This document shows positions 1-64,000 of a stretch of 64,000 bases of DNA, piece by piece. Each line of letters opens with the position of its first letter. Position 1 is the stretch's first letter. The position numbers were made by a program, and so were the translations under genes. Under the pieces are notes generated by a model. The model was not told the DNA's origin. It did not search any database and saw only the letters and a list, made by a program, of their open reading frames with translations. Source of the DNA: Candidatus Hydrogenedentes bacterium ADurb.Bin170 (GTDB lineage: Bacteria > Hydrogenedentota > Hydrogenedentia > Hydrogenedentales > CAITNO01); NCBI GenBank assembly GCA_002070275.1, contig MWCY01000006.1:1-64000 (forward strand), written 5' to 3'.

Positions 1-44
1 GAAAAACCTTAAACTACCGAACGCCTGCCGAAGTCTTATTCAAT

Positions 45-224
45 TCAATAATTGCATTTCAGCCTTGAATCCGCCTTTTGCTTGTCATATATCGAAGCAA
101 AACCACCCGTGGCGGCATCCAATACAATCTTTATCCTGTCGTTTTCCATCATGAACGACGGCGCATCGCCCCACGCGGCAGCGCCCATCGCCAATGATAA
201 ACAAAATAAAAAGGTTGAACGCAT
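45..224 (-). pseudogene. Truncated N-terminal remnant of a secreted protein
   Basis: This 59-residue frame begins with a clear signal peptide (MRSTFLFCLSLAMGAAAWG, probable cleavage near GDA). It continues with ENDRIKIVLDAATGG and SIYDKQ, which resembles the opening strand of beta-sandwich domains found in glycan-active enzymes, and then meets a stop. The other two frames downstream are also closed, so no longer product can be read from this window. An AGGAG ribosome site eight or nine bases upstream decides the ATG at 224, and a good promoter lies above it. The expression signals are intact while the body is missing, so I read it as a decayed or truncated gene. A genuine small exported peptide cannot be excluded. 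Confidence 0.45.
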
Positions 225-246
225 TGCAGAGGTCTCCTGTTCCAAT

Positions 247-276
247 ATAATGATTTAATATCCGAAGTTATGTCAA
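247..276 (-). promoter_or_regulatory. Sigma-70-type promoter for the truncated secreted gene
   Basis: On the minus strand TTGACA (276-271), an 18-base spacer and CATTAT (252-247) form a good -35/-10 pair. Transcription would start near 240, leaving a short leader that holds the ribosome site for the ATG at 224. Confidence 0.5.
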
Positions 277-549
277 GAGGTTTCTTGAAAATCTGTTGTA
301 AAAAAACTTCCATATTCTTTACCGGTCAACATTTGTCCTCCCTTTAATTAGGCCTTTAGGCGGGTTTTTAGTATTCACCAGGAGAGAACCGAACGAAGGC
401 CCCGTCGGTTCAAATTAATGTACAGAAACTTCTTGGCATAATCCTTTTGCGCAGCATGTATTTTTATCAATTTTTTCCAGGCATCCGTTGCGTTCTTCAT
501 ATTTCTGGTGGCTTTCATATCTTGATATAAATCAGTAAATAATTTATAC
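277..549. other. AT-rich intergenic stretch, no supported gene
   Basis: The space between the truncated gene and the coiled-coil gene is AT-rich. It holds a hairpin (GAACCGA at 387-393 with TCGGTTC at 407-413) without a T tract. An 85-codon reverse frame lies here but has no ribosome site and no recognisable family. I see nothing else. Confidence 0.4.
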
Positions 550-578
550 TTAAGTGGCGTTGTGAACAGGTGTAATAT
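550..578 (+). promoter_or_regulatory. Candidate promoter for the coiled-coil MshEN gene
   Basis: TTAAGT (550-555), a 17-base spacer and TAATAT (573-578) precede the coiled-coil gene by about 30 bases. The -35 is weak (three matches), so this is a modest prediction. Confidence 0.3.
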
Positions 579-609
579 GTTCCGATCTTGAAGGGTATTG
601 GAAAACATT

Positions 610-3279
610 ATGCAAGACAAAGCAGCAAACAACGAGCTAATCGCTTTTCTGGATTCGGTGAAAGAGGGAGCGGGACGCTGTAATGAATCCCATCAGGCTC
701 TGGTATCACAACTTACACAACTAAAAACCACGTTTCAGGCGCTGGAAGCTCAACTGGAAAGCGCCTATGAGCAGCAGGCCTCCGTGTTTGCAAAACATGC
801 GAGTGCTTATGAAATGCTGGCATCTCAGGTGCAGGGTCTGCCGGAAGGCGGCGACGGACTGCATAAACGTATCCTGGATCTGGAAGAAGAAGTTCACCAC
901 AAAGAGAAACAGCTTGCTGAGCAACATCGGAAAATCGCTGCCCTTGAGGCGCAGGTTTCAGCCGGAGGGGACGAGAAAGTCCAGCACTATATTAAAGGGC
1001 TGGAAGAACATCTGCAGAAAAGAAATGAGACCATCGGTGTAGCACGCCGCCGTATTCTTCGCCTTCAGGAAAAGATCGAAGGCATGGCGGCGGAACGCAC
1101 TTCGGCTGTACAGCGCGCCGAAGATCTGGAGCTGCAGCTGGAACGCAAAAATAAAGCACTCCAGTCCTCCGAAGATCGCTTCAACGAATTGCGCAAACAA
1201 CTGGAGGAGAACAGCGGCAGCGATCAGGAAAATCAGGCGCAGATTCAGGCGCTTGAGCGTCTCCTCGCAGATAAAGAAGAAGCGTTGTCGGGCGCAGAAG
1301 AACGAAACCGTCAGCTGCAGGACGATGTGAGCAGCCGGAGCCGCGATCTGGCATCGGTACAGGAGCGCATCCACGCACTGGAGCAGGCCGATTTGGAACT
1401 GCGTCAGGAGATGGAAGAAAAGCAGGCGGAGATGAGTGCCCTGCAAAGCCACTATGATGCCTTGAAACAGCAGGCAGCTGCTTTTGAAGAAAGTAAACAA
1501 GACGTGGCGCACCAGCTGCAGGAACAGGCAGCTGCAGCCGGCCGGTTTGCTGAGGAAAAAGCGGAGATGGAGGAACAGCTTGTTGCGGCTGCCCGGGAGA
1601 AAGCAGCGCTTCTTGCGGAAATGGACGTGTTGCGCGATGCGGCAGCCCGTATGGATTCGGACACGGCTGCCGGTGAAAATCGCCAGCAGGAACTGGAAGC
1701 GGAGTGCAACCGCCTGAACAGCGAACTGAATGCAGCCCGTGAAGCCCTGGACGGTTTTCAGCAGCGACTGAGCGAAGCTGCAAAAACGCACGCGGAACAG
1801 GAAGGCATTGTTGTTGGGCTGCAGCAGGAAGTGGAGCGTGAAAAAGCAGCGACGGCAGCAGCACGCGAGTATCTGGCTCAGGTGCAGGAATCGGCGGAAA
1901 AGGTGTCGGCTCAGCTATCGGAACAGCAGTCTCAAATTTCTTTTCTTCAAAGCGAGCTGGGCGATCGGGAAACCGCACTGGATACGGCGGAACGGCGTGC
2001 CGAGCTGGCGGAAGATAAACTTGAGAAACTGTTGTCTGAAAGCGGAGATGCCGAAGCGCGGGTTGCCACGCTTGTCGGAGAACTAAATGCCCATAAAGAA
2101 CGGACCGAAACGCTGGAAAGCGCGCTCGCTGCGGCACAGGATAAAATCGCCGATTTGACGGAAGAAAAAGAAGAAGCTGCCCGCAATGCCGCCGATGCGC
2201 GTCAGGCGCTTCAGACCATTGCCGAAGATACAGAAACGGCGGAACGCGGTGCTGCTGAATGGAAAACGAAATGTACGGATCTCGAAAGGCAGCAGCAACA
2301 GATTAAAAAAGAACTGGATGAAAAGAGCGAGGCGCTGTCCCGGACTCAGGCGCAGTTGCTGAGTTCTGAAGAAATGCGTCAGACACTGGAAGCGTCCGCC
2401 AAAAAATCACTGGACGCTCAGAACAGTTTTGAGTCTGAGAAAGAAGCGCTTCAAAAAATCAATGAGCAATTGAAGCAGGAAGTTCAAGATCTCAATAATA
2501 AAGTGAAAGACCTCCATGTGGAACTGGAGCAGGGGGCATCTCCCGAAGAAATAGAAAATATGCGCAGTGCTCTGGAAGAGGAAAAGCGCAAAACCGCACA
2601 ACTGCAGGAACGGCTGGACGAAGAACTTTCGAAAGGCACCAAGGCAGGGCTTGCCCGTCAGCTTGCCGACGCTCTCCGTGATGCCGAAGATGCACGTGCT
2701 GAACTGCGTGCCATGAAACGGCTTCCTGCTGACGTAACGGGCGAGGTCGAGACAGTGGCTCCCTCAGCAGATTCTGCTCGTGGCGCGCTGCCTGTCCGCG
2801 AAGTGATCAATTCCCTGCCCAGACAGAAGCAGCGGAATCTGGGGGAAGTGCTGGTGGCACTGAAATGCATTACAACGGATCAATTGTCCGATGCCATATC
2901 TGAGCAGAAACTTCATCCTGAGTCTGATTTTGTCGCCGTGCTTGTCAAGATGGGCTTTATGACACCTGCCTCTCTGGCAGAAATCATTTCCGTTGTGCAC
3001 CAGTGCCCGCTTGTTTCCATCTCTGCGGCAGGGCTGGATCCGAAGGCTATGCGTCTGGTTCCTGAGCGACTGGCAAAAACGCGCTGCTGTATTCCCAGAC
3101 AGGTGCTGGGCAAGGAACTGGTGCTGGTGATGGAAAACCCGGGCAATCTTCTTGTCATAGAGGATATTGAACGGCTTACCGGTCTGCGGGTCACGCCCAA
3201 TGTGGCACCCCGCGATCAGATATTGAAGGCTATCGACGCTTTTTATACCGCAGAGCCGGAATCCGGCTCGCCCTACTGA
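610..3279 (+). CDS. Long coiled-coil protein with C-terminal MshEN (GspE/PilB N-terminal) domain
   Basis: About 890 residues. Roughly residues 5-700 are an almost unbroken heptad-rich coiled coil full of Glu, Gln, Ala and Leu. After a short linker, the last 150 residues form a domain like the N-terminal region of GspE/PilB/MshE assembly ATPases. The motif RNLGEVLVALKCITTDQL followed by a later Q fits the RLGxxL-type motif of MshEN domains, some of which bind cyclic di-GMP. The ATPase domain itself is absent. No signal peptide is visible, so it is probably cytoplasmic. A scaffold or polar organiser that senses a nucleotide through MshEN is an inference. The start is uncertain: ATG at 610 is preferred, but an in-frame TTG at 598 with AAGGG just upstream is possible. 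Its stop overlaps the convergent fetB by seven bases. Confidence 0.75.
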   Translation: MQDKAANNELIAFLDSVKEGAGRCNESHQALVSQLTQLKTTFQALEAQLESAYEQQASVFAKHASAYEMLASQVQGLPEGGDGLHKRILDLEEEVHHKEKQLAEQHRKIAALEAQVSAGGDEKVQHYIKGLEEHLQKRNETIGVARRRILRLQEKIEGMAAERTSAVQRAEDLELQLERKNKALQSSEDRFNELRKQLEENSGSDQENQAQIQALERLLADKEEALSGAEERNRQLQDDVSSRSRDLASVQERIHALEQADLELRQEMEEKQAEMSALQSHYDALKQQAAAFEESKQDVAHQLQEQAAAAGRFAEEKAEMEEQLVAAAREKAALLAEMDVLRDAAARMDSDTAAGENRQQELEAECNRLNSELNAAREALDGFQQRLSEAAKTHAEQEGIVVGLQQEVEREKAATAAAREYLAQVQESAEKVSAQLSEQQSQISFLQSELGDRETALDTAERRAELAEDKLEKLLSESGDAEARVATLVGELNAHKERTETLESALAAAQDKIADLTEEKEEAARNAADARQALQTIAEDTETAERGAAEWKTKCTDLERQQQQIKKELDEKSEALSRTQAQLLSSEEMRQTLEASAKKSLDAQNSFESEKEALQKINEQLKQEVQDLNNKVKDLHVELEQGASPEEIENMRSALEEEKRKTAQLQERLDEELSKGTKAGLARQLADALRDAEDARAELRAMKRLPADVTGEVETVAPSADSARGALPVREVINSLPRQKQRNLGEVLVALKCITTDQLSDAISEQKLHPESDFVAVLVKMGFMTPASLAEIISVVHQCPLVSISAAGLDPKAMRLVPERLAKTRCCIPRQVLGKELVLVMENPGNLLVIEDIERLTGLRVTPNVAPRDQILKAIDAFYTAEPESGSPY

Positions 3280-4070
3280 TTCAGGCGGGTAAACACACTC
3301 CGATTGAGGCTCCCCCAGGGCGTCAGGCTTTTTCTCAGGCTGAAATAAACTGCCAGCGTTGCGGCAAGAGAGGTGCCGGAGAGGATAGCGATCATAATCG
3401 CTATCTGGTATTTGATTGCCGCTGCAGGGCTGATTCCACCGATCATGACGCCTGTCATCATTCCGGGCAGTGCAACCAATCCCATAGTCGCCATATTGGC
3501 CAGGGTCGGTGCCATGGACACCTGGAGCGTTTCCTTCAAAAAAGGCATAAGCGCTTCCTGCCTGCCCGCCCCGGCGCTCAGAAAAAAGAAATATTCCTTT
3601 TCACGGCGCCGCAGTGCGTCATAGAAGTGCTGCAACCCTACAATAACAGCCCGCAGCGAGTTCCCCAGAACCATGCCGAAAATGGGTACCAGAAAGCGTG
3701 CATCCAAAGCAGGCGCCGGATAAAGGATTACGGTGAGAAAAATAAAAACGGGGAGCAGGATACCGAGCAGCAGCGCCACAAAGACAGGAATTGCAAAGAT
3801 CCGGAAGTTTAAATCGCATCCGCGGAGGATGGACGCATCCGCCACGGCAATCATGACCGCCAGCCACATGATATTCAGCCAGATATTATTTAAATCGAAA
3901 AGTATCTGCAGATAAAAACCGATGAAAAGGAGTTGTACGGTCATGCGCACGATGCTGACCAGCGTAGTCCCGATGAGCGGCACCCGATGCCAGAGAAAAA
4001 TACCCAGCGGGATCAGCAGGAGTCCGTACCCGGCTGCCAGGCGGACGACATCAATATCAGTCACGGGCAT
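3273..4070 (-). CDS. fetB: FetB/YbbM-type ABC transporter permease
   Basis: A polytopic inner-membrane protein of about 265 residues that matches the UPF0014/FetB family of putative metal (iron) export permeases, with about seven hydrophobic segments. Conserved-looking stretches include GMVLGNSLRAV and GLVALPGMMTGVMIGG. The start was placed at ATG 4070, which has AAGGAGG five bases upstream. The first 14 bases overlap the end of the ATPase gene fetA, so the pair is translationally coupled. The family link to iron homeostasis comes from the E. coli FetAB system; the substrate here is not proven by sequence. Confidence 0.85.
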   Translation of the reverse strand: MPVTDIDVVRLAAGYGLLLIPLGIFLWHRVPLIGTTLVSIVRMTVQLLFIGFYLQILFDLNNIWLNIMWLAVMIAVADASILRGCDLNFRIFAIPVFVALLLGILLPVFIFLTVILYPAPALDARFLVPIFGMVLGNSLRAVIVGLQHFYDALRRREKEYFFFLSAGAGRQEALMPFLKETLQVSMAPTLANMATMGLVALPGMMTGVMIGGISPAAAIKYQIAIMIAILSGTSLAATLAVYFSLRKSLTPWGSLNRSVFTRLNQ

Positions 4071-4722
4071 TGCCGCCTCCTTTCTGCAGGTCTTCCATCC
4101 ATTCGAGTCGTGAAGACAGCAGGAAATCCCCGACATCATGAGAGACAGACAGAATGGCGGTGTTTTTCAGAGAGGCAAGATAAGCCCGCACCGCTTCTTT
4201 GGAACGGGCATCAAGGGCGGCGGCAACTTCATCCAGAAGGAGCAGCTTCCGTTTCAGCAGCAGGGCGGCGGTTAACGCGACCCGCTGTTTTTCGCCGCCT
4301 GACAGCACTTCCATATCTTTCTGTAATGTGTCCGCAGGAAGCAGAAAGCATTCAAAAAGCTGCTGTGCTTCTTTCAGCTCAAAAGAGAGGCTTCTGTTGC
4401 TCCGGTACTGAAAGGGAGCCGCAAGAATATCGCATACCTTTCCTTTGCCGATTTCCGGTTCCTGGGAGACACATGCCACGCATTTTCTGAGCCTCCAGCA
4501 GCTTTTTGCGGTCAACTCTTCTCCCGTAATAAAAATGGTGTCTGCAGGCACAGGCAGAAAGCCCATAATCATTTTCAGGAGCGTGCTTTTCCCGGAGCCC
4601 GATGCTCCGCTCAATGTGCATTTTTCGCCGGGATCCAATGTTAAATGGAGTTTACGGAAAAGGCAGATGTTTCCTGCCATGCCGTCAAGATCGCGGATTT
4701 CAAGGATGGGCGAACTGTCCAT
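4057..4722 (-). CDS. fetA: FetA-type ABC transporter ATP-binding protein
   Basis: A 221-residue ATPase subunit with Walker A GASGSGKST, the ABC signature LSGGEKQR and Walker B LLLLDEVAAALD followed by an H-loop (SVSHD). Its length is that of stand-alone importer/exporter ATPases. It directly precedes and overlaps the FetB-like permease, so together they should form the complete transporter at the inner membrane. No obvious Fur-box palindrome is visible upstream. Confidence 0.85.
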   Translation of the reverse strand: MDSSPILEIRDLDGMAGNICLFRKLHLTLDPGEKCTLSGASGSGKSTLLKMIMGFLPVPADTIFITGEELTAKSCWRLRKCVACVSQEPEIGKGKVCDILAAPFQYRSNRSLSFELKEAQQLFECFLLPADTLQKDMEVLSGGEKQRVALTAALLLKRKLLLLDEVAAALDARSKEAVRAYLASLKNTAILSVSHDVGDFLLSSRLEWMEDLQKGGGNARD

Positions 4723-4830
4723 TGAAGGCCTGCATGGGTTTTCAGATGCCGGGATAAATCAGTCACGAAGGAAGAACAGGGTTTCTTTTCAATCATACCA
4801 TTTTTTTCAGGAACCGCGAAGAGAATCGGT

Positions 4831-4860
4831 TTGATTTTTCCTGCACTTTTTTGGTAAAGT
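4831..4860 (+). promoter_or_regulatory. Candidate promoter for tRNA-Leu
   Basis: TTGATT (4831-4836), an 18-base spacer and TAAAGT (4855-4860) end 17 bases before the mature tRNA. The spacing suits a tRNA transcript with a short 5' leader. Confidence 0.4.
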
Positions 4861-4877
4861 TTCACCGTTCCTCTCAC

Positions 4878-4964
4878 GCCCGGGTGGTGGAAATGGCAGA
4901 CACGCTAGACTAAGGATCTAGTCCCAGCGATGGGGTGCGAGTTCGATTCTCGCCTCGGGCACCA
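4878..4964 (+). tRNA. tRNA-Leu (anticodon AAG)
   Basis: The acceptor stem GCCCGGG pairs with CTCGGGC (one G-U pair). Discriminator A and an encoded CCA follow. The D-arm, a long type II variable arm with CCC/GGG pairing, and the T-arm GCGAG/CTCGC around TTCGATT are all intact. The anticodon stem CTAGA/TCTAG is perfect and encloses the loop CTAAGGA, so the anticodon is AAG at 4912-4914. Type II arm and A73 identify leucine. Adenosine at position 34 is rare in bacteria outside tRNA-Arg(ACG) and would need conversion to inosine by TadA to read CUU/CUC/CUA. Confidence 0.93.
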
Positions 4965-4985
4965 TCTTTTTTTCTCCATTCAGGT

Positions 4986-5018
4986 GCCGGACAGCCCATG
5001 CAGTCCGGCGCTTTTTTT
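4986..5018 (+). terminator. Rho-independent terminator after tRNA-Leu
   Basis: A perfect stem GCCGGAC (4986-4992) with GTCCGGC (5003-5009) around a ten-base loop is followed by a run of seven T starting at 5012. It ends the tRNA-Leu transcript before the convergent tyrS. Confidence 0.85.
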
Positions 5019-5037
5019 ATGCAGCCTGCCGATCCGA

Positions 5038-6309
5038 TCACACAAACCTGATCAGATGGTATGATTTCTTTCCGATTCGGGCAACCATAAGATTGCCGGC
5101 AAGCAGGGGAAGTGCATTGCAGGTGACGTCTTCTTTTTCGATGCGCATGTTGTTCACATAGAGACCGCCGTTGCGAATGAGGCGCCGTGCCTCGCCTTTA
5201 CTGGCGAACACTTCGGCGTGCACCAGCAGGTCGTTCAGCAGTTCTGTCCGCTGCAATGTTTCCAGCGGCATTTCTGTATGAGGCACTTCGGAAAAGACGT
5301 CAAGGAGCGTCTGTGCGTCCAGTGCAGTCCAGTCGCCTCCAAACATGGCATTGCTGGCGGTTACGGCGTTGGCGAGTGCGGTTTCCCCATGAACGAGGCG
5401 GGTCACTTCTTCGGCAAGCCGTTTCTGCGCCGCTCTTTCCTGAGGTGCTTCTCTGATCTGTTCATCCAGCGCGAGAATCTCCGTTTCGGGGAGGAAAGTG
5501 AAGTAGCGGAGGAAGCGGGATACATCGGCATCCGCCTGATTGATCCAGAACTGGTAGAACTGGTAGGGCGAGGTGCGGGTGCTGTCGAGCCAGATATTTC
5601 CTTTTTCCGACTTGCCGAATTTGGCGCCGTCTGATTTGGTTACGAGAGGAAAGGTCAGTCCGAAAGTGGAGGCGTTGTTCAGGCGGCGTGTGATATCCAT
5701 GCCCGATACGATATTGCCCCACTGATCGGCACCGCCGATCTGCAGCCGGCAGTTGTATTTTTTATTGAGGTAGAGGTAATCATAGGCCTGCAGCAGGATG
5801 TAGGAGAACTCGGTGAAGGAAATGCCTGACTCCCGATCTTCCAGCCGGGCACGGACACTATCGCGGTTGAGCAGGGCATTGACAGAGAAAAACTTTCCGA
5901 TATCCCGCATGAAGTCAAGCAGTTTCACTTCGCACAGCCAGTCCGCATTATTGACCATGATTGCCGCGTGGGAGCCTTTAAAATCCAGAAAACGTTCCAG
6001 CTGCGCACGGATGCCTTCGCAATTATGCTCCACTTCTTCACGGCTGAGCATGGTGCGTTCCTGCGCTTTTCCGCTGGGATCGCCGATAAGGCCTGTGCCG
6101 CCGCCAACCAGCGCGATGGGTGTGTGTCCGGCACGCTGAAAATGCGCCAGTCCCATAATGGGCAGCAGGCTTCCGATGTGGAGGCTGTATGCGGTGGGAT
6201 CAAAGCCGCAATAGAGGGTGACGGATTCTTTATCCAGAATATCCGGCAGTTCCGGATGGGTCATCTGATTGACAAAACCGCGCCAGTGCAATTCATTAAA
6301 AAAGGACAT
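5038..6309 (-). CDS. tyrS: Tyrosyl-tRNA synthetase
   Basis: A class I aminoacyl-tRNA synthetase of 423 residues, the normal bacterial length. It attaches tyrosine to tRNA-Tyr in the cytoplasm. The HIGH-type motif reads LHIGSLLP after YCGFDPTAYS, the KMSKS-type loop reads KFGKSE, and the amino-acid pocket segment QIGGADQWGN is typical. The last 60 residues form an S4 RNA-binding domain (ASKGEARRLI, GLYVNN). ATG at 6309 was chosen because the protein family begins here and an AAAGGA element lies upstream. It is the last gene of the lepA-lepB-tyrS run, 17 bases after lepB. Confidence 0.95.
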   Translation of the reverse strand: MSFFNELHWRGFVNQMTHPELPDILDKESVTLYCGFDPTAYSLHIGSLLPIMGLAHFQRAGHTPIALVGGGTGLIGDPSGKAQERTMLSREEVEHNCEGIRAQLERFLDFKGSHAAIMVNNADWLCEVKLLDFMRDIGKFFSVNALLNRDSVRARLEDRESGISFTEFSYILLQAYDYLYLNKKYNCRLQIGGADQWGNIVSGMDITRRLNNASTFGLTFPLVTKSDGAKFGKSEKGNIWLDSTRTSPYQFYQFWINQADADVSRFLRYFTFLPETEILALDEQIREAPQERAAQKRLAEEVTRLVHGETALANAVTASNAMFGGDWTALDAQTLLDVFSEVPHTEMPLETLQRTELLNDLLVHAEVFASKGEARRLIRNGGLYVNNMRIEKEDVTCNALPLLAGNLMVARIGKKSYHLIRFV

Positions 6310-6326
6310 TTTCTTTTTTCCTTTCT

Positions 6327-7358
6327 TTATTTGTTTTCTTTTTTCCTTTTGCGGACATAACCGGACAATTCCCAAAGGAGCAGCAGCGCCGGTATGCCGT
6401 AGAGCAGTGCCATGCCCCACCAGGTATGTGAAAAGCCAGTGAAATCCTGACGGCGCGCCCAGGGCCACCACACGGCAAAGGCGCTTCCATAAAGGTGGTT
6501 ATGGGGCACCCATCCGTACATGCGTCCGTCCAGACTGGCAGCGCTGTTGTCGCCGAGCAGGAAATAGTGCCCTTCCGGCACCAGCGTATATTCGTCTTCA
6601 TCTCTGCACCCGTAGGGCATGGGCGGCTGATAGAAAACATAGACCTGATCAATGAGCTGCAGTGTCCTGGGGTCTAGCTCTCTGCAGAAATCAAGCACCT
6701 TTTCATCGCTGAGTGCATCAACGTCCAGTTTTTCCGCCTTCTCATGAAACCTCTTCATTTCCTGGTAGAAGTGCTTCACCGGCGGCTCTTCGGGGTTCAG
6801 AATTGCCAGAGGCTGGTTTTTCTGCGCCAGTTTCAGGAACTGCCGTTTTTTCTCCACATCCGTGAACTTCAGCTCCGTGTAGTAATGCAGTGTATCTTTG
6901 AGTTGTTCGGGGGGAGGGCATTTTTCTCCATTAATAAAAATACTGCCGTCTCTGATACGGACTCTTTCGCCGGGCAGCCCGATAACCCGCTTGATCAGGA
7001 CAGGCTGCTGTGTTTCTTTTTCCAGGGATCTGAAAACGACGATGTCCCAGCGGTCGGGTGTATCCCATCGGGCAAGGCGGTGCGTGGTAAAAGGAATACG
7101 CGGGCCGAAACGCCATTTATTGACCAGCACCCGGTCGCCGTGAAAAAGCCGGGGATCGCCGTGCAATGTGGGATCCATGGACCCGGTCGGAATGGTGTAC
7201 TGGTCGATGATGCAGCCTTTTACAAAGAGCAGCAGCAGAATAATGATTATCCATCCGCCCAGATTTTTCCAGGTCCAGGGACCTGTGATCTGCTCCAGCA
7301 GCCGGCGAAAGAACCGCAGCGTTTTTCCGGGGAGCGCCTCAGGTGTTGTCATCTTCAT
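6327..7358 (-). CDS. lepB: Signal peptidase I
   Basis: Type I signal peptidase that removes signal peptides from exported proteins at the inner membrane. One N-terminal membrane segment (about residues 35-50) is followed by the catalytic serine in [10 protein letters not shown] (Ser60) and the general-base lysine in [12 protein letters not shown] (Lys123). The GDN box appears as [14 protein letters not shown]. About 100 residues of inserted sequence rich in charged residues lie between the lysine box and the GDN box. A hydrophobic segment near the C-terminus may be a second membrane span. The start overlaps the end of lepA by 20 bases. At 343 residues it is somewhat longer than average. Confidence 0.92.
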
Positions 7359-9156
7359 TTACCCGGAGCAGCGCCATGAACGCTTCCTGCGGCACCTCAA
7401 CCGTGCCGATCTGCTTCATGCGCTTTTTGCCTTCCCGCTGCTTTTCCAGCAGCTTTCTTTTGCGTGAAATATCGCCACCGTAGCATTTGGCGGTCACGTT
7501 TTTACGTAACGCCGAAATACTTTCCCTGACAATAATTTTATTATGGATGGCGGCCTGAATAGCGACTTCATACTGCTGGCGCGGAATAAGTTTGCGCAGT
7601 TTCTGTGCCAATGCTCTGCCCAGCCTGACAGCATGCTCCCGGTGAACGATGGTGGACAGAGCATCCACGTGTTCACCATTCAGGAGAATATCCAGTTTGA
7701 CGAGATCGCCGGGCTGGTTGCCGATGAGTTTGTAATCCAGAGAGCCGTAGCCGCGGGTAATGCTTTTAAGTTTGTCGTAGAAGTCGAGCACGATTTCCGC
7801 CAGAGGCATGCGGTATATGGCCATGCACCGGTTACCGTCGATGTAGTCCACCCGCACGTGCACGCCTCTCTTTCGCTTGCAGAGCTCAATGATGGCACTG
7901 AGATACTGGGTGGGGCAGAGGATATCCGCCTCGATATAAGGCTCTTCTATAACGGCAATTTCACCGGGCGGCGGCATCTGCGACGCTTTTTCAATAGTAA
8001 TTTTCTCGCCCTTCGTCAGGGTGATGTCGTAGGCTACGTTGGGCATGGTGGTGACCAGGGTCAGCCCGAATTCCCGCTCCAGCCGTTCCTGCACAATTTC
8101 CATGTGGAGCAGTCCGAGAAAGCCCAGCCGGAACCCCAGTCCCAATGCATCGGAACTGTCGGCATGAAACTGAAAGGAGGCGTCGTTCAGCTGCAGCTTT
8201 TCCAGCGCTTCCCGCAGCTCTTCATAGTCGGTGGAAACAGCCGGATAGAGCCCTGAAAAAACAACCGGCTTAGCTTCTTCATATCCCGGGAGCGGTGTTT
8301 TTGCGGGCCGGTCGGCATGGGTGACTGTGTCGCCGATTTTGGTGTCGCTCAGCGTTTTGATATTGCAGATGAGATAGCCTGCCTCTCCGGCATGGAGTGC
8401 GTCCCGGGGCACAAGATGAGGCTGGAGCGCGCCGACTTCCGACACTTCGTGCCTGATGCCTGTTGCCATGAAAACGATTTTATCGCCCGGTGCGATGGAT
8501 CCGTCCACCACACGCAGATAGACGATCACGCCTCTGTAGGTGTTGTATACGGCATCGAAAATCAGACAGCGCAAAGGCCCTTCGCGCTGTCCTTCGGGCG
8601 GCGGAATACGCTCTATGATGGATTCCAGAGTATCTTTAGTGCCCAGCCCGGTTTTCGCACTGACCAGAACGGCATTCTGTGCATCCAGCCCGATGATTTC
8701 TTCAATCTGACGCCGGACGCCTTCCACATCGGCGGCCGGGAGATCCACCTTATTGATAACAGGAATAATTTCAAGATCCTGTTCAATGGCTTTGTAAGCG
8801 TTGGCGAGTGTCTGCGCTTCCACGCCCTGTGCGGCATCCACTACCAGAAGTGCGCCTTCACAGGCTGCCATGGAGCGGGATACTTCGTAGGCAAAATCCA
8901 CATGACCGGGCGTGTCAATGAGGTTCAGAATGTAATTTTCACCGTTGTCCGCAAGGTATTCCATACGGACCGCTACCGATTTAATGGTAATGCCCCGTTC
9001 CCGTTCAATATCCATATTATCAAGGGTCTGCTCGGTCATTTTGCGTTCGTCCACCGTTTTGGTGAACTCGATCAAGCGGTCGGCAAGTGTGGACTTCCCA
9101 TGATCAATGTGAGCGATAATACAGAAATTTCTGATATTTTTCATCGGTGCTGTCAT
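7339..9156 (-). CDS. lepA: Elongation factor 4 (LepA), back-translocating GTPase
   Basis: A 605-residue translational GTPase, the full family length. G1 reads [10 protein letters not shown]2 includes RERGITI, G3 DTPGHVDF and G4 NKVDL. The characteristic C-terminal LepA domain follows, with ending residues such as [20 protein letters not shown]. It acts on the ribosome under stress or during initiation. The start could be ATG 9156 or ATG 9144; neither has a strong ribosome site. It leads the lepA-lepB-tyrS operon, and the lepA-lepB pairing is common in bacteria. Confidence 0.95.
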
Positions 9157-9324
9157 ATTTAATAAGCCGGGTCCGCCTGATTTTCAGGCAAAAAGTTGTG
9201 TTAATAAGCCTTCCCCTGCCCCAATCATCGCTACATATAATAGCATATCTGAAGCGGATACACGCAAAAACCCTTTTTTGCTCCTGCAGCGCAGGGGGAA
9301 AGATGCCCTCCGGAAGGGCTGCCC

Positions 9325-9352
9325 TTGCGGCACGGCACAGATTCGGTATAAT
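9325..9352 (+). promoter_or_regulatory. Promoter for ettA
   Basis: TTGCGG (9325-9330), a 16-base spacer and a consensus TATAAT (9347-9352) lie about 48 bases before the ettA start. A small hairpin (GCCCT/AGGGC near 9305-9319) precedes it. Confidence 0.5.
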
Positions 9353-9399
9353 AAGGGGCGTCTCCTTTACATCAGTTTTTTTTTTCGGAGGATCTGTCG

Positions 9400-11079
9400 A
9401 TGGCGGAACAATATATTTTCACCATGCTCGGGCTCAATAAATTTTATGGTCAGAAACAGGTGCTGAAGGATATCAATCTGTGTTTTTTCCCTGGTGCAAA
9501 AATAGGGATTGTGGGGGAGAACGGCTCGGGTAAATCCACCATCCTTAGAATTATGGCAGGACTTGACGACGATTTCAGGGGCAGGGCGGAACTTTCCAGA
9601 GGGTATACAGCGCGGATGGTTGCCCAGGAACCTGCCTTGGATCCGGACAAAACGGTGCGGGCGACCCTGGAGGAAGCCTTCGGAGAGATACAGGCGCTCC
9701 TCGCCGAGTTTGACGCTTTGTCCATGAGTATGGCGGAAATCACAGAGGATGACGAGATGCAGAAGGCACTCGATCGTATGGGCGTCCTGCAGGATAAATT
9801 GGATGCCGCTGACGCCTGGAATCTTGATCAGCGGTTGAATCAGGCGAGCGAGGCATTGTGCCTGCCTGAAGACGACCGGCTAGTGGGCACACTGAGCGGC
9901 GGTGAAAAGCGCCGGGTTGCCTTGTGCAGAGCGCTGCTCGAAAAACCGGATCTGCTGCTTCTGGATGAACCCACCAACCATCTTGATGCGGAAACGGTGG
10001 ACTGGCTGGAAACCCAGTTGAAAGAGTATCCGGGTACTGTGCTGATTGTGACCCATGACAGATATTTTCTGGACAACGTGACCCGCTGGATTCTTGAACT
10101 GGAAGGCGGCAGAGGAATTCCCTGGGAAGGAAATTATTCGTCCTGGCTCGAGCAGAAACTGAGTCTGCTGGCGGAAAACGAAAAGGCTTCCACGCCCCGG
10201 GGGCGTGCACTGCAGCGTGAACTTGACTGGATACGGATGAGCAATAAAGCGCGCAAAGACCTGAGCCAGGCACGACTGGGCGCATATGAGCAGCTGATTG
10301 CCCGGGAAAGCGCGGAGGCAAGAGGGGACAGCGCGGTGATCCATATAGCGCCCGGGCCGCCGCTGGGCGATCAGGTGATAGAAGTGAAGGGCGTAAGCAA
10401 GAGCTTCGGCGGCCAGATGCTTTTTAAAGATCTTGACTTTATTGTGCCGAGGGCGGCACTGGTCGGCATCATCGGGCCTAACGGCACAGGAAAAACCACG
10501 CTCCTCCGCATGCTGCTGGATCATGAAAAACCGGACTCAGGCAGCATTAAAGCAGGCAGTTCCGTGCGCTTCTCCTATGTGGATCAGGAACGCTCTTCCC
10601 TGAAAGATGATGTAAGCCTTCTGGATGAAGTGGGCGGGGGGCTGGACGAAATAGAATTGGGGAAAGTGCGCATTCCTCTGCGAAAATATCTGGCACAGTT
10701 CGGGTTCCGGGGTGCCGATCAGCAGAAAATGGCGGGGCAGCTTTCCGGCGGAGAACGGAACCGGTGCAATCTCGCCAAACTGCTGAAAGAAGGCGGCAAT
10801 GTGCTGCTGCTGGACGAACCGACCAATGATCTGGACGTGAACACGCTGCGGCTTCTGGAAGAGGCATTGCTTAATTTCAGCGGCTGTGTGCTGGTGATCA
10901 GCCACGACCGTTTCTTCCTGGATCGGATCTGCACCCACCTGCTTGTGTTCGAAGGCGAAGGGCAGGTGCGGTGGTTCCAGGGCAATTATCAGGACTATGA
11001 AGCGTGGCGCCTCCGCGAATTCGGCACCCGCCTTTTCGAAAACAGGCGGGCACGCTATCGCAAAGTAATCAAAGGCTGA
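9400..11079 (+). CDS. ettA: ABC-F ATPase EttA (translational throttle)
   Basis: 559 residues with two ABC ATPase cassettes and no membrane segments. Walker A motifs are GENGSGKST and GPNGTGKTT, and signatures are LSGGEKRR and LSGGERNR. The inter-domain linker and the arm insertion (about residues 95-140) match EttA, which binds the ribosomal E site and links the energy state to translation. The length matches E. coli EttA (555). A GGAGG element eight bases before the ATG supports the start. Confidence 0.93.
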   Translation: MAEQYIFTMLGLNKFYGQKQVLKDINLCFFPGAKIGIVGENGSGKSTILRIMAGLDDDFRGRAELSRGYTARMVAQEPALDPDKTVRATLEEAFGEIQALLAEFDALSMSMAEITEDDEMQKALDRMGVLQDKLDAADAWNLDQRLNQASEALCLPEDDRLVGTLSGGEKRRVALCRALLEKPDLLLLDEPTNHLDAETVDWLETQLKEYPGTVLIVTHDRYFLDNVTRWILELEGGRGIPWEGNYSSWLEQKLSLLAENEKASTPRGRALQRELDWIRMSNKARKDLSQARLGAYEQLIARESAEARGDSAVIHIAPGPPLGDQVIEVKGVSKSFGGQMLFKDLDFIVPRAALVGIIGPNGTGKTTLLRMLLDHEKPDSGSIKAGSSVRFSYVDQERSSLKDDVSLLDEVGGGLDEIELGKVRIPLRKYLAQFGFRGADQQKMAGQLSGGERNRCNLAKLLKEGGNVLLLDEPTNDLDVNTLRLLEEALLNFSGCVLVISHDRFFLDRICTHLLVFEGEGQVRWFQGNYQDYEAWRLREFGTRLFENRRARYRKVIKG

Positions 11080-11088
11080 TGGCTTTAC

Positions 11089-11733
11089 TCACGGGTTTTT
11101 GAAAAATTCTTCCCGGGGCGGCAGCTCAATGGAGCATACGGCATCGGCAACGTTTCTCGCAAGGCGTTCCAGTACCCTGTTCATGGCGCGGGCGACATCG
11201 AGGGCACTGCCCGATTCAAGGTATTCCGATTCTGTCAGGGTGCCGGACCACAGCAGCCCTTTCACGGTGGAGGGCCGCACCTGAAAATGTACGGTGATTT
11301 CGACTTTCGGCTTTTCTTCCGTCCGGTTTTCATGGAAAGCGCGCAGCTCACCGGTCATAATCAGGTCGGGCCGTACCATATCGGCGGCATTGCCCGAATC
11401 AGCAAAACGCCCTGTAGAGGCGATGGCATCCTGAATAGCCCGGGTGACCACCAGCGCCGGCTGCTCCACCCACTCTTCCCGCGACCGGTATCCGATCTGG
11501 AAGCTGTTGTCCAGATAGGCAATGGGCAGTCCGTAAGACTTTGCATTGGGCAGCGGCCGGATCCCCAGCGTGTACTCCAGCGGCGGTTTTTTTTCCATTT
11601 CCAGATGAGGCGTCAGCGAATAATAGAGGGTCTTCTGCACAACCGGGGTGGAAAGACATCCCTGCAAAATGAGCAGCAGAAGCATTCCGGCGGCGATGTT
11701 CGTGCCTGTACGAATAAGCGATTTGGCTGACAT
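11089..11733 (-). CDS. PqiC-like auxiliary lipoprotein of the Mla/MCE transporter
   Basis: 214 residues with a lipoprotein signal peptide and lipobox LQGC, so it should be anchored in the periplasm. The body resembles the ABC-type transport auxiliary lipoprotein family (PqiC/YmbA): the opening TLYYSLTP, a segment near GIRPLPNAKSYGLPIAYL, and the later TGELRAFHE and VEITVHFQV. It is the last gene of the ligA-mlaE-mlaF-mlaD operon. It probably sits at the outer membrane as a partner of the MCE protein. GGAG eight bases before the ATG fits. Confidence 0.75.
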   Translation of the reverse strand: MSAKSLIRTGTNIAAGMLLLLILQGCLSTPVVQKTLYYSLTPHLEMEKKPPLEYTLGIRPLPNAKSYGLPIAYLDNSFQIGYRSREEWVEQPALVVTRAIQDAIASTGRFADSGNAADMVRPDLIMTGELRAFHENRTEEKPKVEITVHFQVRPSTVKGLLWSGTLTESEYLESGSALDVARAMNRVLERLARNVADAVCSIELPPREEFFKNP

Positions 11734-11748
11734 GGTGTGTCTCCCGAA

Positions 11749-12738
11749 TTAATCCTGCTCTTTAATTCTGCCCCGTCCCCGGATCAGGGAGGAAGGGTCG
11801 TCCTTAATTTGATTGATCATGATGCGAACGCTTTCCAGGGAATCTCTGAATTCAGCCAGCGTGCCCCGCAGTGAATACTCAACATTGCCTGCCTGATGGA
11901 CAATATCCTGAGCGATCAAGTCCATATTTGCCACAGTTGTATCCAACTGTGTGGCTGCATTGGTGACCTGCGCCAGCAGTTCACTGAACTGCTCCTGCAG
12001 CTTCTGCACATCCAGCTGTTCTGCCCGGACAGTGGACACTTCCACCAGCTGCTCCAGCTTTTTGATTAGGCTGGCGACTTCGGTGCTTCTGGTCTCCAGA
12101 CTGGAAACGAGACTGCTTGCATGGCTGCGGATGTCCTGCACCGTTTCTGTGCTTTCCTTCACCAGCGTGGTGGTGTCTTCAACAAAAGTTTCCCCTTTGC
12201 CCAGAAGCGTCTGTACCTGATCAACGACATTCTTCACAGCAGTTTCGTCCAGATGCGCCAGTTGTCCTTTGATGGATCCGGAAATTTCAGAGACATCTGA
12301 AAGAATTTCAGACAGCTGGGTGCTGAAGGCTTCTATCGTGCTGGTCTTGGTCGGAATTTGTGCATATTCATGAAGGCGTTCACCCTCCTTGTTTCCGCCG
12401 CTCAGTGAAATCGCCATGGTGCCGGAAGCGATGCTGTAGATGACCAGCTGGCCCTGTACGCCCTCATGGAGGGTTACTTTCTGCGGATTGATGATGATTT
12501 CCACATGGGCGACTTGATCGGAGGTTACATAGATGTCGGTGATTTTACCGACCGGCACGCCCAGATATTCGACCATGCCGCCCTCGTAGAGCCCCAGAAT
12601 GGATTCATTGAATTCCATCCAGTACGAGATGCCGGGTTCTTTGTAGAATCCCGAAATGACCGCAGCGGACACCGCCATGATGGCGACGCAGATAATCAGG
12701 AAGAGGCTGACTTTGATTTTCTGTTTGCGAGTAGCCAC
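11749..12738 (-). CDS. mlaD: MlaD-family MCE domain protein
   Basis: 329 residues. One N-terminal membrane anchor (about residues 10-30) is followed by an MCE domain (SILGLYEGGMVEYLGVPVGKI and onward) and then a long helical or coiled-coil C-terminal half (TQLSEILSDVSEISGS and later). MCE proteins form hexameric rings that shuttle phospholipids between membranes. The start is GTG at 12738, preceded by GGAAAAC. It lies between the ATPase/permease pair and the lipoprotein, completing a substrate-binding unit. The long helical tail resembles the tunnel-forming helices of larger MCE proteins. Confidence 0.85.
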   Translation of the reverse strand: MATRKQKIKVSLFLIICVAIMAVSAAVISGFYKEPGISYWMEFNESILGLYEGGMVEYLGVPVGKITDIYVTSDQVAHVEIIINPQKVTLHEGVQGQLVIYSIASGTMAISLSGGNKEGERLHEYAQIPTKTSTIEAFSTQLSEILSDVSEISGSIKGQLAHLDETAVKNVVDQVQTLLGKGETFVEDTTTLVKESTETVQDIRSHASSLVSSLETRSTEVASLIKKLEQLVEVSTVRAEQLDVQKLQEQFSELLAQVTNAATQLDTTVANMDLIAQDIVHQAGNVEYSLRGTLAEFRDSLESVRIMINQIKDDPSSLIRGRGRIKEQD

Positions 12739-12767
12739 CTGTCTGTTTTCCTTTTCTTTGCCTGTAT

Positions 12768-13553
12768 TCAGCTGGTGATATTGCGTTGGACAATGAAGTC
12801 ATCGGCACGACGGTCAAAAAACTGCCTCAGCCGGTCGACTGGTGAGGCTGCCGCCTCTTCCAGTGTCCCGCAGAAAATTACTTCGCCCATGTCCAGCATC
12901 AGGATACGATCTGCCGCCAGACGGATGGAATCCAGTTCATGGGTCACGATGACAAAGGTTGTATTCAGCAGCGATTTCAATTTGAGAATCATGTTGTCAA
13001 GCCCGGCCGCCATGATGGGGTCAAGACCGGCGGAAGGCTCATCGAAATAAACCAGATCCGGATCCAGCGCAATGGCGCGGGCGAGACCCGCCCTTTTCCG
13101 CATGCCTCCCGACAGTTCGGAAGGCATAAGGTGCTGCGCATGGGCAAGCCCCACCAGACTGAGTTTGTAGCGAACCAGCTCATCAATTAACTTCGGATCC
13201 ACACCGCCGAATTCCCGCATGGGCATGGCGACGTTTTCACCCACAGTCATGGAGTTGAAAAGACCGCTGGACTGAAATGCAATGCCGATGGTGCGCTGCA
13301 TGGCGCTCAACTCATCTTCATCCATGGCGGCAAGATCTTTGCCCCGGTATATGATATGTCCGCTGGTGGGTTTCAGCAGGCCGCACATTTGTTTGAGCAG
13401 CGTGCTTTTGCCGCATCCGCTGCCGCCGATGACCATGAATATCTCTCCTTTTTTGACGTCAAAAGTCACACCGTCCAGCACTTTGACCGGTCCGTAGTGG
13501 GAGACTAGATTTTCAACGCTGATCATGGTTTCACTCATAGAAAAGTCCGGCAT
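12768..13553 (-). CDS. mlaF: MlaF-type ABC transporter ATP-binding protein
   Basis: 261 residues with Walker A GGSGCGKST, signature LSGGMRKRAGLARA and Walker B VYFDEPSAGLDP. The GMRKRAG signature is typical of the Mla/Ttg2A phospholipid ABC ATPases. It powers lipid transport with the MlaE permease encoded two bases upstream. ATG 13553 is used; ATG 13538 is an alternative. The two genes are almost certainly co-translated. Confidence 0.9.
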   Translation of the reverse strand: MPDFSMSETMISVENLVSHYGPVKVLDGVTFDVKKGEIFMVIGGSGCGKSTLLKQMCGLLKPTSGHIIYRGKDLAAMDEDELSAMQRTIGIAFQSSGLFNSMTVGENVAMPMREFGGVDPKLIDELVRYKLSLVGLAHAQHLMPSELSGGMRKRAGLARAIALDPDLVYFDEPSAGLDPIMAAGLDNMILKLKSLLNTTFVIVTHELDSIRLAADRILMLDMGEVIFCGTLEEAAASPVDRLRQFFDRRADDFIVQRNITS

Positions 13554-13555
13554 GT

Positions 13556-14641
13556 TTAGCCCAGCAGATAGTAGAAAATACTTGCAAATACAATATCAAT
13601 GCAGATCAGAGAAAAGATGTCCATGACCACAGCACGGGTGGTCATAAGCCCTACGCCTCTGGATCCGCCTTTTACCCGGAAGCCGTTGTGGCAGCCGATC
13701 ATTACAATGGCGATGGCGAAGAAGAAGGTTTTCAGCATGCCCTGCATGATATCGTCCATGGCTGCTGCTTCCAGTGTCTGGTTGTACCACATAAAGGGGC
13801 GGAACCCGAGAACAAAAATGCCCCAGACGGCACCGCCCAGCACACCCGAGATCAGGCCCAACGTGGCAAGGCAGGGCAGCGCCACCAGCATGGCAAGCAG
13901 TTTCGGCGTGACCAGATACTGCGCCGGGCTGATGCCCATGCCGCGCAGTGCATCTATTTCCTCCTGCACGGTCATCGTTGCCAGTTCCGCTGCAATGGCG
14001 GCGCCGCTGCGTGCCGATACAACCACAGCCGTCATGACGGCAGCCAGTTCCCGGGCGAAACCGATGAAAATCAGGTTGGCAACATAGATCTGAATGCCGA
14101 ATGCTTCCACCTGTTTGGCGGAAAGCATGGCAATAATCAGACCGAGCAGAAAGTTCATGAGACATACGATGCGCACGGCACGCACCCCCATTTCATGAAC
14201 CTCATCAATAAAAGCGTTGAAGCGGAAACCTCTGCCTTCAAAGGGTGCAATCAGCGTCCAGTAGATTGTGTCCACAGTAAGAGAGAGAAACTCGCCGCAT
14301 TCTTTCGTGACGGAGATAATGACTTCACCCAGCTTTTCCAGTGGCCCGGGCATTTTCGGGCGTGCAGGAGGCGATGCCTGCAGGGAGGGCGCCAGCATTT
14401 CCAGAAAATCGCTAAGGGCGTCGTGCTGTCCTTTCCAGGAAAAATCAACGCCTTTCTGCCGGGCGTACCCCGCTGCTTTCATGATCCAGGCGCCGCCCAA
14501 AGAATCGATGCTGTCGGTGGAAGCAAAGTCGAGGACAATGGCGGTGCTCCGCCGGCTCCACTGTTTGAGCAGTGACTTGTACATGGCGGCACCGCCATCC
14601 TGATCCAGAACTTCCGGACAAAGGACGGTACATTCGTTCAT
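13556..14641 (-). CDS. mlaE: MlaE-type permease with N-terminal STAS domain
   Basis: 361 residues. Residues 1-90 form a STAS-like domain (AIVLDFASTDSIDSLGGAWI), the fold of MlaB and anti-sigma antagonists. Residues 110-361 are an MlaE permease with about five or six membrane spans and the motif ARSGAAIAAELATMTVQEEI, a hallmark of the family. In E. coli the STAS partner MlaB is a separate subunit that supports MlaF; here it is fused to the permease. The gene follows ligA by six bases. Confidence 0.9.
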   Translation of the reverse strand: MNECTVLCPEVLDQDGGAAMYKSLLKQWSRRSTAIVLDFASTDSIDSLGGAWIMKAAGYARQKGVDFSWKGQHDALSDFLEMLAPSLQASPPARPKMPGPLEKLGEVIISVTKECGEFLSLTVDTIYWTLIAPFEGRGFRFNAFIDEVHEMGVRAVRIVCLMNFLLGLIIAMLSAKQVEAFGIQIYVANLIFIGFARELAAVMTAVVVSARSGAAIAAELATMTVQEEIDALRGMGISPAQYLVTPKLLAMLVALPCLATLGLISGVLGGAVWGIFVLGFRPFMWYNQTLEAAAMDDIMQGMLKTFFFAIAIVMIGCHNGFRVKGGSRGVGLMTTRAVVMDIFSLICIDIVFASIFYYLLG

Positions 14642-14647
14642 AACGGC

Positions 14648-16759
<2,112 letters not shown>

Positions 16760-16775
16760 TCATGTGTTACTCAAC

Positions 16776-16790
16776 TTGATATGATATCAA
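16776..16790. promoter_or_regulatory. Perfect 15-base palindrome, candidate operator
   Basis: TTGATAT-G-ATATCAA is a perfect palindrome in the divergent ligA / alpha-beta hydrolase intergenic region. Read forward, TTGATA (16776-16781) could also be the -35 of a promoter with TATGTT 18 bases later, so a bound regulator would block it. A wider imperfect repeat (ATGTGT with ACACAT) encloses it. Confidence 0.4.
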
Positions 16791-16899
16791 ACCTGCGAGT
16801 ATGTTATGACACATCCTCTTTGTGTTAAATTAGTTTACCATGCAAGGCAGGATTTGCCCAAAATAAATAACAGAACACTCATGAGTGGAATAAATAAAC

Positions 16900-17868
16900 A
16901 TGCTTGATCTCGACAAAATTTCTAACCTGGTCGAATGGCCGACGATCCGGAAAAACATTGAAGATTTATTTTATGATGCGCTCTGTTATCAGAAGACAGA
17001 AGTTCCGGAACTGCAGATGCGCCTTCATGATGAACAGGAGGTCTGCGGGGTTACCCGGCGTCTTATAGTTTTTAACCTGACCGAAAACGAACTGGTTCAT
17101 GCCTGGGTCTTTATACCTGATGGACGTGATGAAGTTCCCGCAATTCTCTGCTGCCATCATGAAAGCCCGATGGGGAAAGATGAGGCGGCGGGGATTGAAG
17201 ACAGTTCCCAGCTCGATTTTGCGCTGCACTATGCGGAAAGAGGCTATATTACGCTGGCGATAGATATGCCCACCGTCAACAGGCGTCAGACGGGCAAGCA
17301 CGAGCCCTATGATACACAGCCGTTTTACAAAGAGCATAAAAAGATGAGTTTTGCCGGAAAAGTGCTTGCCGATCATGTGCGCGTACTGGATATGCTGGCA
17401 GAGATCAAACGGGTTGATCCGACCCGTGTCGGCGTGATCGGGCACGGGCTGGGGGGGTTCAATGCCCTGCTGCTTGCGGCATGTGATGACCGGATCCAGG
17501 CCTGTGTGTCGAGCTGCGGCTTTACCCGTTTTGCCGGTGACCGTTATGCCGGCGGGTGGGCAGGGCTGGAAAACTTGAGCCTTCTTCCTAAAATCCAGAA
17601 ATGTAAAGACGATGATGGTCAGTTTCCCTTTGACTGGGAGCATATTCTTGCGCTTGCCGCACCGACTCCTGTGCAAATCATCACCTCCACTTGCAACGCA
17701 CTGCACGATAAGCCGAAAAGCTGCCAGAAGGCTGTGACCAGTGCCGCCAAAATCTACAAACTCCTGGGCGCTTCCGACGCAATCGATCATTTTATGCACC
17801 GTGACGGTCATGCGATGGCGCCGGAAACGCTGGAAGTCGCCGATGAATGGTTTGAGCGCTGGCTCTGA
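16900..17868 (+). CDS. Alpha/beta hydrolase-fold protein lacking the nucleophile serine
   Basis: 322 residues, cytoplasmic, in the dienelactone-hydrolase/acetyl-esterase-like branch of the alpha/beta hydrolases (ILCCHHESPMGKDEAAG near residue 82 and LAIDMPTVNR near 119). The nucleophile elbow, usually GxSxG, reads GVIGHGLGG. The codon at 17446-17448 is GGG (Gly183) where Ser is expected. The C-terminal histidine remains (DGHAMAPE, about His304). Without the serine, ordinary ester hydrolysis is unlikely; a binding or lyase-type role is possible. It stands alone, 52 bases before the moxR start. Confidence 0.75.
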   Translation: MLDLDKISNLVEWPTIRKNIEDLFYDALCYQKTEVPELQMRLHDEQEVCGVTRRLIVFNLTENELVHAWVFIPDGRDEVPAILCCHHESPMGKDEAAGIEDSSQLDFALHYAERGYITLAIDMPTVNRRQTGKHEPYDTQPFYKEHKKMSFAGKVLADHVRVLDMLAEIKRVDPTRVGVIGHGLGGFNALLLAACDDRIQACVSSCGFTRFAGDRYAGGWAGLENLSLLPKIQKCKDDDGQFPFDWEHILALAAPTPVQIITSTCNALHDKPKSCQKAVTSAAKIYKLLGASDAIDHFMHRDGHAMAPETLEVADEWFERWL

Positions 17869-17920
17869 GCGCACCGTCCCTGTATAACCTGCGACATAAC
17901 AGCCCATTGAAAGGTTGCGT

Positions 17921-18868
17921 ATGAATTCCCATCCCCATGAGAGTATCCAGCGGCTGATTGATACGGTGGAACAGGTTGTTTACGGCAAGCGCGATGTGGT
18001 GACGCTCTGCGCTGTCGCCCTTCTTGCCCGCGGACATCTTCTGATCGAAGATGTACCCGGCATCGGCAAGACGACGCTGGCGCAAAGTCTGGCGAAATCG
18101 GTGAAATGCTCCTTCGCCAGGATCCAGTTTACCAGCGACATGCTTCCGTCCGATGTGCTCGGTATTTCAATTCTGGATACGCGGAGCAATGAATTCGTAT
18201 TTCGCCGGGGCCCGATATTTGCCCATATTGTACTGGCGGATGAAATCAACCGGACGCCGCCGAAAACCCAGAGTGCCCTTCTGGAGGCAATGAGCGAAAA
18301 TACGGTTTCGGTGGACGGGATCACGCACCAGCTGCCCGCCCCTTTTATGGTTATTGCGACACAGAATCCCATCGAACACGAGGGCACCTATGTACTGCCC
18401 GAGTCGCAGCTTGACCGCTTCATGCTGCGCGTGGATATCGGATACCCGCCGCAGGACGACGAACTGAAAATCATGCGGCGCCACGATCCTGTGGATGCCA
18501 TTGCAGCACTGGAGCCGGCATTGGACGCGGAGCAGCTGGTTGCGCTGCAGCGCATGGTCGGCACAATCCATGTCGATCCCACTCTGGAAAACTATATTCT
18601 CCAGATTGTCCGGGCTACCCGAAGCCATGAACAGGTGCGTCTTGGCGCCAGTCCCCGCGGAGCACAGGCACTTTACGAATCCAGCCAGGCGTTGGCGATG
18701 ATTTCAGGGAGGGATTATGTCGTGCCCGATGATGTGCACACGCTGGCGGCGCCGACGTTGGCGCATCGTCTGCTGGTGAAGTCCCGGGGCGCAGATCTTG
18801 CATCGGCTGCCCGGGAACGGGAGCGGATTATCCGTGAGATAATCAGCCAGATCAAGGTGCCCGTATAA
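17921..18868 (+). CDS. MoxR-family AAA+ ATPase
   Basis: About 315 residues. Walker A appears as DVPGIGKTT, Walker B as VLADEINRTPPKTQSALLEAM, and the sensor region as VIATQNPIEHEGTY, all standard for MoxR ATPases, which act as chaperones for the maturation of partner complexes. The start is ATG 17921 with AAAGG upstream; a TTG six bases earlier is less likely. It is followed two bases later by the DUF58 gene and then the transglutaminase gene, the classical MoxR-DUF58-TgpA arrangement. Confidence 0.92.
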   Translation: MNSHPHESIQRLIDTVEQVVYGKRDVVTLCAVALLARGHLLIEDVPGIGKTTLAQSLAKSVKCSFARIQFTSDMLPSDVLGISILDTRSNEFVFRRGPIFAHIVLADEINRTPPKTQSALLEAMSENTVSVDGITHQLPAPFMVIATQNPIEHEGTYVLPESQLDRFMLRVDIGYPPQDDELKIMRRHDPVDAIAALEPALDAEQLVALQRMVGTIHVDPTLENYILQIVRATRSHEQVRLGASPRGAQALYESSQALAMISGRDYVVPDDVHTLAAPTLAHRLLVKSRGADLASAARERERIIREIISQIKVPV

Positions 18869-18870
18869 AC

Positions 18871-19941
18871 ATGCGCTTTTTTTCCGGGAAGCGATATTTT
18901 CCGCGCTTTACCCTGGCGGGTGTGGTGCTGGCGGGAATCCTGGTAGTCCTGCTGCTTGCGGCTTGGAATACGGGGGAAAATCTTCTTTACATTGTTTTCA
19001 GTGCCGTGCTGGGTATGTTTGTTCTCTCCCTTGCTGCAGGGCTGCGTGTCCTTCAGGGGCTTACTGTTCACCGGCAAATGCCCCATGCGGTATACCGCAA
19101 CACCCCTTTTGTCTATACGATGCAGATAAAAAACACCAAGCGTTTCCTTTCTTCCTTTTCGCTGCGGCTGGAGAGCGGCGGAGATGCGGCAGGCTATCTG
19201 TTGCGCATCCCCCCCGCTTCCACCGTGTCATTTTCGGCGCAGCATGTGCTTCCGCGGCGGGGTGTCTATACATTGCCGCCGCTGGAAGTAAAAAGCGCTT
19301 TTCCTTTCGGCTTTATCCAGTACAGAAAGGCTTTTGCGGATCCCCATGAGATCCTCGTTTATCCCCGTGTTGTGCTGGCACGAACGGGCGGTGTGGAACA
19401 GAGTATGCATACAGCGGGACCGCCCCGGCTCATACGCGGTGAGGGTGATGAATTTTTTACCATCCGTGAGTACCTCCCCGGTGACGATATGCGCACCATT
19501 GCCTGGCGTGTCACCGCACGGATGGGCAAATTAATGGTAAAAGAAACAGGGGCGGGGCATTCCAGAACGCTTGTGTTTCTGCTGGACACCCGGTGGCGCG
19601 AACAGGAAGGTGCCGATGAGCCTTTTGAGGAGATGATTGAGGTTGCCGCTTCCCTTATGATCACGCTGCTCGGGCGGCAGTACAGCGTCGGCTTTCAGAC
19701 ACCGGACATGAAGGTGCCGCCAGGCAGAGGCAGCGGGCAGCAGCAGCGCATTCTGGACGGTCTCGCCCGGATCACCGCATCACGGGAACCGGCATGGCGG
19801 GATTATGATCAGGAAGTGAGAAAACTCCTTTCCGAGCCTCTTCGGCTTTTTCTGATTTCCATGAATGAGGATCTGAATCTCGCCGGCGCACTGCATCAGA
19901 ATGTGACGGCTTTAAACCTCGCCGAGGTGGTCTATGGATAA
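18871..19941 (+). CDS. DUF58 (vWA-like) protein
   Basis: 356 residues. Two N-terminal membrane segments (about residues 12-55) are followed by a periplasmic-type beta region and the DUF58 signature GEGDEFFTIREYLPGDDMR, then IAWRVTARMGKLMVKE. DUF58 proteins are the usual partners of MoxR ATPases and carry a degenerate von Willebrand A fold (LVFLLDT). It overlaps the next gene by eight bases, so co-translation is expected. Confidence 0.9.
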   Translation: MRFFSGKRYFPRFTLAGVVLAGILVVLLLAAWNTGENLLYIVFSAVLGMFVLSLAAGLRVLQGLTVHRQMPHAVYRNTPFVYTMQIKNTKRFLSSFSLRLESGGDAAGYLLRIPPASTVSFSAQHVLPRRGVYTLPPLEVKSAFPFGFIQYRKAFADPHEILVYPRVVLARTGGVEQSMHTAGPPRLIRGEGDEFFTIREYLPGDDMRTIAWRVTARMGKLMVKETGAGHSRTLVFLLDTRWREQEGADEPFEEMIEVAASLMITLLGRQYSVGFQTPDMKVPPGRGSGQQQRILDGLARITASREPAWRDYDQEVRKLLSEPLRLFLISMNEDLNLAGALHQNVTALNLAEVVYG

Positions 19942-22135
19942 ACGGCTCCACTTCGTCCTGCGTATCGCAACCATGTTTCTGGTTTTAGCCGGATATCTTG
20001 CGCTGGCTTCGGTACGTCGGTACGGCCTGGCTTTCCTCTTTTTCCCCGCCGCTTTTCTGCCTGCCATGCCACTGGGTGAATGGCTTGAACGGAAGAGCAG
20101 CCGCTTTCGGCTTTTTCGGAAACTGGTTGCACTGGCATGGCTTCTCTTCATTCCCTTTTCCCTTCAGATCTACGGTCTTCTGGATGCCGTGATTTTTCTG
20201 GTCATTTTTATCCAGTTTTATCTGATTACAGGGGAGAAGAGCGCCCGAATTTATTATGAAATCTATCTGATGGCTTTTTTCCTGCTGCTGGGCGCTGTGG
20301 TGCAATCGCCCGAACCGTTGATTGCCATTGCTTTTTTTCTCTTTTCTGTAGCATCTGTCTGGGCATTTTCTCTTGTCAAGATGTATCACGATCAGATCAG
20401 TGCGCCGGTTTCACCGCTGGTGGAATTGTATAGGAAAGGTCGAAAAGCAGCGCGCCCGGAAAGAGGCGGTCTTCTGGACAGCGGTTTTCTGATCTCCATG
20501 ACGGCTTTGTCCGTTCTGTCTCTTGTCATTACCATCCTGTCCTTTCTTTTCACGCCTCGTGTAGAAGCGGGTTGGCTGGGCCGTCAGGATTTCCGCCCCG
20601 CTTTTACAGGTATTTCGGAAACGGTGCGCATTAAAGGCGCCACCTCCATCTATGAGGATCCCAGCGTTGTTATGCATGTGCAGCTGCCCGAAGAGGAAGA
20701 CAGGCAGACAGCACAGCGGGGTGGTATGTACTGGCGGATCACAACTCTGTCCCGCTTCCAGGAGGATGAGTGGTCACGCCGGGGTCTGCAGTCCAATTAT
20801 GAGCCGGGTGTCGAGGAAAGCATTTCCCGAAAGCGTATGTTCGCTCAGGCACTGGGGGGGCGGGAACTGGTGCGCGAACATATTGCGGATAGACCGCTGG
20901 TGCAGCAGGTCATTTTTATGGATGAAGTTCCGGAACAGGGGGTTCCTGTCTTTGATACTGTCATGTCGCTGACTGTGGAGGATCCAGGTTCCCGTGCACT
21001 GGTAGCCTGGGACGGCGGAGAGGATTTTACGGTTCATCTGCAGACAACAGGAAGCAGGCGGCTCCAGTACCGGGCAATATCCGAGCTCAAACTGCCGTCT
21101 CCGGATCAATTGCGGGCTTCCTCTCTGGATTACAGTTATATGGATTCCCGTGACTTCAACATGCTGACCTATCAGGATCTGCTCCCGGAAACGCTGGAAA
21201 AAGTCCGGGCAGTGACCGCATCCGCTTCAACCATGTACGACCGTATTCAGGCACTGAACCGCTGGCTCAGCGGCGAGGACTTTCTCTATTCGCTCACCTT
21301 GCCGCCCCTTCCGGAAAAGCATGGCATTGATGCTTTCATCCTTGAATTCCGGCGGGGTCATTGCGAATTGTATGCGACGGCTCTGGCGCTGATGGTTCGA
21401 TCTCTGGGCGTGCCTGCCCGTGTGGTTTCCGGCTACCGGGGCGGAGATTATTCCGCAGCAGACGATGCCTACCTGATTCGGGCGAGCATGTCTCATCTGT
21501 GGGTCGAAGTACTTTTCCCGGAGAGCGGCTGGGTGCGTTTTGATCCGTCTCCACGCTCAGATGATACGCTGGCTGTTTTCGGACGGATGCGTATGGCGTG
21601 GTCGCTCTATATGCTGCGTGCGAAAATGTTCTGGTTTCAGGACGTGGTGGGTTTTCAGGGCGGCGTCCGGCTGGATAATTTCCCCTGGCCCTGGAAGGGG
21701 CGCAGTCTCTTCAAAAAACCGGAGCCCCATCAGTCAGGTGCCGAGAAAACGCAGACAGCAAAAGAGACGAGAACCTATTTTCTTTTTAATCCCACCTATT
21801 ACGGAACGGCGCTGGTTATTGCATTTGCAGGCATATTTTTCATTCTGTACCAGAAGTGGAGGAACCGGGAAAAACTGTTCCTTACTTCCGATCAGCAACG
21901 GGCACGCCAGGCGTACCTCCTTTTTCTGCAGGAAAGCAGGCGTGCCGGATTCGAAACTGATAATGCCACACCGGATGAAGTGCTCGAACAGCTCCAGGGC
22001 CGGGATACCGTCGATTACAAAGCGGCGCTGCAGTTTGTCCGGAAATATGAAGCGGCACGCTTCGGCCGGCAGTCCTGCGAAAAATCATTTCGACACGGGG
22101 TCGCTGCAATTTTCCGGCGTGCCCCTTTGCGCTGA
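19934..22135 (+). CDS. TgpA-like membrane transglutaminase (DUF3488-transglutaminase-DUF4129)
   Basis: 733 residues. Several N-terminal membrane spans (residues 5-215) precede a large extracytoplasmic transglutaminase-like domain. The likely catalytic triad is visible: Cys in RRGHCELYATALA, His in ASMSHLWVEV and Asp in GWVRFDPSP. A membrane span near residue 620 and a C-terminal cytoplasmic region (DUF4129-like) follow. It is the third gene of the MoxR-DUF58-TgpA operon, a set associated with cell-envelope integrity; the physiological substrate is unknown. A 14-base perfect palindrome (22129-22142) covers its stop codon. Confidence 0.9.
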   Translation: MDKRLHFVLRIATMFLVLAGYLALASVRRYGLAFLFFPAAFLPAMPLGEWLERKSSRFRLFRKLVALAWLLFIPFSLQIYGLLDAVIFLVIFIQFYLITGEKSARIYYEIYLMAFFLLLGAVVQSPEPLIAIAFFLFSVASVWAFSLVKMYHDQISAPVSPLVELYRKGRKAARPERGGLLDSGFLISMTALSVLSLVITILSFLFTPRVEAGWLGRQDFRPAFTGISETVRIKGATSIYEDPSVVMHVQLPEEEDRQTAQRGGMYWRITTLSRFQEDEWSRRGLQSNYEPGVEESISRKRMFAQALGGRELVREHIADRPLVQQVIFMDEVPEQGVPVFDTVMSLTVEDPGSRALVAWDGGEDFTVHLQTTGSRRLQYRAISELKLPSPDQLRASSLDYSYMDSRDFNMLTYQDLLPETLEKVRAVTASASTMYDRIQALNRWLSGEDFLYSLTLPPLPEKHGIDAFILEFRRGHCELYATALALMVRSLGVPARVVSGYRGGDYSAADDAYLIRASMSHLWVEVLFPESGWVRFDPSPRSDDTLAVFGRMRMAWSLYMLRAKMFWFQDVVGFQGGVRLDNFPWPWKGRSLFKKPEPHQSGAEKTQTAKETRTYFLFNPTYYGTALVIAFAGIFFILYQKWRNREKLFLTSDQQRARQAYLLFLQESRRAGFETDNATPDEVLEQLQGRDTVDYKAALQFVRKYEAARFGRQSCEKSFRHGVAAIFRRAPLR

Positions 22136-22153
22136 TCAGCGCCTGCTCCGACC

Positions 22154-22474
22154 TTATTGCGGGCTTGCCACTTTCATCAGCACCAGTCCGGAAAGTATCA
22201 GGAGTGCCGCAAAGATCCGGAGAAAACCGGCTTCTTCGCCCAGCACGATAATCCCTATGACAAAAGTGCCCACGGCGCCGATGCCTGTCCAGATAACATA
22301 AGCGCTGCCCAGCGGCAGGCTTTTCATTGCCCACGACAGCAGTGCAAAACTGGCAATCATGGTTATGAGTGTTACCGCAATGGGACAGGGACGGGAAAAG
22401 CCCTCCGACAGCTTCATGTAATAGGCCCAGACGGCTTCCAGTATACCGGCGGCAGTCAGAAGTAACCAGGCCAT
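22154..22474 (-). CDS. SMR-family small multidrug/guanidinium exporter (SugE/Gdx-like)
   Basis: 106 residues with four membrane helices, the canonical SMR size. The essential membrane glutamate lies in AAGILEAVWAYYMK, and the loop SLPLGSAYVIWTGIGAVGT matches the SugE/Gdx subgroup that exports guanidinium in exchange for protons. ATG 22474 has AAGGAA seven bases upstream. I looked for the ACGR-loop hairpins of the guanidine-II riboswitch upstream and found none; a tRNA-Ser gene lies there instead. Confidence 0.88.
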   Translation of the reverse strand: MAWLLLTAAGILEAVWAYYMKLSEGFSRPCPIAVTLITMIASFALLSWAMKSLPLGSAYVIWTGIGAVGTFVIGIIVLGEEAGFLRIFAALLILSGLVLMKVASPQ

Positions 22475-22586
22475 AAGCAATTCCTTTTCAGCGACGAACT
22501 TTTCCGGAATGTTTTTGGGAAACGGGGGAGCGGCTTCAGACTGCCGGAGTAAGAGCCGGGAGATAGCGGAACAGGCAGCAGGAAAG

Positions 22587-22670
22587 TGGCGGAGGGTGAG
22601 GGACTCGAACCCTCAAGGCCGAAGCCGCCGGTTTTCAAGACCGGTGCATTACCAATTATGCTAACCCTCC
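22587..22670 (-). tRNA. tRNA-Ser (anticodon UGA)
   Basis: The acceptor stem GGAGGGT pairs with ACCCTCC, followed by discriminator G and encoded CCA. The anticodon stem CCGGT/ACCGG encloses CTTGAAA, giving anticodon TGA, which reads UCA. The variable arm is a short hairpin around TTCG, and the T-arm is GAGGG/CCCTC around TTCGAGT. The D-arm (GCAT/ATGC with an eight-base loop) is smaller than in most serine tRNAs. Confidence 0.9.
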
Positions 22671-22693
22671 TGCAAAGGCTCGATGAGGCGCTT

Positions 22694-22723
22694 ATTGTAC
22701 TTGCTTATGCCTGCTCATGTCCA
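22694..22723 (-). promoter_or_regulatory. Promoter for tRNA-Ser
   Basis: On the minus strand TGGACA (22723-22718), an 18-base spacer and TACAAT (22699-22694) precede the tRNA-Ser gene by about 24 bases. It may also serve the SMR gene downstream. Confidence 0.5.
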
Positions 22724-22777
22724 GCGGAAGGAAGGGTGCTGCGGTCGGAAGAGTGGAAATCATCCGTCGATTTCTGC

Positions 22778-22783
22778 TATACT
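22778..22783 (+). promoter_or_regulatory. -10 element for tRNA-Met
   Basis: TATACT lies 12 bases before tRNA-Met. No convincing -35 is seen 16-18 bases upstream. Confidence 0.35.
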
Positions 22784-22795
22784 TTACCCAGATGA

Positions 22796-22872
22796 GGCGG
22801 TGTAGCTCAGTTGGTTAGAGCAGTGGAATCATAATCCACGTGTCCGCGGTTCGAATCCGTGCACCGCTACCA
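22796..22872 (+). tRNA. tRNA-Met (anticodon CAU)
   Basis: 77 bases with encoded CCA. The D-arm (GCTC/GAGC), anticodon stem GTGGA/TCCAC with loop ATCATAA, and T-arm around TTCGAAT are well formed. The anticodon is CAT. The D-arm and acceptor fit elongator methionine; tRNA-Ile2 with a lysidine-modified CAU cannot be excluded. The first acceptor pair is a G-U. Confidence 0.88.
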
Positions 22873-22880
22873 GCAAATTC

Positions 22881-22915
22881 AACGGTGATCCGAACTATCG
22901 GGTCACCGTTTTTTT
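22881..22915 (+). terminator. Terminator after tRNA-Met
   Basis: AACGGTGATCC (22881-22891) pairs with GGGTCACCGTT (22900-22910) and is followed by a run of T. It overlaps the stop codon of the convergent kinase gene. Confidence 0.85.
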
Positions 22916-25190
22916 ATTCCTGTTTTTCTTCAGAGGCAGCCTGTTCCTGTTTTTCTTCCGATGCGGCACGCTCCTTCTTTTCGTCGGAGGCATTCCGCAC
23001 AAGCCGCAGTCCGTAGGTATCAAGTGCCATATCCGGCATTGCATAATGGCGGACAGCACTGGTACAGTTTTCTGCTGTCATGCTCCAGGAACCGCCACGC
23101 AGCACTTTGTGGGTGCCCGTAGCAGGGCCGACAGGATAGGCGGATGGTGCCACTTTGTAATAATCCGCATCGTACCAGTCCTGTACCCATTCCATCACAT
23201 TGCCGTTGGTATCGCAAAGTCCCCAGGTATTGCCTGTTTTCTTTCCCACTTCCTGCGACGATCCGGCGCTGTTGAAAGAAAACCAGCCGTAGTCTTTTAA
23301 CTTGTCCGAACTGGAGCCATAGAAGAAGGGGGCATTGGAACCGGCGCGGGTGGCATATTCCCATTCCGCCTCTGAAGGCAGTCGGAAACCGCCGCCTGGA
23401 ACACGGGCATTGAGTTTCTGAATAAACAGCTGGCAGTCATTCCATGTGACCGAGTCTACCGGATTCTGCTCGCTGTTGTTAAAACGGCTGGGGTTATTGC
23501 CCATGATGGCTTTCCATTGTGCCTGTGTAACTTCGTATTTGCCGATCCAGAAGGCCTTCGGAATCCAAATTTCCCGGGCAGGGCTGGTGTCACTGCTTTT
23601 GCTGCCTCCTTTTTTGGCGGGGCCGCGATATACATCATCGCCCATAAGGAACACGCCGGATGGCACCCAGATCATTTCAAGAGAAATACCGTTACCCAGA
23701 TCGATCACCTCATTCTGCACACGAACCAGGGGGCTGGCTTTTGGCGCATCCGCGATTTTTTCTTCTTCTTCTTTTGCTTTTTTCTTCTCCGCTGCAATTT
23801 CTGCCTGCTCAGCGGCTTTCTTTTCGTCTGCCGATTGCTGTTTACGGTCTGCTTCTTTTTGTTTTTTCAGTGCGACAAAGGTGCTTTGTGCCTCAAAAAA
23901 GAGTTGTACCGATTCCCGCCCGCTTTCCGCTTTCTCCGCCTTTTCAAAAAGTTCCATGGCATCGCGGTACTCTTTGTTTTTCAAGTCATCGCCCCAGGTT
24001 TTTTCCAGGTCGTCCCTGAATTTTGCCGCACTTGCCCGGGCCTCTTCGCGGCTCATGCCTCCCGAGCCCGGGCCTTTCTCTCCTGAAAAGAAGGATCTCC
24101 AGGTGAAAAAGGCGACGCCTGTCAGAAGGAGCACAAGAACAACCAGCCGAACCTGTTGGGAGAATAATTTTTTAACAGTCGATAAGGTGCTTAATTTCTT
24201 ATCTTTAGGCAGTTTGAATGTATTTTTAACCCGCTGATTCGGATCCAGACGGCCCTGAAAGTCCAGCAGCATTTCTTCGGCATTGGCATGACGGTTGCTT
24301 GGAGATTTGCGAAGCCCTTTCAGTACAACCCGTGCCAGTGAGGCAGGGATGGAAGGGTTGAAATCGCGCGGATCGGGCGGCGAAGTGTTCGCATGAGCAT
24401 GCAGTACTTCGGTGTAGGCGCCACTGAAGGGGAGCCGCAGTGTCAGCATTTCAAAGAGCATGACTGCAAAGCTGTACAGGTCTGTGGCAGGACCGAATTT
24501 TCCGAAGCGATCCGGCTCGATCTGCTCAGGCGCCATATAGGCGGGCGTGCCGACACCTCCTTCGCTGGTGAAGGTCAGCGCCGTAACGGCCGAGGTCAGA
24601 CTGATATCACGGCGGGTCTGGCCGATGCCGAAGTCGGTCAGTTTGACGTTGATCTGCCCCTCTTTGTTCTTATGGATAATCATATTGGCAGGTTTGATAT
24701 CCAGATGAAGTACGCCTTTGGTATGAGCGTACTCCAGAGCGGTGAGGCACTGTTCTACGATATCCTGAATGATTGAGGGCGACAGAATGATGCCGTCTTC
24801 CTTGTCGGCGGCCTGATCACTGAGTTTGTAATCCGATTCCACTCCGTGTGCTACGGCAGTGCGCGCCAGAATTTGCGACAGCGGCTCGCCTTCGGCGTAT
24901 TCCATCACTATCATGGGGGAGTTCTGGTAGACAAGCCGGTCGATGAGGGCAACGATATTCTGATGATTGCCCAGATGGGCCATCAGTTTGCACTCATTTT
25001 CCAGGCGTTTGTTTACCTCTTCGTGCTCGCCCCACTCGCCGCGGAGCACTTTAATGGCGACCTTACGCTTAAGCAGCGAGTCTTCGGCAAGATAGACGTG
25101 CCCCATAGCACCGGAGCCTAGCAGCGAAATGATCTGGTACCGGTTATTGATGGTTTGAGCGAGAAAGCGGGTTGTTAGTTGATCTTCCAT
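22914..25190 (-). CDS. Receptor-like Ser/Thr protein kinase with SUMF1-type C-terminal domain
   Basis: 758 residues. A Hanks-type kinase domain (residues 18-310) shows the glycine loop GSGAMG, Lys47, DFG (186-188) and GTPAYMAPEQ. The catalytic loop reads HLDIKPAN, with Leu163 where most kinases have Arg (HRD). A membrane span follows near residues 347-365, then a Lys/Glu-rich helical linker, then a SUMF1/formylglycine-generating-enzyme-like domain (about 493-738; MIWVPSGVFLMGDD, LPSEAEWEYATRAG, VLRGGSW). Only one of the two cysteines expected of active FGE is apparent (ENCTSA), so it probably binds a ligand outside the cytoplasm. The C-terminus carries three nine-residue ASEEKQEQA-type repeats. 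GGAAGG supports ATG 25190. Confidence 0.9.
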   Translation of the reverse strand: MEDQLTTRFLAQTINNRYQIISLLGSGAMGHVYLAEDSLLKRKVAIKVLRGEWGEHEEVNKRLENECKLMAHLGNHQNIVALIDRLVYQNSPMIVMEYAEGEPLSQILARTAVAHGVESDYKLSDQAADKEDGIILSPSIIQDIVEQCLTALEYAHTKGVLHLDIKPANMIIHKNKEGQINVKLTDFGIGQTRRDISLTSAVTALTFTSEGGVGTPAYMAPEQIEPDRFGKFGPATDLYSFAVMLFEMLTLRLPFSGAYTEVLHAHANTSPPDPRDFNPSIPASLARVVLKGLRKSPSNRHANAEEMLLDFQGRLDPNQRVKNTFKLPKDKKLSTLSTVKKLFSQQVRLVVLVLLLTGVAFFTWRSFFSGEKGPGSGGMSREEARASAAKFRDDLEKTWGDDLKNKEYRDAMELFEKAEKAESGRESVQLFFEAQSTFVALKKQKEADRKQQSADEKKAAEQAEIAAEKKKAKEEEEKIADAPKASPLVRVQNEVIDLGNGISLEMIWVPSGVFLMGDDVYRGPAKKGGSKSSDTSPAREIWIPKAFWIGKYEVTQAQWKAIMGNNPSRFNNSEQNPVDSVTWNDCQLFIQKLNARVPGGGFRLPSEAEWEYATRAGSNAPFFYGSSSDKLKDYGWFSFNSAGSSQEVGKKTGNTWGLCDTNGNVMEWVQDWYDADYYKVAPSAYPVGPATGTHKVLRGGSWSMTAENCTSAVRHYAMPDMALDTYGLRLVRNASDEKKERAASEEKQEQAASEEKQE

Positions 25191-25296
25191 AGGAGCCTTC
25201 CTGTGTTATTGGATAGCTTTAAAAGAAGAATAAAAAAACGGACTGCTATATGCGTTGGATTTCATTTTAACCTGCTTTAAAATGAACATTGTTTGC

Positions 25297-25305
25297 ATTA
25301 TAGCA
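25297..25305 (-). promoter_or_regulatory. Extended -10 promoter for the kinase gene
   Basis: On the minus strand TGC-TATAAT forms an extended -10 element about 100 bases above the kinase start. The -35 region is poor, as is common with extended -10 promoters. Confidence 0.45.
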
Positions 25306-25609
25306 TGAGGGACATGTCTCTTTGCATTTAAACACCCTTTATGAGAATGTTTTTTAGCACTGCGGTTTATTTTTGCCTGATTTGTTCCACGAATTTTCAG
25401 TAAAAAAAGAAAGTTTATTCCTGCGGAAAAGGATCTGTTCAGGTGAAGTCCGGCGCAGGCATCTGAAATAAAGCCGGAATGTATAACGTTTGGATTCATC
25501 AGAAAAACAGATGCCGATGCAGCTCCATCTTCAAGGAGTTAAACCATATTTCAACCTACGGGCAGATCCTTTGGAGGGTGCACTCTGCAAAAACAAAGCG
25601 TCGGGTCTT
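25306..25609. other. Intergenic region between the kinase and topA
   Basis: Nothing that I can support as a gene is visible here. The stretch holds a GCAGA/TCTGC hairpin (25562-25589) followed by an A/T stem (AAAAACAAA with TTTGTTTTT) that could act as a weak terminator. Two frames of 60-100 codons are unconvincing. The GC-rich part at 25425-25480 shows imperfect pairing but matches no riboswitch or known small RNA that I recognise. Confidence 0.35.
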
Positions 25610-25639
25610 TTGTTTTTTTGTTTAAAAATAAGGTATAGT
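25610..25639 (+). promoter_or_regulatory. Candidate promoter for topA
   Basis: TTGTTT (25610-25615), an 18-base spacer and TATAGT (25634-25639) lie about 145 bases before the topA start. A second TATAGT lies at 25683-25688 inside the leader repeat. Confidence 0.4.
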
Positions 25640-25649
25640 CCCAATCCTG

Positions 25650-25707
25650 CAGCGCTTTTCAGGCACAAAAATATAAAATAAGTATAGTAAAAGCACGGAA
25701 AGCGCTG
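25650..25707. repeat. Inverted repeat in the topA leader
   Basis: CAGCGCTTT (25650-25658) and AAAGCGCTG (25699-25707) are perfect nine-base inverted arms around a 40-base AT-rich loop. The element lies between the predicted topA promoter and the start codon and could form a hairpin in RNA or a cruciform in DNA. Confidence 0.45.
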
Positions 25708-25783
25708 TGCTTCACCTTATAGGAAGCAACGTCTCGTCCGCCGCTTCCCTTTTTTAACCCTTTAACGGACAGGTATATCAATC

Positions 25784-28507
25784 TTGAAGCTCGTGATAGT
25801 AGAGTCGCCTGCAAAAGCGACAACAATCCAGAAATTTCTCGGCAAGGATTACAAGGTGCTTGCCAGTTTTGGTCATGTCCGTGATTTGCCGAAATCAGCG
25901 AGTGAAATTCCCGTCGCACATAAAAGTAAGCCCTGGGCACGGCTAGGCGTAGACGTGGACGCGGACTTTCATGCCATTTATGTGGTGCAGCGTGATAGCG
26001 CCAAGCAGATCAATGAGCTGAAAAAGGCGGCAAAAGAAGCCGAAGAAATTATTCTGGCAACGGATGAAGACCGGGAGGGCGAGTCGATCAGCTGGCATTT
26101 GCTTGAGGTGCTGAAGCCCCGGGTACCGATCAAACGCATTGCTTTTCATGAAATCACCAAAAGCGCTATTGATGCCGCTATGCGTTCACCCCGCGACATT
26201 AACCAGCCTATGGTGCGGGCTCAGGAGACGCGGCGCATCCTTGACCGCCTATTCGGATACGAACTGTCTCCCGTGTTGTGGCGGAAAGTGGGGAGCAAAC
26301 TGAGTGCCGGGCGTGTGCAAAGTGTAGCACTGCGGCTGGTTGTGGAACGTGAAGAGGATCGCCGGCGTTTTGTGCGTGCAGGATACTGGGATGCGGAAGC
26401 GGTTCTGAATCGCGACGGCAAGCAGTTCAAAGCAACTCTGATCAGCCTGAACGGTTGCCGTATCGCCACAGGCAAAGATTTTGATGATGTTACGGGAGCG
26501 CTTCTTAAAAAAGGAAGCGGTGCTCCTGTGTGGCTGAAAGAGGAAGAGGCGCGTGCACTGGTGCCAACGCTGCAGAAAGCCGTTCCGTGGAAAGTGGCGT
26601 CTGTCGAGGAAAAGGAGAGCCAGCTCCATCCGTCACCGCCTTTTATTACTTCTTCGCTCCAGCAGGCAGCAAGCACTCAGCTGGGATTTTCTCCGCGCAA
26701 GACCATGCAGGTAGCGCAAAAGCTTTACGAAGGGGTGGATCTGGGCGACGGAAACCGTGAAGGTCTGATTACCTATATGCGTACGGACTCGGTCATTCTC
26801 AGCGAAAAAGCGCTGCAGGATGCCTCGGCGTATATTCATAAACACTTCGGCGAGGCCTATCACAAAAGACGGCAGTTTACAACAAAATCCAAAATGGCGC
26901 AGGAAGCTCACGAGGCGATCAGACCTACAGATGTTTTTAAAACACCTGCTTCCTTGAGCAGCAGACTTGGAAAAGATGAATTTCGTCTCTATCAGCTGAT
27001 TTGGAACCGCACCCTGGCCTCTCAGATGGCGGCTGCTCAGGTGATGCGCACGACCGTTGATATTGCAGCGGCTGCGCCCGGATCGGAAGCCCTGTTTCGG
27101 GCAACCGGTGCTGTAGTCGTTTTCCCCGGCTTTCTGGAAGTGATGAATGACAGGCAGCGCGAAAATGAGCTGCCGCCTCTGGCTGAAGGCATGAAAATCG
27201 GCGCCGACAGCAACAGCGACGTGCTTCTGGAATCACTGGAAGCATTACAGCATGAAACGCAGCCGCCCGCCCGCTATACAGAGGCATCTCTGGTGCGGCG
27301 GCTGGAAGAGGAAGGCATCGGGCGCCCTTCCACCTATGCGCCCACTGTCGCCGTGATCCAGCAGCGCGGTTATGTGTCACGGTGCGGTACAGCGCTGGCA
27401 CCCACCTACCTGGGTATCGCTGTGGTGATGCTTCTGCGCAAGTACTTTTCCACCTATGTGGATCTCGGTTTTACAGCGCAGATGGAAGACATTCTTGATG
27501 CAATTGCCGGTGGTGAAGAGGACTGGCTTGCCTTTCTGCGCCGCTTTTACCATGGAGAACCCGCCAGTAATACAGTCGGTTTAAAACCGGACATTGACGC
27601 CAAACTGGAAATGATTGAATATCCCGCCATACCGCTGGGTACAACCGAGGCGGGCGAGCCGGTTGTCGTGCGCCTGGGCAAGACAACGCCCTTCATACAG
27701 CGCGGTGCGGGCGGCGACGGAAACACCATCAGTCTTCCGGATCAGTTGTTTTATGATGAGCTCACTCTGGAAAAAGCGCTTGAACTTCTGGAGAACCAGG
27801 CGCAGCGGGATGAATCCCTGGGGATTTGTCCGGATACCGGGAAGCCGATTCTCCTGCTTGAAGGTCCCTTCGGACCCTATGTGCAGCTTGGTGAAGCAGA
27901 GAAAGGCACGAAGCCCAAGCGTACCGGCCTGCCTAAAGGAATGGCGCTTGAAAGCTGTGATCTGGAAAAAGCCCTTTATCTGCTCTCGTTGCCCCGGGAA
28001 TTAGGGCTTCATCCGGAAACGAAGAAGGCCATTGTGCTGGGTATCGGCAGATTCGGGCCTTATGTGGTGCATGACGGCGACTTCCGCAGTATCAAGGCGG
28101 ATGATTTCTTTTCAGTCACTTTTGAGACTGCTTTAGCACTTCTGCAGACACCCAAAGCCTCTGCAGCCGCCAAAAAACTGATCCGCACCTTTGAAAAACA
28201 GGCGGAAACAGATCCCGAGATCAGCCTTTATCAGGGACGTTATGGCCCCTATGTGACAGACGGCAGTGTGAACGCCTCTTTGCCTGCCGGTACGGATCTC
28301 GACGGCCTGACGCTGGAACAGGCGCTTGCCTTGATCGCCGTGGCAGCAGAGCGCAAGAAAAATGCGCCACCCAGAAAAGCGTCAGCGAAGAAACCGGCAG
28401 CCAAAAAAACTGCGGCGAAGAAAGCAGCTGTGAAGAAAGCTCCCGCTAAAAAAGCGGCGGCGAAGAAACCGGCGGTGAAGAAAGCCACAACGAAAAAAGA
28501 GCAGTGA
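25784..28507 (+). CDS. topA: DNA topoisomerase I with histone-H1-like tail
   Basis: 907 residues. This type IA enzyme relaxes negative supercoils. The Toprim motif is ATDEDREGE near residue 92 and the active-site tyrosine is in LITYMRTDSV (Tyr331). Instead of cysteine zinc ribbons, the C-terminus carries three topoisomerase C-terminal repeats (GPFGPYVQLG, GRFGPYVVHD, GRYGPYVTDG). It ends with about 50 residues made almost entirely of Lys, Ala and Pro (AAKK and PAKK units), which should bind DNA nonspecifically. The family start MKLVIVESPAKA begins at a TTG codon at 25784 with AGG ten bases upstream. thiD follows 28 bases later. Confidence 0.95.
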   Translation: MKLVIVESPAKATTIQKFLGKDYKVLASFGHVRDLPKSASEIPVAHKSKPWARLGVDVDADFHAIYVVQRDSAKQINELKKAAKEAEEIILATDEDREGESISWHLLEVLKPRVPIKRIAFHEITKSAIDAAMRSPRDINQPMVRAQETRRILDRLFGYELSPVLWRKVGSKLSAGRVQSVALRLVVEREEDRRRFVRAGYWDAEAVLNRDGKQFKATLISLNGCRIATGKDFDDVTGALLKKGSGAPVWLKEEEARALVPTLQKAVPWKVASVEEKESQLHPSPPFITSSLQQAASTQLGFSPRKTMQVAQKLYEGVDLGDGNREGLITYMRTDSVILSEKALQDASAYIHKHFGEAYHKRRQFTTKSKMAQEAHEAIRPTDVFKTPASLSSRLGKDEFRLYQLIWNRTLASQMAAAQVMRTTVDIAAAAPGSEALFRATGAVVVFPGFLEVMNDRQRENELPPLAEGMKIGADSNSDVLLESLEALQHETQPPARYTEASLVRRLEEEGIGRPSTYAPTVAVIQQRGYVSRCGTALAPTYLGIAVVMLLRKYFSTYVDLGFTAQMEDILDAIAGGEEDWLAFLRRFYHGEPASNTVGLKPDIDAKLEMIEYPAIPLGTTEAGEPVVVRLGKTTPFIQRGAGGDGNTISLPDQLFYDELTLEKALELLENQAQRDESLGICPDTGKPILLLEGPFGPYVQLGEAEKGTKPKRTGLPKGMALESCDLEKALYLLSLPRELGLHPETKKAIVLGIGRFGPYVVHDGDFRSIKADDFFSVTFETALALLQTPKASAAAKKLIRTFEKQAETDPEISLYQGRYGPYVTDGSVNASLPAGTDLDGLTLEQALALIAVAAERKKNAPPRKASAKKPAAKKTAAKKAAVKKAPAKKAAAKKPAVKKATTKKEQ

Positions 28508-28535
28508 AGGTCTGTCGCTGCGTCGGAGTTGAAGC

Positions 28536-29333
28536 ATGAAGCGTGTTTTATCCATCGCCGGGAGTGACAGCGGCGGCGGTGCCGGTATTCAGGCGGACTT
28601 GAAAACGTGTGCTGCGCTGGAGTGCTACGGCATGTCCGCTATCACGGCAACAACGGCGCAAAACACGCTTGCTGTGACGGATATTCACGAGATCCCCCCA
28701 TCTCATGTGGAGGCACAGATTCGTGCCGTCCTCGATGACATCGGCGCTGATGCCATCAAAACAGGGATGCTCTCCAGTGCTTCCATTATTGACAGCGTCG
28801 CATCGGCGCTGGAAAGTTATTCACTGCCCCCTGTGGTGGTGGATCCTGTGATGATTTCGAAAAGCGGTGCCCATTTGCTGCGCCCGGAAGCGGTTGAAAC
28901 GATGAAACGGCGCATGATCCCTCTGGCAACACTGATCACACCCAATATTCCGGAAGCACTGGAACTTACCGGTCTGTCTCTGGAGAGCGATTCCCGGATT
29001 CCCTCTATTCTGGAGGCATTGAAAGCCCTTGGGTGCGCCTGTGTGCTCCTGAAAGGCGGCCATGCGGAATCGGCGGACTCCACCGATTATCTCTTTGACG
29101 GAAACAGCATCGTTTCCTATCCTGCACCCCGGATTGACACCTGCCATACCCATGGCACCGGGTGCACGCTGTCCACTGCCATCGCATGTTTTCTTGCCCG
29201 GGGCGAAACAATGAAAGATGCGGTTCAGTACGCCAAGGACTACCTGACCGGGGCAATCGCCCACAGTGAAACGCTTCGTGTTGGCAAGGGTACGGGCCCG
29301 GTACATCATGGCTGGCGTGAAGGGCGGCTGTAA
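28536..29333 (+). CDS. thiD: Hydroxymethylpyrimidine (phosphate) kinase
   Basis: 265 residues of the ribokinase fold. It phosphorylates HMP and HMP-phosphate for thiamine synthesis. The opening IAGSDSGGGAGIQADLKT, KTGMLSS and the anion-hole motif HGTGCTLSTAIA are diagnostic. GGAG seven bases upstream supports ATG 28536. No TPP riboswitch is visible before it; the gap to topA is only 28 bases, so it is probably transcribed with topA. An inverted repeat (GCAGCGCT/AGCGCTGC) lies just downstream without a T tract. Confidence 0.94.
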   Translation: MKRVLSIAGSDSGGGAGIQADLKTCAALECYGMSAITATTAQNTLAVTDIHEIPPSHVEAQIRAVLDDIGADAIKTGMLSSASIIDSVASALESYSLPPVVVDPVMISKSGAHLLRPEAVETMKRRMIPLATLITPNIPEALELTGLSLESDSRIPSILEALKALGCACVLLKGGHAESADSTDYLFDGNSIVSYPAPRIDTCHTHGTGCTLSTAIACFLARGETMKDAVQYAKDYLTGAIAHSETLRVGKGTGPVHHGWREGRL

Positions 29334-29420
29334 CAGTCCTGAGCGGGGAGCAGCGCTGCACTGAGAAGAAAAAGCGCTGCCGCCTCGATTTTCTGTGACA
29401 GAAAAAAAAGTGCCTTCTGC

Positions 29421-29449
29421 TTGTTTTTATCTTTTCGGCTCGTTACAAT
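29421..29449 (+). promoter_or_regulatory. Promoter for the Mrr-associated-domain gene
   Basis: TTGTTT (29421-29426), a 17-base spacer and TACAAT (29444-29449) form a good pair about 120 bases before the gene start. The leader contains a small hairpin TTCCG/CGGAA. Confidence 0.5.
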
Positions 29450-29567
29450 GTATAGGCAAGTGCTGACAAAGCGGCTGCAGGATAAAAAGAGTTAAGTTCC
29501 GAATGTCACCGGAAACTGTGGGAGCTCAGGACTTGCGCTCAACAGGGTTTCAGTTGCGAGAGTCTAG

Positions 29568-30818
29568 ATGTACGACAAAGAGGCATTAGAAGAATTTACG
29601 ACAGCCTGCGGACTTAAGCGCTATCGTGTTCCCGTGTCTGATCCTGCGTTGAACCGGCATCGCTTCATTTCTTCGGACACCCCTGAGTTTACACTCCATA
29701 AGGCAGCCCTGCAGGAAAAACTCTGGGTTGCTTTGGCGGAGCAGCGTGCAGAAGAAAAACGCCGTCGCCTCGGCCTTGAAATGAACGGGAAGCGATCCGA
29801 CCTTACTGCGCGTCAGAAGCAGAAAATAGCGGAAGATCGTACAGTGATGGCGCGGGAGGAGTTTTCGCACACCTTTAACACGCTGGAATACGGGCTGCAC
29901 CATCCACTGGATTTCAATTGGGATTTTTTCCGCACCTCCATGCCTTTTTCCGTACCCCGCCCGTCCGTGTCTGCCGGCAAAGAGCCTACACCTCCCATCT
30001 ATCCGCGTGAGCCACAAAGAACCGACTTCGCCTATACGCCGAAATATGAGGCTATGGATGTGCTGCGCCCGGGAAGAAAGCAGCAGAAGGATAAAGAGGC
30101 GCAGGAGCGCTTTCGGGAGGCGCATAAACACTGGCAGCGTCTTTGTGGCCGCATGAAATATATCTATGATGAGCAGATGGCGGATCATACCAGAAAGCTG
30201 CGCCAGGCTACGGAAAACCTCCCGAAAGAACTTGCCGCCTGGGAACAGGCAAAAGCGGAGTACGAGCAGATTCAGGAAATGTCCATGAGTATTGTGCAGG
30301 CTAAAGAAGAAGCCCTCGCACAGCATGATCCGCATGCCGTTCTTGATTATTTCGATATGGCGCTGGCGACCTCGTCCTATCCTGCCGCTTTTCCCCATTC
30401 CTTTGAGATGGATTATAAACCGGCAACACAGCGGCTGATTGTGGATTATCTGCTCCCCTCTCTCAAAGCGCTGCCCCGACTGGTCACGGTGGTTTACAAT
30501 GAAGTGACAGACAGTTTCAGTGATCAGATCATTACTGTTGAACAACAGGCCGCACTTTACACAAAACTGTTTTATGAAATTCCTCTTCGTACTTTTCAGG
30601 AACTTTTTTCGCTGGATACCTCAGATGCGCTTCAGTCCATCCGTTTCCGGGGCTATCTGTTTCTGGAGCAGGCAGGGGCGGAAAGGACCAATCTTCCACC
30701 GACGTGTATTGTGGATGTTAAAGCGGAGCGCTCTGTTTTTACCGGCATAGGTCTGCGTGAGAGTGACGCAATTTCGACCTTTGAAAAGCTGGGCGGCGTT
30801 ATCCATTCACTGGTTTGA
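29568..30818 (+). CDS. Protein resembling the non-catalytic region of Mrr-type restriction proteins, nuclease absent
   Basis: 416 residues, soluble, with no signal peptide. The N-terminal half is charged and helical with a Pro-rich stretch (PTPPIYPREP). The last 165 residues (from DPHAVLDYFDMALATSSYP through IVDYLLPS, QQAALYTKLFYEIPLRTFQELF and CIVDVKAERSVF) resemble, from memory, the conserved region that precedes the C-terminal Mrr-like nuclease domain in a family of predicted restriction endonucleases. Here the protein ends soon after that region and no PD-(D/E)xK motif is visible. It could be a DNA-sensing partner, a regulator or a remnant. The next gene starts three bases after its stop. 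Function unknown. Confidence 0.6.
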   Translation: MYDKEALEEFTTACGLKRYRVPVSDPALNRHRFISSDTPEFTLHKAALQEKLWVALAEQRAEEKRRRLGLEMNGKRSDLTARQKQKIAEDRTVMAREEFSHTFNTLEYGLHHPLDFNWDFFRTSMPFSVPRPSVSAGKEPTPPIYPREPQRTDFAYTPKYEAMDVLRPGRKQQKDKEAQERFREAHKHWQRLCGRMKYIYDEQMADHTRKLRQATENLPKELAAWEQAKAEYEQIQEMSMSIVQAKEEALAQHDPHAVLDYFDMALATSSYPAAFPHSFEMDYKPATQRLIVDYLLPSLKALPRLVTVVYNEVTDSFSDQIITVEQQAALYTKLFYEIPLRTFQELFSLDTSDALQSIRFRGYLFLEQAGAERTNLPPTCIVDVKAERSVFTGIGLRESDAISTFEKLGGVIHSLV

Positions 30819-30821
30819 CCG

Positions 30822-33254
30822 GTGTCTCTTCCTGTGCCAGGCAATGATAAACGCCATCCCCGCCTGTCCCGGCTCCGGAGCGGAGCGCTGCTTCTCCTCC
30901 TGATGGGTCTGGTTTCTGTGGTCGGGTTTTCCTGTCTTAGCACCTGGAAGGGACCTGCCGGTTCGCTGACCAATGACCTTTTTGTTCCGTCAATACTTTT
31001 AAATGCCGGGCTGGGTTTCAGCAATGCCGATGCGGATACAGTTCCGGGGCTCCGAGATTTTCTCGATTTTAAAAGCACTGCCTTTTCTCTCGAAAACATC
31101 AAAGCAGGCACAACGTTTCAGCCGCTGCATCCCTATCAGGAATTTCACCGGTATCTTCTTTATACGCTCGCGCTTGTGTGGTACTGCTTCGGTATCAACT
31201 GGATTTCGGTGAAGCTGCTGCTCATTGCGCTGCTCGTGCTGAGTGCGCTGCTGACGTACGGGATAAGCAGGCTTGTCCTGAACCGGCTGCTCAGCTTTCT
31301 GGTTGCGCTGTCTTTTTCCGCCTCCGCCGGAGTGTACTGGACACTGCCGGTTCTTCGTGATTTTGCCAAAGTGCCTTTTATTCTGGCGCTGCTGCTGCTG
31401 ATGGGACTCTTCATACGTCGACGTATGACTCCCCGTCTTTACTGGCTTCTTGCTTTAAGTGCAGGCGCAGTGATGGGTATCGGTATGGGGTTTCGCCGGG
31501 ATCTGCTGGTTTTTCTGCCGCCGGTACTTTTTTTTATCGCCGCGGCGAGGCTGCAGCACACTTCGCCTTCTGCCTTATTTCAGCGGGCGGGGGCACTGCT
31601 TCTGGCTTTTGGTGCTTTTGTATTGGCGGGACTTCCGGTGCATCTCTCCCTCTGCCGTGATGGCTATGTGGCAGCCCACGATACGCTGATGGGCTTTGCC
31701 ACTTATTCCGACCAGGAACTGGCGCTGCTCCGGTCGGGTTCCTATGAGAAGCATGCGCTGCTGAATGACCTTTTCAGCACCTATAAAGCCTATGATGCTG
31801 CGAAAAGAGGTGTTACTTTCCGTAAAGGTGTTTATGAGGAGCGGCTGAGCGATCCGCACTTTGATCTGGAGATGAAAAGCGCTTATGCGCGTAAAATCAT
31901 GCTCACCTTTCCTGCCGATATGCTTCTGCGCGCCTATGCCTCTGTGCTCCGTATCAATACAGGCTCCGCACCGGCGCCCTATTACCCGCTGCGCCTGATA
32001 GAAAAATACGGATTCCTCTTTCTGATTGTCGCTTTGCTGCTTTCGTCCGCTGTAAAGCCGCGCCAGACTTTTTTGCTGCTGCTGCTCGTATTGTATTGCT
32101 GCGGTATCACCAGCCTGCAGTTCGGTGTACGCCACAGCGTACATCTGGCGTTTCTTCCGTATTTTTTTGCGGCCATGACGATACAACTGATGATCTCCGC
32201 TGCCGTGCAGTTCCGGAAAATCCGCTGCGGAAACGCCTCTTTTCCCAGTTTTACGGCTGTTTTGCGCAGGCGATGGCATTATGTCCCTGTGCTTCTTTTG
32301 CTGCTGCTTCTGTTCTGGCTTCCCGTCAAAATCAGCGGAATGCTGCAGGAAAGGCAATTCCGTCCGCTGCTCCGTCACTATGAGGCGCAGGAAAGCAGGC
32401 CCCTTCGCTATATTGCCCGGCAATGGGATGACCGCATGATCTTTATGCCCCTCCGTGACCGGGTGCACGAAAAGAGTGAAAGTTTTCATCTGATAGATCA
32501 TGTCTCCACTTCTTTTCTGGAGGCGCGCTTTCAGCAAGTCCGGGAGCCGCTGGATATCCGTTTTGTTTACGAGGCTGATCAGGATTTCTGGGATTTCAGT
32601 GCGCCCCTTGCCTGCGAAGTGGCGGAGGATGCGCTGCCCTGTGCCCTGCGGCTTTTTTTTCCGGTGCCTGAACTGAAGGGGGAAGACGCTGCCAGTCATT
32701 TTACAGGTCTTTCATTGCCGATGAGCCAGCGCCAGTATTTTGCAGGGTTTCAGGAGATTGAGACGCCGGAAACAGGCGAGCTCCTGATGCCGGTGCTGAT
32801 TCCTGAAAAGGAAGGATCTTTTCTTTTCCGCCAGCGGCTGGAGCTTCCCTGGGCCGGTACCTGGTGGCGGCAGTATCCGAAAGAGGATGTATTTGACGCT
32901 GCCATTGCGAAAGAGGGGATCAAACATGCCATAATGACGGGTCGGGCGGAAGAAGCCGTTGAAAAAGCGCAGGATGCGCTGAGCCATCGTCCGGACAGTC
33001 CTGCTTTCAGCCTGCTTTACATGGAAGCATTGGAAGAGAGCGGGAGAGCGCAGGATGCGCGCATGGTGGCGCAGCATCTTCTCCGCAGCTTCCCCGGCGC
33101 CCGCGCCCTTTATGCACGGCTCGGCAGCTTTTATGCCACCCGGGGCGGTGCTGATCGGCAGCGTCAGGAATGGCAGTGCCTTCCGGCGCAGCTGGCGGAT
33201 CGTCGGTTTGAAGATGAGTTCTGCTATCTTACCGCCCGTCCGCAGCAGGAATAA
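30822..33254 (+). CDS. Polytopic glycosyltransferase-like membrane protein with C-terminal repeats
   Basis: 810 residues. About ten membrane spans fill residues 20-500, with an early periplasmic loop after the first span (WKGPAGSLTNDLF), the layout of GT-C glycosyltransferases such as ArnT/PMT-like proteins, though I see no clear catalytic DE/DD signature. The C-terminal 300 residues are soluble and end with TPR-like helical pairs (AEEAVEKAQDALSHRPDSPAFSLLYMEAL). The start is GTG 30822, three bases after the previous stop, which suggests coupling, although the ribosome site is weak. The substrate is unknown; a lipid-linked sugar transferase is a guess. Confidence 0.6.
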   Translation: MSLPVPGNDKRHPRLSRLRSGALLLLLMGLVSVVGFSCLSTWKGPAGSLTNDLFVPSILLNAGLGFSNADADTVPGLRDFLDFKSTAFSLENIKAGTTFQPLHPYQEFHRYLLYTLALVWYCFGINWISVKLLLIALLVLSALLTYGISRLVLNRLLSFLVALSFSASAGVYWTLPVLRDFAKVPFILALLLLMGLFIRRRMTPRLYWLLALSAGAVMGIGMGFRRDLLVFLPPVLFFIAAARLQHTSPSALFQRAGALLLAFGAFVLAGLPVHLSLCRDGYVAAHDTLMGFATYSDQELALLRSGSYEKHALLNDLFSTYKAYDAAKRGVTFRKGVYEERLSDPHFDLEMKSAYARKIMLTFPADMLLRAYASVLRINTGSAPAPYYPLRLIEKYGFLFLIVALLLSSAVKPRQTFLLLLLVLYCCGITSLQFGVRHSVHLAFLPYFFAAMTIQLMISAAVQFRKIRCGNASFPSFTAVLRRRWHYVPVLLLLLLLFWLPVKISGMLQERQFRPLLRHYEAQESRPLRYIARQWDDRMIFMPLRDRVHEKSESFHLIDHVSTSFLEARFQQVREPLDIRFVYEADQDFWDFSAPLACEVAEDALPCALRLFFPVPELKGEDAASHFTGLSLPMSQRQYFAGFQEIETPETGELLMPVLIPEKEGSFLFRQRLELPWAGTWWRQYPKEDVFDAAIAKEGIKHAIMTGRAEEAVEKAQDALSHRPDSPAFSLLYMEALEESGRAQDARMVAQHLLRSFPGARALYARLGSFYATRGGADRQRQEWQCLPAQLADRRFEDEFCYLTARPQQE

Positions 33255-33301
33255 AGAACGGAGAGAAAACGCTTTCCTCTTCAAGTACCTGCCTTTTTTG
33301 T

Positions 33302-33330
33302 TTGACTTGCCTCCGGCGGGTGTGTAGCAT
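33302..33330 (+). promoter_or_regulatory. Promoter for the MBL-fold hydrolase gene
   Basis: TTGACT (33302-33307), a 17-base spacer and TAGCAT (33325-33330) precede the gene by about 33 bases. Confidence 0.5.
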
Positions 33331-33363
33331 GATAGCGTATCTCTACCATGGAGAATTCCCTCA

Positions 33364-33975
33364 ATGGAACTGTTAACCTTTCCGGTAACTCTTTTTGAAA
33401 CAAATTGCTATGTAATCCGGCATGAAGGGCAGGCCCTGGTCATAGACCCCGGTGAAGGCACGCCTGCGCTGCTGAAAAGCCTGGAAAATTATGACGTAAC
33501 CCTCATTGTCAATACCCACTGTCATTGCGACCACAGCGGCGGCAACGCTGCCGTGATTCAGCAGACAGGAGCGCCTCTTGCCTGCCACGCAGCGGATCTG
33601 CCGCTGCTGCGGAGTATTTCCGAGCAGGGGCGTATGTTCGGTGTGCCCTTTCCGTCTTCGCCTGATCCGGACAGGCTGCTCAATCACGGCGATATTCTGT
33701 CGCTGGGCGATCTCGAGTTTGAAGTGCGCCACACGCCCGGGCACTCACCGGGGCATGTGGTGCTGATCGCACCGGGCATTGCGCTTGTGGGTGATGTGCT
33801 TTTTGCCGGAAGCATCGGCAGGACGGATCTGCCCGGCGGAAGCATGAAAGAACTGCTGCACAGTATTCATACGCAACTGATGACGCTTCCCGATGAGACA
33901 AAAGTCTACAGCGGGCATGGACCGGCAACAACCATTGGCGAAGAACGGATTAACAATCCTTTTCTGGTGAAATGA
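33364..33975 (+). CDS. Metallo-beta-lactamase-fold hydrolase (glyoxalase II-like)
   Basis: 203 residues, a minimal MBL-fold hydrolase. The zinc motif THCHCDHSGG near residue 52, HTPGHSPGH near 124, the bridging aspartate in VGDVLFAGSIGRTD and the final histidine in YSGHGP are all present, so the enzyme should be active with two metals. It is typical of YcbL/glyoxalase-II-like thioester hydrolases. GGAG nine bases upstream supports the ATG. The LysM gene starts one base after its stop codon. Confidence 0.9.
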   Translation: MELLTFPVTLFETNCYVIRHEGQALVIDPGEGTPALLKSLENYDVTLIVNTHCHCDHSGGNAAVIQQTGAPLACHAADLPLLRSISEQGRMFGVPFPSSPDPDRLLNHGDILSLGDLEFEVRHTPGHSPGHVVLIAPGIALVGDVLFAGSIGRTDLPGGSMKELLHSIHTQLMTLPDETKVYSGHGPATTIGEERINNPFLVK

Positions 33976-33976
33976 C

Positions 33977-36193
33977 ATGATTACAGCATTGCTTTTCTGC
34001 CTGAGTCTGTCCGGCGCTTTTGACATCAGCCTTGCGCCCGATCAGCCTATGCCCTTTATCTATGTGGATGATCCGCTGATTATTGAGTTTTCGTCTGATA
34101 CGGATGCGGAGGTGGAAGGGCGGCTTCTTTTCCGTGCGGCAGCCGATGGCGCTGAAACAGAATGCCGGCTGGATAAAATGCTGGTGCGCGGCGGCACGGA
34201 ATACTGGTATGCCGTACACAATGCACCTGAAAACCGCGGCCTTTTTTATCTCAATGCCGAACTCACCGTGAACGGCGAGGCGATGCAGTTTGAGCGGCGC
34301 TATTGCCGTATAGACCGGCCTGCCGCACTGACATCCCTGCCTATCTATGCGCATTGCGGCGGTGAGGAAAACACCTGCCCTGTTGTGGCGCTCCGGAATG
34401 TCGGAATCAATACGCTGCGGGTGGAAGCGAATAACGCCGCTTTGCCTGCTATTGCGCAGCGCGCCGCTGCGGAAGAGGTGCATCTGCTTCTTGTTGTTCC
34501 CGCATCCGGCATGGCTGAAACACTGGAGAGCATCAAACCGGTAGTGCAGAGCAGCTGCGAACACATCCTCCGCTTCGAAGTGGTTTACGATCCGTCAAAG
34601 GCTGAAAGTGCCAGAGCTGCGGAACTGATCCGGGAGACCGGCTGTCCTGCCGGGATTTCTTTTGTTGTGAATAATGCAGCCGCTTTTGCTGCCCTGCTCG
34701 GCCAGAATTCGACGCTGCCCCTGCGCCATGTATCTCTGGCAGGCGACGTCTGGCCTGCTGCGTCCGAGGTGCGGCGCATCCGTCAGATGGCTGTGCTGCA
34801 GGGGCTGGAAGGGCTGAACATTCATGTGATCTGTCCTGCGTGGCATCCGAAATCCCAGCAGTCCTATGCGGAATTTCTGCAGCGTTTTTTTGAGTATAAG
34901 GCGGAAGGTGCCGGAAGCCTGGGCATCAATGCAGCTCTTATTGCCGATGATATGGGTACGCAGGAAATGATGGCATGGCTTAACGGTCTGTCACTGCGAT
35001 GCAAGGCAGGTACTTATGTGGGCACACTGGCAGCCAAAGATGGGAAAAGCACGATGCTTTTCCGTACCGGCGCTTCCTGGCTCGCTGTAATTTTCGGGTC
35101 GGAAAAGCAAAGTGCAGGCCTGGCGCTGTCGGTGGATGGTTCTTTAAATCTGGAGCTCTCCGATGCTTTCGGCAATCCTCTGCCTGTCCCGGAAATAAAG
35201 GAAGGAAAGCTTCCGCTCAATACAGGAACGATGCCTCTGTACCTTACGGGCGACGGCGGAGTGATTCTGGGCGATGTTGCGCTGCAGCAGGCAGCCCGCC
35301 TGTCGTCGGAATTTCTGGCGAAAAAAGAAATAACGGACGCCCTGCCTCCTGAATTTTCTCAACTGGTGAAGACCATCGGTGCGGAACCCAAAGGCGCCGG
35401 CTGCCGCCTTCGTTTTATGGAGCTGCTCCGGTACCTGCCCGGTCTGGAGGAAGCGCTCGGGTTCCGTACGCTTCCCAGGCAGGTTGTTGTGCCTGCGCTT
35501 ATGCTGATTGTCGATCTTGCACGGTCGCTGGCGGTGATCGAAGAAGACAGGGCGGAGCTTTTTGTGGAACCCCTTCCGGATATTATGAGCAAGACAGAGG
35601 AATTGCAATCTCTTTATCTGACTGCATCCAGCGGATCATCCCGCACCCGTGAGCGCAGCGACTGGATTCTGTCCGAAGTCAGAAGGCTTCTGGAAGAAGC
35701 GGAGACGCTGGAAAAGACCGGAAGAAAAATTGAAGCAACTGCTGTCGCCCAGATCGCCTACTGGCGTGCTCAATGTCTCAAACCGGCGTCACAAGCGGAA
35801 ACGGTACTCGATACCGGGCCTCTCGAACCGCTGGTACTTCCCGGCGAGGCGCCTGCAGAAGCCGCAACTGTACCCGTTCCGGTGGAGCTGCCGCCTGTCA
35901 AGCCTGAAGAAGCCGTGAAAGAGCAGGCTGCACCGCAGGCAGAGACGCCCCAAAAAGAAGAAGCGGCGAAAGCGGACAAAAAGGCCGAGCCGGAAAAGAA
36001 AGAAGAAGCGAAAGAAGAGAAGGTTGAGCGCAACGCTGCCGGAGATATTGTCTATTCGGTTAAAAAAGGCGATAATCCCTACCTGATAGCGCAAAAGTAC
36101 GGTGTGAGTCTCGACGATCTGCTTAAGTGGAACAAACTGACGAAAAAATCCAGATTAAGCATCGGACAGAAACTCATCATTAAGAAAAAGTAG
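33977..36193 (+). CDS. Secreted protein with C-terminal LysM domain
   Basis: 738 residues with a short signal peptide (MITALLFCLSLSGAFD). The first 120 residues look like a beta-rich domain. Residues 120-330 alternate strands and helices (LIVNTH-free, LRVEANNAALPAI, LHLLLVV-type segments), suggesting a degenerate barrel, but I find no catalytic motif. A helical region and a long Pro/Glu/Lys-rich linker (about 620-690) follow. It ends with one LysM motif (VYSVKKGDNPYLIAQKYGVS with RLSIGQKLII), so it should bind peptidoglycan in the periplasm. Role unknown; possibly envelope maintenance. Confidence 0.7.
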   Translation: MITALLFCLSLSGAFDISLAPDQPMPFIYVDDPLIIEFSSDTDAEVEGRLLFRAAADGAETECRLDKMLVRGGTEYWYAVHNAPENRGLFYLNAELTVNGEAMQFERRYCRIDRPAALTSLPIYAHCGGEENTCPVVALRNVGINTLRVEANNAALPAIAQRAAAEEVHLLLVVPASGMAETLESIKPVVQSSCEHILRFEVVYDPSKAESARAAELIRETGCPAGISFVVNNAAAFAALLGQNSTLPLRHVSLAGDVWPAASEVRRIRQMAVLQGLEGLNIHVICPAWHPKSQQSYAEFLQRFFEYKAEGAGSLGINAALIADDMGTQEMMAWLNGLSLRCKAGTYVGTLAAKDGKSTMLFRTGASWLAVIFGSEKQSAGLALSVDGSLNLELSDAFGNPLPVPEIKEGKLPLNTGTMPLYLTGDGGVILGDVALQQAARLSSEFLAKKEITDALPPEFSQLVKTIGAEPKGAGCRLRFMELLRYLPGLEEALGFRTLPRQVVVPALMLIVDLARSLAVIEEDRAELFVEPLPDIMSKTEELQSLYLTASSGSSRTRERSDWILSEVRRLLEEAETLEKTGRKIEATAVAQIAYWRAQCLKPASQAETVLDTGPLEPLVLPGEAPAEAATVPVPVELPPVKPEEAVKEQAAPQAETPQKEEAAKADKKAEPEKKEEAKEEKVERNAAGDIVYSVKKGDNPYLIAQKYGVSLDDLLKWNKLTKKSRLSIGQKLIIKKK

Positions 36194-36240
36194 TCTGACG
36201 CAGCAGGTCTGCAGCGACACCGTTTTTTCTGAGACCAGCC

Positions 36241-36268
36241 TTACCGACTGAAAAAAAATACATACAAT
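36241..36268 (+). promoter_or_regulatory. Candidate promoter for hisS
   Basis: TTACCG (36241-36246), a 16-base A-rich spacer and TACAAT (36263-36268) lie 17 bases before the hisS start, so the leader would be short. Confidence 0.35.
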
Positions 36269-36284
36269 AAAGGCGGAAGTGTTT

Positions 36285-37739
36285 ATGAAAGCAAAACTGG
36301 TAAAACCCCAGAACCTTAAAGGATTTCAGGATCAGCTCCCGGAAGATATGCTGGTGCGGCGCCGGGTCATTGAAACCATACAGAAAAGCTATGAGCTTTT
36401 CGGGTTTCTGCCCCTCGATACACCGGTGATGGAAAGTTTCGAGACGCTTATGGGTGCGGGCGGCACAGAGATTGCCAAAGAGATTTTTCGGCTGCAGACG
36501 CCCGAAGAGGAGGATGCAGCGCTGCGCTTTGATCTGACGGTGCCCTTTGCGCGGGTGATCAGTCAGTATCGGGACAGGTTGAAACTGCCTTTCAGGCGTT
36601 ACCATATGGGGCCTGTGTTTCGGGCGGATAAGCCGGGGCCGGGACGTTTCCGCCAGTTTACCCAGTTTGATATTGATATTGCCGGAGCCAGAACTATCGC
36701 TGCCGATGCGGAAGTTGTTGCTGTGCTCTGCCATGCCATGAATGCCCTCGGACTCACAAAAGAAGGGGCACCTCTTTTCCGGATCCGTATCAGCAACCGG
36801 GTGCTTCTGGATGCGCTTCTTGATGGCTGCAGTATTGAAGATCCGGAAAAAGTAAAGCATATTCTTCGGGTCATCGACAAACTGCAGAAAGTGGGGATCG
36901 ACAATGTGCGTAAAGAACTGGGCGAAGGGCGCATTGACGATTCCGGCGATCCCATTCCCGGCGTGCATCTGTCAGAGGACACGATCGAAATTATTACCCG
37001 CTTTGTCGAAGTGGCGACAGATTCCAGAGAGCGGATGATTGAAAAACTGGAAGCGCTACTTCCGCAAACAAAACTGGCGGAAGAGGCTCTTGCCCAGATG
37101 AGAGAACTCCATGCCTTCCTGACGGCGCTGGATGTTTCCGAAGAGGAGGCGGTTTTTGATCCCAGCCTTACCCGGGGGCTCGATTATTACACGGGTCCTG
37201 TTTTTGAAATTGAAATACCGGCGTGCCGGGAAGTGGGTTCTGTGGGCGGGGGAGGCAGGTATAACCGTTTGTGCAGCCGTTTTCTTTCGCAGGATATTCC
37301 CGCCACCGGTGCCTCTATCGGGTTGGACAGGCTGCTTGCCGCGCTGAGCAGTCTGGGGCTCGTGACCACGCAAAAGAGCAATGTGCAGGTATGCATTGCA
37401 ACAGTGGGAAAAGTGGCACGGGATGAAGTGCTGAAAATCGCCTCGGAGCTGCGTGCCGCCGGCATCTCGACGATGCCCTATCTCGGCAACAAGAAAAACA
37501 TGGGTGATCAGCTGAGTAATGCGGACAGCTATGACATTCCTGTTGCTGTAATTATAGGCGAGGATGAACTGCAGCGGGGTGAAGTGTCTGTCAAAAACCT
37601 GATTCAGGGGAAAGAAATCCGGCAGGACATCAAAGACCACGACGAATATCGTCAGGCGGGAACTGCCGGACAGCAGACCGTTGCCCGGACAGAAATGGTC
37701 TCCGTAATCCTTCGTATCCTTTCATCAGTGGAGAGGTAA
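36285..37739 (+). CDS. hisS: Histidyl-tRNA synthetase
   Basis: 484 residues, a class II aminoacyl-tRNA synthetase. Motif 2 (ALRFDLTVPFARV and the RYHMGPVFRAD segment), the histidine-specific RGLDYYTGPVFEI and the GGGGRYN loop are clear, and a C-terminal anticodon-binding domain follows (VQVCIATVG and later). At 484 residues it is longer than the E. coli enzyme (424), with extra sequence between motif 2 and the histidine A box. ATG 36285 is preferred over GTG 36279 because GGCGGAAG lies closer to normal spacing. Confidence 0.95.
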   Translation: MKAKLVKPQNLKGFQDQLPEDMLVRRRVIETIQKSYELFGFLPLDTPVMESFETLMGAGGTEIAKEIFRLQTPEEEDAALRFDLTVPFARVISQYRDRLKLPFRRYHMGPVFRADKPGPGRFRQFTQFDIDIAGARTIAADAEVVAVLCHAMNALGLTKEGAPLFRIRISNRVLLDALLDGCSIEDPEKVKHILRVIDKLQKVGIDNVRKELGEGRIDDSGDPIPGVHLSEDTIEIITRFVEVATDSRERMIEKLEALLPQTKLAEEALAQMRELHAFLTALDVSEEEAVFDPSLTRGLDYYTGPVFEIEIPACREVGSVGGGGRYNRLCSRFLSQDIPATGASIGLDRLLAALSSLGLVTTQKSNVQVCIATVGKVARDEVLKIASELRAAGISTMPYLGNKKNMGDQLSNADSYDIPVAVIIGEDELQRGEVSVKNLIQGKEIRQDIKDHDEYRQAGTAGQQTVARTEMVSVILRILSSVER

Positions 37740-37747
37740 GCGGTACC

Positions 37748-38737
37748 TTATATGCGGAGAATCAGATTGTCTTTCCGCAGCTTTTCCGCAGCAGCATAGC
37801 AGACCAATGCGAAAGCCGCAAAGCCGCTTAATGCCGGTAGGATACCGGCGTTTTCAGATACAAAAAGTGTGCCGTAGAGTTCGAGCAGTGCATATTGAAT
37901 CATATAGAGGGCAAGGGGATTGATGCCGAAAGTGCGTAGCGGTCTGATTTCCTTTTCTCCATAATCGTTGAGGAGGCGGAAGGGAAGGAAGGTGAGAAAG
38001 CACAGCCCCCCGGAGATGAGCGTGTAGGGCAGTGTCATGCCGCGCTGGCTCAGATACCAGAGTTCTTTCGTGTCGCCCCAGGAAAAATAGAAGATACAGC
38101 CTGTCAGGCAGAGTCCCAGGCCCCAGACAAGAAACAACATCATGCTTTTTCGGAAAGACCGGGTGTTCATGAGATCCCAGGCGAGGGTGCCCAGCAGAAA
38201 AAGGCTGCCCCAGGGCAGGATGCCTGCAGGACCGCCGTTTATGCTTCTGCTCATTACCCAGGGTTCATAGCCGCACCGGCTGAAAAATATCTGATAGGTC
38301 AGGAGAAAAGCGCAGGCTGCCAGGCAACGGACGGACTGCCTGCAGCGGAGAAAGAGAAGCGAAAGCAACCCGGCAAATCCGATATCCACCAGCGCATCCC
38401 ACCACCAGTTCCAGTTCCGGGGCGAAGGGTTGTACAGGACAATACCGATCAGAATCAGGATGGTGAAACGTTTTGCCAGTGCGGGGATAAGCCATTTTCT
38501 GCCGGCTTTCATTTTCTTTTGAACCGTCATGAGGCAGCTCATTCCGGAGATGAACACGAAAGCCGGAGCGATGGTGTCCGCATAGCTCATGCTTCTGTCG
38601 TGATGTTTCAGCAGCTCGGGCATGCAGTGAAAGAGCCCCAGATAATTGACGAGAATCATACCGAAGATGACATATCCCCGGAAGTGGTCAATAGATGCGA
38701 TGCGTTGCCCGTCGGGCGATGAGAAAGTAGTGTGCAT
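37748..38737 (-). CDS. HGSNAT/DUF5009-like membrane acyltransferase
   Basis: About 329 residues with eight to ten membrane helices. The N-terminal motif SIDHFRGYVIFGMILVNY and the following FVFISGMSCLMT match the heparan-alpha-glucosaminide N-acetyltransferase/YeiB-like family that moves acetyl groups across the membrane onto sugars. The end GINPLALYMIQYALLELYG is also typical. ATG 38737 is chosen because the family domain starts just after it; the upstream 250 bases would overlap the divergent methyltransferase gene. No strong ribosome site is visible. The acceptor sugar is unknown. Confidence 0.75.
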   Translation of the reverse strand: MHTTFSSPDGQRIASIDHFRGYVIFGMILVNYLGLFHCMPELLKHHDRSMSYADTIAPAFVFISGMSCLMTVQKKMKAGRKWLIPALAKRFTILILIGIVLYNPSPRNWNWWWDALVDIGFAGLLSLLFLRCRQSVRCLAACAFLLTYQIFFSRCGYEPWVMSRSINGGPAGILPWGSLFLLGTLAWDLMNTRSFRKSMMLFLVWGLGLCLTGCIFYFSWGDTKELWYLSQRGMTLPYTLISGGLCFLTFLPFRLLNDYGEKEIRPLRTFGINPLALYMIQYALLELYGTLFVSENAGILPALSGFAAFALVCYAAAEKLRKDNLILRI

Positions 38738-38963
38738 GGACAAACAGCCGTATTTGATGGAAAAGGGTTTATAGATTCTGTAATTGTATATCTTGAAGAA
38801 AGGGAAGAAAAAATAAATCTGCAGCACGAGCCGGAGTTTTTCTGCTTTATATTGAACGGGTCTTACAGGCAGGATATACTGCTTCTTTCGTGGAGGATCT
38901 GTTGAGGAAACAGAATCCGCCAATACGCTTTCACCAATACGGCAAAACAAAAGAATATCACTC

Positions 38964-40253
38964 ATGAATCTGATTTCCAGAAGACAATGCATCCACTATG
39001 GAAGCTGCGGCGGCTGTGCAGCACAGGATGTTCCTTATGAAATGCAACTGGCGGGAAAACAGTCGGCATTGGGTGCACTTTTCCGTAACGACTGGCAGGA
39101 ACCGATCCCAGTCACTCCCTCGCCGGTGCTCCGGCATTATCGGAACAAAATAGATCCCGCCTTTTCATTTAAATGGTATGAGGAGGCGCCGCCCCGCGAT
39201 TTTCTGCGTGAAACAGTTCTGGGCTTCAAGGTAAAGGGGAACTGGCGGCGTCCGCTGGAGCTGGAGGAATGTCTGATTGCGCCTGAGGGGGTGGATGCTC
39301 TTTTTCCCGCTGTCCGTGACTGGGTGCGTGCGTCCGGTCTGAAGGCTTATCATTCGCGAAAGAATGAAGGGTATCTGCGTCACCTGCTGATCCGTGACGG
39401 AAAGCGCACAGGCGAGCGGATGGTCATGCTGATCACCTCTCCCGGGGCGCTGCCCGATCCTTCCGGATTTGTCGATGCTGTGCAGGCTGTTTTTCCCTGT
39501 GCAAGCATTTATCACGGCACTTTTTCCGGAAGGGCGGATATTGCCGTTGCCGAAGAGTCGGTGCTTCTTTTCGGTAAAAAATATATAGAAGAAGTGCTCA
39601 GCATCCTTCCGGAAGATGCCTGTACGCCTGAGGCACCTGTCTGCGACGCTCCGGGATCTTTTCTGCAGGCGGAACAGGAAAAGAAGGCAACGCTGCATTT
39701 TCAGATTTCGCCCATGAGTTTTTTTCAGACCAATCCGCTTGCCGCTGAGCGGCTTTATGGATTTATTCGCGGCTGGTGCAGGAGGTATCCTGCCGGGCTG
39801 CTGTATGACCTTTACGGCGGAATGGGCAGCATAGCGCTGCAGGTTTCCGATTTATACCCGCAGATCATCAGTGTGGAGGAAGTGGCGGCGGCGTCGGAGG
39901 ACGGCAGACAAAATGCCGGGCGCAATCAGGTGCACCATATTGAATTTGTTACGGCGTCCGTGCAGGATTTTTTTAAAAAGCATTCGAGCAGCGGGGATCT
40001 GTCGCCCGATGCCCGGGTGATTCTGGATCCGCCCCGCTCGGGGCTCCATCCCAAAGCCCTCCGGGGACTGCTGGAGTGGGCTCCGTCGCACCTGCTGTAT
40101 GTATCCTGTAACCCTGCACGGCTGCAGGCGGAAATGGAAATGCTTCGCAGCGCTTACACGCTGGAATCGCTGCATGCCTTTGATCTGTTTCCGCATACGC
40201 CCCATGTGGAAACAGTGGCTTCTTTCGTGCGGACTCAGGGCGCAAAAGACTGA
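38964..40253 (+). CDS. RlmD/TrmA-family (uracil-5-)-methyltransferase
   Basis: 429 residues. It should methylate C5 of a uridine in 23S rRNA or tRNA using SAM. An N-terminal iron-sulfur site is likely from Cys9, Cys15, Cys18 (CIHYGSCGGC) and Cys103 (LEECLIAPEG), as in RlmD. The SAM-binding loop is LLYDLYGGMGSIALQ and the catalytic motif is YVSCNP (Cys382), preceded by LDPPRSGLHP. The TRAM domain of E. coli RlmD is missing at the N-terminus. The exact target cannot be told from sequence. Confidence 0.88.
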   Translation: MNLISRRQCIHYGSCGGCAAQDVPYEMQLAGKQSALGALFRNDWQEPIPVTPSPVLRHYRNKIDPAFSFKWYEEAPPRDFLRETVLGFKVKGNWRRPLELEECLIAPEGVDALFPAVRDWVRASGLKAYHSRKNEGYLRHLLIRDGKRTGERMVMLITSPGALPDPSGFVDAVQAVFPCASIYHGTFSGRADIAVAEESVLLFGKKYIEEVLSILPEDACTPEAPVCDAPGSFLQAEQEKKATLHFQISPMSFFQTNPLAAERLYGFIRGWCRRYPAGLLYDLYGGMGSIALQVSDLYPQIISVEEVAAASEDGRQNAGRNQVHHIEFVTASVQDFFKKHSSSGDLSPDARVILDPPRSGLHPKALRGLLEWAPSHLLYVSCNPARLQAEMEMLRSAYTLESLHAFDLFPHTPHVETVASFVRTQGAKD

Positions 40254-40903
40254 ACTTCGAAAAAGAGGCCGGGCACTTTCAGATACTCAAAGAGCACGCT
40301 TTTGTTTCTGCCAATGACCCGTACCAGCCGCAGGTTATTGAATTCATCTCCTTCCCGTGCCTGAACCCGGTCGATTTTCCCTGTGAAATAATCGGTCAGC
40401 TCGAGGAAGACGGTCAGCTGTTTTGTTTCCAGGTCATCCATAAAACCCTTGACGGATACCATAGGCTTCTGAAGCATGGTGGTAGCCTGAGCCCCGGCGC
40501 GTTTCAGATAGGCACTGTTCACTTCCAGCAGGTTGGAGGCTTCGATACAGATCAGCACAAGGCGATACCGCTCTTGAGCCGATGCCTGTCGCGCCAAGTC
40601 CTGAAGCTCGTACCCCAGATCGCGGAGTACTTCTTTCCCGTACTGATTGTCGCCATAGGTCACAATGGCATGCTGCAGCGCCAGCAACACCTGTTGCCGC
40701 TCCGCTTCCGATATCCCCGGACCGCCTGGCTGCATCGTCTTCCGCAAAGGTTCGATTGCCGGTCTGATCAGAGCCTGTGCCTCTTCTTTGTTTTTCGGGC
40801 CTGCTGTCTCCTGGGCAGGCGGCGGCGGAGTTTTTTTCAAAAAGTCCGAACAGCCGAAAAGTACCAGCAGAAGGGGAAGTGTAAGCAGAAGTTTTCTGAT
40901 CAT
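40235..40903 (-). CDS. Lipoprotein of unknown function
   Basis: 222 residues with signal peptide and lipobox LFGC, then a Pro-rich spacer (KKTPPPPAQE). The rest is mainly helical (ERQQVLLALQHAIVTYGDNQYGKEVLRDL) with a C-terminal beta-rich part (GDEFNNLRLVRVIGRNKSVLFEYL). I recognise no family. Its ATG overlaps the stop of the ThiF-like gene (ATGA), and its own stop overlaps the convergent methyltransferase by 19 bases. It is the last gene of the six-gene reverse operon. Confidence 0.7.
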   Translation of the reverse strand: MIRKLLLTLPLLLVLFGCSDFLKKTPPPPAQETAGPKNKEEAQALIRPAIEPLRKTMQPGGPGISEAERQQVLLALQHAIVTYGDNQYGKEVLRDLGYELQDLARQASAQERYRLVLICIEASNLLEVNSAYLKRAGAQATTMLQKPMVSVKGFMDDLETKQLTVFLELTDYFTGKIDRVQAREGDEFNNLRLVRVIGRNKSVLFEYLKVPGLFFEVQSFAP

Positions 40904-41805
40904 TCCGTATCGTTCCTGATGTCTGTAGGATTGTTTATTATATCAGTTCTGATGGTGCCGTGGCTTGTCTGCACTTCCTGAGTGTCCACATCACACCGGA
41001 GCCCCAGCAAAAAACGCAGGATGGCATTTGCCTGATGGTGCGCCACAATGCCGACGCGGGGCGCCATAAGCCCCTGTCCCGGTCTGGCATCGGTAATGCC
41101 GTCACCGCAGCAGATCAGCGTCCGGCTGAGCTGCCGGGTAACGATAAGATTGGACGGGGCGTAGCCTGCCATGCCGGAACCGGTTACCACAGGAATAGGC
41201 GGGTCGGCGGAAAGCGCCGCTTCCACAAGCATGGCTTTTTCTGCTGCTTTGTCAAAGGCTTCCGCCAGAACATGCACTTCTTTGAAAAGAGCGGCAGTAT
41301 TGTCTTTTGTGAGTTTTACTGCATGAAGGGTGCAGCGGATGGATGGATGAATGCGTTTCAGTGTCTCGTGAAGCGCCTCAGTTTTCAGCATGCCCAGCTG
41401 CTCAACAAAGTATTGCTGTCTGTTCAGATTGCTCGGTTCGACTACATCATAATCCGCCAGAATGAGGCTGCCTATGCCGCTGCGTGCCAGGGCAATCGCG
41501 ATGGAAGAGCCCAGCCCGCCCAGCCCTGCAATGCCGACACAGGCCTGTCGTAGTATGGCGTGTACTCCGGGGGAGTGGCGTGCCGCCATAAGACTTTCAA
41601 GTTCTTCGGGCGCCGGAAAGGCACCGCGCCGGATCAGCACCACGGCGTCCCCCTCTTCCAGATGCCGGTCGCTGTCGGCAGGGTGCCCGTTTACAACCAG
41701 CACGTCCGCATCGGGATAAAGTGCATCCCGTAAGGCATAGAGTGAAGTGCCCCTGGTTATCTGCCGGGAATGCTCGTTGACTGTGATTGTGAGGGAAGGG
41801 ATCAT
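40900..41805 (-). CDS. ThiS-ThiF-like fusion (E1-like activating enzyme)
   Basis: 301 residues. Residues 1-62 resemble a ThiS/MoaD ubiquitin-fold domain (LTITVNEHSRQITRGTSLYA, DVLVVNGHP, EEGDAVVLIRRGAFP) but lack a free C-terminal Gly-Gly because the chain continues. Residues 75-301 are an E1-like ThiF domain with nucleotide loop GLGGLGSSIA, the arginine finger-type NLNRQQY and ending GLMAPRVGIVAHHQAN, close to the family-2 ThiF proteins of thiamine synthesis. The paired zinc cysteines of MoeB are absent. It may adenylate a separate sulfur carrier. It lies between the M28-like and lipoprotein genes; the thiazole genes thiG/thiH are not in the window. Confidence 0.75.
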   Translation of the reverse strand: MIPSLTITVNEHSRQITRGTSLYALRDALYPDADVLVVNGHPADSDRHLEEGDAVVLIRRGAFPAPEELESLMAARHSPGVHAILRQACVGIAGLGGLGSSIAIALARSGIGSLILADYDVVEPSNLNRQQYFVEQLGMLKTEALHETLKRIHPSIRCTLHAVKLTKDNTAALFKEVHVLAEAFDKAAEKAMLVEAALSADPPIPVVTGSGMAGYAPSNLIVTRQLSRTLICCGDGITDARPGQGLMAPRVGIVAHHQANAILRFLLGLRCDVDTQEVQTSHGTIRTDIINNPTDIRNDTE

Positions 41806-41842
41806 GGTCTGTTGGTGCTGTAGAGGATACTGAAAAAGAATT

Positions 41843-43021
41843 TTAGGGTTCCGCGCAAGCGTTCATCGGGTCGGTTGTTGCTGCGATAACATCTCTTGCC
41901 AGTGCTTCTGCCAGATCAGCGGCGGCGCGGACTCTCTCAACACTGATATTATCCACTATATCCTGCTGCGCCGCATAATTTACGGGGCGGTTATTCTGAT
42001 CCAGCCCCAGAATGGAAATGGCATTGAACCCCTGAAGCAGCGGAAGGTGGGCGTTGGTTATTCTGGAGGACAGATGTACTTTTCTTGCCTGATACGGAGG
42101 GGCGCATCGGACAGCCGCTTCCACCAGATCTCGGGAACAGGGCAGCTGCTGTAGAACACCTTCTGAGTCGGTATAACATAGTTCTCCGGCACCCACGCCT
42201 TCGAGATTAATCATCAGCACCCGATCATAGCAGACTTTCAGAGTGGGCAGCACTTCCTGCATGACCCGTCTGCTTCCGTGATGTGCTCCGGGAAAAAAGA
42301 AAAGAAGGGCGGCACCGTGAAGCTCTTTTTCCCGGAATTTTTCGGCGATATGAAGCAGCGCTGCCATACCGGAGGCATTGTGATTGGCACCAACGGTGTC
42401 CCGGTTGAAATATCCGCCCGCCAGCATGGCGGTCATAACCAGAGGGAAAAATACCAGAGCTGCGGAATAGAAAAAACGCGTAAAAGGATAGGTGGCGTGA
42501 TGCAGAGAAGCAAAGGCATCCAGGGCGCAGGCGGCAAGAAGCAGCACCATGGCAAACTGAATCAGCAGAAGAAAATACCGGGAAATACGCAGGAAAAAGG
42601 GACGCTGTGTCCAGCAGTCGCAGCTGTCGAGATAGGCTGTAAAGACAAGCAGTGTTTTGAAATCGGCGTGCTTTCTGTCGCCGAAAACAGCACAGCTTGA
42701 AGTGCCCGGAAAGTAGCGCGAGACCAGAGGGAACCCGAAAGATTCCGCCTGATAAAGAGAAAAAACGATAAGACCGTAAATGAAGGAGATGGCAGGCCAC
42801 CAGAATGCCAGAGCGGCGATAACGGTAAATTCTCCGAGGAAAACAAAGGGAAACAGGGAAGAGAAGAGGGGGATTTTGAAAAACATCACTACCGCACGAT
42901 CAACGAGCGGTTTAAGTCTGCCCAGTATATAATCGGCTGCCTGCTTTTCTCCGGAGCTGCCAAAGCGGCGATGCGCCCGTGCCGTTGCGAGGTGTTCGAT
43001 ATCGTCTTTGATCTGATCCAT
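41843..43021 (-). CDS. Membrane M28-peptidase-fold protein with all zinc ligands replaced
   Basis: 392 residues. The fold of M28 aminopeptidases is recognisable by the order of its motifs, but membrane helices (about 55-95 and 145-205) are inserted. The zinc positions differ from the family: HxD is AYLD (Tyr130), GxNDNASG is GANHNASG (His214), the EE pair is HH (247-248), NLD is NLEG (Glu274), and the final His is Ala350 in NYAAQQDIVDNI. It is therefore unlikely to be a normal aminopeptidase. The new His, His-His and Glu residues could bind another metal, or the fold may only bind peptides. It sits 15 bases after the radical SAM gene. Confidence 0.75.
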   Translation of the reverse strand: MDQIKDDIEHLATARAHRRFGSSGEKQAADYILGRLKPLVDRAVVMFFKIPLFSSLFPFVFLGEFTVIAALAFWWPAISFIYGLIVFSLYQAESFGFPLVSRYFPGTSSCAVFGDRKHADFKTLLVFTAYLDSCDCWTQRPFFLRISRYFLLLIQFAMVLLLAACALDAFASLHHATYPFTRFFYSAALVFFPLVMTAMLAGGYFNRDTVGANHNASGMAALLHIAEKFREKELHGAALLFFFPGAHHGSRRVMQEVLPTLKVCYDRVLMINLEGVGAGELCYTDSEGVLQQLPCSRDLVEAAVRCAPPYQARKVHLSSRITNAHLPLLQGFNAISILGLDQNNRPVNYAAQQDIVDNISVERVRAAADLAEALARDVIAATTDPMNACAEP

Positions 43022-43036
43022 GGTGGCGAAGCATTT

Positions 43037-44506
43037 CTAAGCGCTGTTTCCGGTGAGAAAAGGAAGACGGTCACGGCGACCTTTGAACCGTCTGAAGTCC
43101 TTTTCAATCACGGCGGAAACCGTTGATTTCCGGTCCGGCAGGCAGGCACACAAAAAAGTATGCAGATGTTCCGCCATTTTAACAAGCGGAATGCCGTATG
43201 TCTTCCCTTCCTGTTCCCATATCTGTTCTGTCAGTGCTTCAAAGACATGAAAAGGGGACGGAGGCAGCTGCCGGAGCAGTGCCAGACTTTCAGGGAAGTT
43301 GCCGTGATTATGAAGCAAGTCAAAATATTTTGCGAAACGCTTCATTCGCTGAAGGGCATCAAAGGAGTAATGCTCATTCTGAAGCAGTTCATAAGGAGGG
43401 TTTGTGTCGTAGACTGTGTCCGGGCTGCTCAATGCGCCCAACGGCGTGCCTGGCAGATTTTTCAGGAGTCCCAGCTGCAGTTCCTGCACGTCAAGGGCAA
43501 CCAGCCGGTTGAACCCTTCGGCGAAAGAATCAATGCTTTCTCCGGGCAGACCGAAAATGAGATCGGCGTGCAGCTGGCAGCCCGTGTGCGTCCGAAGCCA
43601 ATGCAGATTCTCCAGCGAAGGCTCTATGCGCTGGTAGCGGCGGATGGCTTTCTGTATATCCGGATTGACACTTTGAACACCTGTTTCCAGATGCAGGGCA
43701 TCGTGAGGAAAAGAAGCAAGCAGCGCGAGGGTGTCTGGCGGGAGATGATCCGGCATAATCTCGAAATGAAGGTGAAGCTGTTCAATCTCCGGCCGCTCTC
43801 TGAAAAAACGGAGTATGGTATGCATCCGGTTGAGATCGACGTTAAACGTGCGGTCAATAAATTTGAAGCGCCGTGCGCCCCGATCCAGCAGCCTGCTCAT
43901 GGAATGCAGAAAGGCATGAAGCGGGAAATAGCGGAGACCGGGGAAGGCGCCGGAAAGGCAGAATGCGCAGCGGCGCGGGCAGCCCCGGGATGCTTCCACA
44001 TAAATAACTCTATGGGCAATATCCTGTTCCGTATAGAGGGGATAGGGATCTGCCAGAAGGGAAAGATCGGGTGGCGAGGCATCGATAATCTTGTCTGGCG
44101 GAACCTGTCCCTGCAAAAGAGTGTGCACGAGGGTGAGAAAAGCCTCTTCACCCTCGCCACGGATGATGTAGTCGGCAAAGGGCGCAACAGGAGAGCGCGC
44201 CGGGTCGCCGGTCATTTCCGGGCCGCCGCAGACCAATACGGTTTCAGGGCTGACGGCGCGGATGACAGCGGCAACGGCAGTGGCGATTTCGATATTCCAG
44301 ATGTACAGGCTCAGCCCGACCAGCCGGGGCTTTCGCGCAAGAATGGCTTCCGCAATTTCGTGAGCGGACTGCTGCAGGGTGAATTCGAGGAGCTGTGTGT
44401 TTTCCTGGTAACACCCCAGATGCGCCTGCAGCCGTCGCAGCCCGAAAGCAACATGGGCATAGCGTGCATTGATAGCGGCAAGCACTATGGATCCGGAGTG
44501 CGTCAA
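43037..44506 (-). CDS. B12-binding-domain radical SAM protein (DUF4080-like)
   Basis: 489 residues. An N-terminal cobalamin-binding domain (residues 5-130; LVGLSLYIWNIEIA, VLVCGGPEMTG) precedes a radical SAM core with CxxxCxxC at Cys176, Cys180 and Cys183 (SRGCPRRCAFC). A DUF4080-like C-terminal region follows. Such proteins often methylate or rearrange unactivated carbons, but the substrate here is unknown. The start is a TTG at 44506, three bases after the lipoprotein stop; a GTG seven codons later is possible. It lies in the operon with the M28-like and ThiF-like genes. Confidence 0.88.
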   Translation of the reverse strand: MTHSGSIVLAAINARYAHVAFGLRRLQAHLGCYQENTQLLEFTLQQSAHEIAEAILARKPRLVGLSLYIWNIEIATAVAAVIRAVSPETVLVCGGPEMTGDPARSPVAPFADYIIRGEGEEAFLTLVHTLLQGQVPPDKIIDASPPDLSLLADPYPLYTEQDIAHRVIYVEASRGCPRRCAFCLSGAFPGLRYFPLHAFLHSMSRLLDRGARRFKFIDRTFNVDLNRMHTILRFFRERPEIEQLHLHFEIMPDHLPPDTLALLASFPHDALHLETGVQSVNPDIQKAIRRYQRIEPSLENLHWLRTHTGCQLHADLIFGLPGESIDSFAEGFNRLVALDVQELQLGLLKNLPGTPLGALSSPDTVYDTNPPYELLQNEHYSFDALQRMKRFAKYFDLLHNHGNFPESLALLRQLPPSPFHVFEALTEQIWEQEGKTYGIPLVKMAEHLHTFLCACLPDRKSTVSAVIEKDFRRFKGRRDRLPFLTGNSA

Positions 44507-44509
44507 GCC

Positions 44510-45112
44510 TCACTCTGCCTCGGAGGACGCTACGGACAAGGAAAAATGAACGCCTTCCTCATCCTGGGCAACAGTTACAGTCATGGCTCTTCCGTCTTTT
44601 TCATAGGTGGAAAAGCTGGCAGCTTCTTCGCCGCCCTGCGCCATTGTCATGGTTTCTTTCCACCCCCGGGCGGCACATTCTTTTTTGTAAAAACTGACCA
44701 CTTCATCCAGACCTGCATGGGCATTGCCGACAATCTGATGCTGCTCGCCGCCTATGCTCATGGCAGCTTCAATAGTGCTGTTTTCAAAGATGGGCACGTC
44801 CTTCGGAAAGTCGGCAGGAAGAGAGGCCAATGCTGTTTTAACAGTTTGCGGGGCTTCGTTTTCTGAAGCTGTAACGGCAGGCGCAGGCGTTTCCGGTGCT
44901 TCAACAGCGTTGGCGGCAGCCTCCGGCTCCGGTTTGGTGTCGGGCTGAGCAGCAGGGGCTGGCGCCGCTTTAGCAGGGGCGGCAGGAGCTGCTGTTTCCC
45001 TTGCCGGAGCTGCCGGCGCAGGCGCCTCTTTCTTGCCGCATCCGACAAAAGACGCCAGGATGCAAAGAGAGAGTGCAAACATAAAAATTCCGGAAAACCG
45101 CACTGCTTTCAT
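44510..45112 (-). CDS. Lipoprotein with Pro/Ala-rich linker
   Basis: 200 residues. Signal peptide and lipobox SFVGC, followed by about 65 residues of Ala, Pro, Glu and Lys low-complexity linker. The C-terminal 100 residues form a small alpha/beta domain (ADFPKDVPIFENSTIEAAM, VVSFYKKECAARGWKET) that I have seen in many unnamed bacterial lipoproteins. AAGGAA nine bases upstream supports the ATG. It may hold the domain away from the membrane. Function unknown. Confidence 0.75.
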   Translation of the reverse strand: MKAVRFSGIFMFALSLCILASFVGCGKKEAPAPAAPARETAAPAAPAKAAPAPAAQPDTKPEPEAAANAVEAPETPAPAVTASENEAPQTVKTALASLPADFPKDVPIFENSTIEAAMSIGGEQHQIVGNAHAGLDEVVSFYKKECAARGWKETMTMAQGGEEAASFSTYEKDGRAMTVTVAQDEEGVHFSLSVASSEAE

Positions 45113-45163
45113 GATCGTTTCCTTTTCAAGTTTTATAGAGATAGTGTTAAGTCGGGAAGATCT

Positions 45164-45655
45164 TCATCGCCTGCCGGGCTTTTCTTCGGCAATCGCTTTC
45201 AGATCCACCTCCGACGTGGTGAAATTACCGTCGCGGTAGTAAAAGTGCTTGCGATCCAGTTTTCTGTTAATAAATCCAAGTTTAACCCGTGTTCGATCCG
45301 GGTTATTCCAGGTGTGCCATAAAATCGCATAAGGCGATGTGTATCCTTTGATGCCGGGATCGTACTCGCTTTCCATTTCATCAGAAATACGACCCCACAG
45401 CGCCTCCACTTCTTCAACAGTCACCCCCAGCAAAAGGGCATCCACCATGTCTTTGCTGATCCGGATGTCCTGGTTGACATGTTCAGCATCTGCCTCAGTG
45501 GCGGGAGGAGTATTATCCGCACTGGTATCGACAACGGGCGCCGCAGACGTATTTTCACCGGGCTGTCCGGCTTCTTTTTTCTGCGTCAGAAACAGTACTG
45601 CCGTGGCAGTGACCACTGCCGTTATCAGAATGAGCGGCAAGGCCTGTTTTAACAT
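45164..45655 (-). CDS. Single-span membrane-anchored protein of unknown function
   Basis: 163 residues from ATG 45655, chosen because AGGAAGG lies eight or nine bases upstream; an ATG three codons earlier has no spacing for it. An N-terminal hydrophobic anchor (LPLILITAVVTATAVLFL) precedes a Thr/Ala/Pro-rich linker and a compact domain with VEEVEALWGRI and YAILWHTWNNPDRTRVKLGF, which could be a small lipid- or lipoprotein-like (SmpA/BamE-like) fold. It is the first gene of the operon running to 40235. Confidence 0.6.
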   Translation of the reverse strand: MLKQALPLILITAVVTATAVLFLTQKKEAGQPGENTSAAPVVDTSADNTPPATEADAEHVNQDIRISKDMVDALLLGVTVEEVEALWGRISDEMESEYDPGIKGYTSPYAILWHTWNNPDRTRVKLGFINRKLDRKHFYYRDGNFTTSEVDLKAIAEEKPGRR

Positions 45656-45861
45656 CAGTCGCATCCTTCCTGAATTGCCGCCGGGGCGAACCCGGTTTTT
45701 GCCTTTCCTGATGGTGCCATAAAAACGTAATGCGGAAAAGGAACGTGGTATACTTGTGCCGGCAGTTCCTGTCCGCTCCCTTCCGTGCTGTCCTGCCTGT
45801 ACGGCATCGCCACGGTTCTTTTTTCAGAATCTTAACATAGAGACAATAAAGAATTCCCCTT

Positions 45862-46566
45862 ATGAAAGCACGCATTGTAAAAACCGTGTATGTTGAAACG
45901 GCACACCGCCTGTTTCCGGCATCCGAAGACACCGAAGCCCGTTACAGCGGGCACAGTTACCGTATTGATCTGATGGCTGAGGGCACTGTACATCCTGCCT
46001 ATGGCTGGGTGGTGGATTATACAGATCTCAAAGCACTCTTCGAGCCGCTGCGTAAACAACTGGATCATTGCTGCCTGGATCATATTCCGGAGTTGCGCGG
46101 GCATCATGAGCCGAAGGATATCGAAGCCTGGATTAACGAATCGCTCCGTCCCTGGCCCGACTGGTTTGCCGGAGTGCGTGTTTCTTTTGCTGTTCCGCCC
46201 GGATTTCATCCCGTCATGCTGCCGCCGGATCCTGTACAGGATCTGCCCGCCCGCCTGGCTTTTACCTTTTCAGCTGCCCAGTCGCTGCCCCAGCTGCCTG
46301 AAGAACATCCCTGCCACAATCTGCACGGACACAGCTATCAGGTGGAAATCGCGGGGAAAGCGGAAGCGCTTCTGGAAAAAACAGCACGACTTCTTTTCGA
46401 CTATTTTGATGGTCGGTATCTCAATACCCTGCCGGGACTGGAGCAGGCAACCTCGGAAAGAATTGCCGCCTGTGTCTGGCAGATGGTGGAAGAGGCAGGG
46501 GCAGCGCCTTTTTTTGTTGCCGTTCAGGAAACACCGTCCAACCGCTGCCACTATTTCGGAGGCTGA
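45862..46566 (+). CDS. Tandem 6-pyruvoyltetrahydropterin synthase/QueD-like protein
   Basis: 234 residues made of two PTPS-fold units. Unit 1 has TAHRL (His15) and SGH (His31) but lost the first His of HGH (Ser29) and the catalytic Cys (Glu25); it keeps LDH (68-69). Unit 2 keeps Cys151 and LHGH (His155, His157) and the pterin-anchoring glutamate in VQET (223), but lost the first zinc His (Gln140) and the LDH histidine. Each unit therefore lacks part of the site that the other keeps. A composite site across the two halves is plausible. QueD-like function in queuosine or pterin synthesis is inferred from the fold only. Confidence 0.75.
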   Translation: MKARIVKTVYVETAHRLFPASEDTEARYSGHSYRIDLMAEGTVHPAYGWVVDYTDLKALFEPLRKQLDHCCLDHIPELRGHHEPKDIEAWINESLRPWPDWFAGVRVSFAVPPGFHPVMLPPDPVQDLPARLAFTFSAAQSLPQLPEEHPCHNLHGHSYQVEIAGKAEALLEKTARLLFDYFDGRYLNTLPGLEQATSERIAACVWQMVEEAGAAPFFVAVQETPSNRCHYFGG

Positions 46567-46581
46567 AAGAGAAACGGACAG

Positions 46582-46944
46582 ATGATGCGTTTCAGTGTGA
46601 CCCCGGAAAAACAGCAGCAGCTCGAAGAACGCATGGCAGCCTGCGGTCTGCGTGAGGAAGACTTCGAAGAGCGTTTTTCAGCCAGCAGCGGGCCCGGCGG
46701 TCAGAAAACAAACAAAACAGCCACCTGTACCACGTTGCTGCACCGACCCACCGGGCTGACAGTGAAAATGCAGAAAGCACGCTCTCAGTCCCTGAACCGC
46801 TACTATGCGCGCAAACGCCTTTGCGAACTGATGGAGGAAATGCAGCTGGGCGCACTGTCCCCGGCTGCTCTGGAACGGGAAAAAATCAGAAAGCAGAAGG
46901 CGCGCAGAAAAAGGCGCATCGGGAAAAAATCGCAGAATGAATAA
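46582..46944 (+). CDS. arfB: ArfB-like ribosome rescue factor (GGQ domain)
   Basis: 120 residues. The GGQ motif SSGPGGQKTNKTAT hydrolyses peptidyl-tRNA on stalled ribosomes. A C-terminal Lys/Arg-rich tail (REKIRKQKARRKRRIGKK) is suited to enter the empty mRNA channel, as in ArfB/YaeJ. There is no codon-recognition domain. It follows the PTPS-like gene by 15 bases and is probably co-transcribed. The gene symbol is a family assignment. Confidence 0.85.
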   Translation: MMRFSVTPEKQQQLEERMAACGLREEDFEERFSASSGPGGQKTNKTATCTTLLHRPTGLTVKMQKARSQSLNRYYARKRLCELMEEMQLGALSPAALEREKIRKQKARRKRRIGKKSQNE

Positions 46945-46988
46945 GCCGCAAAGAGAAAAGGCAGAGGGCAGGGAAGGCGCAAAGGCGT

Positions 46989-47588
46989 TTATTTTTCCGG
47001 CGGGCGCAGGGTAGATGTGCGCAGTTCTTTCGGCAGATGCGACCAGTCATTGTGGCACAGCAGCGCCATATCTCCTTCCGGCTGAATCAGCACCTGAGAG
47101 ATACCGCAATTCGCCAGATCCATCCGTACCCAGCTGCTGGGATCCGCTTTCAGCACCAGCGTAATAAAAAAGCGGATCAGGTTGCCATGGCATATGATTA
47201 TATCGTGCCGGTCGCTGCGCTTGGCAACCTTAAAATAACGGCGGAAGGCTATTTCAGCGCGCCGCCGATCCTGTGCCGCCAGTGCATCGTTGTAGTTCGG
47301 CATTTCAAGCTGCAGTTTGGGTGTCAACGTAGGAATGCACTCCCAGAGCAAATCCGTTGTCTGGACATTCATGGCGGGAAATTCTTTGGCGATAATTTTC
47401 GCTGTCTGATCTGCACGGTTTAAAGAGCTGGAGTGGATCGAAGAGATGGGCTTCATTGCCAGCGTTTTTGCGGTAATCTCTGCCTGCCTGATGCCCAGCG
47501 GCGTTAATGGTCCGCCCAGAGAAGAACCGCTTGGATTATTCAGATCATGCTGACCGTGCCGGATGAGGTAGAGGACTCGGACTGCCAT
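46989..47588 (-). CDS. Histidine phosphatase family protein
   Basis: 199 residues of the phosphoglycerate-mutase-like fold. The phosphate-accepting RHG lies in LYLIRHGQHDLNN, and the second histidine in IIICHGNLIRFF. No motif fixes the substrate; broad-specificity or SixA-like phosphatase activity is possible. AAGGAG about eight bases before the ATG supports the start. The 130 bases upstream are AT-rich and hold no clear promoter pair. Confidence 0.85.
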   Translation of the reverse strand: MAVRVLYLIRHGQHDLNNPSGSSLGGPLTPLGIRQAEITAKTLAMKPISSIHSSSLNRADQTAKIIAKEFPAMNVQTTDLLWECIPTLTPKLQLEMPNYNDALAAQDRRRAEIAFRRYFKVAKRSDRHDIIICHGNLIRFFITLVLKADPSSWVRMDLANCGISQVLIQPEGDMALLCHNDWSHLPKELRTSTLRPPEK

Positions 47589-47720
47589 GAACTTTCATCT
47601 CCTTAACAGATAGTCACACCGTACAAGTTCAAAATGTGATCCCGGAGAGTGCACCAACGCATACTATTAATCATAATTCACAAAAGAGTATAACAGTCTT
47701 TAACGTTATTATACCAATTG

Positions 47721-49436
47721 TCATTCATTTTCCTGTGACAGAATGGTAAAAATGAGCTGCTCTCTTTCCTGAAGAAGATCTCCGGCACGGTAAAGCACTG
47801 CTCTATAGTATATGCACGAAAGGATGAATAAAATCAAAGAGCCGGATAAGCCGGGCATGATACTGCAATTTCCGACCGGCCACGTCAGTATTTCGCTGTG
47901 CCGGAAGGCAAAGCAGAGCGAAGCCGGGAGCACCATGACTGCCGTGGCAAAAGTAAGCACAATCATATGCCCGAGAAGCCGAACTCTGCTCACGGGAGCA
48001 CGCATGGCATCCCTCTGTACGGGTTGCGGGAAATAGAGCGAATAGAGATTGCCGGTTGCGCTGAAGACCAGAAAGAGGTGAAAGACCAATGCCAGCACCA
48101 CCGTAATTTCAGCGATGCTCATGGGGTAGAAAAACAGCGTGGCGGCAAAAAGGAAAAAGGAAAGCCCGAAGAGAAAAGGCGCCATCGCCAGATTTTTGGC
48201 GATTAAATAACGGTAGCGTGGCACAGGCAGGAGCATGAGGGTTTGAAAAGCCCTTCCTTCCGCTCCGAAAATGTTCATCAGGAAAAAAGAAAAGTTCAGA
48301 AAAGGAAGGAAGAGCCAGAAGTGTGGAACCCACCGCATGCCGGAACCTGTTCCGCTTAATCCGCCTCCCTTAAAAAGGAAAATCATAAATACCCCCATGG
48401 ATGCGGGCATGAGAAAAAGCATGCGCATATGAGGGTGTCGCGCGTAGGAGCGGAAAAAAGTGAGAGTCAGGCAGCTGATGTCGGAAGCAGCGACGGCAGG
48501 AAAAAAAGTGTGGACTGTCCGGGAAAGTCCTTTGTCTTTCTTGCTCTTCCTGTCACTTCCGTTGCCCGCGGGCGATTCAGAGTGCCCCGACCGGTAATAG
48601 CGCATGGTCGTCGCATATCCCAGATACAGACCGGCGGCAATAAACAGAAGGGAAGCAAGGAAACTGAGTACAACCGCATTCGGATTTGTATGGGTCAGCT
48701 GATTCCAGAGACCGTAAATCGGCAGGAGGAACGGAATGGTTTGATGGATGCTCAGAAGTCCCGGCACATAGGATTCCATAGCAGCGACATCGAAGCGCTG
48801 TTGGCCATGTGTGAGAAAAAAACGGAGGAGCAGCGTCGGCAGCTGAGCCAGTATCACAAATACCACGGGCACGATTACAAAAATGAGGCGTCTGCGCCGC
48901 TTGTTGATCATCCACAGAGCAAGCACGCTGCATAGCCAGTAAGCCCAGGCATTGAGAGCGGTGATAAAAAGGAGAGCGAAAAGAACAATCGGAAACAAGG
49001 AGAATATGCCGCAGCGGGGGATCAGCCCGGCTGCCAGTGCGACAAGAGGCGGCAGCGAAAAAAAGAAAAGAGGGGTACAGATGAACATCAGGAAATTGAA
49101 AAGGAAAATCCAGACGGGACGGATAGGCAGTGCCAGAAATTTATCCAGGGCGATGCCGTCATTCCGTTGCAGTTCGATGAGCACCGACCACAGGAAAAAG
49201 AAAAGAAAGAGCGATGCGGTGCCGTCCAGCAGAAAAAGCAAAGCCCCGGTGCCGGTGTCGGCGGAGGTGCGGCGGGCGGCATAAAAAAGCGCCGCAGAAA
49301 GAGCGGTGGACAGCAGTCCGCAGCCCAGAAACAGCAGAAGCAGCAGGACTTTTCCGAGGGGGCTGATGCGTTCCAGAGAACCCCGGATCAGCAGAAATTT
49401 AACACGAATAATGGCGAAAAACTGGTATGCAAGCAT
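47721..49436 (-). CDS. ABC-2-type transporter permease
   Basis: 571 residues with about twelve to fourteen membrane helices in two similar halves, as in large ABC-2 exporters. A soluble loop near residues 290-310 (PAGNGSDRKSKKDKG) separates the halves. The start ATG follows the stop of the ATPase gene immediately, so the two are coupled. No substrate motif is visible. Confidence 0.85.
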   Translation of the reverse strand: MLAYQFFAIIRVKFLLIRGSLERISPLGKVLLLLLFLGCGLLSTALSAALFYAARRTSADTGTGALLFLLDGTASLFLFFFLWSVLIELQRNDGIALDKFLALPIRPVWIFLFNFLMFICTPLFFFSLPPLVALAAGLIPRCGIFSLFPIVLFALLFITALNAWAYWLCSVLALWMINKRRRRLIFVIVPVVFVILAQLPTLLLRFFLTHGQQRFDVAAMESYVPGLLSIHQTIPFLLPIYGLWNQLTHTNPNAVVLSFLASLLFIAAGLYLGYATTMRYYRSGHSESPAGNGSDRKSKKDKGLSRTVHTFFPAVAASDISCLTLTFFRSYARHPHMRMLFLMPASMGVFMIFLFKGGGLSGTGSGMRWVPHFWLFLPFLNFSFFLMNIFGAEGRAFQTLMLLPVPRYRYLIAKNLAMAPFLFGLSFFLFAATLFFYPMSIAEITVVLALVFHLFLVFSATGNLYSLYFPQPVQRDAMRAPVSRVRLLGHMIVLTFATAVMVLPASLCFAFRHSEILTWPVGNCSIMPGLSGSLILFILSCIYYRAVLYRAGDLLQEREQLIFTILSQENE

Positions 49437-50195
49437 TTACTCATTTCCCAGCCAGGAGAGATTTTTCGAGGCCGCTGTGTGCGCTCCTGCAATCTGGAGA
49501 AAGATGTGGTCCAGCCCGCCCTCTTCCTGAAAGTCTTCTATGGTGCCCTGCTTTGCCAGATGCCCTTCACACAGAATGCCTATGTGCGTGCAGAGCTTTT
49601 CCATCACTTCCAGAATATGCGAAGTCAGAAAAACAGTGACGCCCCGTTTACGAAGACGTGAGAGCAGGTCGCGCATGATCCGGGAGGCGACAGCGTCCAC
49701 ACCCTCAAAGGGCTCGTCCAGAAAGAGCAGTTCAGGATCATGAATAACAGCGGCGCAGAGTGCCAGTTTTTTGCGCATGCCGTGGGAGTATTCGAGGATC
49801 AGTGTGCGGGCGGCAGTGTGCAGACTCAGCAGTTCGAGCAGTTCGTCGCAGCGCTTATCCACGACTGTGCCCGGAAGCCCGTACATGCGTCCGATGAAGC
49901 GCAGGTATTCAGGGCCGCTCAGATTTTCAAAAAGACAGAGATTCTCCGGCACGACACCGATGCGTCGTTTGATTTCCAGACTGCTCCGCTGCAGATCAAA
50001 GCCCAGGATCCGCGCGCTGCCTGCATCAGGTGCCAATGTTCCGGTAAGCATTTTGATGGTTGTTGATTTTCCTGCCCCATTGGGCCCCAGAAAGCCGTAG
50101 AAGGAGCCTTTGGGAACTCTGAAATGAAGTTGATCAACCACGTTTCTGCCGCCGTAGCGTTTGGTCAGTCCCAGACTTTCGATGCAAATATTCAT
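49437..50195 (-). CDS. ABC transporter ATP-binding protein
   Basis: About 252 residues. Walker A GPNGAGKST, signature YSHGMRKK (an SxG variant with H), Walker B LLFLDEPFEGVD and the H-loop TSHILE are present. The modified signature is common in exporter ATPases paired with ABC-2 permeases. ATG 50195 lies one base after the stop of the TPR gene. The pair probably exports a lipid, peptide or polysaccharide; the substrate is unknown. Confidence 0.88.
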   Translation of the reverse strand: MNICIESLGLTKRYGGRNVVDQLHFRVPKGSFYGFLGPNGAGKSTTIKMLTGTLAPDAGSARILGFDLQRSSLEIKRRIGVVPENLCLFENLSGPEYLRFIGRMYGLPGTVVDKRCDELLELLSLHTAARTLILEYSHGMRKKLALCAAVIHDPELLFLDEPFEGVDAVASRIMRDLLSRLRKRGVTVFLTSHILEVMEKLCTHIGILCEGHLAKQGTIEDFQEEGGLDHIFLQIAGAHTAASKNLSWLGNE

Positions 50196-50196
50196 A

Positions 50197-51132
50197 TCAG
50201 TGCGCATCTTCCAGGTTTTCAAAAAGAGCTTTCAGAACAGCGCTTTCCGGACGGAGGGCACGCGCCTCTTCCAGGCATGTTCTTGCGGCGGAAGTTTTGT
50301 GCTGCCGGATGTGCACCCGCCCTTCATTGAGCCAGGTGTTGAAGAGTTCGTCTTTGGTCTTTGCCTGCTTGCGCGCTTCCTGCCAGGCTTTTGCCGCTTT
50401 TTTCCAGTCAGGCTTTGCATCAAATTTTTCCGCAAGATAGAAATTCAGTGCATAGTCCTGCAGAATATCAAAAGCACGGGGGGCGTTTTTCACTGCCCTT
50501 TCCGACATTGACATCGCCTCTTCATAAATCTTTCTTTGTGTAATTTTGCGGGTGCTCATGACGGATTCAGGGTGAATCAGGTACACCTGCACAGTATTGA
50601 ACAGAAAATCAGGGTTGTCGGGCTCTTCCTTGAGCGACTGCCAAAGGTACTCCAATCCTTGCCCGTACTGCCCCACATGGCAATACAGCATTCCCAGATT
50701 GTTGAGTGCTCTGCCCAGGCGGGGATTGAGCGCAACAGCCTGCCGCCAGTGTTTTTGCGCATCGTCTGTTTTTCCCTGAAAATCATACAGGAATTCCGCA
50801 TAAAAATTGTGAAGCACAGCACTGTCCGGAAAGCGGAGCAGCGCTTCTTCATAGGCTGCTTGTATGGCGGAAAGACAGGCAGCAGCATGGCTTCGTGCTT
50901 CTTCAGTGCCGGGTCTGTTGTCCGGCTGCCCTTCTTTTCCTGCCGTATCTTCCAGCCGTCGCACCTGTATCATCATCAGCTTGTCAAAGGTGCGCACCCG
51001 TGATTCCACTTCCTCCTGCGTCCCTTCAAGAGAGGGGATTTCTGGAGAGTCCGGCGCCGCCTCCGCCTGCAGCGGCAGCAAAAGAGCAGGGAACAGGAGC
51101 ATAATGGCAGACACAAATAGTGGTAAAGGCAT
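50197..51132 (-). CDS. Secreted TPR protein
   Basis: 311 residues from ATG 51132, chosen because it starts a signal peptide (MPLPLFVSAIMLLFPALLLP, cleaved near AEA) and is preceded by AAGGAGG. At least three TPR-like helix pairs are visible (VLHNFYAEFLYDFQGKTDDA, LGRALNNLGMLYCHVGQYG, PDNPDFLFNTVQVYLIHPE). It should be periplasmic and act as an adaptor. Its stop is one base from the ABC ATPase start, linking it to the exporter. Confidence 0.75.
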   Translation of the reverse strand: MPLPLFVSAIMLLFPALLLPLQAEAAPDSPEIPSLEGTQEEVESRVRTFDKLMMIQVRRLEDTAGKEGQPDNRPGTEEARSHAAACLSAIQAAYEEALLRFPDSAVLHNFYAEFLYDFQGKTDDAQKHWRQAVALNPRLGRALNNLGMLYCHVGQYGQGLEYLWQSLKEEPDNPDFLFNTVQVYLIHPESVMSTRKITQRKIYEEAMSMSERAVKNAPRAFDILQDYALNFYLAEKFDAKPDWKKAAKAWQEARKQAKTKDELFNTWLNEGRVHIRQHKTSAARTCLEEARALRPESAVLKALFENLEDAH

Positions 51133-51219
51133 AAGAAGCGCATCCTCCTTAAGGAAAGATATCCGCATGTATTCACTGCAGGGCACTGTGATATTATACA
51201 TAAGAAGCTGATGCAATAC

Positions 51220-51258
51220 GCTCCGGTACGCCGGAGCCCTCGTGGTTTTTTATTTTTG
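51220..51258 (+). promoter_or_regulatory. Hairpin with downstream T tract, possible attenuator
   Basis: GCTCCGG (51220-51226) and CCGGAGC (51231-51237) form a tight stem with a four-base loop. Eight bases later comes TTTTTTATTTTT. It lies in the leader of the SIS gene; the gap makes it an imperfect terminator. Confidence 0.35.
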
Positions 51259-51319
51259 AACAGCGGGGGGCACGGCTTTACCCTGAACCCCGTAAAAATC
51301 TTCCGGAAGGACTCCAATT

Positions 51320-51979
51320 ATGGCTGAATGGACTGCACTCGAACAGGAAGTGATGGATGACATGTTGCGTCGCCGTCCGGATCTGAAATGCTGCGAAGAG
51401 GCGATGCGCCAGTTTAATGGGGCATTGAAAAACTGCTACGACAGGGGAGGTACTTTCTTCACCTGCGGCAACGGAGGCTCCTGCACCGATGCCCAGCATA
51501 TTGTGGGGGAGTTGTGCAAAAGCTTTGAGCGTAAACGCCCCTTAACCAATGAAATCAGGGAAGCGCTTTCCAGCCAGCCGCTGGGCAATGAACTTGCCGA
51601 CAATCTGGAGCGGGGGCTGCCTGCGGTTACATTGGGTCTGAACAGCGCATTGAAGACGGCGGTGGAAAATGATATCCCGCTCCGGGATATCGCCTTTGCC
51701 CAGGAGCTCAATGCCCTGATCCGACCCGGTGATATGCTTCTTGCCATCAGCACCAGCGGCAATGCGAAGAACTGCCTTATGGCAATGTCGGTGGCAAAGG
51801 CCTATGGCGGTATTGCCGCAGCACTGACAGGGCCCAGAGACAGCAATATGGCACGGCATGCCGATGTGATTATTCAGGTTCCCGGAGGAAGCACCAAGGA
51901 AATACAGGAAGGGCATGCTGTGGTATGGCATACCCTTTGCTGTCTGATTGAAGTGGCTTATTTTCCGGAAATGCGATAA
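51320..51979 (+). CDS. SIS-domain sugar isomerase (GmhA/DiaA-like)
   Basis: 219 residues with one SIS domain. The phosphosugar-binding loops TCGNGGSCTDAQHIVGEL and AISTSGNAKNCLMAM are typical of sedoheptulose 7-phosphate isomerase GmhA, the first step of heptose synthesis for LPS. The later EIQEGHAVVWHTL supplies the second histidine. It is some 20 residues longer than E. coli GmhA, and the related DiaA family shares these loops, so the exact role is uncertain. GGAAGG nine bases upstream supports the start. Confidence 0.75.
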   Translation: MAEWTALEQEVMDDMLRRRPDLKCCEEAMRQFNGALKNCYDRGGTFFTCGNGGSCTDAQHIVGELCKSFERKRPLTNEIREALSSQPLGNELADNLERGLPAVTLGLNSALKTAVENDIPLRDIAFAQELNALIRPGDMLLAISTSGNAKNCLMAMSVAKAYGGIAAALTGPRDSNMARHADVIIQVPGGSTKEIQEGHAVVWHTLCCLIEVAYFPEMR

Positions 51980-52026
51980 CAGAACACTTGAGCATCAATA
52001 CGATATAAAGCGGAGAAGGAAATATC

Positions 52027-52977
52027 ATGAGTCAGAAAAAAGCGATTAAGATTGCCTGCATTGGAGCCGGAAATGTCGGTGCCACGGCCGCCCAGTTCTG
52101 TCTGGAACTGGAACTCGGCAATGTCGTTCTCACGGATATTGTGGAAGGGCTGCCCCAGGGCAAAGCGCTGGATATGACCCAGGCGGGACCTATCCGTGGC
52201 TATGGATCTGTCTGCACAGGCACCAATGATTATGCCGACATTGCCGGAGCGGATCTTGTTATCGTAACGGCAGGGCTTCCCCGCAAACCCGGTATGACCC
52301 GGCTGGATCTGCTTGAAAAAAACGGCAGCATTATCGCCGGAATTTGTGATGCCATTAAAACGCACGCACCCGATTCCACTGTAATTATTGTGACCAATCC
52401 TCTGGACGTGATGGCGTATCTCGCCTATCAGAAACTCGGTTTCCCCAAAAACCGCGTTCTGGGCATGGCAGGCTGTCTCGACAGCGCCCGCATGAGTGCG
52501 TTTATTGCCATGGAACTCAATGTCAGCATGAAAAATATAAACACCATGGTACTCGGTTCCCACGGTGACACCATGGTGCCCCTGCCTGCTTATACCACTG
52601 TTTCAGGTGTGCCGGTTACCGAGCTGATTGCGCCGGAACGTCTTGAAGCGATTATTGCGCGCACCCGTGACGGCGGCGGTGAGATTGTGCGTCTTCTGAA
52701 AACGGGAAGTGCCTTCTACGCTCCGGCGGCAGGTGCCGTACGCATGGCACAGGCGATTCTCCGCAATGAGCGGCAGCTGCTCCCCTGTGCCGCACTGCTG
52801 GAAGGCGAATACGGGCTGTCCGATGTCTTTGTCGGCGTGCCCTGCATTCTTGGACAGAACGGCATCGAAAGCATTCAGCCGCTGGCATTGAGGGATGAGG
52901 AGCAGGCGGCTCTGGAACGGTCTGCCGCTGAAGTGCGTGAGGGCATCGACGGACTCCGGTCACTGGGGCTGCTGTAA
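52027..52977 (+). CDS. mdh: Malate dehydrogenase
   Basis: 316 residues of the LDH-like MDH branch. NAD binding: IGAGNVGATAA and Asp in LTDIVEG. The substrate loop GLPRKPGMTRLDLL has the arginines that select malate/oxaloacetate. Catalytic His lies in LGSHGDTMVPL, and Asp/Arg in CLDSAR. It interconverts malate and oxaloacetate in the TCA cycle. AAGGA eight bases upstream fits. A strong terminator follows. Confidence 0.94.
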   Translation: MSQKKAIKIACIGAGNVGATAAQFCLELELGNVVLTDIVEGLPQGKALDMTQAGPIRGYGSVCTGTNDYADIAGADLVIVTAGLPRKPGMTRLDLLEKNGSIIAGICDAIKTHAPDSTVIIVTNPLDVMAYLAYQKLGFPKNRVLGMAGCLDSARMSAFIAMELNVSMKNINTMVLGSHGDTMVPLPAYTTVSGVPVTELIAPERLEAIIARTRDGGGEIVRLLKTGSAFYAPAAGAVRMAQAILRNERQLLPCAALLEGEYGLSDVFVGVPCILGQNGIESIQPLALRDEEQAALERSAAEVREGIDGLRSLGLL

Positions 52978-53004
52978 AAACGATCCATGATTCCAACGGT
53001 TCCG

Positions 53005-53037
53005 CAGCGGAAGGCGTCAGCGTCTTCCGCTGTTTTT
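53005..53037 (+). terminator. Terminator after mdh
   Basis: CAGCGGAAG (53005-53013) pairs perfectly with CTTCCGCTG (53024-53032), loop of ten, followed by five T. Confidence 0.9.
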
Positions 53038-53049
53038 ATTTCTGGCGTT

Positions 53050-54510
53050 TCAGTCTTCTGCCGGCTTCTCTTCTTCGTATTTGATGCTGATGTGAAAGGC
53101 TGCCAGCACGACAGCAACGACCGGGTTAATGAGATTGAAGAAGCAGAAAGGCAGGTAGGCAAAGGTGGCAACACCCAGCACGCCCGCCGCAAAGGCACCG
53201 CAGGTGTTCCAGGGAACGAGCACAGAGGTGAGAGTGCCGCCATCTTCCAGTGCCCGGGAAAGATTGCGTACATCCAGTCTGTAGTGCTGGTATGCGCTCC
53301 GGAACATTCTGCCCGGAAACACGATAGCCAGGTACTGGTCGGAGAGAAAGATGTTGCAGAGGATACAGGAACCTATCGTGGACGCAATGAGCGTGGCAAT
53401 GCCGCGTACTTTGCTGAGGACTGCCTGCGCAAGACGCTCCATCAATCCTGTCGCTTCCATGGCACCGCCAAAAAACATGGCTGCCAGAATCAGAGAGACT
53501 GTATCGTACATGGCCGCCATACCACCCCGGGACAGAAGCGTATCCGTGAGAGGCTGCCCGCTTTCCAGTCTGAACCCTTCGTATGCGGTAAGCAGAATCA
53601 TTTTATACTGTTCCAGAGCGGACAGACTTTCTCCGGCGGGAGAGAGAAAACGCTGCGGCTGAAAAAGGAGTGCCGCTGCAGCGCCGAGCAGCGTGCCGAT
53701 GGTGAGGGCGGGAATAGCTTTGATGCCCTTTGCCGCCATAACGATTACCAGCAGCGGGATCAGCATGAGGTACCAGCGCACGGAAAAACTGGCAGCAATT
53801 CCGTCGAGGATTTCGGATACAGCCGCATTGTTATAGGCACCGGGTGTATAAAAGAGACTGATCCCCGTAAAAATAAGCAGGGCGATCAGGAAACTGGGTA
53901 TGGTGCTGTAGAGCATGTGGCGAATATGAGTGAAGAGCTCGCTTCCCGATACAGCAGGCGCAAGGTTGGTGGTGTCGGATAAAGGCGAGAGTTTGTCGCC
54001 GAAGTAGGCGCCGGAAACAATGGCGCCCGCCACCAGAGGATCCGGAAAAGATAAAGCCCTGCCAATGCCGAGAAGGGCTATACCCACGGTACCCATGGTT
54101 GACCAGCTGCTGCCGACTGCCAACGACACAATGGAGCAGATCAGGCAGGCGGAGGGCAGAAAAACAGCAGGGGTAAAAAGCTGAATGCCGTAGTAGATCA
54201 TGGAGGGGACAATACCACTCAGTATCCACAATCCGATGAGGCAGCCCACCGTCAGAAGGATCAGCACCGCCTCCATGGCGAGGACGATGGATTGGATGGC
54301 TTTTGCTTCTATGTCCTTGTAGCTGAGCGCCAGAAGAATCCAGCCCAGCGTGACCACCAGAACACCGCTCAGAAGCAATGCCATCTGATTGGGGCCCGAA
54401 CTTGCATCTTCGCCGAAACACCAGGCGTTGAGCATGACCAGCACGATCAGCACGGCACAGGGCAGAAGCGCCACACTGAAACGTACCTTTGCAGGTTCGG
54501 TCCGGATCAT
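53050..54510 (-). CDS. NhaC-family Na+/H+ antiporter
   Basis: 486 residues with about twelve membrane helices. The family motif GAIVSGAYFGDKLSPLSDTTNLAPA is unmistakable. NhaC antiporters exchange sodium (or malate-lactate in relatives) for protons at the inner membrane. A Na+/malate:H+/lactate role similar to MleN would suit its neighbour mdh, but that is inference. GGAG eleven bases upstream of the ATG. Confidence 0.92.
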   Translation of the reverse strand: MIRTEPAKVRFSVALLPCAVLIVLVMLNAWCFGEDASSGPNQMALLLSGVLVVTLGWILLALSYKDIEAKAIQSIVLAMEAVLILLTVGCLIGLWILSGIVPSMIYYGIQLFTPAVFLPSACLICSIVSLAVGSSWSTMGTVGIALLGIGRALSFPDPLVAGAIVSGAYFGDKLSPLSDTTNLAPAVSGSELFTHIRHMLYSTIPSFLIALLIFTGISLFYTPGAYNNAAVSEILDGIAASFSVRWYLMLIPLLVIVMAAKGIKAIPALTIGTLLGAAAALLFQPQRFLSPAGESLSALEQYKMILLTAYEGFRLESGQPLTDTLLSRGGMAAMYDTVSLILAAMFFGGAMEATGLMERLAQAVLSKVRGIATLIASTIGSCILCNIFLSDQYLAIVFPGRMFRSAYQHYRLDVRNLSRALEDGGTLTSVLVPWNTCGAFAAGVLGVATFAYLPFCFFNLINPVVAVVLAAFHISIKYEEEKPAED

Positions 54511-54617
54511 AAATGGGTGCTCCTTTGCTGGCAGTGAATCAAAACTGCCCCGTCCGCAGCGTCAATGTTTAAAAGAAAAAGTGGTATCAGGAATCTGTTG
54601 GCTTCCCGAAAAAATAG

Positions 54618-54806
54618 TCACGCATCCTCCTGACCGGTTTCTTCCCTGCTGGCGGGCGCCTCTGTACTAGAGGCGGAGCGAAGGTTCTCTGCTTCCTGCT
54701 CCCGGCTGAGCTCCTGATTTTCCGGATGCCGCGGGCAGGTTGGAATGCAGGCAAAGCAGCTGCCGTAGCAGCGCTCATCTTCGGGGTCAACGGGGTGTAC
54801 CGGCAT
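54618..54806 (-). CDS. Small Cys-rich protein
   Basis: 62 residues. The start ATG lies inside the last 20 bases of the GH172 gene and has AGGAG eight bases upstream, a strong ribosome site. Four cysteines are clustered as CYGSCFACIPTC, a spacing (C-x3-C-x2-C-x3-C) that could hold a metal or iron-sulfur cluster; the rest is acidic and Glu/Gln-rich. No family is recognised. It probably is translated by coupling to the gene upstream. Confidence 0.55.
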   Translation of the reverse strand: MPVHPVDPEDERCYGSCFACIPTCPRHPENQELSREQEAENLRSASSTEAPASREETGQEDA

Positions 54807-56028
54807 CCCGGCGCTCTCCTATAGCAGTCAGCCGTTCAGCAAGCGGAGCAATGGGCGGCGCCTGATTTTCCGGCGCATCCAGATAAAAGAAAGTAACGGC
54901 GCACACATCGTCCCGGCGATAGAAGTTTGTCCAGCCGTAAGGGATGCCGGGATCATTCAGGGAGCGGGGCGGTTCCGATTCGAGGAGGGGCACAAAGCCG
55001 TCCTGGGCACCAACAGAGATGGGAAGGATTTCCACTCCTTTGCTTAGCATTTCTTTGACATATTCCTGCATGGCGCCGCCGATCTGCTGAATGGTGACCC
55101 GGATATCCTGATGAAAAAATACCGGATCGGGGATATGATAGCGGTACATAGTCCAATACTGATTTACATTGTCGATGAGCAGGGAACCCTGATAAGGATG
55201 AGCAAATTCTCCCTGGAAATAGCCGGTGCCCACGTAATCTTCCGTGCCTGTTCCGATCAGTGTAGGCAGGGCAGTATCGCCGTCCAGATAAATCTTCACT
55301 TCACCCTCACCCCACCAGCCGAGATTGTCCGGGTGTCCGATAATGCCGAGATGGGTTCCCAGATAACGCCCTTTTCCTGTGGTGCGGGGCAGGATTTCGA
55401 AGTCCCGGCGCAATTCTGTATAACGTTCGCGGTGCCAGACAGCGTGAAAATAAAGGGGTTTTTCTTCAAACTTCATCTCGGAATAGTTGATGTCGTAAAA
55501 GAACTGCGGCAGATCTTCATCGGATTCGTTGGTAAAGGTAATGCGTGCATGAGTCTGAAAAGGCATAGGGATGGTGAAGTTGAAAGAACGTCCTTCAGGG
55601 CTGCTGAAGAGGTCGTTGTGGAATGGCCGGACTTCTCCCAGAATCGCACCGAAAAAATCGCCGAAAGGTACTTCCACAGCAGGTTTTTCCGCCTGATCCC
55701 AGTACATACGCAGGACAAAAGAACGGAGATCGCGCGGGCTGCGCTTGGGAAGCGTGCACCACATACGGTGAATAAGCCCGCTGCCCGATACATCCATCAA
55801 TACTTTTTCTTCTCCTGCTTTGATGACCTGAAAAGCGGCACCCTTGGCTCCGCCGTTGGCAGTACCGCCCGAGCCTTTTGCCGCATCGGGATTCTCAAAA
55901 CTGACCCAGCGGCTCCGGACATTGTCTTCCATCCGATAAAGCGGCGCACCTTCGGCGTAAAGTCCGGATGAAGCGGTCAGCGTAAAAAGGAAGAGAGCAG
56001 CCGACAGGGGCGCAATATATGTTTCCAT
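54787..56028 (-). CDS. Secreted GH172 (DUF2961) glycoside hydrolase-like protein
   Basis: About 413 residues with a signal peptide (AALFLFTLTASSGLYA). DUF2961 proteins form glycoside hydrolase family 172, acting on furanosyl or fructosyl linkages. Typical stretches are GLIHRMWCTLP, VEVPFGDFFG, WWGEGEVKIYLDGD and GTGTEDYVGTGY, whose Glu residues are the likely catalytic pair. ATG 56028 has GGAG 11 bases upstream; the ATG at 56049 has none. It is flanked by the degenerate phosphoesterase gene (45 bases upstream) and the small Cys-rich gene. Confidence 0.88.
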   Translation of the reverse strand: METYIAPLSAALFLFTLTASSGLYAEGAPLYRMEDNVRSRWVSFENPDAAKGSGGTANGGAKGAAFQVIKAGEEKVLMDVSGSGLIHRMWCTLPKRSPRDLRSFVLRMYWDQAEKPAVEVPFGDFFGAILGEVRPFHNDLFSSPEGRSFNFTIPMPFQTHARITFTNESDEDLPQFFYDINYSEMKFEEKPLYFHAVWHRERYTELRRDFEILPRTTGKGRYLGTHLGIIGHPDNLGWWGEGEVKIYLDGDTALPTLIGTGTEDYVGTGYFQGEFAHPYQGSLLIDNVNQYWTMYRYHIPDPVFFHQDIRVTIQQIGGAMQEYVKEMLSKGVEILPISVGAQDGFVPLLESEPPRSLNDPGIPYGWTNFYRRDDVCAVTFFYLDAPENQAPPIAPLAERLTAIGERRDAGTPR

Positions 56029-56073
56029 CGCAGTTTTGTCTCCATTCACAGAGGCTTATGCCCCGATGTCATG

Positions 56074-56673
56074 TCAGAGTGTGACGACCCGGGCTTCAAA
56101 AGGGGACACTTCTGTATCAATAAGAGTATAACGGATTTGGCCTTCCCGGGAGAGCAAGGTCCCCGCTGAGGCGAAAAGCGTTCCGTCAGCATCAACGGAA
56201 AAAGGCTCGGTCGAACCGCCGCTGATAATGATTCGGGCGGTGCACGCTTCACGCTGGCGCTGAAATTTCAGGAAGCTCGTGTCTTTTGTGAGTGTTTCTG
56301 AAGGGCTGTTTACGGCACCGTGGCAGAGCAGCCATTCCACGCCTTCCCGGATGAAGCTCCGCTTACGAGGCAGCCCATTCAGGAATTCGATGGCGCTGCT
56401 GTCGAGCAGCGCATAGCTTTTCTCCAATTCAGCCGCCTCGGGAAGCCGCTTCGCTTTTGCTTTACGCGAGACCAGTGCACGGTCAAGTCGTCCCTGCACT
56501 GCCGTTACGGCACGTTCCCGCAAAAGCTTCACACAGGCGGACGCACCCTCGGGTGCAAGGCAAATATTTCCGGTATGCACGACCTCGCGGATGCCTTCCT
56601 CTTCCAGATGATCCAGAACGGTCTGCAATGAACAGGCGTTGCTGAGAATGTCGCCGATGACTGCTAGAAACAT
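56074..56673 (-). CDS. Degenerate YfcE-type metallophosphoesterase
   Basis: 199 residues with the order of blocks of YfcE-like phosphodiesterases but changed ligands. GDxHG reads VIGDILSN (His lost), the GD block reads HTGNICL (Asp to Asn), GNxD reads VQGRLDRA (Asn to Arg), LCHGA keeps one His, and GHTH reads SGGSTEP (both His lost). Metal binding and catalysis are therefore doubtful. It may have become a binding protein. No good ribosome site is seen at ATG 56673. It heads the reverse operon with GH172. Confidence 0.65.
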   Translation of the reverse strand: MFLAVIGDILSNACSLQTVLDHLEEEGIREVVHTGNICLAPEGASACVKLLRERAVTAVQGRLDRALVSRKAKAKRLPEAAELEKSYALLDSSAIEFLNGLPRKRSFIREGVEWLLCHGAVNSPSETLTKDTSFLKFQRQREACTARIIISGGSTEPFSVDADGTLFASAGTLLSREGQIRYTLIDTEVSPFEARVVTL

Positions 56674-56763
56674 AATAATGGTGCTCGTTTCGGGTAGGAA
56701 AATCTCTTGTATTTTTCTGCAAAGCAGCGTTTTATTGCGTATGCCTGCCTTGCCCTTAGAGTA

Positions 56764-56779
56764 TTGAAAGCGCTTTTAA
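56764..56779. promoter_or_regulatory. LacI/CcpA-like operator candidate
   Basis: TTGAAAGC-GCTTTTAA is a 16-base palindrome with one mismatch and a central CG, the style of LacI/GalR-family operators. It lies about 90 bases above the phosphoesterase-GH172 operon. Confidence 0.3.
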
Positions 56780-56801
56780 GTTGTCAAATAGTCTGTATGA
56801 A

Positions 56802-56888
56802 CTTGTTTGAGTCGCCCTGTTCGGATACACTTTTGCAGTGTGTTAAACAAGAGCCCGCTGCAGTGCCATAACACAGACTTGACACTGC
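56802..56888. promoter_or_regulatory. Repeat-rich control region upstream of HU
   Basis: CTTGTTT (56802-56808) and AAACAAG (56845-56851) are inverted arms. GCAGTG occurs at 56835-56840 and 56860-56865, and its inverse CACTGC at 56883-56888 overlaps a consensus -35 TTGACA (56879-56884). This arrangement suggests operator sites for a regulator. Confidence 0.4.
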
Positions 56889-56941
56889 TTTTAAAATTAT
56901 GCACATTATACCTGTAAATCATAGCGCTTTTGTTGTATAAT
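56879..56941 (+). promoter_or_regulatory. Promoter elements for the HU-like gene
   Basis: TTGACA at 56879-56884 is followed 19 bases later by CATTAT (56904-56909), and a separate consensus TATAAT lies at 56936-56941. Either could drive the HU gene 125-155 bases downstream; the remainder of the leader up to 57066 shows nothing else except the AAGGAGG ribosome site. Confidence 0.4.
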
Positions 56942-57066
56942 TGAATCAGCCCCCTGGCATTTGCCCGGAGTTGAGAGGAATGTACTGTTTTTCGCCGTTT
57001 CAGCGCAAGGTGCACTGCAACGATGTTTTAGGATCTCCAAACTTTTTCGAAGGAGGAAACTCACCC

Positions 57067-57381
57067 ATGGCCATTAAAAAAGCCAAAGCCACCGACAAAG
57101 CATTGACAAAAGCCGCAACACTGACCGTCCTTGCCGAAGAGACCGGACTGACCAAGAAAGACGTCGCGAATCTTCTCGACGTTCTGGCGAATCTTGCTTA
57201 TGCGCAGGCCCCCGCCGGCTTCACGCTTCCCGGGCTCGGCAAACTGAAACTCGTCCAGCGCGCTGCCCGCACAGGCCGCAACCCTGCAACGGGTGAAGCG
57301 ATCAAGATTCCTGCGAAAAAAGTGCTGAAGTTCACGATTGCCAAAGCTGCCAAAGACGCTGTTTGCCCGGTTAAAAAATAA
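57067..57381 (+). CDS. HU-family DNA-binding protein
   Basis: 104 residues. A Lys-rich N-terminal extension of about 15 residues precedes the HU fold. The arm motif ARTGRNPATGEAIKIPAKKV and the following LKFTIAKAAKDAV are diagnostic. It bends and compacts DNA. GGAGG ten bases before ATG 57067 fixes the start. It is followed by a strong terminator, so it is transcribed alone. Confidence 0.93.
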   Translation: MAIKKAKATDKALTKAATLTVLAEETGLTKKDVANLLDVLANLAYAQAPAGFTLPGLGKLKLVQRAARTGRNPATGEAIKIPAKKVLKFTIAKAAKDAVCPVKK

Positions 57382-57404
57382 CCGCCTTTTTCTGTGTTTG
57401 CTCT

Positions 57405-57439
57405 GCCCGGAACCGTGCTGTTCCGGGCTTTTGTTTTTT
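57405..57439 (+). terminator. Terminator after HU
   Basis: GCCCGGAAC (57405-57413) pairs with GTTCCGGGC (57420-57428) around a six-base loop, followed by TTTTGTTTTTT. Confidence 0.92.
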
Positions 57440-57520
57440 ACTGCGCCGCTGTGATACAACACGGGACAGGGGATAGTAGTCGTCATAAAAGGCTTTTCAA
57501 TCCTGAAAGGAGTTGTAGGC

Positions 57521-59833
57521 ATGTACAGAAAATATACCGGGCTGGCAATTATCGCCGCCGTACTTTTTGCCGGCTGCACCCATCTGCCCGGGCTTACCAG
57601 TCTGCCGGCGGCGCCGGAACCGCTCCTGATCGCAGAGAATGGTGTCACACCCATGAAGATTGTGGTCAGCGAATCTGCGCCGGAACCAACCCGCCATGCG
57701 GCGCAGGAACTGCGGCATTTCCTCAAAGAGATCACAGGCGCCGACCTGCAGGTGGTGGATGACACAACCCCTGCAGGGGAAAGCGAAATATGGCTGGGAA
57801 ACAGCCGGCGCTACAGCGACAACAACATTCTGGTGGATTATAAAGTTTTCGGCAATGAAGGGTACCTTATCCGGACGCGGGGCAGGAATCTGCTGATCAC
57901 CGGAGGAGAACCGCGCGGGGTACTCTATGGTGTTTACGGGCTGCTGGAAGACCATCTGGGCTGCCGGTGGTTCACTCCGGAAATTTCCTCCATCCCCAAA
58001 GCAAATGTACTGGCCGTACTGCCTATTGACGAAGTGCGCGTGCCTGCCCTCGAATATAGGGAGCCTTTTGTTTATGACTGCTGGGACGGAGACTGGGCAG
58101 CCCGGAACCGGATGAACAGTCAGTCCGCACGGTTGGGTTCGCAGCACGGCGGCAAAGTCCAGTACCAGGGCTTTGTCCACACCTTTGATCTGCTGGTGCC
58201 GCCTAAGGAATATTTTGATACGCACCCCGAATATTTTTCACTGGTTGGCGGGAAGCGGCTGAAAGAGCGCACACAACTTTGCTGCACCAATGAGGAGGTC
58301 ATTCATCTGGTTACGGAAAAAGTGCGTCGGCTCATGGCGGAGCATCCTGAGGCGACGGTTTTTTCTGTCTCACAAAATGACTGGTACAATTATTGCGAAT
58401 GCGAGCACTGCACGGCACTGGCAGAGGCGGAAGGCAGCCAGATAGCACCTGTGCTGCATCTGGTGAATCATGTCGCCCGTGCGGTCAAAGATGAATTTCC
58501 CGATAAACTGATCGACACGCTTGCATACCAGTATACACGCAAGGCGCCGAAAACCATGCGCCCCGAGCCCAATGTGATCATTCGTCTCTGCAGCATCGAG
58601 TGCGATTTTTCACATCCTTTCGAAGATCGGCTCACACCGGAAAACCGCGCCTTCTGTGACGATCTGGAGAACTGGAGCCGGATTGCCAACCGGCTGTGGA
58701 TCTGGAATTACAACACGTCCTTCCATGAATACCTGGTACCCTTTCCCAACCTACGGGTGAGGGGGCCCAATATTCGCTATCTCATCGCCAATAACGTCCG
58801 GGGAATTTTTGAGCAGGACGTGTACAATACGCCGCATGGTGAATTCAGTGCGCTGAGCGGTTATTTCGGCGCCAAATTGCTGTGGAACCCGGAATACGAT
58901 ACAGATCTCGCCATCAATGAATTTCTGAATGGTGTCTACGGCGCCGCCGCCACACCCATACGCCTCTACCTTGATCTGATCCATGATGCGGTAAAAGAGC
59001 CTTCAACCAGCATGAATATCTGGATCAGCACTGATGAGCCTTTCATCACCGATGCCCTTCTTGAACGAGCGGACGCACTTTTTGATATTGCGGAAAAGGC
59101 TGTGCCGGATGATCCGGTGGCGCTGGAACAGGTGCGCATAGCCCGGCTGTCCGTGGACTACACCATTCTGTCGCGCACCCAGCGCATGCCCGGGAAAGCG
59201 TATGTGCTGGATCATGCCCGAGGCACCGTAAAGGCGAGTCCGGAGTTTAAAGCACGGGCGGCACGCTTCTTTGATGTGGCGGAGCGTTGCGGCTTTACCC
59301 AGCTTCGGGAAGTGGGCGGTCTTCTCTCTGAATACAAAAAAGAGATTTATGCCCTTTTTGAAGAGCATGCGGCTGGTACGCTTGCTGCACCGTCTGAAGT
59401 TCCGCCGCTGAAGCCCGGTGCTTTTGTCCGTTACTACAAAATGTACTGCGAGGCACTGCCCGATTTCTCCGCCCTCAGCCCCACGGAAGAAGGGGTCGTA
59501 TCCGCACTGGATCTGGAGCCCGGAAAGAAATATCAGCCCACAGCGGATGCCTACCTGTATACCGGATATATTGAAATCCCGAAAAACGGTGTGTATGCCT
59601 TCAGTGTAAATTCCAACGACGGCAGCCGCCTGAAAATTAATGGCGAGGTTATTGTGGATAACGACGGTCTGCACAAGGCGACTTCCGTAATGGGATTCCG
59701 ATTGATGGAGAAGGGCTTTTATCCCTTTGAGCTCGCCTATTTTGATGCAGGCGGCGGGTCTGCGCTGGAGGTGCAGTATGCCGGACCCGGCATTCCCTTC
59801 CAGCCTCTTGCCGGTGCGATTCTTTATCACTAA
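57521..59833 (+). CDS. DUF4838 lipoprotein with C-terminal PA14 domain
   Basis: 770 residues. Lipobox LFAGC places it on the cell envelope. An N-terminal alpha-glucuronidase-like domain (VSESAPEPTRHAAQELRHFL, ending near ITGGEPRGVLYGVYGLLEDHLGCRW) precedes the DUF4838 core, with FSVSQNDWYNYCECEHC. The last 120 residues resemble a PA14 carbohydrate-binding domain (GYIEIPKNGVYAFSVNSNDG, LKINGEVIVDNDG). DUF4838 proteins are common in glycan-degrading bacteria but their activity is not settled. AAGGAG nine bases upstream supports the start. It heads a three-gene operon. Confidence 0.88.
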   Translation: MYRKYTGLAIIAAVLFAGCTHLPGLTSLPAAPEPLLIAENGVTPMKIVVSESAPEPTRHAAQELRHFLKEITGADLQVVDDTTPAGESEIWLGNSRRYSDNNILVDYKVFGNEGYLIRTRGRNLLITGGEPRGVLYGVYGLLEDHLGCRWFTPEISSIPKANVLAVLPIDEVRVPALEYREPFVYDCWDGDWAARNRMNSQSARLGSQHGGKVQYQGFVHTFDLLVPPKEYFDTHPEYFSLVGGKRLKERTQLCCTNEEVIHLVTEKVRRLMAEHPEATVFSVSQNDWYNYCECEHCTALAEAEGSQIAPVLHLVNHVARAVKDEFPDKLIDTLAYQYTRKAPKTMRPEPNVIIRLCSIECDFSHPFEDRLTPENRAFCDDLENWSRIANRLWIWNYNTSFHEYLVPFPNLRVRGPNIRYLIANNVRGIFEQDVYNTPHGEFSALSGYFGAKLLWNPEYDTDLAINEFLNGVYGAAATPIRLYLDLIHDAVKEPSTSMNIWISTDEPFITDALLERADALFDIAEKAVPDDPVALEQVRIARLSVDYTILSRTQRMPGKAYVLDHARGTVKASPEFKARAARFFDVAERCGFTQLREVGGLLSEYKKEIYALFEEHAAGTLAAPSEVPPLKPGAFVRYYKMYCEALPDFSALSPTEEGVVSALDLEPGKKYQPTADAYLYTGYIEIPKNGVYAFSVNSNDGSRLKINGEVIVDNDGLHKATSVMGFRLMEKGFYPFELAYFDAGGGSALEVQYAGPGIPFQPLAGAILYH

Positions 59834-59884
59834 TTGATGCAGCCATTTCTCCGTTCACGGAAGGCATGCAAGGAGAATAAACGA

Positions 59885-60571
59885 ATGAATGATCGTTTCG
59901 GCTGGCTCGGTTTTGCTGCAGGGCTGCTTTTCGTGTGCTTTTTTGCGCTGCTTTTTCACCTTGGGTTTCAGAAAGCGTCGCTGGACAAGGAGCGGAAGCC
60001 TTCTGTTTCCGGAGGAAACACTGTAGCGAAAACAGCAGGTGCAACGTTACAGGCTATTGATGGACCGCCTACCCAGGAAAAAATTGATGCCCTTTTGCGC
60101 GGAGACAGCCCGGATGCTGCAAACAGGGAAACTGCTACGCCGGAGCGCAAAAAAGAACAGCTCCCGCCCGCTGAGGCAGTGACTGTTCGCCGCTCGTTGC
60201 CTGCCCGAAATGTCGTGCAGGGCGGAATAGTGGATATGCTGCTCCATGTCACGAAAAGAGACCCGTTGCCGCCCGAGGCAATCATCATTCGTGAATCGCT
60301 TCCTGATGGATGGTCACTGAAGGAGGTGGCTCCGGGTGTACTGCCGCCGGATCTTGTACCCGAGCCCGGCACTGAGAAGGATCTGGAGTTTCGCTGGCTG
60401 CACCCTGCCCGCTTTCCTATTGTGCTCAGATACAGTGTGCAGGTGCCTGCTGATGCAGCGGAAAAAGCGGAATGGAACGGGGCTGTTACCTGGATTTATG
60501 ACAATGTGCCCAACACCAGTGTGCTTCCTGTAACGGAACTGCATATATCAGCGGAGAAAGGGGGACAATGA
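59885..60571 (+). CDS. Single-span membrane protein with DUF11-like extracytoplasmic domain
   Basis: 228 residues from ATG 59885 (GGAG eight bases upstream). One membrane helix (WLGFAAGLLFVCFFALLFHL), a polar linker, then a beta-rich domain (VRRSLPARNVVQGG, IIIRESLPDGWSLKEVAPG, LRYSVQVPADA) that resembles the repeat domain found in cell-surface proteins with LPxGW motifs. It overlaps the next gene by four bases (ATGA), so it is coupled to the DUF362-ferredoxin protein. Role unknown, possibly a surface-exposed partner of the DUF4838 protein. Confidence 0.7.
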   Translation: MNDRFGWLGFAAGLLFVCFFALLFHLGFQKASLDKERKPSVSGGNTVAKTAGATLQAIDGPPTQEKIDALLRGDSPDAANRETATPERKKEQLPPAEAVTVRRSLPARNVVQGGIVDMLLHVTKRDPLPPEAIIIRESLPDGWSLKEVAPGVLPPDLVPEPGTEKDLEFRWLHPARFPIVLRYSVQVPADAAEKAEWNGAVTWIYDNVPNTSVLPVTELHISAEKGGQ

Positions 60572-61767
60572 ACAGTGACCTGATCATTCCGCCGGCACGG
60601 GCACATTCCGGCGCTTCCGTGAGCATGCAGGGGAAGGTCGTGCTGGTTCGCTGTGAAGGCTACGAGGAAGCAGCCGTTTATAGTGCGGTGCAACGCGGTG
60701 TTGATTTACTGGGCGGGATATCCCGCTTTTTTCAGGCAGGAGAGACCCTGCTCCTGAAACCCAATGTGTTGAGCGGCAAATCCCCTGACCGTGCCATTAC
60801 TACCCATCCGTCCGTGTTTCAGGCGGTGGCACGCCTCTTTCAGGAAGGGGGCGCATCTTTAACTTACGGTGACTCTCCCGGTTTCGGCAAAGTGGAGACC
60901 GTGGTGCAGCGTGCGAAGCTAAGCTCCGTTGCTGAAAAACTCGGCATACCGCTGGCAGATTTTTCAGAAGGGCGCACCGTGTCATTTCCTGAGGGAGCCA
61001 TAAGCAAGCAGTTCACGATCGCTGCCGGAGTTCTGGCGGCGGACGGTATCATTTCGCTGCCGAAACTCAAAACGCATGCGCTGACTCGCCTCACCGGCGC
61101 CGTGAAAAACCAGTTCGGTTGTATTCCGGGGCTGCGCAAAGGCGAATTCCATGCACGAATGCAGCGCATCGATCAGTTTGCTGCCATGCTGGTCGATCTG
61201 ACCCGGATGCTTTCACCCCGCCTTTATGTTATGGACGGGATTGTCGCCATGGAAGGAAACGGGCCGGGGAATGGTACGCCCAGACCGCTCAACGTTCTTC
61301 TGTTTTCCACAGATCCCGTGGCGCTCGATGCGGCGGCGAGTCGTATTGTCTGTCTGGATCCGGCGCTGGTGCCCACCATTGTAAAAGGGCAGGAACAGGG
61401 GCTGGGTACTTACGAAGCACTGGAGCTTCTCGGTGATCCTGTGGAGGACTTTCTCTGTCCGGACTTTGATGTCAACCGCAGAGGCGACTGGACTAAAGAT
61501 GCGGCAGGGCGCCGCAGTGCCCGACTCATCAAGAATCTCGTGTCGCCGCGCCCCGTAATCCTCAAAGACAAATGTACCCGCTGCGGCACCTGCGTAAAGG
61601 TCTGCCCGATTGACCCTCCTGCTGTTGACTTTCTGCAGGAAGACAAAAGCCGCCCGCCTGAATATGACTACAAACGCTGTATCCGCTGCTACTGCTGCCA
61701 GGAGATGTGTCCCGACAGTGCTATCGTGGTCGAGACGCCCTTGCTCGGACGGCTTATTCACCGCTGA
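60568..61767 (+). CDS. DUF362 protein with 4Fe-4S ferredoxin domain
   Basis: 399 residues. The DUF362 region (residues 25-290; LLLKPNVLSGKSPDRAITTHPSV split by ordinary sequence, LPKLKTHALTRLTGAVKNQFG, DGIVAMEGNGPGNG) is followed by a C-terminal ferredoxin domain with two Cys clusters (CTRCGTCVKVCP and CIRCYCCQEMCP) for two 4Fe-4S clusters. No signal peptide, so cytoplasmic. It probably transfers electrons; the partner is unknown. AAAGGGGG upstream of the ATG is a good ribosome site. The stop codon abuts that of the convergent GH50 gene. Confidence 0.88.
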   Translation: MNSDLIIPPARAHSGASVSMQGKVVLVRCEGYEEAAVYSAVQRGVDLLGGISRFFQAGETLLLKPNVLSGKSPDRAITTHPSVFQAVARLFQEGGASLTYGDSPGFGKVETVVQRAKLSSVAEKLGIPLADFSEGRTVSFPEGAISKQFTIAAGVLAADGIISLPKLKTHALTRLTGAVKNQFGCIPGLRKGEFHARMQRIDQFAAMLVDLTRMLSPRLYVMDGIVAMEGNGPGNGTPRPLNVLLFSTDPVALDAAASRIVCLDPALVPTIVKGQEQGLGTYEALELLGDPVEDFLCPDFDVNRRGDWTKDAAGRRSARLIKNLVSPRPVILKDKCTRCGTCVKVCPIDPPAVDFLQEDKSRPPEYDYKRCIRCYCCQEMCPDSAIVVETPLLGRLIHR

Positions 61768-63879
61768 TCAGGGAGCGGTTTCGTTGAACGTATTGCTTTC
61801 GTTACGGAAGCTGGCGCGGAATGTGTATGCCCGACTGTGCACTTCTTTTGCTGCTTCTGTCAGCTCTGGGTAAGGTGAATCGGTCACGTCCACAAAGCCC
61901 AGATTGTAATTCTCGCCGTCCATCCATCGCCCCGTGACAGGTTCGTCCACCCATTGAAACCAATGGCAGCCGATAAAAGAGGGATGAGCAAGCACGCTTT
62001 CCACATAGTCCCTGTAGAGGCGTCCGCGATCCTTCTGGTCTTTTGCTCCGACCAGTCCTGTATGGAACATGCCCCGGTCCAGTGCGCCGAAATGAAATTC
62101 TCCGATGATAACCGGTTTGTCCTGCAGTGCTGTGTTTTTGAGGAAATTTGCGGGCAGCGTATTATAGTAAAGGTTAAATGAGAGAACATCGGCGGTTTCT
62201 GAGCAGGCACGAACCACTTCGGGGGGGGCCGAAGCGAAGCGGCATCCGAGATAGAGGTGGTTGGGATCATGGCGCTTCACTGTTTCCTGGATCACCGTGA
62301 AATAGCGCAGCGCAAAATGGTGGAGAAAATCAGACATGTCCTGCGTAAATGCCTGGGTCGGCGCGCCTGTGCCCTGTACATCGTCCCAGTTTCCGAAATC
62401 AGCAGCCCACGCCCGGTTTAACTGATCCGGGCTGCTGTACCGCTCCTGGAGCCATGCAATGAAAGCCTGCCGTGCCGGTTGCTCGGCGCCGCTTGAGAGA
62501 ACACCGTCCTGCACCCCTTCCCAGGCGAGTTCATTGTCAAAAAAATAGCCGATGCAAAAGGGGTTGTTTTTCCAGACTTCAGTGAGACCCGCTACCGCCT
62601 TTTCCACCTGGCGGGGAAAGGACTCGTCGAAGACATCCTGCATTTTACTCCAGTAGCCTCGGGAACGCTCGATCAGCCTAATACCCCAGAAGCCGGACGA
62701 AACGACAAAAGGCATTTCAGACTGGCGCAGAATGTCCCAGTGGCTCCAGTTGCCTATCGTGTTGAATCCCCAGCATCTTAGGCGGGCAACAGCATCGCTG
62801 CGCCAGTCGTCCTGCCAGCTGTCTCCATATTTGCGCATCAGATTGGCCTGATAAAAACTGAAGGTGCGGCCTTCTCCGCCTATAGGTTCGGCGTAACTGT
62901 GCGCTCCTGAGTTTCTTGTGTAAATCTGGCAGAAGGGCGTTTCCGTTTCACCGGGAAGCCAGTCGAACCAGCTTTCCCGCTGCTCCACGAAGGTCCGTTC
63001 TCCATAGCCGACACAATCAACGCCCAGTGAAAAGAAAAGACTGCCTTCCGGTGTGATGAGCCACCACTGCCCATCGATTTTTTCGGTGCGAAACCATCCG
63101 GTGGCTTCCCGGCGGGGACCGTCTGCCCATCCGCCGAAACGGTCATATCCGGAAACAACAGCAGTGTGCATCCGCTGTTCTCTTTCTTTCGCAAGGCGCT
63201 GCCGCAGTTCTTCCTCAGCAGTGACTTTACCCCGCCACCCGGCATGCTTGTATTGTCCGAAACGGTCGATAAAAGGCAGCGGAACTTCTTCTTCCGCATC
63301 GGAAGCATGACCGAAAAGAAACCAGCGCTTCAGTATCAGCGTCCGGCTGCGCTCCGGATTGGGAAGGAAAATCTGCAGCGATGAGATGCGTGTCAGATCC
63401 AGCGCTGTGCCTTCGCCATATTGACCCGTGCCAGGAAGGCCGCGCATGCCCCAAAGTCCCGGGCCGTCTTTTCTGACAAAGCGCATAGTAAAATCCAGAT
63501 GCTGACCGGGGAGAATGGTCGTACGAAGCCTGTTGGACAGACTTGTACCGTCGGTGCCGGGGTTATCCAGGCGAAAACAGAGGGCGAAAGCCTCATCGGT
63601 GGGGTTGTACAGGGATAGCCCCACGCCTGCATAAGCGCTCCAATCCCACACTTCGCCCGGTCGCTCCAGTCGCATCTGTGGCCAGTCCGCATGCTCGAAA
63701 CAGACCGGCAGCCCGGGAACTTCGGCACTGTCCGCAGCTCCGCAGGGGGCTGCATCATAAAAAGCCGCCCACTCGGGAAGCGGTTGAGAGAGGTCAATCA
63801 GAGTGACTGTATCCTCAGCCCGGCAGTCTGTTGCCGCAGCCGTGAATGCCAGACAAAACGCTGTGAAAAAAAACAACAT
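61768..63879 (-). CDS. Secreted GH50 beta-agarase-like glycoside hydrolase
   Basis: 703 residues with signal peptide (MLFFFTAFCLAFTAAATDCRA). The N-terminal CBM-like beta domain (DWSAYAGVGLSLYNP) precedes a (beta/alpha)8 barrel with acid/base Glu450 in YFFDNELAWE and nucleophile Glu594 in IIGEFHFGALDRG, the arrangement of GH50. The substrate may be agarose or a related galactan; many GH50 members from inland bacteria have not been tested. It lies next to the DUF4838 operon, pointing towards it. Confidence 0.88.
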   Translation of the reverse strand: MLFFFTAFCLAFTAAATDCRAEDTVTLIDLSQPLPEWAAFYDAAPCGAADSAEVPGLPVCFEHADWPQMRLERPGEVWDWSAYAGVGLSLYNPTDEAFALCFRLDNPGTDGTSLSNRLRTTILPGQHLDFTMRFVRKDGPGLWGMRGLPGTGQYGEGTALDLTRISSLQIFLPNPERSRTLILKRWFLFGHASDAEEEVPLPFIDRFGQYKHAGWRGKVTAEEELRQRLAKEREQRMHTAVVSGYDRFGGWADGPRREATGWFRTEKIDGQWWLITPEGSLFFSLGVDCVGYGERTFVEQRESWFDWLPGETETPFCQIYTRNSGAHSYAEPIGGEGRTFSFYQANLMRKYGDSWQDDWRSDAVARLRCWGFNTIGNWSHWDILRQSEMPFVVSSGFWGIRLIERSRGYWSKMQDVFDESFPRQVEKAVAGLTEVWKNNPFCIGYFFDNELAWEGVQDGVLSSGAEQPARQAFIAWLQERYSSPDQLNRAWAADFGNWDDVQGTGAPTQAFTQDMSDFLHHFALRYFTVIQETVKRHDPNHLYLGCRFASAPPEVVRACSETADVLSFNLYYNTLPANFLKNTALQDKPVIIGEFHFGALDRGMFHTGLVGAKDQKDRGRLYRDYVESVLAHPSFIGCHWFQWVDEPVTGRWMDGENYNLGFVDVTDSPYPELTEAAKEVHSRAYTFRASFRNESNTFNETAP

Positions 63880-63943
63880 GCTTCAGTCTTTCGATATGTC
63901 GGTTGTTCGGGGAAGATATGCAGGGCGGGAATAGGTAAAAGGA

Positions 63944-64000
63944 TCAGGATTCCTGCCTGCCTTCTGTCTGAAGGTAGCGCCTGAACTGACTGTGGCTCAG
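63944..64000 (-). CDS. Possible C-terminal end of a gene continuing beyond the window
   Basis: The final frame on the minus strand reads LSHSQFRRYLQTEGRQES and then stops with TGA at 63946-63944. Its arginine- and glutamine-rich style is protein-like, but 18 residues are too few to identify. It lies 64 bases above the GH50 start and could be upstream in the same operon. Confidence 0.3.
   Translation of the reverse strand: MSHSQFRRYLQTEGRQES

Follow-up and report, generated by a model that had tools for sequence, protein, structure and literature searches.

Contig 6 of a Candidatus Hydrogenedentota metagenome-assembled genome encodes a 392-residue protein in which a sequence-only reading recognised an M28 peptidase fold, broken by inserted membrane helices and with every zinc ligand substituted. 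The question raised by this locus is what such a fold does once its metal site has been altered. That reading left two answers: either catalysis is lost, or the substituted residues make up a different metal site. We addressed this by placing the protein among its orthologues, its intact paralogues and related proteins from another phylum. The window (the whole stretch of DNA that was analysed, 64,000 nucleotides) contains the features listed in Table 1.

Table 1. Features of the pseudopeptidase locus, by position in the window
Feature	Position	Strand	Details
ThiF adenylyltransferase with fused N-terminal ThiS-like ubiquitin-fold domain, downstream	40900..41805	(-)	Pfam/NCBIfam
M28-fold membrane pseudopeptidase	41843..43021	(-)	392 aa; PF04389 22.2 bits; AlphaFold pLDDT 82.1, pTM 0.82; PDB fold matches
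Ala350, at last His ligand position	41972..41974	(-)	ortholog alignment
Glu274, at Asp/Glu ligand position, conservative	42200..42202	(-)	orthologues E33 D13, n=53
His247-His248, at general-base Glu and ligand Glu positions	42278..42283	(-)	ortholog alignment
His214, at bridging Asp position	42380..42382	(-)	orthologues N14 D12 H6 G5 F5 and others, n=53
Second inserted membrane hairpin, residues 141-204 (helices 141-174, 179-204)	42410..42601	(-)	AlphaFold
Tyr130, at M28 His ligand position	42632..42634	(-)	orthologues H29 Y14 N7 R2 G1, n=53
First inserted membrane hairpin, residues 53-94 (helices 53-71, 76-94)	42740..42865	(-)	AlphaFold
Tyr82-Gly83, second membrane helix, clade-specific	42773..42778	(-)	Y52/52, G51/52
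Glu64, acid in middle of first membrane helix, clade-specific	42830..42832	(-)	E50 D2, 52 orthologues
B12-binding radical SAM protein with C-terminal DUF4080, upstream	43037..44506	(-)	Pfam/NCBIfam

An M28 fold broken by membrane hairpins

Peptidase_M28 was the sole Pfam match to the protein, covering residues 209-373 and exceeding the curated cut-off of 21.3 bits by a narrow margin; NCBIfam gave no match. A single-sequence phmmer search of the PDB returned a chance match only. Scanning for related loci with this protein alone gave none, and a 36-row alignment proved too diverse. Related proteins, including intact membrane M28 proteins, were detected by profile search. The AlphaFold model was built from 13 sequences and consists of an alpha/beta domain broken by helical hairpins. 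The best 50 Foldseek matches in the PDB are all either M28 aminopeptidases or glutaminyl cyclases, which are related to them; one is 1cp7, with a TM score of 0.75 by target and an rmsd of 3.1 Å. Pfam, the model, the PDB fold matches and the profile alignment described below all bear out the M28 fold, and the model places the membrane hairpins within it.

Compared with M28 zinc aminopeptidases such as the Streptomyces griseus enzyme, Bacillus subtilis YwaD and the Aeromonas/Vibrio leucyl aminopeptidase, the protein has the same fold, the same motif order and the same ligand-adjacent residues. Unlike them, it has non-canonical residues at the general base and at four of the five metal-ligand positions, two inserted membrane hairpins and no evident signal peptide. 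Lys and Arg are somewhat more frequent per residue in the domain-side flanks of the hairpins than in their far loops. This weak charge bias and the lack of an evident signal peptide suggest that the soluble domain is probably cytoplasmic.

Degeneration of the zinc site across orthologues

The metal positions had been assigned by eye to Tyr130, His214, His247/His248, Glu274 and Ala350, and this numbering is right. D132, N215, A216, G218, G245 and G277 do not vary among 53 orthologues and D354 hardly does; D132 and D354 are also present in all intact relatives sampled. Because each site has such invariant or near-invariant neighbours, the register is secure. In a profile alignment to YwaD (1.5e-12), the zinc motifs likewise line up with the corresponding residues of the family. 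It had been allowed that the true ligands might lie elsewhere or that there might be no M28 similarity at all; the anchors, the YwaD profile and the paralogues, which align in register, contradict this.

In the Aeromonas enzyme, E151 is the general base and E152 is a metal ligand. We take position 247 to be the equivalent general-base Glu site, and not a ligand, and position 248 to be the ligand. Counting the canonical set as H, D, E, E, D/E and H, the window protein retains one of six residues (Glu274) and no orthologue retains more than four. Glu is absent from position 247 in all 53 orthologues (H30 K14 N5 S3 Q1), and His occurs at position 350 in one of the 53 (L015), where Asn is found in 20 of 47 and Gly, Gln, Asp and others also occur. 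Position 248 is most often Glu (E32 H5 Q5 F3 and others). Position 130 is His in every intact relative sampled, and position 214 is Asp in 14/14 intact Actinomycetota and 9/9 paralogue rows sampled. The window protein thus has neither the general-base Glu nor the five di-zinc ligands, and the full set occurs in no orthologue. A last His relocated two residues upstream, to residue 348, was considered and rejected: this residue is His in part of the family and Asn in the window protein and several relatives.

These counts confirm that the canonical zinc site is gone and narrow the claim that every ligand is substituted. The claim stands for positions 130, 214, 248 and 350. It does not stand for position 247, which is the general base, or for Glu274, which is acceptable: position 274 is Glu or Asp in 46/53 orthologues, and Glu is also found in the intact paralogue of the same genome (LETLRD) and in 4/9 paralogue-clade and 2/14 intact Actinomycetota sequences sampled. 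The change from Asp to Glu, which had been read as meaningful, is therefore a conservative one seen in intact enzymes as well. Since the degeneration is family-wide, it is not a matter of chance or of local error. These alignments strongly support loss of zinc catalysis and make the zinc-dependent M28 peptidase mechanism very unlikely; weak metal binding may persist in the Hydrogenedentota orthologues that keep four of the six positions.

Could the substituted residues form a new site? In such a site, His214, His247, His248 and Glu274 would bind one metal through three His and one carboxylate and support a new reaction. All four residues occur together with Tyr130 in the window protein and in two relatives (L002 and L004), every member of the window's subclade has His247, Glu274 and Tyr130, and the Aeromonas aminopeptidase tolerates His at the general-base position. 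However, two of the closest orthologues, L005 and L006, have Asn instead of His214 and Phe instead of His248, a third, L003, has the same Phe, and both positions vary widely across the phylum. The most conserved columns of the 53-orthologue alignment contain no other invariant His, and clade-specific conservation sits instead in the membrane helices (see below). The homologue comparison proposed in the sequence-only reading therefore gives a split result: His247 is kept in 30/53 orthologues and an acid at 274 in most, but His214 is variable. We rejected the three-His one-Glu site, which is limited to a few close relatives, and consider a new metal site unlikely. Between lost catalysis and a new site, the balance thus falls mainly on the side of lost zinc catalysis.

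Also, the protein could still act as a peptidase or amidase in the M28 pocket, either without metal or with a single, weakly bound ion, and perhaps with His247 as the base. The frequency of His247 is a point against a pseudopeptidase, the fold is kept, and the pocket neighbours D132, N215 and D354 are invariant or nearly so. The title of Bzymek 2005, as cited in PMC4320195, describes the Aeromonas aminopeptidase with His at the general base (E151H, PDB 2anp) as functional. E151H, however, alters the base alone, whereas the window protein lacks ligands as well. Loss of one His ligand cripples the related ArgE, lowering the rate about 380-fold with cobalt and leaving no detectable activity with zinc (PMC4320195). 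The pocket is also too variable among orthologues for one conserved chemistry, and we regard retained hydrolysis as improbable.

Retention in the phylum and apparent order of loss

An orthologue is present in 57 of the 68 genomes of the window's class, and 60 of the 68 contain a profile match when paralogues are counted. On trees the orthologues form one clade apart from the paralogues (SH-aLRT 89 and 99). Thirteen pairs gave dN/dS values of 0.06-0.19, several of the pairs being saturated at synonymous sites; these values reflect purifying selection and so indicate that the gene is not decaying. The weak Pfam score might suggest a decaying gene, or an alignment artefact with the true ligands elsewhere, but with dN/dS well below 1, invariant anchors, the YwaD alignment and paralogues in register this explanation is extremely improbable. 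Because M28 homology is combined with loss of the essential residues in a conserved lineage under purifying selection, the protein is best read as a pseudopeptidase.

Of the 25 sequences in the intact paralogue clade, 24 have the complete set of six; the other has Lys at the general base. In L089 (G016:C33:5219-7525), an otherwise intact paralogue, the motif reads GSKEAG, with the base Glu changed to Lys as in a pseudopeptidase subclade. The window's genome has one intact paralogue (L061:838-2070). A regulatory relationship, in which the pseudopeptidase acts as heterodimer partner or substrate decoy of the intact membrane paralogue, would fit the fold and membrane insertions common to both and their co-occurrence in about half of the genomes. 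A pseudopeptidase review (PMC11266112) says that such proteins may regulate active cousins and does not mention M28. Against this, about 29 genomes, several of them 95-100% complete, have the pseudopeptidase with no detected intact paralogue; in the window's genome the two genes lie on different contigs, and no linkage was seen in the loci compared. We therefore set aside the intact paralogue as a partner and give this explanation little credence.

In the Actinomycetota, intact polytopic membrane M28 relatives (L129-L137, L145) occur alongside another degenerate set, with Candidatus Solincola among its carriers. In members of this set (L084:9887-11143, L125, L138-L152) the base Glu is replaced by Ser, Gly or Ala and the last His by Arg. 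Separately, some Actinomycetota ORFs of about 600-1,700 residues (L156, G264:C8:186731-191734, G210, G339, G359 and others) match the profile in two parts, 1-230 and 231-380, often thousands of bases apart, apparently through a very large insertion. The unconstrained tree suggested two independent losses, one in each phylum, which we did not adopt: a tree with a single degenerate clade is not rejected (AU p 0.90) and has a higher score, and the two sets may share one loss.

Within the Hydrogenedentota, the general base and the last His were apparently the first to go, since no orthologue has the former and hardly any the latter, whereas the other positions vary. In a large subclade, part of which retains His130, Asp214, Glu248 and Asp274, the Lys that stands at position 247 might take over from zinc in neutralising the acidic pocket.

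The neighbouring genes offer no clue to function. In the window, the B12 radical SAM gene lies 15 bases upstream of the pseudopeptidase gene and the ThiS-ThiF gene 37 bases downstream, all on the same strand. The former is kept in L105, L106, L107 and L109, the latter in the window's subclade, and the order radical SAM, pseudopeptidase, ThiF recurs in several members of the window's family. In other families the gene often precedes a phosphomannomutase-like (PMM/PGM) gene and adjoins Fmt-like and DTD-like genes; these three names were read from the sequences and not from a family search. Eight loci yielded no neighbourhood, and antisense ORFs kept in some GC-rich loci masked the window's own radical SAM gene. 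Among the conserved neighbours (PMM/PGM, Fmt, DTD, B12 radical SAM and ThiF) none is a peptidase-linked partner. Assigning a function from the neighbourhood was abandoned, the neighbours being housekeeping genes that differ between subclades.

A proposed membrane role for the pseudopeptidase

Positions conserved specifically in the pseudopeptidase clade fall mainly in the membrane. At thresholds of 85%/15%, seven of eight such positions (64, 65, 68, 82, 83, 90 and 158) are in membrane helices, to which 26% of the columns belong. The hypergeometric p is 0.00045, and over the thresholds tried p ranged from 0.00007 to 0.017; none of these values allows for relatedness, and the enrichment is a post hoc observation. 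The first hairpin holds E64, F65, V/I68, Y82, G83 and Y90. Position 64 is mostly hydrophobic in paralogues and Actinomycetota relatives, and other residues predominate there at positions 82-83.

Our preferred explanation, to which we assign a probability of roughly 60%, is that the protein is a non-catalytic M28-fold pseudopeptidase kept as a membrane-embedded binding or scaffold protein. Its ancestor would already have had this polytopic membrane architecture, together with a complete di-zinc site. Parsimony on the tree suggests that the general-base Glu and the last His were lost before the Hydrogenedentota family diversified; the remaining ligand positions would then have drifted separately in each lineage, with the gene under purifying selection throughout. 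In the present-day protein, the M28-fold domain, probably metal-free, would be anchored by the two hairpins, probably on the cytoplasmic side, and the old peptide pocket, the domain surface or both would bind a partner. The hairpins, with their mid-membrane acid and invariant Tyr, may dock to another membrane protein or to lipid. A variant we hold to be possible but doubtful is that the hydrolytic di-zinc site was traded for a function centred on Glu64 and Tyr82-Gly83 in the membrane, with the degenerate M28 domain serving as a sensor or substrate-binding module.

The closest architectural counterparts are intact polytopic membrane M28 proteins (L061:838-2070 of the window's genome; L129-L137 and others in Actinomycetota), which have the same length, fold region and hydrophobic insertion sites. 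They differ in keeping His, Asp, Glu-Glu, Asp/Glu and His and in lacking Glu64 and Tyr82-Gly83. For a role after loss of catalysis, nicalin and the transferrin receptor, as non-catalytic proteins, offer the analogy that fits best. The family profile matches the nicalin structure 7tm3 (E 4.8e-5), and ordinary M28 enzymes are at least as close. Nicalin is a membrane translocon subunit (in the BOS complex of the ER multipass translocon) with TMEM147 and NOMO as partners in human cells (PMC9630114). It too has an M28-fold domain in a membrane protein, and a non-enzymatic partner role may be drawn from it by analogy; its architecture differs, and the likeness is one of fold and profile. The transferrin receptor and CA_C2195/DUF4910 are non-peptidase M28 homologues, and CA_C2195, in which both the Asp and the Glu of the active site are missing, nevertheless binds one zinc and has other domains (PMC4000134). 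Both resemble the window protein in having an M28-related fold with essential residues replaced; in contrast to CA_C2195, the window protein has no match to the DUF4910 Pfam model.

The Hydrogenedentota protein is a bacterial polytopic membrane M28 pseudopeptidase, present in most genomes of one phylum and often beside an intact paralogue in the same genome. The well-known M28-fold pseudopeptidases, such as the transferrin receptor and nicalin, are mainly animal. For this clade, an automatic annotation as "M28 family peptidase" would be misleading. The graded series of ligand losses, together with the shift of conservation into the membrane helices, makes the role of a peptidase fold after loss of its metal testable.
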